A stretch of DNA of 30,700 bases from a virus, in IMG/VR virus record IMGVR_UViG_3300046000_005009, positions 1 to 30,700 of that record, one strand, 5' to 3'. The first letter of the stretch is position 1. Each line of letters starts with the position of its first letter. Shown here piece after piece: positions 1 through 30,700 of the stretch. A program made the translations under genes and the position numbers. The notes below the pieces were generated by a model. It worked only from the letters and a program-made list of their open reading frames with translations. It was not told the DNA's origin and searched no databases.

Positions 1-222
1 AGATAAAATTGTCGGTGTAAATGTGCTGAATACTTCTTCGCGTGAAAGTCCTGTGTGAAGACAAATGTTGTTAAAGTCTTTGATTCTCATTCGCTCTGGG
101 TGTGCAACGTAAAGTCGTGCTGTTGGATCGCTTATGCGTAACACGTTCTTAAAGTTATTCATCGTCTTGAAGTTCATCTTGACAAGTCGTCCGAATGGCG
201 TTTTATAGATTGCTTTATTCAT
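1..222 (-). CDS. Small HTH-like protein, 3' end cut by contig edge
   Basis: This gene starts at the ATG at 222-220 and runs off the left edge. The contig ends share 126 bp, so its 3' end is found at 30554-30574. Joined across the circle it gives 79 residues ending INEEND. The start is well supported: GGAGG lies a few bases upstream, inside the last codons of the preceding gene, which it overlaps by 8 bp. The part around residues 47-67 (IKDFNNICLHTGLSREEVF) looks like a helix-turn-helix, as in small phage DNA-binding proteins, but this is inference. Its end overlaps the start of the DnaA-like gene by 17 bp, so it precedes that gene in the same leftward transcript. I do not recognise the family. 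Confidence 0.75.
   Translation of the reverse strand, partial: MNKAIYKTPFGRLVKMNFKTMNNFKNVLRISDPTARLYVAHPERMRIKDFNNICLHTGLSREEVFSTFTPTILS
4..129. repeat. Terminal direct repeat, left copy
   Basis: Bases 4-129 are identical to 30575-30700 (126 bp). The three outermost bases (AGA) differ from the matching GAT. An overlap near 127 bp is what a de Bruijn assembler with k=127 leaves on a circular contig. A real short terminal repeat is less likely because it falls inside a gene. Confidence 0.9.
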
Positions 223-532
223 CTTGACCTCCGTAAGTTTCGTTGTAGTATTGTTCTGCATTTGTAGACTCACCATATATGCTATGACCTTCAATGTAAG
301 AATCCGTAATCTGCTCCTTCTCCATTTGCTTGGCTTGTTCAAAATGTTTTTGTGAAAGAGTTCCCTTGTTATCCCAATACGCTTGTTCCAACCAGTCAAC
401 CGCAGTTTGTTTGTGTTCCATATTGTTTAAATTTAAAACTTCATTTGGTTCACTACCAAATTTAGCATTTGGATTATCGTAAATAAAATAATTGATGTGT
501 TTTTGACAGTCCGTAATGTCTCCTTGCAACAT
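215..532 (-). CDS. Small early protein with YNETYGG C-terminal tail
   Basis: A 105-residue protein, start ATG at 532 behind an A-rich leader. I do not recognise a domain. It is hydrophilic, with the region around residues 30-75 predicted helical and rich in Lys, Glu and Gln. It ends NAEQYYNETYGGQDE. This tail is shared with two other small proteins in the leftward block (28040-28291 and 28825-29055) although the rest of each protein differs. The codons for the two glycines form a GGAGG that sits just before the next start codon at 222, so the tail may be kept partly because it supplies that ribosome binding site. Role unknown; early-gene position is inferred from strand and neighbours. Confidence 0.75.
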   Translation of the reverse strand: MLQGDITDCQKHINYFIYDNPNAKFGSEPNEVLNLNNMEHKQTAVDWLEQAYWDNKGTLSQKHFEQAKQMEKEQITDSYIEGHSIYGESTNAEQYYNETYGGQDE

Positions 533-544
533 TGTTTTATTTTT

Positions 545-844
545 TTATTGTTTTGATTTTAATAGTGGTTTAATCAACTGCTCTTTCTTCTTATTTACAA
601 CGTGGTTCGTTCCGCGTAACTCTGGATTGTGTTCCTTAACTAATCGCGCAATGCGTGTGATGTTGTCAGCGCTAACATACTTTCCACTTTCGTACATCGC
701 AAAGAAATTACTTGTGATGTCTTTTCTTTCTTCGAACTGTTGTTCCCAAACTTTCACACAAAGTGCTTTGTTGTTGTTGCGGAGCGTCTTGTATTTTTTG
801 AGTAGTTTCTCAACGCGGTTTTCAAGTGATACTAATTTTTTCAT
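545..844 (-). CDS. Basic helical phage protein, unknown function
   Basis: A 99-residue, strongly basic protein starting at ATG 844 after the leader AATCAATACA. Residues 1-25 look like a coiled coil (LENRVEKLLKKYKTL). Residues about 50-80 (SADNITRIARLVKEHNPELRG) resemble a conserved stretch I recall from small Bacteroidota phage proteins of unknown role. The charge and helix content would fit nucleic-acid binding, but no named domain is visible. It lies 12 bp upstream of the YNETYGG gene and just downstream of a hairpin (872-908) that could limit read-through from the ssDNA-binding gene. Confidence 0.7.
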   Translation of the reverse strand: MKKLVSLENRVEKLLKKYKTLRNNNKALCVKVWEQQFEERKDITSNFFAMYESGKYVSADNITRIARLVKEHNPELRGTNHVVNKKKEQLIKPLLKSKQ

Positions 845-871
845 TGTATTGATTTTGATTCTTTAAGTGTC

Positions 872-908
872 ATAAAAGGGCATTATGTATGAGATAACAC
901 CCTTTTAT
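872..908 (-). terminator. Hairpin terminator or attenuator in leftward operon
   Basis: A perfect 9-bp inverted repeat (ATAAAAGGG at 872-880, CCCTTTTAT at 900-908) with a further TTAT/ATAA pairing inside the loop. Read on the minus strand, the stem ends in CCCTTTTAT, which resembles an intrinsic terminator with a short U tract. It lies between the stop of the ssDNA-binding gene (923) and the start of the next leftward gene (844), so it could end or attenuate that transcript. The arms are nearly symmetric, so it would also fold on a plus-strand transcript. Confidence 0.6.
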
Positions 909-922
909 AACATCTTATTAAT

Positions 923-1711
923 TTAGAATGGAAGGTCGTCTTCGTTTTCAGTTGGCTTAACTAAACCGCTTTGTTCCAACATTGCCTTCGCTTTGTTCAT
1001 TTGGTCAGCTGCACGATCTAAACGTTTGCTAAATTCAGCAGACGAACTCACTTTGTTTTGAAGCCACTCTGGTAGCATCTTAAAACGCAAGTCGAAGTCT
1101 TCGCTGTCGTAGTCCAATAAGAACGCTGCGTTAACTTGTGGTGGGCAAGTCATTCCTTTTGCAAGTGGTGATGCTCCCTTCAAGTCTGCATAAGTACGTC
1201 CTGTGTTCGCTGTGCGGTGCATTACGCTCACCATTGCTTCTTTGCCTAACAAAGTACCGATGTCAAATTTAGATGCTTCAGAATCGCTCATTGCCTTTCC
1301 TAACCAAGATTGAACGAAGGCGCGTAAGCCACTCTTTTCGTGCATAGACAATGTGAAGTCACGACCGATTGAGAATGGTTGTTCACCTTTGCCGAAGTCA
1401 GCAGTTTCGAGAGGTAGTTCGAATACCAGACGAACCTTGTTCACTAACTTTTCTTCGCCTTGATAGGTGTCGACGATTGTGCCGATGTGAATGATTTGGT
1501 AGCAACGTGCTACGTGTGTACCTGCAGGGACTGTATGTCCTCCGCTTCCGTTGTTTGTTTGTTGTGCAATGATGCTCATGTTGTTGTTATTTATTTGTTG
1601 TTGATTTATATAAGATTCAAATTTGTTTGCGAGTTTCGCTTCTTCGTTCTGCCAGAACCATTCGTTCTGCGACATTTGTTCTTCCTCGCTCATTCTTTTA
1701 TGATAACCCAT
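923..1711 (-). CDS. Probable ssDNA-binding-like replication protein
   Basis: A 262-residue ORF. From residue 45 (MSIIAQQTNNGSGG) onward it matches, from memory, a family of about 220 residues common in Bacteroidota phages: HVARCYQIIHIGTI, LVNKVRLVFELP, DFTLSMHEKSGLRAFVQSWLGKA and a Pro-Ala-Gly entry strand. The C-terminus is ENEDDLPF, very like the acidic tip of bacterial SSB proteins (DDDIPF) that recruits replication enzymes. An ssDNA-binding role is therefore likely but inferred. Two starts compete. ATG 1711 overlaps the upstream stop as TAATG and adds 44 Glu/Gln/Asn-rich residues. ATG 1579 has the typical AAATAAATAACAACAAC leader and gives 218 residues, closer to the family length. The extra 44 residues could be a short separate gene whose stop was lost. 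Confidence 0.75.
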   Translation of the reverse strand: MGYHKRMSEEEQMSQNEWFWQNEEAKLANKFESYINQQQINNNNMSIIAQQTNNGSGGHTVPAGTHVARCYQIIHIGTIVDTYQGEEKLVNKVRLVFELPLETADFGKGEQPFSIGRDFTLSMHEKSGLRAFVQSWLGKAMSDSEASKFDIGTLLGKEAMVSVMHRTANTGRTYADLKGASPLAKGMTCPPQVNAAFLLDYDSEDFDLRFKMLPEWLQNKVSSSAEFSKRLDRAADQMNKAKAMLEQSGLVKPTENEDDLPF

Positions 1712-2001
1712 TACAAGTGGTCGTCAAATATATCAAGGTCGAAGCTAAAAGAAACACCGTCCTTTTCTAACGTAACATAGTCCAAGTCAAAGTCAGGATC
1801 GTCGTTCTTCCAGAAGCGACCTCGCAAGTTAATTGTGTACATATTGTCTTGTTCGTCAATGAAGACAAGATGTTGTGTTTCGTCTACTTCAAACCAACCT
1901 GTTTGGTCGTCGTTGTAATTGTTTGCAATGGCTTTGATTCTTTCATTCAGCGCAGAGATATCTTCGTCGCTGAAGCAGTAAGTGATTTTAGGACAGTACA
2001 T
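1711..2001 (-). CDS. Small acidic protein, unknown
   Basis: A 96-residue, very acidic protein starting at ATG 2001. No known domain is recognised. It alternates predicted strands (QHLVFIDEQDNMYTINL, VSFSFDL) and ends FDDHL. The acidic charge raises the possibility of a DNA-mimic or host-inhibitor role, but nothing in the sequence shows this. Its stop shares one base with the next start (TAATG at 1713-1709), so translation is probably coupled to the ssDNA-binding gene. A candidate promoter (2023-2052) lies just upstream. Confidence 0.7.
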   Translation of the reverse strand: MYCPKITYCFSDEDISALNERIKAIANNYNDDQTGWFEVDETQHLVFIDEQDNMYTINLRGRFWKNDDPDFDLDYVTLEKDGVSFSFDLDIFDDHL

Positions 2002-2012
2002 ATTATTTGATT

Positions 2013-2148
2013 TTAGTGGTTACAAATGTATTCAATTAATTGGTCGTTCCAACGCGCTTCTGAAAGTTTTTGATGTTTCTCTATGTTCGCGCTTATCTCG
2101 TTGTGAGTTAGGTTGTAAGCGTTAGCCGACGAGTAAACGCAAATAAAG
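2013..2148 (-). other. Coding-like stretch without an ATG start
   Basis: An open frame downstream of the 2149-2376 gene whose translation looks protein-like (from NAYNLTHNEISANIEKHQ to WNDQLIEYICNH) but has no ATG, GTG or TTG of its own. It is in the +1 frame relative to the upstream gene. The upstream stop lies in an A-rich run (AAAAGAAAAG). It may be the tail of a frameshifted longer gene, a gene using an ATT start near 2144, or a decaying remnant. The overlapping longer frame upstream is just the shadow of the 75-residue gene. Confidence 0.35.
2023..2052 (-). promoter_or_regulatory. Candidate Bacteroidota promoter, leftward
   Basis: On the minus strand, TTG (complement of CAA at 2050-2052), then 19 bases, then TACATTTG (complement of 2023-2030). 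This fits the Bacteroidota pattern TTG-N17-23-TAnnTTTG. Transcription would start near 2017, about 16 bases before the ATG at 2001, and serve the acidic and ssDNA-binding genes. Confidence 0.45.
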
Positions 2149-2376
2149 TTACTTTTCTTTTGGTGGCTCTGGTAGTTCTTTGTAATGTGTTGAATGAATC
2201 TTGTGGAGTACTCGTTCAAGTTCGTCAACTCTCTTTTGACAAGAGGCATCCCAATCCAATGCTCCATTTCTCTTATCACCATAATAATTTTGGGCGACGA
2301 TAATAGCTTCGGTAAGTAGAACGACATCTTCGAAAAAAAAGAAAGGTGTTTTGTAATAGTGTTTTTCATTGTTCAT
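2149..2376 (-). CDS. Small early protein, unknown
   Basis: A 75-residue protein starting at ATG 2376. No known domain. The N-terminal half is hydrophobic (FFFFEDVVLLTEAIIVAQ, about residues 12-29), with charged flanks; it is more likely a buried helix than a membrane segment. The C-terminal half is helical and charged and ends LPEPPKEK. It is the third gene behind the leftward promoter at 2713-2742. The stop is followed at once by an open frame without a start (2013-2148), so the gene may be longer in relatives. Confidence 0.6.
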   Translation of the reverse strand: MNNEKHYYKTPFFFFEDVVLLTEAIIVAQNYYGDKRNGALDWDASCQKRVDELERVLHKIHSTHYKELPEPPKEK

Positions 2377-2390
2377 GTTGTTTGTTGGTT

Positions 2391-2561
2391 TTAGATTTCT
2401 TTTGATAAAATAACTTCTTCGCGTGGTGTCGCTGACTTAATTTTGTCGTAAGCGCGCACCGCTTCGTCGTAGTCGTTGTAGCTCATGTGAAACTCTCCGT
2501 TGACTACAATCTTATAGTACATATCGGTCAGCGTTGTTTTTTGGATTAGTTCTACTTTCAT
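2391..2561 (-). CDS. Short 56-residue early protein
   Basis: A short gene (56 codons) from ATG 2561 to TAA 2391. Its product begins MKVELIQKTTLTDMYYKIVV and ends ILSKEI. It looks like a small alpha/beta fold: two strands (residues 1-8 and 15-26, the second KIVVNGEFHMSY) and a helix (DEAVRAYDKIKS). Proteins of this size and pattern are common in Bacteroidota phages, but I know no function. The start overlaps the upstream stop by 4 bp (ATGA), so it is translationally coupled to the membrane peptide gene before it. Confidence 0.65.
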   Translation of the reverse strand: MKVELIQKTTLTDMYYKIVVNGEFHMSYNDYDEAVRAYDKIKSATPREEVILSKEI

Positions 2562-2671
2562 TTGTTTGTTGTGTTTGGTTGTTGTTCTAAGATTCTTGTT
2601 TGTTCGTCAATCGTTCCTGCGATTAACATTGCTCCAAAAAGAAGCGCGATGTAGAGTAGTGTTTTTTTCAT
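2558..2671 (-). CDS. Short membrane peptide, first leftward gene
   Basis: A 37-residue gene from ATG 2671 to TGA 2558. The N-terminus MKKTLLYIALLFGAMLIAGT is a signal-anchor or single membrane helix; the short tail is polar (ending QQPNTTNK). The leader AAACAAAAACAAC before the ATG is typical of this phage. It is the first gene after the leftward promoter near 2713-2742, so it is probably made very early. It could be an inner-membrane peptide that changes the host surface or excludes other phages, but that is a guess from position and topology. Confidence 0.6.
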   Translation of the reverse strand: MKKTLLYIALLFGAMLIAGTIDEQTRILEQQPNTTNK

Positions 2672-2712
2672 GTTGTTTTTGTTTATCTTTGTTTGTGTTG
2701 TTAATTGTTTGA

Positions 2713-2742
2713 CAAATATATGCTAAACTTTTGAATACACAA
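2713..2742 (-). promoter_or_regulatory. Candidate leftward early promoter
   Basis: On the minus strand: TTG (complement of 2740-2742), 19 bases, then TATATTTG (complement of 2713-2720). This is a close match to the Bacteroidota consensus. Transcription would start near 2707, about 36 bases before the first leftward ATG (2671). It sits in the only divergent gap of the genome. Confidence 0.6.
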
Positions 2743-2750
2743 TAAAAAAA

Positions 2751-2790
2751 TGAAAATAAATTGAAAATAATTTCTAACTGATTGAAAATG
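2751..2790 (+). repeat. Phased TGAAAAT repeats in divergent control region
   Basis: TGAAAATA at 2751-2758 and 2762-2769, and TGAAAATG at 2783-2790, spaced 11 and 21 bases (about one and two helical turns). The last copy includes the ATG of the VRR-NUC gene. The tract is very A/T-rich and lies between the two divergent transcription blocks. It may be an operator or iteron array, but A/T-rich leaders can produce such repeats by chance. Confidence 0.35.
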
Positions 2791-3192
2791 AACGTAAAAA
2801 CTTTTAAGAAAACTTATAAAAAAAGTGTTGTAAAGCGTAAAGCAACACCCGAATCTGAATCTAATCAGCAAGAAATTGTAATAAAATACCTTCGTTTAGC
2901 ATATCCCGACGCGTTGTATTGCGCTTCAGCAGGTGGAATGAGAACAAGTTACTTGCAAGCGATTAAGATGAAGCGTACCGGTTACGTTAAAGGCTTTCCC
3001 GACCTATTTATATACGAACCACGCGGTGCGTTCTATGGTCTTGCTATTGAAATGAAGAAAGAAAAGGGGGGTGTCGCGTCGCCAGAACAAAAGCGTTGGC
3101 AGGAGCAATTGAGAAACAGGGGGTATTGTTCTTATATTTGTAAGGGAAACGAGGAAGCAATCAAAGTAATAGACGAATACTTTCAAAGTTGA
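2788..3192 (+). CDS. VRR-NUC domain nuclease
   Basis: A 134-residue protein. The ATG at 2788 is preferred over the in-frame TTG at 2782. It shows the VRR-NUC fold of the PD-(D/E)XK nuclease superfamily: a helix with QQE (E29), GFPDLF (P71-D72), the core IEMK (E88, K90) and a following helix with Q101. Stand-alone VRR-NUC proteins are common in phages and are thought to cut branched or flapped DNA. Here it leads the rightward block next to a sigma-like gene and not far from the small terminase, so a role in resolving replication intermediates before packaging is plausible. The first 20 residues are very basic. Its stop overlaps the next start (TTGA). Confidence 0.85.
   Translation: MNVKTFKKTYKKSVVKRKATPESESNQQEIVIKYLRLAYPDALYCASAGGMRTSYLQAIKMKRTGYVKGFPDLFIYEPRGAFYGLAIEMKKEKGGVASPEQKRWQEQLRNRGYCSYICKGNEEAIKVIDEYFQS
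3109..3140 (+). promoter_or_regulatory. Candidate internal promoter before sigma-like gene
   Basis: TTG (3109-3111), 21 bases, then TATATTTG (3133-3140), inside the end of the VRR-NUC gene. Transcription would start near 3146, about 43 bases before the sigma-like gene. The match to the Bacteroidota consensus is good, but it lies in coding sequence and may be chance. Confidence 0.35.
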
Positions 3193-3689
3193 CACTTGAC
3201 CAATACATAGAAGGACACTACAAAAAGTTCAAAGAACTTGCGAAGAACATTTCGCGAGGCGAAGATTACTATGAAGATTTGCTTCACGATTCTTTGCTCT
3301 CTATGTTTGGTTCGAAACACATTGAGAATCTAATTGACACAGGCGACTTTGAGTTCTATCTTATTCGTGTAATGTATCTGGCGGTTAACTCACCTACCTC
3401 TCCATTTTACAAACAAACGATTGCTTGGAATCGCAACCGCAGAGACTTCAAAGAATATGCGCACGAAGTCGACAAGACTTGGTTAGGCGCACGAATGACA
3501 AACGAACAACTGGATATCCTTATAAGTCGTTTGAGCGAATTTGAAAGGCTTATATTTCAAGAATATATCTTCGAAGGCTTCACCTATAGAGAGCTGTCAA
3601 AACAGACTGGTATTCCAATGCCTTTCTTATATCGAACAATAGACAATATCAAACAAAAAATAAGAGCCAATGTTATTCGCAAAAAGTAA
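3189..3689 (+). CDS. Sigma-70-like (ECF-type) transcription factor
   Basis: A 166-residue protein with a TTG start overlapping the previous stop; no usable ATG lies near the N-terminus. Residues about 10-60 resemble sigma region 2 (HYKKFKELAKNI, YYEDLLHDSLLSMF, then FYLIRVMYLAV). Residues about 113-162 resemble region 4 with a helix-turn-helix (LSEFERLIFQEYIFEGFTYRELSKQTGI then MPFLYRTIDNIKQKI, read in two parts). Size and layout fit ECF-type sigma factors. It probably directs host RNA polymerase to late promoters. It is placed before the structural genes and 450 bp before a promoter-like site at 4141. The region 2 match is weaker than region 4. Confidence 0.75.
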   Translation: MTLDQYIEGHYKKFKELAKNISRGEDYYEDLLHDSLLSMFGSKHIENLIDTGDFEFYLIRVMYLAVNSPTSPFYKQTIAWNRNRRDFKEYAHEVDKTWLGARMTNEQLDILISRLSEFERLIFQEYIFEGFTYRELSKQTGIPMPFLYRTIDNIKQKIRANVIRKK

Positions 3690-4110
3690 TGAGTACAAGC
3701 GCAGGTTAGAAATATGTCGCAGTTGTAAATTCTTCGAAGCATCAACTCAAAGCTGCGGTCCATTGATCGTGGGCGACGAAGTAGAAACCGAAGTCCTATT
3801 CCGAAAGAAGTCAATCAAACTTTGTGGGTGTGTCATGCCTATCAAAGCAAAACTCGCCTTCGCATCTTGCCCAGCGTCAAAGTGGGACGGTGTTCTTTCA
3901 ATGGAAGAACAAATAGAGTTCAAGCGTTTCTTGCTCGATATGAAAGCTCAAGGACGTTTAGAGGATAAAGACTTGATGAAGTTCTATTCGTTTAAGGATA
4001 AAGCTACAGGAGCGTTCAATGAGCGTTCAACGTGCAGTCCTTGTGTTAAGAAAGACATAAATATGTTTTTGGAGTCGATGAAGGACGTAATTGTTGAAAT
4101 AGGTGAATAA
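3670..4110 (+). CDS. Cys-rich, probably zinc-binding phage protein
   Basis: A 146-residue protein starting at ATG 3670, overlapping the sigma-like gene by 20 bp. It has several cysteine pairs: ICRSC (C16, C19), a Cys near 29, LCGC, a single Cys in FASCPASKW, and CSPC near the C-terminus. This suggests one or two bound zinc ions. I recall similar proteins upstream of terminase genes in Bacteroidota phages, without known function. Tight linkage with the sigma-like gene suggests a transcription or DNA-binding role, which is inference. A gap of about 440 bp without a convincing gene follows. Confidence 0.7.
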   Translation: MLFAKSNEYKRRLEICRSCKFFEASTQSCGPLIVGDEVETEVLFRKKSIKLCGCVMPIKAKLAFASCPASKWDGVLSMEEQIEFKRFLLDMKAQGRLEDKDLMKFYSFKDKATGAFNERSTCSPCVKKDINMFLESMKDVIVEIGE

Positions 4111-4140
4111 CTTATAAGGCAACTTTTGGAAATACAAACG

Positions 4141-4148
4141 TATATTTG
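4141..4148 (+). promoter_or_regulatory. Promoter-like -7 element before structured leader
   Basis: TATATTTG is a perfect -7 element. A TTTTGG lies upstream at 4124-4129, but only 12 bases away, shorter than the usual 17-23, so a host-type -33 box is not convincing. A phage sigma factor may use a different upstream element. Transcription would start near 4152, at the base of the pseudoknot-capable hairpin, and could drive the late operon. Confidence 0.45.
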
Positions 4149-4152
4149 TAGA

Positions 4153-4224
4153 GCCAAGTAATAACTTATTACCCCCTTTTGTTTTTGCTTGGCGGCTAGA
4201 AACAATTGGGGGTATATTTTTTAT
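4153..4224 (+). terminator. Pseudoknot-capable terminator/attenuator hairpin
   Basis: A long hairpin pairs TACCCCC (4170-4176) with GGGGGTA (4208-4214) and TTGTTT (4179-4184) with AAACAA (4200-4205), with a 2x2 internal loop. It is followed by TATTTTTTAT, as in an intrinsic terminator. The hairpin loop holds CTTGGC (4188-4193), which is exactly complementary to GCCAAG (4153-4158) near the predicted transcription start. The two pairings together form a pseudoknot. It could end the upstream operon, release a short RNA of about 70 nt, or act as an attenuator of the late operon. Confidence 0.6.
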
Positions 4225-4552
4225 CGTCGGGAGTATTGAACGGCAGGATAAAAGACGAACAAGGGCAACTGTGGGATTGTGTTAAAGCCCAATGGTATGA
4301 CAAAGGAATAAGCCATACGACACACGGAGAGGCAATTCTTCGAAAGATAGATTCCAGACTAACGGACATTGCTGTTCACGTTAGGACACGACAGCGAGAG
4401 ACTCATTCGACAGAGTGATTAAATCGCAAAAGTGAGCGTCCAACACATTAAGAAATTAGTGTGCTTGGATATTTCTATCTCTCACTTTAGCTCAAGATCT
4501 ATTCTCTAGAGTAATTAGTATAGTGAGTGTTTTAAGAATTTAAGAAGTAACA
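4225..4552 (+). ncRNA. Candidate structured leader RNA, no convincing gene
   Basis: A 328-bp stretch between the attenuator hairpin and the next gene. The only long frame (4206-4418) needs a TTG start with no leader and resembles no protein I know. Instead there are several local helices: GGGC/GCCC with AAC/GTT (4263-4290); GTATG/CATAC (4295-4318); CTAACG/CGTTAG with an inner ACA-TTGC-TGT (4359-4384); and a long one pairing GC-A-AAAGTGAG (4426-4436) with CTCACTTT-A-GC (4481-4491), enclosing CCAACACA/TGTG-C-TTGG. A palindrome CTCTAGAG lies at 4504-4511. This could be a long structured 5' leader, a stable phage RNA, or the packaging site next to the small terminase. A short unrecognised protein is not excluded. 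Confidence 0.45.
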
Positions 4553-4906
4553 ATGATAATTATAGCAGCACAACTTGAAAGCGTAGGTACGCGAAAGGAC
4601 AAGACGCTCAAACTAACCTTTGGAACAAATGAGTTAAGTCCTTCACAAGCGTCAGAACTATTTACAATAGCTAATCAGTTTGGTTATCTTGCCTTCAAAG
4701 ATGAAGACTTCAAACGCGAAGAACTGGACGCAGTAGAATCATTAAAGTCTGAACTTGAAGATACGTTAAAGAAGCCTTCACAACGTTTGCGTGGTGTTCT
4801 ATTCAGACTGTTCGAACAAGACAACGACGGGTTCAAGACGTTCTCGAAATACTACGATTCGAAAATGGAACAACTTATTAACCACTACAAAGGAAAATTA
4901 GGGTAG
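4553..4906 (+). CDS. Conserved Bacteroidota phage protein near terminase
   Basis: A 117-residue protein starting at ATG 4553 (leader AAGAAGTAACA). Residues 20-50 form a strand-helix-strand pattern (LKLTFGTNELSPSQASELF, FGYLAFKDEDF). The C-terminal half (PSQRLRGVLFRLFEQ, SKMEQLINHYKGKL) closely follows a family I recall beside terminase and replication genes in many Bacteroidota phages. Function unknown; no catalytic motif is visible. It lies 18 bp before the small terminase gene and is probably cotranscribed with it. Confidence 0.7.
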   Translation: MIIIAAQLESVGTRKDKTLKLTFGTNELSPSQASELFTIANQFGYLAFKDEDFKREELDAVESLKSELEDTLKKPSQRLRGVLFRLFEQDNDGFKTFSKYYDSKMEQLINHYKGKLG

Positions 4907-4924
4907 TTCTTATATTTATAAATT

Positions 4925-5344
4925 ATGAGCAAGGAAGAAAGCAAAGTAAAGTCGCAAAGTGCTACACTAAAAAAGAACGCTATGCTAAAAGCATTGGAAA
5001 GCACTTTGGGTGTAGTAACGTCAGCGTGTGAAGTTGTTGGAATAGATAGACGCACACACTACCGTTGGATGAATGAGGACGAAGCGTATCGTGTGCAGGT
5101 TGAATCGTTGACCGACCTTGCTGTTGACTTCGCAGAAAGTCAGTTGTTCGAATTGATTAAGGGAGCGCACCGCGAGGTGTCAACACCAGACGGTGAAGTA
5201 ATCCGTATTCAAGACGCACCCAACACAAGTGCAACAATTTTCTATTTGAAGACACGCGGAAAGAAACGAGGGTATGTTGAGCGAAGTGAAATTGCAGGTG
5301 TGAACGACGCTCCAATTCAAATAATAATAAACGATAAACTATGA
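4925..5344 (+). CDS. terS: Terminase small subunit
   Basis: A 139-residue protein starting at ATG 4925. Residues about 18-58 form a DNA-binding helix-turn-helix (LGVVTSACEVVGIDRRTHYRWM). A helical oligomerisation region follows (VDFAESQLFELIKGA), then a typical small-terminase C-terminal part (ATIFYLKTRGKKRGY). This is the DNA-recognition subunit that marks the phage genome for packaging. The large subunit is not next to it but on the opposite strand about 20 kb away. Its recognition site may lie nearby, perhaps in the structured gap at 4111-4552. It ends ATGA, coupled to a 51-residue gene. Confidence 0.85.
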   Translation: MSKEESKVKSQSATLKKNAMLKALESTLGVVTSACEVVGIDRRTHYRWMNEDEAYRVQVESLTDLAVDFAESQLFELIKGAHREVSTPDGEVIRIQDAPNTSATIFYLKTRGKKRGYVERSEIAGVNDAPIQIIINDKL

Positions 5345-5496
5345 GCGAAAACAAACTTAACTTTTTGAAGTCGCAAATTAGCGTGTTCAATCCAGAGTGG
5401 ACGAAAGAACAGGTTGAGATGGAAGCAATCAGAATATACAACGAAGCAAACACTATCGACGACGACGACGAAGGGTGTTTGTATTGCGGATCTTAA
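5341..5496 (+). CDS. Short acidic protein ending in CxxC
   Basis: A 51-residue gene from ATG 5341 to TAA 5496, overlapping the small-terminase stop by 4 bp (ATGA). The product begins MSENKLNFLKSQISV. It has a central amphipathic helix (TKEQVEMEAIRIYNEA), a run of acidic residues (DDDDE) and the ending GCLYCGS. The Cys-x-x-Cys could bind metal as a dimer. I recall similar short proteins beside phage terminases, with no assigned role. Tight coupling to the small terminase suggests a packaging or head role, which is inference. Confidence 0.65.
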   Translation: MSENKLNFLKSQISVFNPEWTKEQVEMEAIRIYNEANTIDDDDEGCLYCGS

Positions 5497-5526
5497 ACGA
5501 ATAAATACGAATAAATACGAATAAAT
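5497..5526 (+). repeat. Three tandem 10-bp repeats before tail chaperone
   Basis: Three exact tandem copies of ACGAATAAAT. The last A and T belong to the ATG start at 5525. The unit resembles the A-rich leader of a Bacteroidota start site, so the array probably arose by slippage. It may tune translation of the tail chaperone. Confidence 0.75.
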
Positions 5527-6109
5527 GAGTATAAAAGTATCAATACCTGCTGACTATTCAAGCGTAAGCGTCAAGCAATACGTTGACTACCACAACGCAA
5601 AGAGCGACATCGACAAGTTGGTTTCAATCAGTAACCTACTGAAAGAACAGGCGGAACAGATTCCCTTCCAACACTTGCCGACATTACTCGCAGCGTTTGA
5701 GGACACACTCGCTAACGAGAGCGCAAAGTTCTTCGAGACGATAACGATTAAGGACAAAGACTTCGGTTTCATTCCAGACTTGTATTCTATCTCAATGGGT
5801 GAGTATGCAGATATCTCAACGTGGGCATCTGACGTGTCAACGAATATGGTCAAGATAATGGGAACGCTTTACCGTCCTATCGACAAGCGCGTAGGTTCGA
5901 AGTACACAATCGTTCCACACAGCAAACAAAATAGAGAACTCGTTGAAGGCTACGTCGAACAAATGACGCTCGAACAATTCAACGGTGCGATGCTTTTTTT
6001 TTCGACTTTGCTCAACGAACTAAACAACACTTCGCTCGACTATTTGGAGACAGAGGTGAAGAAGTTGACGGAGGAGTTGACGGAGCAATTGAAGACAGAG
6101 ACAACCTAA
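5525..6109 (+). CDS. Tail assembly chaperone, short form (gpG-like)
   Basis: A 194-residue protein from ATG 5525. It resembles tail-assembly chaperones of Bacteroidota siphophages: VSVKQYVDYHNA, then PDLYSISMGEYADISTWA and VKIMGTLYRPIDKR, and an acidic Glu/Thr-rich C-terminus. In lambda-like phages the gpG form coats the tape measure during tail assembly, and a small share of ribosomes shift to make a longer gpGT form. The same arrangement exists here: a run of nine T (5994-6002) lies in codons 157-160, and the -1 frame then stays open to 6285. The tape measure lies 8 kb downstream, farther away than usual. Confidence 0.8.
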   Translation: MSIKVSIPADYSSVSVKQYVDYHNAKSDIDKLVSISNLLKEQAEQIPFQHLPTLLAAFEDTLANESAKFFETITIKDKDFGFIPDLYSISMGEYADISTWASDVSTNMVKIMGTLYRPIDKRVGSKYTIVPHSKQNRELVEGYVEQMTLEQFNGAMLFFSTLLNELNNTSLDYLETEVKKLTEELTEQLKTETT

Positions 6110-6285
6110 ACCAAGTGCTTGGACGATACGGTTGGTACCACCTTTTCATGGAAGCGTGTGGCCGCGATATAACAAAGTTGGACGCAATTACGGAAAAAAG
6201 CGCGTGGGAGATATTTACATATATGACTTACCTAATAGATTACAATTATGTCGAACGTACAAAGCTACAACGCGCTCATCGATAG
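5525..6285 (+). CDS. Tail assembly chaperone, -1 frameshift product (gpGT-like)
   Basis: The predicted fusion from a -1 shift at the T9 run. Codons CTT TTT TTT T give the ideal slippery heptamer T_TTT_TTT. Residues 1-159 are those of the short form; then 94 more residues follow in the -1 frame (starting FDFAQRTKQHF) up to TAG at 6283-6285, 253 in all. The extension includes VLGRYGWYHLFMEACG and SAWEIFTYMTYLIDY, a Trp/Tyr-rich helical pattern like the T domain of other chaperones. No start codon with a good leader begins this frame, which supports frameshifting over separate initiation. It overlaps the next gene by 38 bp. Confidence 0.7.
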
Positions 6286-8770
6286 ATTCCACGCATTTGC
6301 GTCGGGACACTTTATTCTTAAAAGATTTTCACACGGACAGATTGAGGTATCAGACCTTGAGAAGTTTGGTGAATATCCATTTATGCACGTAGTTCCGTCT
6401 AACGTTACTTACGCGAAAGGAATGAAGACGTTTAGTTTTCAGATTGTCCTTGCCGACCTACCACGCGACAAAGAAGATAAACCCGAATACCAACGCGAAG
6501 TATTAAGCGACCTTCAAAGAATCGCAGAAGACTTGGTTGCCGAGATAACGAACCACCGCGTTTTATTCGGTGACTTAATCACGGTGCAGAACGTAAGCCT
6601 TGAACCATTCCTTGAGGAGTTTCAACACACGCTAACTGGTTGGACGATTAGTCTTGACCTTCTCGTTCCCTACTATTGGGACGCGTGTTCAATCCCTGCA
6701 GAGTGGAACGACTTCTTTGAAAGCGGAAGTGGTGGTACAGGATCAATCTTGACGTTCATTGATAGTATCACACGCGACGAAAACGGAAATGTTTCTTTGG
6801 TTAATGACGAAGCAGAGCCTTCACCGAATTACTACTACGGAACAAACGACGAAGGGGTGCGTGGTTGGTATTTGTTGACCGACGAAATAGGATTGACGTG
6901 TGAAACGATTGGCGACTGCGAAACTATTATCAACATCGAAGCAGCCATTGACGCACTCGAAGAAGAAATACTTTTGAAGGCTGACATAAGCAGCATAAGC
7001 GCGGTAGGTTTCTCGAATGATTACAACGACCTTGACAACCTTCCAACGTTACCAACAGGAACAGTTACTTCGGTAGGTTTAACAATGCCTTCAGCGTTCA
7101 GCGTTGCAAATAGTCCAATTACTACTTCTGGAGATATAGCGGTAACAGGTGCCGGAACGGTGTCGCAATATGTAAGAGGTGACGGAAGCCTTGCTAATTT
7201 CCCTGCGTCAACGGGTGGCGGTGGATCATTGTCATTCTATCTAAATGGTTCGGTATCACAAGGTACATTTGGCGGTGTAGCAATGAGAGAAATGGATAGA
7301 GTACCAATCATAGGTGCAGGAACAGATTTCACCATTGCAACGAACGGATATATTCAAAGTTTTATCACAGATGCTAACGTTCCAAACTTGTTAGAGATAC
7401 CTGCAGGAAATTGGAACTTCGAAACATATTTCAGCGCATCGAGTAACGGAGGCAGTCCTTCATATTACATTGAATTATACAAGTGGGACGGAGCGACATT
7501 ATCTTTGATTGCGTCGGGTTCTGCTAATCCCGAAGGCATAACAAACGGAACGGCAACACACCTTTACGTTAGCGCGATAGCTGTACCACAAACTACGTTA
7601 GCATTAACGGATAGGTTAGCGGTTCGAATCTACGTTAACAACTCAGGAAGGACGATTAAACTTCACACCGAAAACAGTCACCTTTGCCAAGTTATAACTA
7701 CATTCTCAACGGGCTTAACAGCGTTGAATGGCTTAACAGCACAAGTGCAGAACTTCGCAACGGGGACAAGTGGAACAGACTTCGGTATCTCGTCTGCAAC
7801 AAGCACACACACGTTCAATTTACCAACAGCAAGCGCAACGAATAGAGGTGCTTTGAGTTCTGCGGATTGGTCTACGTTCAATAGTAAACTTTCAGGGTTA
7901 ACAGTAGGCACTACACCTATCACAAGCGGAACGGTTGGACGTGTGTTGTTCGAAGGGACGGGCAATGTATTGCAGGAAAGTGCTAACTTCTTTTGGGATA
8001 ATACGAATATAAGATTAGGAATAAGCACATCAAGTCCAAAATCAAAAGTTCATATTTCAAGTGCTGTTGTTGGAGGTAATCCTGTTCTTGGTGTTATTGA
8101 CACAAAAACATCATTGTTTTTAACTGATTCATCTAATAATTACGGTTTGTTATTTGGAACAAATGGAGCAAATGGATTTAGTTGGATACAATCGCAAAGA
8201 GTCGACGGAATAGGCACTGCTTATCCTATATTACTAAATTCACAAGGAGGTAATGTAATTATAGGTTCTATTTTAGACGCAGGGTACAAGCTCGATGTGA
8301 ATGGGACTGCTCGCATAACAGGAACAGGAACAACAGCAGCCACAAATGCGTTCACAGTTAGAAATTCGGGAGCTGTTCAAACATTTAACGTCAACGATTT
8401 AGGACAGGTGCAAATTGGACGAACAACAAGCATTAACTGGACCTTTTCAAGTAATAGCTTAACCTCTTCACAATATGCTTTTATATTTTCTTCAAACGGT
8501 TCAATCTTAACAACAGGAGCGGGAAATGGCGGAGTGTTTGGAAATAATGACGGTGGTAAAATTGCAGATAGTGGAATCTCAACAGCCCAAGTTGCTAGCG
8601 CTGTTTTAGAAGCTAGTTCAACAACACGCGGCTTCCTTCCGCCGCGCATGACCACAACGCAAAAGAACGCTATTGCTTCACCTGCGGCAGGGTTGGTTGT
8701 TTACGATACAACTTTGGGTAAACTTTGTGTTCGTGGTGCTTCAGCGTGGGAAACAATAACATCAGTATAA
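6248..8770 (+). CDS. Neck-like protein fused to tail fibre
   Basis: An 840-residue protein from ATG 6248. Residues 1-150 resemble a stand-alone tail-terminator or neck protein of Bacteroidota siphophages (MHVVPSNVTYAKGMKTFSFQ, ISLDLLVPYYWDAC). A Gly/Ser linker follows (residues 159-166, SGSGGTGS). The rest is fibre-like: DYNDLDNLPTLPTGTVTSVG, several Ser/Thr/Gly-rich strands, GYKLDVNGTARITGTG, and the ending with GFLPPRMTTTQKNAI and GLVVYDTTLGKLCV, common at the end of Bacteroidota phage fibres. It is probably the receptor-binding protein. The part at about 7980-8620 uses noticeably more A/T-rich codons than the rest, suggesting a swapped tip. The assignment of the N-terminal domain is from memory. 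Confidence 0.7.
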   Translation: MSNVQSYNALIDRFHAFASGHFILKRFSHGQIEVSDLEKFGEYPFMHVVPSNVTYAKGMKTFSFQIVLADLPRDKEDKPEYQREVLSDLQRIAEDLVAEITNHRVLFGDLITVQNVSLEPFLEEFQHTLTGWTISLDLLVPYYWDACSIPAEWNDFFESGSGGTGSILTFIDSITRDENGNVSLVNDEAEPSPNYYYGTNDEGVRGWYLLTDEIGLTCETIGDCETIINIEAAIDALEEEILLKADISSISAVGFSNDYNDLDNLPTLPTGTVTSVGLTMPSAFSVANSPITTSGDIAVTGAGTVSQYVRGDGSLANFPASTGGGGSLSFYLNGSVSQGTFGGVAMREMDRVPIIGAGTDFTIATNGYIQSFITDANVPNLLEIPAGNWNFETYFSASSNGGSPSYYIELYKWDGATLSLIASGSANPEGITNGTATHLYVSAIAVPQTTLALTDRLAVRIYVNNSGRTIKLHTENSHLCQVITTFSTGLTALNGLTAQVQNFATGTSGTDFGISSATSTHTFNLPTASATNRGALSSADWSTFNSKLSGLTVGTTPITSGTVGRVLFEGTGNVLQESANFFWDNTNIRLGISTSSPKSKVHISSAVVGGNPVLGVIDTKTSLFLTDSSNNYGLLFGTNGANGFSWIQSQRVDGIGTAYPILLNSQGGNVIIGSILDAGYKLDVNGTARITGTGTTAATNAFTVRNSGAVQTFNVNDLGQVQIGRTTSINWTFSSNSLTSSQYAFIFSSNGSILTTGAGNGGVFGNNDGGKIADSGISTAQVASAVLEASSTTRGFLPPRMTTTQKNAIASPAAGLVVYDTTLGKLCVRGASAWETITSV

Positions 8771-8780
8771 TAAATAAACA

Positions 8781-9050
8781 ATGGCTAAAATACAACCAAT
8801 CGTCTTTCCTTTAAATCAAGGAACTGCAACAGAGATGAGCGTACTCATTCTCAACTTCGAAACAAGCGCAACTACTTGCACAACTTATTATGAGTTAAAA
8901 TCAGAGGCTACTGAGGAAGTGCCTTCAAAGGTTTTATCAAATGGAAATTACACGCTAACAGAACAAGAGTTCGCAGCGTGGGGTGAAGACAACACGTGGG
9001 TGGAGCAATGCGTAGCGAGTGCAATAGGTGTAACAATTTTATCTTTATAA
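8781..9050 (+). CDS. Small fibre-associated protein
   Basis: An 89-residue protein from ATG 8781, 10 bp after the fibre gene. The pattern FPLNQGTATEMSVLILNFETSATTCTTYY and GNYTLTEQEFAAWGEDNTW (shown in parts) matches a small beta-rich family I recall directly after tail-fibre genes in Bacteroidota phages. It may be a fibre chaperone or tip decoration. No enzyme motif is visible. Confidence 0.6.
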   Translation: MAKIQPIVFPLNQGTATEMSVLILNFETSATTCTTYYELKSEATEEVPSKVLSNGNYTLTEQEFAAWGEDNTWVEQCVASAIGVTILSL

Positions 9051-9051
9051 T

Positions 9052-9180
9052 ATGAATCTTACAGAGGAACATTTGAAGCAGTTAGATGCTTTCATTCAAG
9101 AGATGCCAGTTAAATTTGGCTTACCACTAATCCAATTTTTTAACAAGATAAAAGAGGAATCAGAAGTAGACAATGGCTAA
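9052..9180 (+). CDS. Short 42-residue protein
   Basis: A short gene from ATG 9052 to TAA 9180, one base after the previous stop and overlapping the next gene by 8 bp. The product begins MNLTEEHLKQLDAFIQEM, continues as one or two amphipathic helices with a hydrophobic middle (FGLPLIQFF), and ends in Glu/Lys. No function known. Tight packing between tail genes and coding-like composition support it. Confidence 0.55.
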   Translation: MNLTEEHLKQLDAFIQEMPVKFGLPLIQFFNKIKEESEVDNG

Positions 9181-9778
9181 CGAACAGAGCGCACCCAACT
9201 TCTTCGCTGTTGTCAACGATATGGCTAAACGCTTCGTTGAATTGATGCAGTCTGACTATCGTATGAAGCGAAAAGTCGGACGCAACTTCACGAACGCGGT
9301 AGCAAGTGGTACGCTCGAAAAGTCTTTGAAGTACAGGTTACAAATCAAAGGTCAAAACATCAACGTTTCAGTCTACGCAAAGGGTAAGGCAGGACAATAC
9401 TTTTTGTTCCGCGAGAACGGTGTGAATGGAACGCAGAAGTCGCAAGGTGCGCCATATTCATTTAAGAAAGGTTCTGGAAGCAAACCTGCAAAGGGACAAA
9501 TGTCGCCAATGCAAAAGGCAATATACGATTGGATGTCGATAAAAGGCATACGACTACGCGACACAAGTAGTGGTAAGTTCAAGAAGTCGACGGAAGAACT
9601 AAAACAACAGGTGGCTAAACTTATTATGTTCAAGGTTCGTCGTGACGGAATCAAGGGGTGGAAAGCGTTCGACTACGCAATGGAGAACATTTGGGACGAA
9701 TACGAATCGAAGGTGGTCGCAGCATACGGAAAGGACTTCAACGCGACAATAGAGAATCAACTAAAAGACATACAATAA
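9173..9778 (+). CDS. Probable tail/neck structural protein
   Basis: A 201-residue basic protein from ATG 9173. The N-terminal helix (NFFAVVNDMAKRFVELMQ), the strand pair (KYRLQIKGQNINVSVYAKGKAGQYFLF in parts) and the Gly/Lys loop recall phage minor tail or completion proteins of the HK97 gp10 type. The similarity is structural guesswork. The C-terminal half is helical with many Lys. It sits between the fibre and baseplate-like genes. I rate the structural role as likely and the exact identity as unknown. Confidence 0.5.
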   Translation: MANEQSAPNFFAVVNDMAKRFVELMQSDYRMKRKVGRNFTNAVASGTLEKSLKYRLQIKGQNINVSVYAKGKAGQYFLFRENGVNGTQKSQGAPYSFKKGSGSKPAKGQMSPMQKAIYDWMSIKGIRLRDTSSGKFKKSTEELKQQVAKLIMFKVRRDGIKGWKAFDYAMENIWDEYESKVVAAYGKDFNATIENQLKDIQ

Positions 9779-9780
9779 AC

Positions 9781-11019
9781 ATGGCAATTACAATAAACGA
9801 CCAACCATACGAATACACTCCAGTCGGACAACGATTGATGCTCGTTGCATCTTCAACCAACGTAGCCAACGCAGGCTTTCGTTTCGTGTTCGACTTCGGT
9901 GCGTTCCAAGTCAACGTACAACCTAACGCAGCGAACAAAGGTGTGTTGGATTTAGCACCTATCTTTCGTGAAAAGTTACAACACAATCCTTCGCTTTTGA
10001 CAACGTCAGCGGACACGGAGAACACCAGCGTCGCGTTTATTTCTTGCACGATTAAAGAAGGGTGGTTGGTTGACGGAGTATTCACGGTAAGTGGTTCGGG
10101 TATGGCTGACATTGACGACGTGTACGCGTTCCTTGCGGAATACCAAGTGAGCGACGGATACAAACCTAATCCAAATATACGCTATGCGTTAGACGGCATT
10201 ACGAAGTACGCAATGAGCGAAAGAAATGTTGACACTCACAAATGGATTGAAGCACCTTCACGCGGTCTTTCAAACGATTGGGTGTACGTTCCAACGCGCG
10301 CAGCTGACTATGGTGTTTTATACGCACCTTCGGAAACAACATTACTTGCAGATAACGACTTTGATATTGTTGTCTTTTCTTCGTACGACAACAACGACGA
10401 TTTGATTGACACGCAGTTCTTGACGTTGGAAAGCAACGCTTCAATTGTGAATGTGGTTGGTGCTTTTTACGCTAACGTCAATTTGTGGGGTGGGTTAGAT
10501 TTAACAGGTGCTAAATACTACACAATACAATTTGGAAAAGAAACAGCTTTCCCTATTTACACACCTTCTTCACGCGTGTATTGTTTTTACGTTGTCGCTG
10601 ACGATTGTCGCTTTGACAATGTGCGCTTGGGTTGGTCAAATACTTGCGGTGGGACTGATTACTTTAACTTCACAAAGAAGTCGGAGTTGTCGTTTAACTA
10701 CGATCGTAAACAATACCAAAAAGTGGTAGGAACATATAACGCTTCGACGTTTGGTTTCAACACCTACGACAGAGGAACAACTGACCGATATGTGACAACA
10801 ACGAAAGGACTACAAATAAACAGCGACTGGGTATCTGTTGGAGAATTCGAATTGTTGCAAACGCTTTGTCGTTCTAACGACGTGTTTATAATCAATGACG
10901 ACGGCACAATGACACCTGTTCTTGTTGACACTCAAAACTTTGTTATCAAGGACGAACGCTATTCAAAACTTTATAATGTTACTTTGAATTTGAAATACTC
11001 ACAACCTGTTGGCTTATGA
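9781..11019 (+). CDS. Tail tip/baseplate structural protein
   Basis: A 412-residue protein. The start is ATG 9781 (leader AATAAAC), not the longer in-frame opening upstream, which only reads through the previous gene. It is rich in beta strands. The stretch FDNVRLGWSNTCGGTDYFNF followed by KSELSFNYDRKQYQKV is typical of a family of large Bacteroidota phage tail proteins of unknown detailed role. Place and size fit a distal-tail or baseplate hub component. Its stop overlaps the next start (TTATGATGA). Confidence 0.65.
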   Translation: MAITINDQPYEYTPVGQRLMLVASSTNVANAGFRFVFDFGAFQVNVQPNAANKGVLDLAPIFREKLQHNPSLLTTSADTENTSVAFISCTIKEGWLVDGVFTVSGSGMADIDDVYAFLAEYQVSDGYKPNPNIRYALDGITKYAMSERNVDTHKWIEAPSRGLSNDWVYVPTRAADYGVLYAPSETTLLADNDFDIVVFSSYDNNDDLIDTQFLTLESNASIVNVVGAFYANVNLWGGLDLTGAKYYTIQFGKETAFPIYTPSSRVYCFYVVADDCRFDNVRLGWSNTCGGTDYFNFTKKSELSFNYDRKQYQKVVGTYNASTFGFNTYDRGTTDRYVTTTKGLQINSDWVSVGEFELLQTLCRSNDVFIINDDGTMTPVLVDTQNFVIKDERYSKLYNVTLNLKYSQPVGL

Positions 11020-13655
11020 TGAACCAAGTAATTCTAACGCTAACGGATAGCAACGGTAACAGCGCGATTCTCGACCTTTACGAGAACGAGAAGATGCACT
11101 TGAACTATAAGTTCACAGACATCACCGACTTCGCTTCTGTGGGCAATTACTCGCAGGAGTTTCGCGTTCCTGCAAGTAAGACTAACGTCGATTTCTTCGG
11201 TGCTATTTTCAACGTAAACTTTGACGGGTGGTTTGACTTTCGCAAGAAGGTTGAAGCGGTGCTAACGGTGAACACGATACCAATCGCAAGTGGTCACATT
11301 CAAGTGAAAAAATTGTACTGGCAGTCGGGCAAGTTGTTCGAATTTGAAGTGGTGTTCTTCGGTGAAGTTCCAAACCTTGCACGTTTACTAAATGAAAAGA
11401 AACTCAAAGATATTGAATCGATTGTCGCGGGTGATTTGGATTACGATTTACTTCACGAAAATGTTGAAACACCACCTAACGAACACACGATATTAACGTT
11501 GTGCGATAAGTGGAATTTAACAAGTTACAATACGGAAGGACAACCTGTTTATTCACCTTCTGACACTACGTTTGACACATACAAACCTTTGTACGTTGGT
11601 CATTTAACACCTGCTGTCAAGGCGCAATACTTGTTCGACCAAATAATGAGCGACGCAGGTTTGCAGTATTCGAGTGATTATCTTGGAGAAATACTTGAAG
11701 ACGTTTATGTTCCTTTCGTGAATGGTCAATACTTGAACGCTTCACTTGGGTTAAACGATAACGCTTCAAATCTTGCTCTTGCTTCAGACGTTAACGGACT
11801 GACATTTGCACCTTCAAATAACATTTATAACTTATATACTCAATTTACTGAATACGAAGACGCAGGTTCTAATTGGAGCAGTGGTATATTTACAGTTCCT
11901 TATACAGCGCAATACACATTCAGACTTGCGGCAAATGGTCGTGTAAATACTTTGAACGGACAAGACTTCGGAAACTATCCTGTTCGAATTATGGTTTATG
12001 TAAATGATGTTTTCACTTACGAATACGAATTACTTCAAACGAGTTATTTGTTCTATTTGAACTCAACGCAAACCTACGCTTTCAATGGCGGTGATACGGT
12101 TAAATTCAAGTTGCAAATCTTACCGCAAGATTCAACCGCAGGAACATTCACTTGGGACGTTGATTTATTTGGTAACGCAACGGTTTCTCAATTCGGTTGT
12201 GGTGTTGAACTTATTAGTGTTGGAACAAATCTAACAGGCGACGCAGTTGTAATGGAGTACAACGCTCCAGATATGAAGCAAATTGATTTCATCACGTCAA
12301 TACAGAAAATGTTCAATCTTGTTTTCGTTGCGGACAAGACGCTTCCAAACACGCTGAAGATTGAGCCAATGGTTGAATATATCGCAAGTGGAAACACTCT
12401 CGATTGGTCGCAGAAACTCGACTTGTCGAAAGACATTATGTACTCTCCAACGACTGACCTACAAAAGGCGAAGTTCTCTTTCACATACACAAGTGATTCA
12501 GACTTTTACAATTCAGTATACACCGACAACGGACGCACATACGGACGTTATGAAGTAACAGAAGCAGATTTTGAAGTAATAAATGAGTTCGCAACTGGCG
12601 AAGAAAAAGTTGAGTTAGCCTTTGCGTCTACACCTTCAGCACCTGTTCAAAGCACAGACCTTGTTGTGCCTGTTTTCACCAACGCAGAAGGACAATTCGT
12701 ACAACCGAAGCCACGCATACTTTATTACTTCGCAGACTTCTTTGTCAATATGTACGACGAGGTTTCAGATAGCGTTATTGTTACGGCTGTAAAGTGTTTG
12801 AACAATTACTCGACAATGAACGCAACGGTAACGGATAAGGACTTAAACTTCGCGCCAGAAATACCACCGCACACAATCATTGCGAACCCATATGAGAACC
12901 TATACAATCGTTGGTGGAGAAACTACTATCGCGAACTATTCGACGGACAAGCGAGAATCTTGGAAGGAATGTTCGCACTTACTTTGAACGATATATTCAG
13001 CTTTCAATTTAGCGACAAGATTTGGATTATCGATTCGTGGTGGAGAGTGTTAGAAATTCAAGGCTATGTCGTTGGCGAACAAGATATGACAAAGGTAAAA
13101 CTCATTCGCGTTCTTGACATCGAGAATGGTTGCGACCTTATACCCGTTTCCGCTAACCTTGACCAATCGTTAAATTGGGAAACACCGAACGGAGATCCTG
13201 CGACAATTACGCAAGACTGTTGTCTTCGTTTTGGCTACAATTGGAACAGCACGAAGAACGATTGTTTCTCACAACCAAACAACGGAACACGTTCATTTAT
13301 AACACAACAAGTACCTTCGTTAGCACCAACGCGATTCGGTGCGCCTGTTAGCTTTGGTGGTTCGATTAGTCAGCCAGTAAGAACGATAACGACTGACTAC
13401 GTTGTGACGAATTTCGACAGAATGATTTTCGTAGATACAACGGCAGGAAGCGTAACGATTTATTTGCCTTCAGCAACGACGACGGCAGGACGTGAATTGA
13501 TAATTCAAAAGAGCGTTGCAGCTAACGGAGTAACAATACAAGCATATACAGGTGAAACGGTTGAAGGTAGCGGAAGCGTGACCTTAAGCGGAATGGGTGA
13601 CACAATAACAATAATAAGTAATGGAAGCGACTTCAAAGGAACATCTTCAAAATAA
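11016..13655 (+). CDS. Large baseplate/tail protein
   Basis: An 879-residue protein from ATG 11016. The N-terminus (LDLYENEKMHLNYKFTDIT, FASVGNYSQEFRVPAS) is typical of a large tail protein widespread in Bacteroidota siphophages. The middle is beta-rich, and the conserved-looking region NRWWRNYYRELFDGQARI lies near residues 625-645. The last about 75 residues (from TTDYVVTNFDRMIFVD to VTLSGMGDTITI) look like a separate beta-helix tip domain of the kind found in fibres. It probably forms the baseplate hub or central tip with the preceding gene. No peptidoglycan hydrolase motif was seen. Confidence 0.65.
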   Translation: MMNQVILTLTDSNGNSAILDLYENEKMHLNYKFTDITDFASVGNYSQEFRVPASKTNVDFFGAIFNVNFDGWFDFRKKVEAVLTVNTIPIASGHIQVKKLYWQSGKLFEFEVVFFGEVPNLARLLNEKKLKDIESIVAGDLDYDLLHENVETPPNEHTILTLCDKWNLTSYNTEGQPVYSPSDTTFDTYKPLYVGHLTPAVKAQYLFDQIMSDAGLQYSSDYLGEILEDVYVPFVNGQYLNASLGLNDNASNLALASDVNGLTFAPSNNIYNLYTQFTEYEDAGSNWSSGIFTVPYTAQYTFRLAANGRVNTLNGQDFGNYPVRIMVYVNDVFTYEYELLQTSYLFYLNSTQTYAFNGGDTVKFKLQILPQDSTAGTFTWDVDLFGNATVSQFGCGVELISVGTNLTGDAVVMEYNAPDMKQIDFITSIQKMFNLVFVADKTLPNTLKIEPMVEYIASGNTLDWSQKLDLSKDIMYSPTTDLQKAKFSFTYTSDSDFYNSVYTDNGRTYGRYEVTEADFEVINEFATGEEKVELAFASTPSAPVQSTDLVVPVFTNAEGQFVQPKPRILYYFADFFVNMYDEVSDSVIVTAVKCLNNYSTMNATVTDKDLNFAPEIPPHTIIANPYENLYNRWWRNYYRELFDGQARILEGMFALTLNDIFSFQFSDKIWIIDSWWRVLEIQGYVVGEQDMTKVKLIRVLDIENGCDLIPVSANLDQSLNWETPNGDPATITQDCCLRFGYNWNSTKNDCFSQPNNGTRSFITQQVPSLAPTRFGAPVSFGGSISQPVRTITTDYVVTNFDRMIFVDTTAGSVTIYLPSATTTAGRELIIQKSVAANGVTIQAYTGETVEGSGSVTLSGMGDTITIISNGSDFKGTSSK

Positions 13656-13839
13656 AGCAAACGCAATGGTCGCTTGTTTAGAGTTCATTAAGTTGAACGT
13701 CAAGAGCGAAAGTGAGTTCGGCAAAGTGGCGAACGGAAAGCGTAAGTTGAAATTATGGAAGCACTACGCGTGGAAAGTAACGCGTATTTCGGTAAACGTC
13801 GCCTTTTGGATATTTATACTTTATAAACTACTATTCTAA
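13621..13839 (+). CDS. Small protein with C-terminal membrane helix
   Basis: A 72-residue protein from ATG 13621, overlapping the baseplate gene by 35 bp and ending directly before the tape-measure start. The N-terminal two thirds are basic and helical; residues about 54-71 (VNVAFWIFILYKLLF) form one membrane helix. Tail-anchored topology in the tail operon is unusual. It could be inserted with the tail tip during DNA entry or serve a membrane role late in infection; both are guesses. Confidence 0.6.
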   Translation: MEATSKEHLQNKANAMVACLEFIKLNVKSESEFGKVANGKRKLKLWKHYAWKVTRISVNVAFWIFILYKLLF

Positions 13840-15879
13840 ATGGCGAATACAATTGATTTTAATGTAGGCACAAACGCAATGACCGTCCTCAATCAGACGG
13901 CAACAGCGGCAGACAATACAGCGCAAGGGTTTAGTTCAGCGAAGGCGGAGTTACGCGCGTTGAATCAGCAGTTGTTGCAAATGGATTCTTCGAGTGAGGA
14001 ATTTAAGAAAGCGTCCGCTCGTGCTGCTGAGTTGAAGGACAACATTTCCGACTTATCCGCTGAGATTAGCGCAAACGCAGGTAATGCTTTCGAAGGTCTT
14101 TCGAATAACGTTTCGTTGTTTGGTAGTCGTCTTATGGACTTGGACTTGAAAGGAGCAGGACAAGCGTTGAGTGGAATGGGTGCGGCAGTTTCTCGAATAA
14201 ATTTCAAGACTGTCAAAGATGAATTAGGTGGTTTAGCCAAAGGGTTGAAAGATTTAGGAACGGCTGTTTTGACTAATCCATTCTTTTTGATTGTTGGTGT
14301 TTTGGCTGCTATTGCTTACAATTTTGAAGAGATTTCAAAGTGGGCAACACAAGCATCTTTGAGTGAGCAGAACTTAGCAAAAGCAACAGAAGACTTAAAC
14401 AAAGCAACCGAACAAGAACTTCTTAAAGGTGCTGAAAAAATAACTCAAATTGAAGTCTTAACAGCGAGAGTTAAAGACAACAATTTAACAGAGAAAGAAA
14501 GAAGACAAGCGTTGAAAGATTTAGAGACAATGTACCCAGCGTACTTCTCAAATCTTAACGGAGACATCAACGACACGGAAGCGTTAAACGCAGCGAAAGA
14601 AAAGTTAATTGCAAACATTAAATCGGAAGCAAAAGCGAACGCGGCAAAGTCTTTACTTGAGGCGGAATACGCAAAGAAGTTGGCTTTAGAAACCGAAGTA
14701 AACACAAAGAAAGCAAAGTTTACACAAGAGCAATTAAACGAGGCTTTAGAAAATGCGAAGTTTAACCAACAAACATTCTTCAAAGACGCAAACCAAAATT
14801 TAAGTGACTGGTATAACGGAACGGAAGGAATTGGAAAAGCACAACTTGACCTTGAACAAAGTATCGAGCGAATTGCATTTCTTGAAAAAGAGGCAACGTC
14901 TGCTGTTTTAGCAAATGTTGAAACTGAAGTAAAAGGAATAAGAGAAAAAACAAAGGCTGCTAATACTGCTGCTGAAAGCGAAAGAGAAAAGAAAGAACAA
15001 GAGAAAGAAAAAGAACTTGAAGCAAACGCGGTAAAGGCTGCAAAAGAATTAAAACAAGAGAAAGAACTTGCAGACGCAAAACTTAAAGTGCGTGAAGATT
15101 ACATCAAAGCAAATCAAGGCGCACAAGCCAACGAACTTTATGAGTTAGAAAAGAAAAAAGAACAAGAACTTCAAACGTGGGAAGGAGCAGAAGAAGATAA
15201 AGTTTTTATTATTGAAAAATATCGCCTTGCTGAAATTGACATTAATAAAAAGTACGACGACTTAGCACTTCAACAACAAATTGAGGCTAACGAGAAACAA
15301 AAGGCTGCGGACGAAAAAGCAAAAGAAGACGCGTTAGAAAGAGAGAAACAATTAGCCGCTGATAAGTTAGAAGCCGAACGCGCGTTAATGGATGCAAAAT
15401 TCACTCTTGCTTCCGCTTCGGTTGATTTGTTAGGAACAATATTCGCAAGAAACAAGAAAGCGGCTGACATCGCGTTTGCACTTGACAAAGCGTTAGCCAT
15501 TGCGCAAGTAGTGGTTAATACTCAACGAGAAATTAGCGCGTATAACGCTAACCCAGTTTGGTCTTTGTCGCCCGACGGCGGTGCTTCAATTAAGATTCCT
15601 GCAATCATTGGAGCTAAGCTTCGTGCTGCGGCTTCCATTGCAACAATAGCAGGAACGGCAATAGGTCGTTTTGCAGGTGGTGGCGCAAGTGGTGGTAGTG
15701 GATCAGGAGCAAATGGCGGTGGCGGAACAACCGCTCCTTCACCTGCGAACTTCGCCTTTGTAGGCAACCAACCCAACCAACAACAACCACCATTACAAGC
15801 GTACGTCGTTGGAACGCAAGTCAGCAGCAATTTAGAGGCACAACAACTTATTCAAAATCAATCTCGCCTTGGCGGTTAA
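13840..15879 (+). CDS. Tail tape measure protein
   Basis: A 679-residue protein from ATG 13840. Long Ala/Lys/Glu/Gln-rich coiled coils (residues about 20-100 and 190-530) surround a hydrophobic segment (TNPFFLIVGVLAAIAYN, about 139-156). Near the C-terminus are a second hydrophobic stretch (IPAIIGAKLRAAASIATIAG) and a Gly-rich linker (GGGASGGSGSGANGGGG). This is the usual layout of a siphophage tape measure. At about 0.15 nm per residue it predicts a tail near 100 nm. The C-terminal region probably enters the host envelope during DNA delivery. It is followed by head genes, not by the usual tail-tip genes. Confidence 0.85.
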   Translation: MANTIDFNVGTNAMTVLNQTATAADNTAQGFSSAKAELRALNQQLLQMDSSSEEFKKASARAAELKDNISDLSAEISANAGNAFEGLSNNVSLFGSRLMDLDLKGAGQALSGMGAAVSRINFKTVKDELGGLAKGLKDLGTAVLTNPFFLIVGVLAAIAYNFEEISKWATQASLSEQNLAKATEDLNKATEQELLKGAEKITQIEVLTARVKDNNLTEKERRQALKDLETMYPAYFSNLNGDINDTEALNAAKEKLIANIKSEAKANAAKSLLEAEYAKKLALETEVNTKKAKFTQEQLNEALENAKFNQQTFFKDANQNLSDWYNGTEGIGKAQLDLEQSIERIAFLEKEATSAVLANVETEVKGIREKTKAANTAAESEREKKEQEKEKELEANAVKAAKELKQEKELADAKLKVREDYIKANQGAQANELYELEKKKEQELQTWEGAEEDKVFIIEKYRLAEIDINKKYDDLALQQQIEANEKQKAADEKAKEDALEREKQLAADKLEAERALMDAKFTLASASVDLLGTIFARNKKAADIAFALDKALAIAQVVVNTQREISAYNANPVWSLSPDGGASIKIPAIIGAKLRAAASIATIAGTAIGRFAGGGASGGSGSGANGGGGTTAPSPANFAFVGNQPNQQQPPLQAYVVGTQVSSNLEAQQLIQNQSRLGG

Positions 15880-15892
15880 AAAAATAAACAAT

Positions 15893-16480
15893 ATGAAAAA
15901 AATTAAAGTTATTGAATACGGAATCGACGACGCAGGATTGCTCGGAGTGTACGCGATAAGCGTCGTAGAACAACCTGCAATCGGTGTAGATTTTGTCGCA
16001 TTAAGCGAACAACACAACGTGAAGTTCAAAGAAGATTTCAGAGGTCTTTTGTACGGAGCGTTATTGATTCCCGACCAACTAATTTACAGACGCAACGACA
16101 AGACCGAAGAAGAATACTATGTAAAGTATTCGAAGGACACGATTCGCGCTATTGCTTACAACTATTTGAAGCAAGCAAACCAAAACAACGCAACAGTTGA
16201 ACACGCGAAAGTTGTTGACGGAGTGTCGCTTGTTGAAACGTGGATAATCGAAGGCGAAAACGACAAGTCTAAGAACTTCGGCTTCGACCTACCGGAAGGA
16301 ACGTGGTTCGGTTGCATGAAGGTCGAGAACGACGAAGTGAAGCAACAGATCCAAAACAAAGAAGTTCTTGGTTTCTCAATCGAAGGAAAATTTGAAGTTG
16401 AGAAAGAAATGTACATGAGTAAGCACGACGAATTTGCTGCCATTCTTGACGAAATAAACGAACTTCTCAAAGGCGAGTAA
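15893..16480 (+). CDS. Prohead maturation protease (XkdF-like)
   Basis: A 195-residue protein. ATG 15893 with the A-rich leader AAAAAAATAAACAAT is preferred over the TTG further upstream. It resembles the XkdF family of prohead serine proteases: YGALLIPDQLIYRR, YYVKYSKDTIRAIAYNYL, TVEHAKVVDGVSLVETWII and VLGFSIEGKF. Likely catalytic residues are H104 (VEHA) and S162 (GFS). It trims the scaffold and capsid proteins during head maturation. It lies just upstream of the probable scaffold and capsid genes, as expected. Confidence 0.8.
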   Translation: MKKIKVIEYGIDDAGLLGVYAISVVEQPAIGVDFVALSEQHNVKFKEDFRGLLYGALLIPDQLIYRRNDKTEEEYYVKYSKDTIRAIAYNYLKQANQNNATVEHAKVVDGVSLVETWIIEGENDKSKNFGFDLPEGTWFGCMKVENDEVKQQIQNKEVLGFSIEGKFEVEKEMYMSKHDEFAAILDEINELLKGE

Positions 16481-16656
16481 TGAATATCGAAGCAGGGGGG
16501 TTTTTTAAGTTGGAGTTATTCAACGACGACGCTACTCTGTTTTTGAACGCACTTACCAAGATAACCAACGATGGTGGTAAAATGGGTTTTAAGACGTACG
16601 GCTTAAGTGAAGACGAGTTGAAGATACTGAATACGATTCTCGATAATTTAGGATAA
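16480..16656 (+). CDS. Short 58-residue protein in head module
   Basis: A short gene from ATG 16480 to TAA 16656. Its start shares one base with the protease stop (TAATG), a sign of coupled translation. The product begins MNIEAGGFFKLELFNDDATL and ends NTILDNLG; it looks like two helices after a short strand. A G6T6 run lies in codons 6-9. No family is recognised. It is followed at once by a strong hairpin. Confidence 0.6.
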   Translation: MNIEAGGFFKLELFNDDATLFLNALTKITNDGGKMGFKTYGLSEDELKILNTILDNLG

Positions 16657-16660
16657 AAAA

Positions 16661-16684
16661 ACGGAGGGTAATCACTCCCTCCGT
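16661..16684 (+). terminator. GC-rich intergenic hairpin before scaffold gene
   Basis: A perfect 8-bp stem (ACGGAGGG / CCCTCCGT) with loop TAATCACT. On the plus strand no U run follows, but seven A precede it, so it would look like an intrinsic terminator for antisense (minus) transcripts. For plus transcripts it may act as an RNA-processing or stabilising element. Similar GAGGG/CCCTC stems occur after the capsid and tail-tube genes. Confidence 0.55.
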
Positions 16685-16780
16685 CAAACCTAAAATCAAA
16701 TTTCACCTATGAAAAAGCGAATTACGAAACAAATATACCTCTTTTTATATATCCTATTCAAACAAACAATTAACAGAATT

Positions 16781-17350
16781 ATGAATTTACGAGAAAAAGT
16801 AAACGCTCTATTCGCAAAACACAACGTTAGCCTATCTGCTGAAGAAGTAGTTGAGGTGAAGCAAATGGTTGAAGCGATTCTAGAGGACGGGACAAGCATC
16901 TACTCTGACAGCGACGTATGGGCAGCTGGTGTTCGTGTATTCGGTAAAGACGCAGACGGAAACGAAGTTGCGTTAATGGACGGAGAATACAAGACAGCGG
17001 AAAGCATCATCGTTGTGGTTGCTGACGGTGTTGTAACCGAGTTAAAGCCAATGGAAGAAGAATCTCCAGAGGTTGAAGTAGTAATCGAAGAAGAACAAAC
17101 TTCTGAGGTTGTTGCTGAAGAATCACTAAACGCAGAGGTTGAAGGACTTCTTTCGTTAGTTGCAAAGTTAGAGAGTGAACTTGCTGACATTAAGAAGGCA
17201 AACGAAACACTTTCAAGCGAAGTAACAAAATTAAGCGCACAACCTGCTGCGACTTCTATCAAAGAAGTAAAACAGGCAAAACAAACACCTTCGAAGCCTT
17301 ACGCTAAAATGAGCGCAGAGGAGCGTTTCGTATTTCACTTAAACAAATAA
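16781..17350 (+). CDS. Probable capsid scaffold protein
   Basis: A 189-residue, very acidic protein from ATG 16781. An in-frame ATG at 16709 would add 24 residues that look like non-coding leader (KKRITKQIYLFLYILFKQ). The region around residues 95-125 is Glu/Val-rich; residues about 128-160 form a coiled coil (LSLVAKLESELADIKKAN). The C-terminus is basic and ends SAEERFVFHLNK, which could bind the capsid protein. Placement between the protease and the major capsid gene, with this composition, fits a scaffold. There is no direct motif for the role. Confidence 0.6.
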   Translation: MNLREKVNALFAKHNVSLSAEEVVEVKQMVEAILEDGTSIYSDSDVWAAGVRVFGKDADGNEVALMDGEYKTAESIIVVVADGVVTELKPMEEESPEVEVVIEEEQTSEVVAEESLNAEVEGLLSLVAKLESELADIKKANETLSSEVTKLSAQPAATSIKEVKQAKQTPSKPYAKMSAEERFVFHLNK

Positions 17351-17366
17351 AAAAATAAAATAAAAA

Positions 17367-18278
17367 ATGCCTACTACATTATCCCCAAACCCAATTAACA
17401 GCACCTTTTCAGGAGCTGTCGCAGGCGGTTATATCCGCGCTGCATTTTTAAGCAACGAATCTTTGTCTGCTGTTACATTCAAAGAAAATATCGACTACAA
17501 ACAAGTAGTTCGTAAGTTGGTTGACAACATCACTTTCGAAGCACCAACGTGTGACTTCACTCCACTTGGAACTGTTGCATTAAGCGAGCGTATCTTAACT
17601 TTGGAGAAATTTCAAATTCACAGACAACTTTGTAAGAACGACTTTTTGAAAGATTGGGAAGCACGCTCTGAGCAAAACGGAGAACTTCACGCTTCATTGA
17701 CTGACGCTATTATAGCTAACGTTTTAGCAGGAATGGCAGCTCGTAACGAAGTTGTTATTTGGCAGGGTGTTAACGCTAACGTTGGTGAGTATGCAGGTTT
17801 CGAGACTTTGTTCTTGGCTGATGGTGACGTTCTTGACGTTCCAGATCCTGAAGCTATCACAACTGAAAACGTAATTGCTGAAATGGGACGTTTAGTTTTA
17901 ACACTTCCAACACGCGTACGTCGTGCAACTGAGAAGCCAATTATCGCAGTTTCTTCAAATGTTGCTGAAGCATACAGAAGCGCAATTCTTGGTCTTGGTG
18001 GTGGTTTCTACCTTTACCAAGGTGAATCAGTTGTAATGAACTGGCAGGGACAATACGATGTTGTTGAGTGCCCAGGTATGTCTGACGACACAATGGCTTT
18101 CTATCAGAAGTCAAACTTGTGGTTCGGAACTAACGTTCTTGACCAATGGAACAACGTTGCTGTTTTAGATATGTACCAGTACGATCTTTCAAACAATGTT
18201 CGTTTCGCAGCTTCTTTCTTCGCAGGTGTACAATACGGTTTCGGTAACGAGATTGCGTTCTACCAATACACTGCATAA
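17367..18278 (+). CDS. Major capsid protein
   Basis: A 303-residue protein from ATG 17367 behind a pure A/T leader (AAAAAAATAAAATAAAAA), the strongest-looking start in the genome. Its codon use is the most even, as for a highly made protein. Features: GAVAGGYIRAAFLSNESL, YKQVVRKLVDNITF, ICALL-free core helices, and the C-terminal VRFAASFFAGVQYGFGNEI. This agrees with major capsid proteins (HK97-type fold inferred) of Bacteroidota siphophages. The position after the protease and scaffold supports this, and a terminator-like hairpin just after it would favour capsid production over downstream genes. Confidence 0.8.
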   Translation: MPTTLSPNPINSTFSGAVAGGYIRAAFLSNESLSAVTFKENIDYKQVVRKLVDNITFEAPTCDFTPLGTVALSERILTLEKFQIHRQLCKNDFLKDWEARSEQNGELHASLTDAIIANVLAGMAARNEVVIWQGVNANVGEYAGFETLFLADGDVLDVPDPEAITTENVIAEMGRLVLTLPTRVRRATEKPIIAVSSNVAEAYRSAILGLGGGFYLYQGESVVMNWQGQYDVVECPGMSDDTMAFYQKSNLWFGTNVLDQWNNVAVLDMYQYDLSNNVRFAASFFAGVQYGFGNEIAFYQYTA

Positions 18279-18305
18279 TCTCAACCATTCTAACCCTTGC
18301 ATAAT

Positions 18306-18336
18306 AGAGGTGGTGGCATAAAACCCACCCCTCTTT
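18306..18336 (+). terminator. Intrinsic terminator after major capsid gene
   Basis: AGAGG-T-GGTGG pairs with CCACC-CCTCT (10 bp, one bulged T) around loop CATAAAAC, followed by TTTTG. It lies 27 bp after the capsid stop and before the tail-tube gene, so it probably acts as a partial terminator that raises capsid mRNA relative to downstream genes. Confidence 0.7.
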
Positions 18337-18360
18337 TGTGCTAATAAAAAACATACAAAT

Positions 18361-18873
18361 ATGGCATGTGAATTAAGCACAGGATTTACACTCGATTGCA
18401 AAGACGGCATCGGTGGAATTAAGCAAATCGTTTTGTTGGATCAAAATTTAGTGACTGGGTTTACTCTTGATGGATCAAGTGTTGTGACAGCAATTGCTGG
18501 ACCATCAGACGCAGATTTGTACACTTACGAACTTCCAACACAAACAGGTTCATTTGAGGAAACAATCAATTTCAACCGCGACAACGGAACGGTGTTCTAC
18601 ACTCAGACCGTTAACGTGATGTTGCACAAATTGAGCGCAGCAAAGCGCAAGGAATTGCAAACGGTTGCACAGGCTCGTGTGATTGTATTCGTTCAAGATA
18701 CAAACGGAAATTGGTGGGCTGTTGGATATGAGTATGGAGCAGACCTTTCTACTGCAACAGCAGGAACAGGAACAGCTTTAGGAGATGCTAACGGATACAC
18801 CTTAGCGTTCACTCACGAAGCTGCGGTTCGCGCTTACAAATTAAGTGCTTCTCCTGCTTCATTGATTTCTTAA
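18361..18873 (+). CDS. Probable major tail tube protein
   Basis: A 170-residue protein from ATG 18361. It follows the pattern of a small, beta-rich major structural protein of Bacteroidota phages: MACELSTGFTLDCKDGIGGI, a central FEETINFNRDNGTVFYTQTV, VIVFVQDTNGNWWAVGYEYG, and a C-terminal LAFTHEAAVRAY. I recall these as tail tube proteins. Terminator-like hairpins on both sides make it a small separate transcription unit, as for a protein needed in large amounts. Confidence 0.7.
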   Translation: MACELSTGFTLDCKDGIGGIKQIVLLDQNLVTGFTLDGSSVVTAIAGPSDADLYTYELPTQTGSFEETINFNRDNGTVFYTQTVNVMLHKLSAAKRKELQTVAQARVIVFVQDTNGNWWAVGYEYGADLSTATAGTGTALGDANGYTLAFTHEAAVRAYKLSASPASLIS

Positions 18874-18886
18874 TAAAAAACTTTTA

Positions 18887-18915
18887 CACATAGAGGGGCA
18901 AAGCGTCCCTCTGTG
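18887..18915 (+). terminator. Hairpin after tail tube gene
   Basis: CACA-(TA)-GAGGG pairs with CCCTCTGTG around GCAAAGCGT; a weak U-rich stretch (ATTTTAA) follows about 5 bases later. It lies 14 bp after the tail-tube stop. With the hairpins at 16661 and 18306 it forms a set sharing a GAGG/CCTC core. Confidence 0.6.
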
Positions 18916-18945
18916 ATGTAATTTTAACGTAAAGGAACAGATAGA

Positions 18946-19329
18946 ATGGTTTATCTCAACACAAACACAGCGAATCAAGATGCGTGGCTTTCACTCGATG
19001 AAGGACGTGCATACTTCAACGTTGCCTTTACACACTACCTACTTGTTATGACTTACGAAATGACAGGTGAAAAACTCGCGCAAGTAGTAACCGTTATCAA
19101 CGAGAACGAACGCGTAACTAAAATAAGACTAACCACAGTTGGTTTGGTCGATGCAGGTCGTTATCATTACGAAGTGTACGGACAAAACAGCAGCAGCAAT
19201 ATAAACCCTACTAATGCTTCCGTCGTTGGATTGGTAGAAAAGGGTTTGATGATATTACAAGACGGAACAATTTACTTTGACGTTTCAACACCGACAATTC
19301 CTGTCGATGTAATTTATACAGGCGCATAA
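18946..19329 (+). CDS. Small beta-rich structural protein
   Basis: A 127-residue protein from ATG 18946 (leader AACAGATAGA). The pattern FTHYLLVMTYEMTGEKLA, TKIRLTTVGLVDAGRYHYEVYG and ASVVGLVEKGLMIL suggests an immunoglobulin-like beta sandwich, often found as a decoration or tail protein in phages of Bacteroidota. It sits between the tail tube and portal genes and ends one base before the portal start. It is probably a virion protein of unknown exact place. Confidence 0.6.
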   Translation: MVYLNTNTANQDAWLSLDEGRAYFNVAFTHYLLVMTYEMTGEKLAQVVTVINENERVTKIRLTTVGLVDAGRYHYEVYGQNSSSNINPTNASVVGLVEKGLMILQDGTIYFDVSTPTIPVDVIYTGA

Positions 19330-19330
19330 A

Positions 19331-21283
19331 ATGAGCAATATACAATCAATAAATTTATCGGCTTATCAACCAGTTGAAGCAGTTGAAACGGAGAATCGTT
19401 CAGGTTGGATAAACTACGGACAAAACAATCTTTTTCCACAGCACCTAATCACGCTTTATTACAACAGTCCTATTCATAACGCGTTGACGAACTCAATTGC
19501 GTATATGATTGAAGGGCAAGGTACAGGAACGATTCTCGACAACGCATTACAAGGTATTGCGTTCGACTTAAAACTTCAAGGTTCATTTTGTGCTGAGGTT
19601 ATTTGGTCAATGGACTTCACTCGCGTGGTTCAAATCAACCACTTACCTTTTGAGAATTGTCGTTTAGCTTACGACAAAGAAGAAGACGATGTAACAGGAA
19701 TTTGGTATTCTCGCGATTGGGCAAACACACGAAGCAAAAGAGGAAAGCCAGAGTTCATTCCTGCGTTCAATCCGTCCATTGCACAAGAGCAACCAAGACA
19801 AGTTATTTACGCACACGGAATGATGGCAGGAAGTTCGTACTACGCGAAGCCCGACTACTTTGGTGCATTGAACTACGTTGAGTTAAGTTACCAAATGGGA
19901 CTTTACCACGTTAACAATATCTTGAATGGTTTGTTTCCTTCGTTTATCATTAACTTTTTGAACGGAATACCTCAAAAAGAAGAACGTGAGGCTATTCGTC
20001 GCGAATGGGAAACAAGATTAAGCGGTGCAAGTAACGCGGGTAAGTTCTTAATGACGTTCAACGAGGATCCTGCACGAGCTCCACAAATCGAATCGTTTCC
20101 TTTGTCGGACGCAGACAAGCAATATCAGTTTTTATCGGAAGAAACAGCGAAACAAATTATGGTCGGTCACCGCGTTGTGTCACCATTGATTCACGGCATA
20201 CGCGACACAACAGGTTTCGGAAGCAATAAAGACGAAATGTTGGTAGGTTTAGAGATATTCAACAGCCAAGTTATTCGTCCTTATCAAAGAATAATCGAAG
20301 AAGTCTTTACACCGATTTTAGGCGACGTAAATATAGAGATGAACTCTATCTTCGAAGATGGAATTGCAATCGATTCTAACGCACCTACCACAGTAATAGA
20401 CGTACCTTCAACAGACGTGACAGAAACACCAACAGGAATAACTGAAAAAGTTAGTGATGTGACCTACAACGGAGCGCAAATTGCTTCTGCTTTGGAGATT
20501 GTCGCAGCGGTTGGACTTGGAACGCTAACGCAAGAACAAGCAATTGTATTCTTGGTTCAATTCTTAGGTCTTGACGTGGACGTTGCAAAGTCAATGTTTC
20601 AAACAAGTGGCGATGCGGTGGCTAAATTGTCCGCTCAAAAAAAAAAAGTAGTTGCGAAGAAGGCAAAGGATGCGGGTGTTAAGATAAGCAAAGAAGAAGG
20701 TGAAGCGTGGCTTGCACATCTGCGCGAAAAGGCTGAATACATCAACGAAGAAGAATGGCAATTGCTATCTGACGAAGAAGTAACCAACCCAGAAGACGAA
20801 GAAAAGTTCCGTTCTGAATTTATGAGTGTTCGCGGTTACGCAAAACCAAACGAAAAGAGCGAAGAAAAGGACACAGGATTGTATAAAGTTCGCTATTATT
20901 ATTCAAGAAATTATACTTGGAAGGAAGGCGAAATGGTAACACGCGATTTTTGTCAAGAAATGGTAGCACTTTCTAAACTTGGAGCGTTGTTTAAGTACGA
21001 AGACATTATTGAAATGGGAAGCGACGGAGTGAATGGACAATTTGCTCCAAGTGGTTCTTCAACTTATTCAATATGGACGTACAAAGGCGGTGTCTATTGT
21101 CGCCACGCGTGGTTCAGAAAGGTGTTTTTCCGCAAAAGAAAAGACGGTAAATTCTTACCTAACGACGGATTGAAAAACGATACTGTTGTAACAGGAAAAG
21201 TAGCCAACGAACTATTCCCAAAAGGCGAAGAAGCGGTACGTCCTAACGATATGCCGAATAGAGCATCATTAAAATATAAATAA
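19331..21283 (+). CDS. Portal protein with extra C-terminal domain
   Basis: A 650-residue protein from ATG 19331. Residues 1-340 fit phage portals: WINYGQNNLFPQHLITLYYN, SPIHNALTNSIAYMI, FCAEVIWSMDFTRVVQINHLP and the wing/clip part REWETRLSGASNAGKFLMTF. Residues about 440-650 are an added region: an acidic helical stretch, then YKVRYYYSRNYTWK, RDFCQEMVALSKLG and WTYKGGVYCRHAWFRKVFF, a domain I recall at the end of other Bacteroidota phage head proteins. An 11-A run (20637-20647) marks the junction; slippage there in either direction would soon meet a stop and leave a portal of about 440 residues. The portal lies after the capsid and tail tube genes, not before them. Confidence 0.75.
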   Translation: MSNIQSINLSAYQPVEAVETENRSGWINYGQNNLFPQHLITLYYNSPIHNALTNSIAYMIEGQGTGTILDNALQGIAFDLKLQGSFCAEVIWSMDFTRVVQINHLPFENCRLAYDKEEDDVTGIWYSRDWANTRSKRGKPEFIPAFNPSIAQEQPRQVIYAHGMMAGSSYYAKPDYFGALNYVELSYQMGLYHVNNILNGLFPSFIINFLNGIPQKEEREAIRREWETRLSGASNAGKFLMTFNEDPARAPQIESFPLSDADKQYQFLSEETAKQIMVGHRVVSPLIHGIRDTTGFGSNKDEMLVGLEIFNSQVIRPYQRIIEEVFTPILGDVNIEMNSIFEDGIAIDSNAPTTVIDVPSTDVTETPTGITEKVSDVTYNGAQIASALEIVAAVGLGTLTQEQAIVFLVQFLGLDVDVAKSMFQTSGDAVAKLSAQKKKVVAKKAKDAGVKISKEEGEAWLAHLREKAEYINEEEWQLLSDEEVTNPEDEEKFRSEFMSVRGYAKPNEKSEEKDTGLYKVRYYYSRNYTWKEGEMVTRDFCQEMVALSKLGALFKYEDIIEMGSDGVNGQFAPSGSSTYSIWTYKGGVYCRHAWFRKVFFRKRKDGKFLPNDGLKNDTVVTGKVANELFPKGEEAVRPNDMPNRASLKYK

Positions 21284-21291
21284 AAACTACA

Positions 21292-21864
21292 ATGGCACTA
21301 CAACCCGAAGTTCTTTTAATAGACGAAAACTATATCAAAAAATACACTTGGATTAACGGTTCAGTTGATCCGTTGCTTATGTACCCTGCAATCTATTTGT
21401 CGCAAGATAAATACGCGCAGTTGTATTTAGGAACTGACCTTTACAATAAGATTAAAGAAGACGTGGTAAACGACGATATTTCAGGTGCGTACGCAACCCT
21501 TCTTGATAATTACTTGCGTCGAATGGTAATGTGGTGGACGATGTACGAAGTGCTTCCGCATTTGTACGTTAAAACGGACAACGGAAGTCTTGTTATTCGC
21601 ACAAGCGAAGACACGACACCAATATCACAAACCGACTTACAGAACTACCGCGATCAAGCGCGTTCACAGGCTATGTTTTACACTCAAAGAATGGTTGACT
21701 ATTTATGCTTCAATCAATCAGACTTTCCAGAGTACACGACGAACACAACGCAACAGATTTGGTCACAAACAAATGTGTATCCGTCGAACGCTTTCGAGAT
21801 TAGCGACGGACGTGATAGATTACCTTATGAATACAGACGACGTGGTTTAGGTTGGTTGAGATAA
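21292..21864 (+). CDS. Head completion/adaptor protein (DUF6712-like)
   Basis: A 190-residue protein from ATG 21292, 8 bp after the portal. Features: helical bundle start (LLIDENYIKKYTWINGSVDP), YAQLYLGTDLYNKI, the central MVMWWTMYEVLPHLYVK and the C-terminal PYEYRRRGLGWL. This matches, from memory, DUF6712-type proteins that act as head-tail adaptors in Bacteroidota phages. Its place directly after the portal agrees with a connector role. Confidence 0.65.
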   Translation: MALQPEVLLIDENYIKKYTWINGSVDPLLMYPAIYLSQDKYAQLYLGTDLYNKIKEDVVNDDISGAYATLLDNYLRRMVMWWTMYEVLPHLYVKTDNGSLVIRTSEDTTPISQTDLQNYRDQARSQAMFYTQRMVDYLCFNQSDFPEYTTNTTQQIWSQTNVYPSNAFEISDGRDRLPYEYRRRGLGWLR

Positions 21865-21879
21865 CTTAAAAAAATAAGA

Positions 21880-21996
21880 ATGGCTACAAGGGGACGCAAG
21901 AAGAATTTGACAATGCACAAGATTTACGAAGAAAAGTTTCGTAAGTATCTTGCAAAGAAAGAAAAACAAATAAAGAAACTCAAAAATGAAAGTTAA
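21880..21996 (+). CDS. Short very basic peptide
   Basis: A 38-residue gene from ATG 21880 to TAA 21996, overlapping the endolysin start by 11 bp. The product begins MATRGRKKNLTMHKIYEEKF and is about one third Lys/Arg. The leader AAAAAAATAAGA is a typical start context. Small basic peptides in virion modules may bind DNA; nothing specific supports that here. Confidence 0.55.
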   Translation: MATRGRKKNLTMHKIYEEKFRKYLAKKEKQIKKLKNES

Positions 21997-22432
21997 CGCT
22001 GAAGGCTACGCGCTATTGAAGAAGTTTGAAGGCTGTCGTTTGAAGGCTTATTTGTGTCCTGCTAACGTTTGGACTATTGGTTACGGAAACACCTTCTACG
22101 AAGACGGAACGAAGGTCAAAGAAGGCGACGTAATCACACAGTCAAGAGCGGAGCAATTGGCGAAAAATGTCGTTGACAAATTTGCGGTATCCGTTCGTGC
22201 CTTGATAACGCAAACGCTTAATGAGAATCAGTTTAGCGCGTGTGTTTCACTTGCATATAACATCGGTGTTGGTGGGTTCAAGAAGTCCTCTGTATTGAAA
22301 AAGGTAAATGCTAATCCTAACGATCCGACCATTGCAGATTCTTTTCGTTTATGGAACAAAGGTGGCGGAGTAATTCTCAAAGGTTTGGTTCGTCGTCGCG
22401 AAGCAGAAATTGAATTATACTTTAAGAAATGA
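21986..22432 (+). CDS. Endolysin, GH24 lysozyme
   Basis: A 148-residue T4-type lysozyme from ATG 21986. The catalytic signature of GH24 enzymes, E-x8-D/C-x5-T, is present as FEGCRLKAYLCPANVWTIGYG (shown in parts): E15, C24 and T30. The aspartate of T4 lysozyme is a cysteine here, a variant known from some phage lysozymes and reported active when made in T4 lysozyme (D20C). The later motif QFSACVSLAYNIGVGGF and the end GLVRRREAEIELY are also typical. There is no signal peptide, so release probably needs a holin. Its stop overlaps the next start (ATGA). Confidence 0.9.
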   Translation: MKVNAEGYALLKKFEGCRLKAYLCPANVWTIGYGNTFYEDGTKVKEGDVITQSRAEQLAKNVVDKFAVSVRALITQTLNENQFSACVSLAYNIGVGGFKKSSVLKKVNANPNDPTIADSFRLWNKGGGVILKGLVRRREAEIELYFKK

Positions 22433-22677
22433 ACGCAGAAACTGAAATTGCTTTGATACACGAAGAACTTCAAAATATGACGAAGAAGATAGACCGCATC
22501 TATCACGTCTTGATTGGTGACGACGAAATGAAGATTGAAGGTCTTGTCAGCAAGGTTCAGAAACACGACAAGTATATTCAGAATCAAAGATTGCAGGTCG
22601 CTCGTTTAAGTGGCATTGCAGCCACCGCTGGTGTCATTGGTGGGTTGATTGTTCAACTTGTTTTGAAGGCAATATGA
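22429..22677 (+). CDS. Holin-like protein, one membrane helix
   Basis: An 82-residue protein from ATG 22429. The N-terminal two thirds form a polar coiled coil (ALIHEELQNMTKKIDRIYHVL); residues about 61-82 form one membrane helix (LSGIAATAGVIGGLIVQLVL). The layout recalls XhlA-type accessory holins: a cytoplasmic coiled coil followed by a tail-anchor. It overlaps both the endolysin and the next membrane protein gene by 4 bp, so the three are a lysis unit. Confidence 0.65.
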   Translation: MNAETEIALIHEELQNMTKKIDRIYHVLIGDDEMKIEGLVSKVQKHDKYIQNQRLQVARLSGIAATAGVIGGLIVQLVLKAI

Positions 22678-22952
22678 AAGAGAAATTGAAATCGTGGTTG
22701 AATGAATTAGTCACGAGTTCAACAAAAGTTTCAAGTAAAAGAATTATTGCTATATTTGTTGTCATTAACTTAATCGTTTTCAGTTATGTTGCAACTTTTA
22801 CAATCTACATTATTCCAATTGCGATGTTCGACACACTCGCAATTTTAGCAGGTAGCTTGTTTGGTGGAACAGTAATTGAACGATTTACAAACCAAAAATC
22901 AAATGGCACATCAAACGGAAGCGAGAAAGATAGCAGCGGAGATTTGCAGTAA
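22674..22952 (+). CDS. Holin candidate, two membrane helices
   Basis: A 92-residue protein from ATG 22674 (ATGA overlap). It has a short amphipathic start, two membrane helices (about residues 24-44, IIAIFVVINLIVFSYVATF, and 46-66, YIIPIAMFDTLAILAGSLFGG) and a polar Ser/Asn/Lys-rich tail. This is class-II holin topology. The gene next to it, with a coiled coil and one helix, may be its partner. Its 3' end overlaps the phosphoesterase gene by 50 bp in another frame. Confidence 0.65.
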   Translation: MKEKLKSWLNELVTSSTKVSSKRIIAIFVVINLIVFSYVATFTIYIIPIAMFDTLAILAGSLFGGTVIERFTNQKSNGTSNGSEKDSSGDLQ

Positions 22953-23901
22953 ATTTCCCGACGCACCGCATCATTCATTAGCCGCTAAACTTTTCACAGA
23001 ATATCCAGAAGCGTTCGATTCGCAAGAACACGCGCGTAATTACGTTCGTCGTGTACGCGGTAAGCACGGAACAAAAAGTCGTAAACATAACACACAAAAA
23101 GAATTGATTGACACAGCACCCCGACCTTCCAACCCGTATGCACTTCCGAAGTCTTACGCTAAAAAACGCAGACACGTTGAATTGAAGGGAACAAAGTTTT
23201 TAATTCTTTCTGATTTGCACTTTCCATACCAAGACAACGAAGCAATTGAGTGCGCTATAAACGAAGGCATCAAACAAGGGTGCGATTCAATCATATTAAA
23301 CGGTGATGCGTTAGATTGTCACATGATTAGCGACTTCGTTAAAGATCCACGAAAGAGAAAATTCAAAGACGAGTTGTATTCTATTCGTCAATTCCTTGCG
23401 TCGTTAAGACACACGTTCCCGAACGCGAACATATACTACAAAGAAGGTAACCACGAAGAACGTTACTGGCGTTATATGCGAATCAAAGCACCCGAACTAT
23501 TCGACATCGACGCGTTCGACTTTCCTTCGTTGACGCATTGCGACAAGCACGACGTTAAATGGATTGACGGAAAGAGCAAATTGAATATCGGTAAGTTGTC
23601 TATATTTCACGGACACGAATTTGGGAAACAATTCCTTCCTTCTGTTAACGTTGCGCGTGGATTGTTTATGAAGACAAAAGTATCTGCGCTTTGCGGACAT
23701 CATCACCAAACAGCAGAACACAACGAGCGCGATGCTAACGGAAAGTTCATCACTTGTTGGGGTGTTGGTTGCTTAAGCGAACTTTCACCCGACTACAACC
23801 CTTATTCGAAATACAATCACGGCTTTGCAATAGTCGACAAAGGCGCGAATGGTGCTTTCAGCGTTCACAATTACAGAATACACGAAGGAAAGATTTTATG
23901 A
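22903..23901 (+). CDS. Calcineurin-like metallophosphoesterase
   Basis: A 332-residue protein. ATG 22903 is preferred over the TTG at 22876. All metal-binding blocks of the family are present: SDLHFPYQD (D104, H106), NGDALDC (D135), EGNHEERY (N183, H184), IFHGHEFG (H236, H238) and LCGHHHQ (H266-H268). The first about 60 residues form a separate helical region (EARKIAAEICSKFPDA, QEHARNYVRRVRGKHG) of the type joined to this enzyme in Bacteroidota phages, perhaps DNA-binding. The substrate is unknown; candidates are nucleic acid ends or signalling nucleotides. Location beside the lysis genes may be incidental. The stop overlaps the next start (ATGA). Confidence 0.85.
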   Translation: MAHQTEARKIAAEICSKFPDAPHHSLAAKLFTEYPEAFDSQEHARNYVRRVRGKHGTKSRKHNTQKELIDTAPRPSNPYALPKSYAKKRRHVELKGTKFLILSDLHFPYQDNEAIECAINEGIKQGCDSIILNGDALDCHMISDFVKDPRKRKFKDELYSIRQFLASLRHTFPNANIYYKEGNHEERYWRYMRIKAPELFDIDAFDFPSLTHCDKHDVKWIDGKSKLNIGKLSIFHGHEFGKQFLPSVNVARGLFMKTKVSALCGHHHQTAEHNERDANGKFITCWGVGCLSELSPDYNPYSKYNHGFAIVDKGANGAFSVHNYRIHEGKIL

Positions 23902-24473
23902 GAAGGAATATATTCGCAGCAATACTGTTGTTTCTTGGAACGTCGATTCTTTGGTTGGTACTTTGTTGGAATTGGTGGGGACGACCTGTTGCAAATAACA
24001 CAACAAGTAAACTTCAAACGCAGGATAGCATCATCAATTACAACGCAGGGGAATACCAGATGCTTCTCGAAGAACAATTAGAACTACAAGAACAAATTGC
24101 TTACTATGAAAATGCTCAACTTACAGCCAAAACCACCTATCAAAGAACTCGTTCTGCTATTGTTATTCGAGATACTATTACTCGCGTGGATGTTATCCAT
24201 TTGGTGAATAGTTGCGATAGCGTTATTGCTTCCGATTCGCTCGTTATTGACAACCTCAAAGAACAATTGAACATCGAAGCGAGAAAGATTGACAACTTGC
24301 AAGAAGTGGTCGTTGCTTATGAACAGAAGGAAGATATATTGACCGAAGAAATAAACACTCTAACTGCTGATAAAAAGAAATTGGAGAAACAAAAAAAGCG
24401 CAGAAACCACGCTTTGATTGTAACATCGTCCGTCGCTATTTTGTCGACTTTTGTTCTTTCAATTTTACTTTAG
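23898..24473 (+). CDS. Coiled-coil protein with membrane helices (spanin-like)
   Basis: A 191-residue protein from ATG 23898, which overlaps the previous stop. The longer in-frame opening upstream is a read-through of the phosphoesterase gene. The N-terminal membrane helix (IFAAILLFLGTSILWLVLCW, residues 5-24) is followed by about 130 residues of coiled coil (LLEEQLELQEQIAYYE, KEDILTEEINTLTADKKKLE) and a C-terminal membrane helix (ALIVTSSVAILSTFVLSILL). A coiled coil spanning the periplasm with anchors at both ends would fit a unimolecular spanin-like role after endolysin action, but the C-terminal anchor is not a lipobox and could be in the same membrane. The last 38 bp overlap the convergent gene. 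Confidence 0.6.
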   Translation: MRRNIFAAILLFLGTSILWLVLCWNWWGRPVANNTTSKLQTQDSIINYNAGEYQMLLEEQLELQEQIAYYENAQLTAKTTYQRTRSAIVIRDTITRVDVIHLVNSCDSVIASDSLVIDNLKEQLNIEARKIDNLQEVVVAYEQKEDILTEEINTLTADKKKLEKQKKRRNHALIVTSSVAILSTFVLSILL

Positions 24474-24621
24474 ATTCTGGAACGTAGAACTTCAAAGAGA
24501 ACTCAATTGCTTCACTTAAAAAAGTGTTGCGACTGTTCTCTCCTCGTTTCTCGTCTATCTCGTTCCACAGGTCCTTGTGTAAGTACACGCAGATTCCTTT
24601 TTTAGTTTTACTTTCTGGCAT
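24436..24621 (-). CDS. Ribbon-helix-helix DNA-binding protein
   Basis: A 61-residue protein. ATG 24621 (after TTGAAGAAG) is preferred over the TTG at 24630. It has the ribbon-helix-helix pattern: strand GICVYLHKDLW, helix NEIDEKRGENS, then RNTFLSEAIEFSLKF, with a basic C-terminus. Such proteins are dimeric transcription repressors. It ends the leftward block, overlapping the end of the rightward block by 38 bp, so neither block has space for a terminator between them. It could regulate the early genes. Confidence 0.7.
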   Translation of the reverse strand: MPESKTKKGICVYLHKDLWNEIDEKRGENSRNTFLSEAIEFSLKFYVPESKVKLKEQKSTK

Positions 24622-24805
24622 CTTCTTCAATTTTTAGTTTCTTCAAATACAAAGCAAGGTCTAACGCTTCTTCGTATGCGTGTTGTAACCATTCAGAACG
24701 CGTTAAGTCAGTTCGGTCAAGTGTTGTTCCGTACGTCTCCATTCCCTTCGCTTCACGCGCTTCTAATTCGGCAATAACCTGCGTGAGTAAATTACTGTTC
24801 TTCAT
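24608..24805 (-). CDS. Small conserved phage protein
   Basis: A 65-residue protein from ATG 24805. The pattern LLTQVIAELEAREAKGMETYGT then LTRSEWLQHAYEEALDLALYLKKL is a small phage family often found in many hosts. The helix LQHAYEEALDLALYL recalls the metal-binding helix of MazG-like or DUF550-type all-alpha NTP hydrolases, but it is too short for a full enzyme. Both neighbours overlap it by 14 bp, so it is part of a tightly coupled leftward set. Confidence 0.65.
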   Translation of the reverse strand: MKNSNLLTQVIAELEAREAKGMETYGTTLDRTDLTRSEWLQHAYEEALDLALYLKKLKIEEDARK

Positions 24806-25004
24806 TCGGTTTAGACATCATTGAACCAATCATAAGCGCAAGATAAATTTTCTCTTTCGCGTTTAAGTCTTTGCGTTGTGAAAGTTCCAGAAGGATATCT
24901 CCGAGAATCTTTCCTTGTTGAAAGTAGATAGCAATTGAATTAACAATTTCTCGCTCTCTATCGTAAGTCATTTTGAGCGTTTCGTATAGTGGTGTGTTTT
25001 TCAT
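24792..25004 (-). CDS. Small helical protein, unknown
   Basis: A 70-residue protein from ATG 25004, overlapping the previous stop by 4 bp (ATGA). Almost all helical: MTYDREREIVNSIAIYFQQ, ILLELSQRKDL, KIYLALMIGSMM. No domain is recognised. It belongs to the coupled set after the large terminase (25258-24436). Confidence 0.6.
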   Translation of the reverse strand: MKNTPLYETLKMTYDREREIVNSIAIYFQQGKILGDILLELSQRKDLNAKEKIYLALMIGSMMSKPNEEQ

Positions 25005-25258
25005 TCTTGTATGTTTTCTATTTCTTGTTTTACTTTATGAGCAAATTCAATCACTTCTTCGTGTTCTTGCATATGATTAATCATCGCGTCCATTTCAATT
25101 TGACACGCGTGTTTTATTACTTTTACAGGACTATTTGGATTCCAAGTTTTGCTTCTTGTAAAAATTTCATCAGCATATTGTTTTACAAATTGCTCCATTG
25201 TTAAACCTTTACAGGCTTCTTCTATTTCATCGTATCCGAAGGCTTCTATTATTTTCAT
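25001..25258 (-). CDS. Small acidic helical protein, unknown
   Basis: An 85-residue protein from ATG 25258 behind an A/T-rich leader (TATATTAGCACA). Mostly helical and acidic, with MDAMINHMQEHEEVIEF and the ending KQEIENIQE. It lies 23 bp after the large-terminase stop and is coupled to the next gene. A/T-richer than the terminase gene. No function known. Confidence 0.6.
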   Translation of the reverse strand: MKIIEAFGYDEIEEACKGLTMEQFVKQYADEIFTRSKTWNPNSPVKVIKHACQIEMDAMINHMQEHEEVIEFAHKVKQEIENIQE

Positions 25259-25281
25259 TGTGCTAATATAATTAAGTTATG

Positions 25282-26592
25282 CTAACCCACGACATATTGT
25301 CCATAACTTGGATTAAGTTCGAAGTACATTCGCATCATGATAGCGTCGGCAACATCTGGAGAAATTCCTTCGCGGTTCTTGATAACGTCCTTCGGTGTTA
25401 CCATTAACTTTCCGTCCACGTCTGCTCTGTGTCGCTTAATCATTTCAAGCTCACGAACGATTTGTTCTTTGCGCGTACTGGATAGAATCGTCACCTTGTT
25501 TTCCTCAACGTATTGCGCAAGTTTGTAATAACATTCGCTCTTTAAGTTTTGGTATTGTGGATGCTTTGGTTTAGATCCGTTGACGAACCCTCGACACTTA
25601 AGAAAATCAACCACACCACCACCAACACCGTCTTCGTCGCACACAACGTCTTGCAATAAAATTGAGTGTTGTTGACAGGTTAAACGAATCTTGTTCACTA
25701 CTTCGTCCAACGCTGCACGATTGAGTTCAATTATATCGATTATAGTTAGACCTTCCCAAACGCAAATGATTGTTCTATCCTTCCCGAAACGCGCAATATC
25801 GGCTGTGATGTATTTCTTGCCTTCATTGATTACTTCGTTGCGGAACATTCGAAGTAAGTTCTCCGTTTGAAAGAGTTTGTCGCTGTCGTCGTCGAACTCC
25901 CAGTTGCCTTCGAGCAGACGTTTGCGGTCGTACTCTGGAAGTCTTCGCAACGATTCAATGTAAGCTACCGGTAAGAACGGATTGTCTTGCGGTAACGCTT
26001 GAACGAAAGCGCGGTGTGAAGGCAATTCGTTGCGGTTGTTCTTCATATAGAATTCATTGTACAACCAACCCTTCGCAGGATTACACGAAAGAAAACCTTT
26101 GGGAATTAAACCGAACTCGTTCAATTTAAATCGACAACGAGAGTGAACAATGCTGACCGCCTTTTCGGTTACTTCGGAACACTCGTCAATGAAGTAGTCT
26201 GTGATTTCTAACGATCCAAGACTATTGAAGTTAACGTCCGAAGGGTACGCGAATAAGTCTTTCAATACTATCTCGCTTCCGTTGAAGAACTTTATTACGT
26301 TGGATTGTCCGTTAAACGTGTAGTGCTTGTTCGCTATCAATCCAAATTCTTCAGCCGTTTCGAAGAACGTGTTTAACGTCGTCTTTTTCAACGTATCTAA
26401 TTTGCTACGTCCAATAAGCGAACGCGTCCCTGCGTACTTCAAACGACGTTGTATCTGCCACATACAACCGAACTTCGTCTTCCCACCCCCTGCCGCGCCA
26501 CCGTATAACAACTGTTCAACTTGTGAATCAGTCGCCAAATAGTTAAGTGCTTCAATCTGACGCGGCAGGTATTCGGGTTTATATGGTTGCAT
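25282..26592 (-). CDS. terL: Terminase large subunit
   Basis: A 436-residue packaging motor from ATG 26592. ATPase: Walker A GGAAGGGKT (31-39), Walker B DYFIDE (132-137) and coupling motif SCNP (169-172). Nuclease: the first acidic residue in TADIARFGKDRT (D265), VCDEDGVGGG and the last motif DVADAIMM. The size and motifs fit the compact terminases of Bacteroidota siphophages. It packages DNA together with the portal and small terminase, but it is encoded in the opposite, leftward block, about 20 kb from the small subunit. Its start overlaps the previous stop (TAATG). Confidence 0.95.
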   Translation of the reverse strand: MQPYKPEYLPRQIEALNYLATDSQVEQLLYGGAAGGGKTKFGCMWQIQRRLKYAGTRSLIGRSKLDTLKKTTLNTFFETAEEFGLIANKHYTFNGQSNVIKFFNGSEIVLKDLFAYPSDVNFNSLGSLEITDYFIDECSEVTEKAVSIVHSRCRFKLNEFGLIPKGFLSCNPAKGWLYNEFYMKNNRNELPSHRAFVQALPQDNPFLPVAYIESLRRLPEYDRKRLLEGNWEFDDDSDKLFQTENLLRMFRNEVINEGKKYITADIARFGKDRTIICVWEGLTIIDIIELNRAALDEVVNKIRLTCQQHSILLQDVVCDEDGVGGGVVDFLKCRGFVNGSKPKHPQYQNLKSECYYKLAQYVEENKVTILSSTRKEQIVRELEMIKRHRADVDGKLMVTPKDVIKNREGISPDVADAIMMRMYFELNPSYGQYVVG

Positions 26593-26939
26593 TAAAATAA
26601 TGTTAGTTGATTTTCAACCACAGGACAAAGTTCGTCTTGAAGTATTTGAACAATGCGGTCGTACTTCTTCGCGTCGTTGTTTTGCTTTACTTGGTGCAAT
26701 AGCAATTCAAGACCAGCGTTGAACGCTTCGTCTTTTGTTTTGTACACGTTGTATTCAGCGTGGTAAATTAAAGGCTGCGACCAACCTTGATCCTGTCCGT
26801 GAAACCTAATTGAATAACTCCAATTTCCGTTCTGAACAATGGCTACGTTTACCTGCGCTTCATAACCTTTTATACATTTGTATGTGTACAGAATCGGGTT
26901 TTCGCAAACTCCTTGTTCGTTAAATATAAATTGGTTCAT
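26592..26939 (-). CDS. Small protein with clamp-binding-like C-terminus
   Basis: A 115-residue protein from ATG 26939. Its middle is a beta sheet (YEAQVNVAIVQNGNWSYSIRF) with a helix (DEAFNAGLELLLHQVKQ). The last residues are ENQLTLF. This is close to the QL(S/D)LF peptide by which bacterial proteins bind the beta sliding clamp, and its place at the very end of the chain makes it accessible. The clamp link is inference; I recall similar endings on small Bacteroidota phage proteins. Coupled to the large terminase downstream (TAATG) and to the replication-like gene upstream (4-bp overlap). Confidence 0.65.
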   Translation of the reverse strand: MNQFIFNEQGVCENPILYTYKCIKGYEAQVNVAIVQNGNWSYSIRFHGQDQGWSQPLIYHAEYNVYKTKDEAFNAGLELLLHQVKQNNDAKKYDRIVQILQDELCPVVENQLTLF

Positions 26940-27691
26940 TGCTTTGACAAATAAAGTTTGTAAAGTTCACGGAAGCCTTCAAAAGAAATTGATTCTTTAA
27001 GTAGCTGACGCTTCCTGTCACTCATTCTTTCAACCATTGGTTTGTTCAATTGCTGCTCGAAGTAAACCGTCTTTCTTGCCTTCGCTTTACACAACGCGTA
27101 TTCTTCGTCAGTGAATGTTTCAGCAGTTATACGCTTACTTTCTTCGAGCCATCGCATCATTGACACACCGCGCAATTCTAACGTCGTGTATTTGCCTTGT
27201 TTGAAGCTCTCAATATCTTCCTTCAACATTCTTCTCCAACTGTCATCGTTTACCGCCATTTCGTTTTCTTTTATTAGTTCTGCTTTTTCTTCTATTGATT
27301 GCGCTATTTCACGCTGAATTTGTAAGTTCGCCTTGTCGCGGTGTGGTTTGTAGTGCGTCAACACGTCGCCAATAAACGACACGCTCAACGCACCGAAGTG
27401 TTCGGTTTTCTTTGACAGTTCATTCGCTGCGTTTAGTTCAAAGGCAAGGTTGAAGTGTTCAAACGTAACCCAACGAAAGTGCTTCACAATAAACTCGTGC
27501 AGCATTTGCAACAGTTGCGCCTCTGGAAGTGCTATTCCATACATAGCGCACACCTTCGAGCAAAGTTTAACGAACGTAGGAAGATCGTAGTCGGCTACGA
27601 ACGCGCTTTCACGTTCTGCACGATCAACCCTTTGTGTAATTGTGAGCGTCGTTGTAGATGCGTTGCGCAGCGTCTGAATCGAATTTTCCAT
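26936..27691 (-). CDS. Probable replication protein
   Basis: A 251-residue protein from ATG 27691. The region around residues 38-105 (LCSKVCAMYGIALPEAQLLQML, KHFRWVTFEHFNLAFELNAAN) and the helical, basic rest follow a family I recall beside replication genes of Bacteroidota phages, thought to be an initiator or helicase-loading factor. No nucleotide-binding motif is seen. It overlaps the following clamp-type gene by 4 bp and, at its start, the previous gene by 68 bp. Confidence 0.55.
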   Translation of the reverse strand: MENSIQTLRNASTTTLTITQRVDRAERESAFVADYDLPTFVKLCSKVCAMYGIALPEAQLLQMLHEFIVKHFRWVTFEHFNLAFELNAANELSKKTEHFGALSVSFIGDVLTHYKPHRDKANLQIQREIAQSIEEKAELIKENEMAVNDDSWRRMLKEDIESFKQGKYTTLELRGVSMMRWLEESKRITAETFTDEEYALCKAKARKTVYFEQQLNKPMVERMSDRKRQLLKESISFEGFRELYKLYLSKQ

Positions 27692-28046
27692 TTTTGATTT
27701 TAGTGTTTTGGTTTGTTGTTGCGAATGTACTTAAATCCCATTTACGAACCGCAGCCTTCCAGTCTTTCATTGGATTGCGTCCGACCTTCCAACCGTTGGC
27801 TTCGTAGTGAGCATGAAATTTCTCGGTAAATGCAAGCGCGTCTTTGTCGCTTAATTTCTCGCAGGCGTAGTCGTAGATTTCAAAGAAATTTGGTTTGACG
27901 AACGTAGCCTTCTTTTCTTTTGTTGGTGCTGGAAGGTTTGCTTGTGGAACTGATAAGCGAATAAGTAAGTCGTTTATCTTTTGGTCTTGTTCCTTTATTT
28001 GCGCTTCGAGTATTTCGATTCTTTTTTTCAATTGTAGTATTAGCAT
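27624..28046 (-). CDS. DNA-binding replication accessory protein
   Basis: A 140-residue protein from ATG 28046. An N-terminal coiled coil (LKKRIEILEAQIKEQDQKI, residues 6-24) leads to a domain at residues about 50-105 with FVKPNFFEIYDYACE, FTEKFHAHYEANGWKVGRNP and MKDWKAAVRKWD. This C-terminal pattern is common in phage primosome-type proteins (DnaD-like or helicase loaders) of Bacteroidota. It overlaps the next gene by 68 bp, a long overlap suggesting both were kept together. Confidence 0.65.
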   Translation of the reverse strand: MLILQLKKRIEILEAQIKEQDQKINDLLIRLSVPQANLPAPTKEKKATFVKPNFFEIYDYACEKLSDKDALAFTEKFHAHYEANGWKVGRNPMKDWKAAVRKWDLSTFATTNQNTKIKNGKFDSDAAQRIYNDAHNYTKG

Positions 28047-28291
28047 TGTGTTCCTCCGTAAGTTTCGTTGTAAAAATCTTCAAATTGAATTTCAAATATT
28101 TTTCTTAATTTTTCATTGGTAGTAACATTATCTAAAGCAGCTTCTTTCATCTGTTCCTTTTCCATTTGCAGTTTGTTGTACGCTAAATTAATGCAGTCGT
28201 TCAGTGCATTTTTAGGGTTGACATAAGGTTGGTCAAGTAAGGATTTCATTTCATTAATTAGTTGTTCAACCGCAGTTTTTTTCTTTTCCAT
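28040..28291 (-). CDS. Small early protein with YNETYGG tail
   Basis: An 83-residue protein from ATG 28291. Helical and charged; the start (KKTAVEQLINEMKSLL) and the segment LQMEKEQMKEAAL follow a family of tiny Bacteroidota phage proteins. It ends EDFYNETYGGTQC. The tail matches those of the genes at 215-532 and 28825-29055, and again the TACGGAGG codons lie just before the next start (28046). Preceded by the repeated junction sequence at 28289-28310. Confidence 0.65.
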   Translation of the reverse strand: MEKKKTAVEQLINEMKSLLDQPYVNPKNALNDCINLAYNKLQMEKEQMKEAALDNVTTNEKLRKIFEIQFEDFYNETYGGTQC

Positions 28292-28310
28292 AGTTATTTA
28301 GTTTTTAGTT
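28289..28310 (-). repeat. Repeated gene-junction sequence, copy 1 of 5
   Basis: CATAGTTATTTAGTTTTTAG followed by TT (plus-strand reading). The same 22 bp occurs at 28565-28586, 28816-28837 and 29240-29261, and 19 bp of it at 29053-29071. On the coding strand each copy is the end of one gene, a stop, and the ATG of the next, with the stop used in different frames. Five nearly identical junctions within 1 kb suggest gene insertion and deletion by recombination at the junctions. Confidence 0.85.
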
Positions 28311-28567
28311 TCTTTCCATTTAGGCATTTCATACCAAACTTTTTCTAATACAGGAATTTCAATATTATCCATATAAATTTTTACTTTACCCAAGTATTTA
28401 GGGCTGTCTATGTGACTAACAATATCTACACAATGCTTAGACTCATCACTTGGATTAATAGCACCACCGTATAAATTTCCGTACTTATCCTTGAAGACGC
28501 TCATGTACATTGGTTCAACATTGACTTTTGGCTTACCAAAGAGTAATCTCTTAAGAAATCTTTTCAT
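28298..28567 (-). CDS. Small basic protein, paralogue of 29069-29242
   Basis: An 89-residue protein from ATG 28567. The start MKRFLKRLLFGKP, the middle MSVFKDKYGNLYGG and the piece YLGKVKIY are shared with the 57-residue protein at 29069-29242; the C-terminus is longer here (to WKETKN). The two are tandem paralogues 0.5 kb apart with other genes between them. The N-terminus is an amphipathic, basic helix that could touch membrane. Function unknown. Confidence 0.65.
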   Translation of the reverse strand: MKRFLKRLLFGKPKVNVEPMYMSVFKDKYGNLYGGAINPSDESKHCVDIVSHIDSPKYLGKVKIYMDNIEIPVLEKVWYEMPKWKETKN

Positions 28568-28569
28568 AG

Positions 28570-28818
28570 TTATTTAGTTTTTAGTTTTGATATTTCAAAT
28601 TGAACTTCTTTCCAATAATCTCTTTGGCTATCCCACATTTCAAAGTCGTAGTCGTAGCCTTTATTGCAGATGTTGGACTCGTATTCATTTATAATTTGAG
28701 TTACTGCTTTCAAAGCACACATTATAGCGTCTTCTGAATCCAAATATTGCTCCGTTGGGTGTCCGTGTAAGTTTTTATAAGCATCTACCAACTCTTCTGC
28801 TTTTTCTTTTGGTGTCAT
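28570..28818 (-). CDS. Small acidic early protein, unknown
   Basis: An 82-residue protein from ATG 28818. Helical: KEKAEELVDAYKNLHGH, then EDAIMCALKAVTQIINEYE, resembling small Bacteroidota phage proteins of the 'AxxLVxxF' kind. The C-terminal part is aromatic and acidic (YDYDFEMWDSQRDYW). Function unknown. Both ends abut the repeated junction sequence. Confidence 0.65.
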   Translation of the reverse strand: MTPKEKAEELVDAYKNLHGHPTEQYLDSEDAIMCALKAVTQIINEYESNICNKGYDYDFEMWDSQRDYWKEVQFEISKLKTK

Positions 28819-28824
28819 AGTTAT

Positions 28825-29055
28825 TTAGTTTTTAGTTTCTCCGTAAGTTTCGTTGTAGTATTGTTCTACATTTGAATGAGCAGTTCTAACATCTAAATCT
28901 AATGCTTTATCTAAACATTTTTTTGCAAATGATATTTGCTCCTTCTTGTGCATCGCTTCAGCTTGTTGGAAAATATAATTCAATTCAGAATCTGTGTGTT
29001 TTTTGCTTATTATTTTATCAAGTAACCAATAAATGCTAATTTCTTTCTTTTTCAT
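28825..29055 (-). CDS. Small early protein with YNETYGE tail
   Basis: A 76-residue protein from ATG 29055. Helical and basic, with KCLDKALDLDVRTAHSNVE in the C-terminal half, ending EQYYNETYGETKN. The DNA for the tail (28838-28872) is nearly identical over about 33 bp to that at 229-262 of the gene across the contig junction, although the rest of the proteins differ. Function unknown. Confidence 0.65.
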   Translation of the reverse strand: MKKKEISIYWLLDKIISKKHTDSELNYIFQQAEAMHKKEQISFAKKCLDKALDLDVRTAHSNVEQYYNETYGETKN

Positions 29056-29068
29056 AGTTATTTAGTTT

Positions 29069-29242
29069 TTAATAAATTTCAATTTTACCCAACCATACAG
29101 GTTCTTTAATGTGTGCAGTAATATCTACCACATCTTGACCTTGCTTATGTATAGTACCACCATACTTATTGCCATACTTATCTTGAAATACACTCATTTC
29201 AAGTGGCTTACCAAAGAGTAATCTTTTCAGAAATCTTTTCAT
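29069..29242 (-). CDS. Short paralogue of 28298-28567 protein
   Basis: A 57-residue gene from ATG 29242 to TAA 29069. The product starts MKRFLKRLLFGKPLEMSVFQ, continues DKYGNKYGGT and ends WLGKIEIY. It aligns along its full length with the 89-residue protein at 28298-28567, apart from two short gaps and the missing C-terminus. Both its start and its stop lie in copies of the repeated junction sequence. Function unknown. Confidence 0.65.
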   Translation of the reverse strand: MKRFLKRLLFGKPLEMSVFQDKYGNKYGGTIHKQGQDVVDITAHIKEPVWLGKIEIY

Positions 29243-29248
29243 AGTTAT

Positions 29249-29596
29249 TTAGTTTTTAGTTATGTCAGTCCATTCCCAGCCTAAGCACATCTTCATCATT
29301 GTACGATGAAATAAGTTAGGCTTTTTTTCAAACCAAATACACATTCCTGTCTTACTGCCTAAGCAATAAGAGCCTACACATTTAGAAGATGGCTTAAATT
29401 CAAGTGCTGGTTGCACTAATTCTGATTCTGTTTTTGTTTTCTTTTCCATAGTAGTTAAGTAAATATAAGTAACGATAACAAGAGCAATTATTGACATCAA
29501 TGTCATTACTTGAGGATGTGTTATCATTAGTGAACTGAAGAGTAGAATTGCAATTGCGAATGCTACTGATAATAAAAGTGCTTTGATTTTTGACAT
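29249..29596 (-). CDS. Membrane protein with Cys-rich tail
   Basis: A 115-residue protein from ATG 29596. Two membrane helices (about residues 6-24, ALLLSVAFAIAILLFSSLM, and 31-49, MTLMSIIALVIVTYIYLTT), then a soluble tail with four cysteines (SKCVGSYCLGSKTGMCIWF and KMCLGWEW). The tail may bind metal or form disulfides. An early membrane protein such as this could act in superinfection exclusion; nothing specific shows it. Confidence 0.65.
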   Translation of the reverse strand: MSKIKALLLSVAFAIAILLFSSLMITHPQVMTLMSIIALVIVTYIYLTTMEKKTKTESELVQPALEFKPSSKCVGSYCLGSKTGMCIWFEKKPNLFHRTMMKMCLGWEWTDITKN

Positions 29597-29611
29597 AATT
29601 ATTTATTTGAT

Positions 29612-29752
29612 TTAGTTATTACAACATTTACATTTACCTCTACCGGCATGACCTTTCATTTTGTCTTTAGGCATCCATACCCCAATGTAGATTAGAAATA
29701 GTATGGGTATGCACATTAGCATACATAATAAAGCATAACCTATTGTTTCCAT
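29612..29752 (-). CDS. Short membrane peptide with CxCC tail
   Basis: A 46-residue gene from ATG 29752 to TAA 29612. One membrane helix (residues 4-25, containing LLCMLMCIPILFLIYIGV) and a short basic, Cys-rich tail (GRGKCKCCNN). It lies 15 bp before a second Cys-rich membrane protein gene in the same transcript. Size, leader and composition support coding, but it is too short for a firm family call. Confidence 0.55.
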   Translation of the reverse strand: METIGYALLCMLMCIPILFLIYIGVWMPKDKMKGHAGRGKCKCCNN

Positions 29753-29756
29753 TTAT

Positions 29757-29960
29757 TTAGTCCCAACCTTCACCTTTCGCATCGTCGTCTGCGTCGTCCC
29801 ATTCCTGACAATCGAAACATACTTTTATTTCACCTTCGTCGTCGACGTGTTCATAAGCGGTGTCCCAGTCTTCGAGTTGTTGGTCGCGCAATACTTCGTC
29901 AACGCGTTCTCCGAGTTCTTTGCTTTCGCAGTTCGGACAAAAGATTAATTCTGATTTCAT
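29757..29960 (-). CDS. Small zinc-ribbon protein
   Basis: A 67-residue protein. ATG 29960, behind the leader AACCAAAAATCAAAAACT, is preferred over an in-frame ATG at 30026. Two Cys pairs, FCPNCESKEL and VCFDCQEWDD, separated by about 38 residues, form a probable zinc ribbon. The C-terminus is very acidic (DDADDDAKGEGWD). Perhaps a transcription or DNA-binding factor; the role is unknown. It follows the DnaA-like gene in the leftward transcript. Confidence 0.65.
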   Translation of the reverse strand: MKSELIFCPNCESKELGERVDEVLRDQQLEDWDTAYEHVDDEGEIKVCFDCQEWDDADDDAKGEGWD

Positions 29961-30027
29961 AGTTTTTGATTTTTGGTTTATTATAATTTGAGTTAATTCG
30001 TAAACGTGTAAAGCGTGTTCGTCCATT

Positions 30028-30570
30028 TCATTTCTTTCGCATTAATTTCTTCAACTTAATTTCTTTTTGATGTTCTAAATGCTCGACAAACTTAGTAAAA
30101 AATTTCATTGGTTTAGCATAACCGATATCATTTAACAAGTAACAGATTCTTTCAACGTTAGCTGCGTAGTTCTTGTCAACTTCAATTTGCCAACTTGCTT
30201 GTTTCACTCCGTGCATTACTGTCGCGTGGTCTTTGCCGTAGTGCTTCCCGATTGATTCGTAGCTTTGAAGGTAGCAAGGGCGAATGATGAAGAAAATGAT
30301 TTGTCGTGCAGTTACTATCTCGCGTCTTCTTGTTGGAGTGTACAATTGTTGTGAAGGTATTCCCAACACGCTGCACGTTATGTCTTCAAGCGCACTCCAA
30401 AACATTTCTCTTTCATTTTCCAGTTCCTGCTGTTGTTTGATTTGCTCCGTTGTTAATCTTTCGTACTTTGGAATTATCATCGTCCAAAGTAGTTCGAAGC
30501 GTTCCATATGTCGCAAGGGAATCATCTCTGCAACCTCTTGTCTAATTTGCTCGTTAGTCATTTTCTTCAT
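30028..30570 (-). CDS. DnaA domain IV-like DNA-binding protein
   Basis: A 180-residue protein from ATG 30570. Residues about 57-134 match the C-terminal DNA-binding domain of DnaA: TRRREIVTARQIIFFIIRP, then SYESIGKHYGKDHATVMHGV with the signature GKDHATV that contacts the DnaA box. The AAA+ domain of DnaA is absent, so it cannot by itself open an origin. It may mark the phage origin for host factors or compete with host DnaA for boxes. The N-terminal 50 residues are helical and may dimerise. It is preceded by the HTH-like gene that crosses the contig ends (17-bp overlap). Confidence 0.85.
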   Translation of the reverse strand: MKKMTNEQIRQEVAEMIPLRHMERFELLWTMIIPKYERLTTEQIKQQQELENEREMFWSALEDITCSVLGIPSQQLYTPTRRREIVTARQIIFFIIRPCYLQSYESIGKHYGKDHATVMHGVKQASWQIEVDKNYAANVERICYLLNDIGYAKPMKFFTKFVEHLEHQKEIKLKKLMRKK

Positions 30571-30700
30571 TGATTAAAATTGTCGGTGTAAATGTGCTGA
30601 ATACTTCTTCGCGTGAAAGTCCTGTGTGAAGACAAATGTTGTTAAAGTCTTTGATTCTCATTCGCTCTGGGTGTGCAACGTAAAGTCGTGCTGTTGGATC
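30554..30700 (-). CDS. 3' part of HTH-like gene (second copy of 1-222)
   Basis: The C-terminal part of the 79-residue gene described at 1-222, here without its start because the contig ends. It provides the true 3' end: the stop TAA at 30556-30554 overlaps the DnaA-like gene. The first copy diverges three bases from the contig edge, which is best explained by an assembly edge error. Confidence 0.75.
   Translation of the reverse strand, partial: DPTARLYVAHPERMRIKDFNNICLHTGLSREEVFSTFTPTILINEEND
30575..30700. repeat. Terminal direct repeat, right copy
   Basis: The matching copy of bases 4-129. Joining the ends gives a circle of about 30,571 bp and restores one uninterrupted leftward gene across the junction, which supports true circularity or circular permutation. 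Confidence 0.9.

Follow-up and report, generated by a model that had tools for sequence, protein, structure and literature searches.

A predicted two-domain phage RNA, with a pseudoknot head and an RF02932-like body, at a locus of interchangeable cassettes

The gap at positions 4111–4552 of the window, the 30,700-nucleotide stretch of viral DNA analyzed here, is predicted from its sequence to encode a structured plus-strand RNA of two domains. These are a pseudoknot head (4153–4222) and a body (4217 to about 4490), and the unit is one of three interchangeable cassettes found at this locus in related phages. Conservation of the RNA spans about 4149 to about 4490–4515. Judged by primary sequence and predicted pairing, the body is a distant relative or sister subclass of the Rfam family RF02932 (Betaproteobacteria-1), with a P1-P2-P3 pseudoknot core that runs through the whole class. 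We read the unit as a phage noncoding RNA gene whose body acts in trans and is replaced under phage–host conflict, and we give this reading a probability of about 50%. A preliminary description had proposed a structured leader with several hairpins, acting as an attenuator of the late operon, a stable phage RNA, or a packaging site. That interpretation stands in part; it did not recognize the second pseudoknot, the swapping of cassettes, or the link to RF02932.

The gap is bounded on its 5' side by a Cys-rich gene (3670–4110) and on its 3' side by a 117-aa gene (4553–4906, + strand) that is kept in relatives and marks the 3' boundary of the locus. A sigma-factor-like gene lies upstream (3189–3686, + strand; phrog_1740, E 1.5e-9), and a small terminase-like gene follows at 4925–5344 (+ strand; phrog_309, E 3.9e-7). 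The gap had been described as holding no convincing gene, and this is upheld. The 70-aa ORF at 4206–4418 (+ strand) is spurious: it is intact in 2 of the 26 sequences of the window's type (module A), the other 24 carry stops or frameshifts, and it has no match in PHROGs. A protein at this position was rejected. No tRNA was found in the region, no Rfam family matched at its gathering score, packaging RNA families (phi29-type) included, and blastn of the region against named phages and plasmids gave no match. A sub-threshold match of the pseudoknot hairpin to sau-5949 (E 0.07) was taken as a chance resemblance to a terminator.

The head is preceded by a Bacteroidetes-type −7 box, TATATTTG (4141–4148, + strand), which is present in almost all relatives; AGGCAAC.TTTG upstream of the box is conserved in part of them only. 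The sigma-factor-like gene is a candidate reader of this box. Helix A (4153–4193, + strand) pairs GCCAAGUA (4153–4160) with UGCUUGGC (4186–4193), in DNA letters GCCAAGTA with TGCTTGGC. Helix B (+ strand) joins 4170–4176 to 4208–4214 and 4179–4184 to 4200–4205, with the strands TACCCCC-UU-UUGUUU (4170–4184) and AAACAA-UU-GGGGGUA (4200–4214), and is followed by a U tract at 4217–4222. The strand order A-B-A'-B' makes this an H-type pseudoknot. The 77-nt head stretch folds with z = −3.53 against shuffles, even without the pseudoknot, and the whole leader with z = −3.0. When the whole window was scanned for a pseudoknot with a U tract, three matches were obtained, the head being second by score; six shuffled windows gave two weaker matches in total. 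The top-scoring match, at 26281 (+ strand), lies antisense within the large terminase gene with no promoter-like context seen and is probably due to chance.

Two protein-guided scans of IMG/VR yielded about 110 contigs of one phage group, in which type A and type B intergenic regions open with the same head. Across 37 distinct heads, standard pairs make up 99.4% of 777 pair cells, and double changes occur at 8 of 21 pairs. Compensatory changes are seen at 4 of 8 pairs of helix A (99.7% of cells paired) and at 4 of 13 pairs of helix B (99.2% paired). The doubly changed cells number 63, against 19.6 ± 3.9 after shuffling (0 of 500 shuffles), and at most 9 when the partners were slid. The pseudoknot with its terminator-like U tract, as first proposed, is thus confirmed by covariation. 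Read on the plus strand, G·U cells number 32 in the head against a single A·C cell, and 98 against 0 across 31 pairs of the body. Since G·U is tolerated and A·C is not, selection acts on a plus-strand RNA and not on a DNA hairpin. A conserved protein and a lack of compensatory changes had been named beforehand as outcomes that speak against an RNA; on both counts the results favor RNA. In one natural recombinant (L009), helix-A halves of two types are joined and the helix is partly unpaired. In the automatic pseudoknot scan, L056 gave no match and L057 a weak one with other helices, at a score reached by 2 of 40 shuffles; a pseudoknot with changes covarying between these two can be read by eye only, and we do not claim it as a finding.

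The body is a block of about 270 nt on the 3' side of the U tract, and it is near-invariant in the 26 sequences of the window's type. Stem P1 (4217–4255, + strand; RNAalifold, the RF02932 alignment, and cross-pairing) consists of UUUUUUAUC (4217–4225) with GAUAAAAGA (4247–4255) and of GUCG (4226–4229) with CGGC (4241–4244), and it carries the conserved motifs GUCGGG and ACGGCAG. In the window, P1 takes the U tract as its 5' strand, so the terminator U tract and P1 are mutually exclusive. Stem P2 (4263–4290, + strand; RF02932 alignment and cross-pairing test) pairs GGGC (4263–4266) with GCCC (4287–4290) and presents the loop sequence CUGUGGGA at 4269–4276. From the same loop, UGUGU (4278–4282) pairs with ACACA (4320–4324) to form the P3 pseudoknot (+ strand; cross-pairing test). 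The later hairpins of the preliminary description are upheld as well, two of them by compensatory changes. The hairpin CUAACG (4359–4364)/CGUUAG (4379–4384) on the plus strand has two double-compensated pairs and reads CUCAAG/CUUGAG in 7 of 26 sequences. A hairpin at 4439–4469 (+ strand) has four, and it lies inside an outer helix predicted from the sequence, AAAGUGAG (4429–4436) with CUCACUUU (4481–4488), also on the plus strand.

The first 90 nt of the body align to the 120-nt RF02932 model with 28.5 bits (E 0.0025, 801 bases searched), which is below the gathering score of 49.4; the best score in the window's phage group is 32.4 bits (L117). Window and model share, in the same order, P1 with GUCGGG/ACGGCAG, a spacer, and P2 with its CUGUGGGA loop. 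The third hairpin of the model (cuAGcGCC/GGCUggCGGGU; GGUGGCGAAG..AGCGCC/GGCUGGCGGGU) is absent in the window and its group, and also in L201, L206, and L211. In contrast to the model, the window has additional 3' hairpins and the pseudoknot head. A search pattern drawn from the shared part retrieved 15 loci from contigs of bacterial genomes and, beyond the group, about 35 from IMG/VR; the pattern shares words with the window, and these matches are therefore no independent proof of homology. Four loci (L139, L153, L203, and L214) were left out as likely chance matches in coding sequence. In an Rfam scan of 11 pattern loci, eight were full RF02932 members with 86–104 bits. Three, from Kordiimonas (L201, 35.2 bits), Hyphomonadaceae (L211), and Rhodospirillaceae (L206), scored 28–35 bits, as the window does, and for L201 an alignment to the window made by eye extends well past the pattern (ACUGUGGGAU, CAAAGG-A-AAGC, CGG-GAGGCA).

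The P3 pairing is class-wide: the nucleotides after CUGUGGGA pair with a site 42–54 nt downstream. At least four Watson–Crick pairs are formed in 27 of 28 divergent copies (the window is one of the 27), compared to 20% when strands of different copies were crossed (0 of 2000 permutations). Examples are UGUGU/ACACA in the window, GCGACC/GGUCGC in L206, GUGUUC/GAACAC in L146, and GAAUUA/UAAUUC in L172. Native strands pair in 21 of 28 copies for P1 (9% crossed) and in 26 of 28 for P2 (40% crossed). Because these pairs are not part of the search pattern, cross-pairing of P1, P2, and P3 gives independent proof of homology. The P3 pseudoknot is common to the window and RF02932, and it is not in the public Rfam model. 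A 2017 survey is the likely origin of RF02932. A literature search on the family returned nothing.

Phages outside the group also carry RF02932. A named carrier is Acidovorax phage AP1, with a copy of 93 bits where nothing is annotated. Among Burkholderiaceae, 16 of 150 genomes have the RNA above the cut-off, some in several copies. The class can thus be traced from freshwater Bacteroidetes-type phages through phages of Betaproteobacteria to bacterial integrative elements. In the 3' part of RF02932-class RNAs, a variable word of 7–9 nt is duplicated at fixed places, GGCTCC-N-r ... CACC-A-r. At least 5 nt are common to both places in 14 of 19 copies, compared to 12% when crossed (0 of 2000 permutations). 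The carriers are members other than the window (L141, L145, L151, L159, L166, L171, L201, L204, L207, and others). Such a word would fit an RNA that recognizes its target by sequence.

The linkage of head and body recurs in other phages. At 11 further phage loci, a pseudoknot with a U tract ends 17–29 nt on the 5' side of GUCGGG (0 of 40 shuffles each), with heads unlike that of the window in sequence. A sigma70-like −10 box (TATAAT-like) stands directly before the head in most of these loci. Unrelated aquatic phages therefore have the order of the window, namely promoter, pseudoknot with U tract, and RF02932 RNA. In several loci of this small sample, a 5' GUUGN can be paired by eye with an NCAAC that follows the U tract (GUUGG/CCAAC, GUUGC/GCAAC, GUUGU/ACAAC; a mismatch in L151), and the pairing was not seen in L137 and L166. 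It would enclose the head within one RNA. The tested RF02932 copies in bacterial genomes have no pseudoknot head, and none was seen by eye in AP1. These bacterial copies without a head suggest that head and body may do separate things.

Within the window's phage group, three RNA cassettes (A, B, and C) occur at the locus, and each of 107 distinct regions has exactly one. The regions comprise 52 of type B, 33 of type A, and 21 of type C, plus one (L085) that was missed by the strict B pattern and is B by alignment. The divergent L056 and L057 were counted as B; they share the B core and differ in their heads. Cassette B has the same head class as A. Cassette C is carried by the minus strand. 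It has a TATATTTG box of its own and a pseudoknot whose sequence is unrelated, and the unit points away from the packaging genes; the late genes of C-type genomes have a separate promoter-like box upstream. Modules B and C gave weak, chance-level matches only in Rfam, and pattern scans found them in this phage group only, if a single chance match within a coding sequence is set aside. On a tree built from the two adjoining genes, sigma-like and Cys-rich, at least 23 changes of type are needed (40 when shuffled). Cassette types are partly clustered and far from simple descent. The small terminase remains mostly 86–100% identical across these changes.

In relatives, the gap between the Cys-rich and 117-aa genes varies in length and collects many small genes of unknown nature. 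Its cargo (in L081, L074, L017, and L088, for example) includes DNA-modification genes of an anti-restriction type, namely N6/N4 methylase, D12 methylase, and Mom-family (PF25680, E 1.5e-66) genes. The protein of 215–532 (minus strand), with EQAKQMEKEQ and the ending YYNETYGG, resembles small genes of this hotspot in L032, L103, and L107 and would be a member of the hotspot's accessory family at another site. Neighbors of the wider RF02932 class include genes for integrases, serine recombinases, primase/helicase, ParB-like proteins, terminase, portal, and H-NS; the relatives in bacterial genomes adjoin integrases and other genes, not terminases. No neighbor is constant across the class, and no common partner was found among 67 neighbors in Burkholderiaceae; this lack speaks against the control of a single gene in cis. 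In L209 (Caballeronia) and L213 (Paraburkholderia), RF02932 lies near an MkoC-like helicase (E 1.3e-62) and a ZacB-like PLD protein (E 1.5e-12). As partners of the RNA, these defense-type genes were set aside as single cases.

In our preferred reading, RNA polymerase would start at about 4149–4155 from the box at 4141, and the pseudoknot would fold behind it. At the U tract transcription would either end, leaving a pseudoknot RNA of about 70 nt, or pass. On read-through in the window the U tract would pair into P1, so that the body would fold in the read-through RNA only. The body would then work in trans during infection, with a component of the host as its most likely target, and be replaced by unrelated RNAs under phage–host conflict; these two steps are the weakest of the scheme. 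The inverted C type, together with the lack of a constant neighbor, speaks against an obligatory role in cis. That every relative has one cassette, that unrelated RNAs replace it, and that anti-restriction genes gather at the locus suggest a role in phage–host or phage–phage conflict. Genetically, constant presence combined with repeated unrelated replacement points strongly to a conserved need met by changing solutions. We suggest tentatively that the three nonhomologous cassettes are functional equivalents, an RNA trait in exchangeable types of which RF02932 is the cross-phylum representative. Such a trait may be superinfection immunity or counter-defense, for example. Large noncoding RNAs of phages are few and mostly unexplained, and the function of RF02932 becomes testable in a small phage.

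The rather doubtful alternative that the unit is a cis-acting attenuator or antiterminator leader, in which the pseudoknot-terminator and the RNA set the entry of polymerase into the late or cargo operon, draws on the arrangement in A and B types, where the 117-aa gene and the small terminase gene come after the promoter, the terminator-like pseudoknot, and the structured RNA. The mutual exclusion of U tract and P1 in the window fits it as well, as does the RNA at the start of rightward genes in L145, L141, and L146. Against it stand the RF02932 copies that lack any terminator head, the missing constant downstream gene in other phages and bacteria, and the inverted C-type unit with its separately promoted late genes. 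The late-operon attenuator of the preliminary description is weakened accordingly, as the unit faces away from the packaging genes in 21 of 107 regions; its terminator-like U tract was correctly seen. The unit is still upstream of late genes in many genomes of types A and B, where it may have an added role in cis. We hold it unlikely that head and body are two independent elements, a self-terminated pseudoknot sRNA of about 70 nt and an RF02932-like RNA made separately. The two do recombine separately, one head class being common to A and B bodies, and bacteria have the body without the head. However, the 0–29 nt between U tract and P1 leave no room for a promoter, the window's U tract is itself a P1 strand, and the GUUGN/NCAAC pairing, read by eye in a small sample of several phages, could enclose the head in one RNA.

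A folded DNA element serving as packaging site or replication origin, which would suit a noncoding stretch adjoining the small terminase gene, is very improbable. G·U pairs are kept and A·C pairs are not, the unit is inverted in C genomes, RNA relatives occur outside packaging regions, and the cassette type changes while the small terminase stays nearly the same. The earlier idea of a packaging recognition site loses ground on the same evidence, and of the roles first considered, the stable phage RNA is favored: a self-contained RNA rather than an obligatory attenuator or packaging site. Hairpins arising by chance in an AT-rich gap, or the remains of a decayed gene, might be expected where the gap is variable in length and collects cargo, but this explanation is refuted by the covariation, the near-invariant 270-nt body, and the cross-phylum core; we regard its probability as negligible.

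The noncoding RNA gene favored here resembles several known systems in part. In structure, the head resembles intrinsic terminators: the base of its stem is G+C-rich, and a U run comes directly after it. Unlike in these, helix A anchors the loop to the RNA's 5' end, and the U run would join P1 on read-through. Type III toxin–antitoxin RNAs (ToxI and similar) are short H-type pseudoknot RNAs with a promoter and a terminator. The window likewise has an H-type pseudoknot with a promoter and a terminator-like U tract, but it has a single pseudoknot without tandem repeats, and no ToxN-like toxin was found among the downstream genes examined in the window and its relatives. In the lambda late leader (PR', tR', 6S RNA) and the HK022 put RNA, a promoter-proximal structured leader and a terminator precede the late genes. 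In arrangement, the unit described here differs in being invertible and in occurring without late genes as well.

Two further observations concern the DNA around the locus. The small terminase-like gene (4925–5344, + strand) and the large terminase gene (25282–26592, − strand) lie about 20 kb apart. At 5494–5524, ACGAATAAAT is repeated three times head-to-tail, immediately before the gene that starts at 5525.
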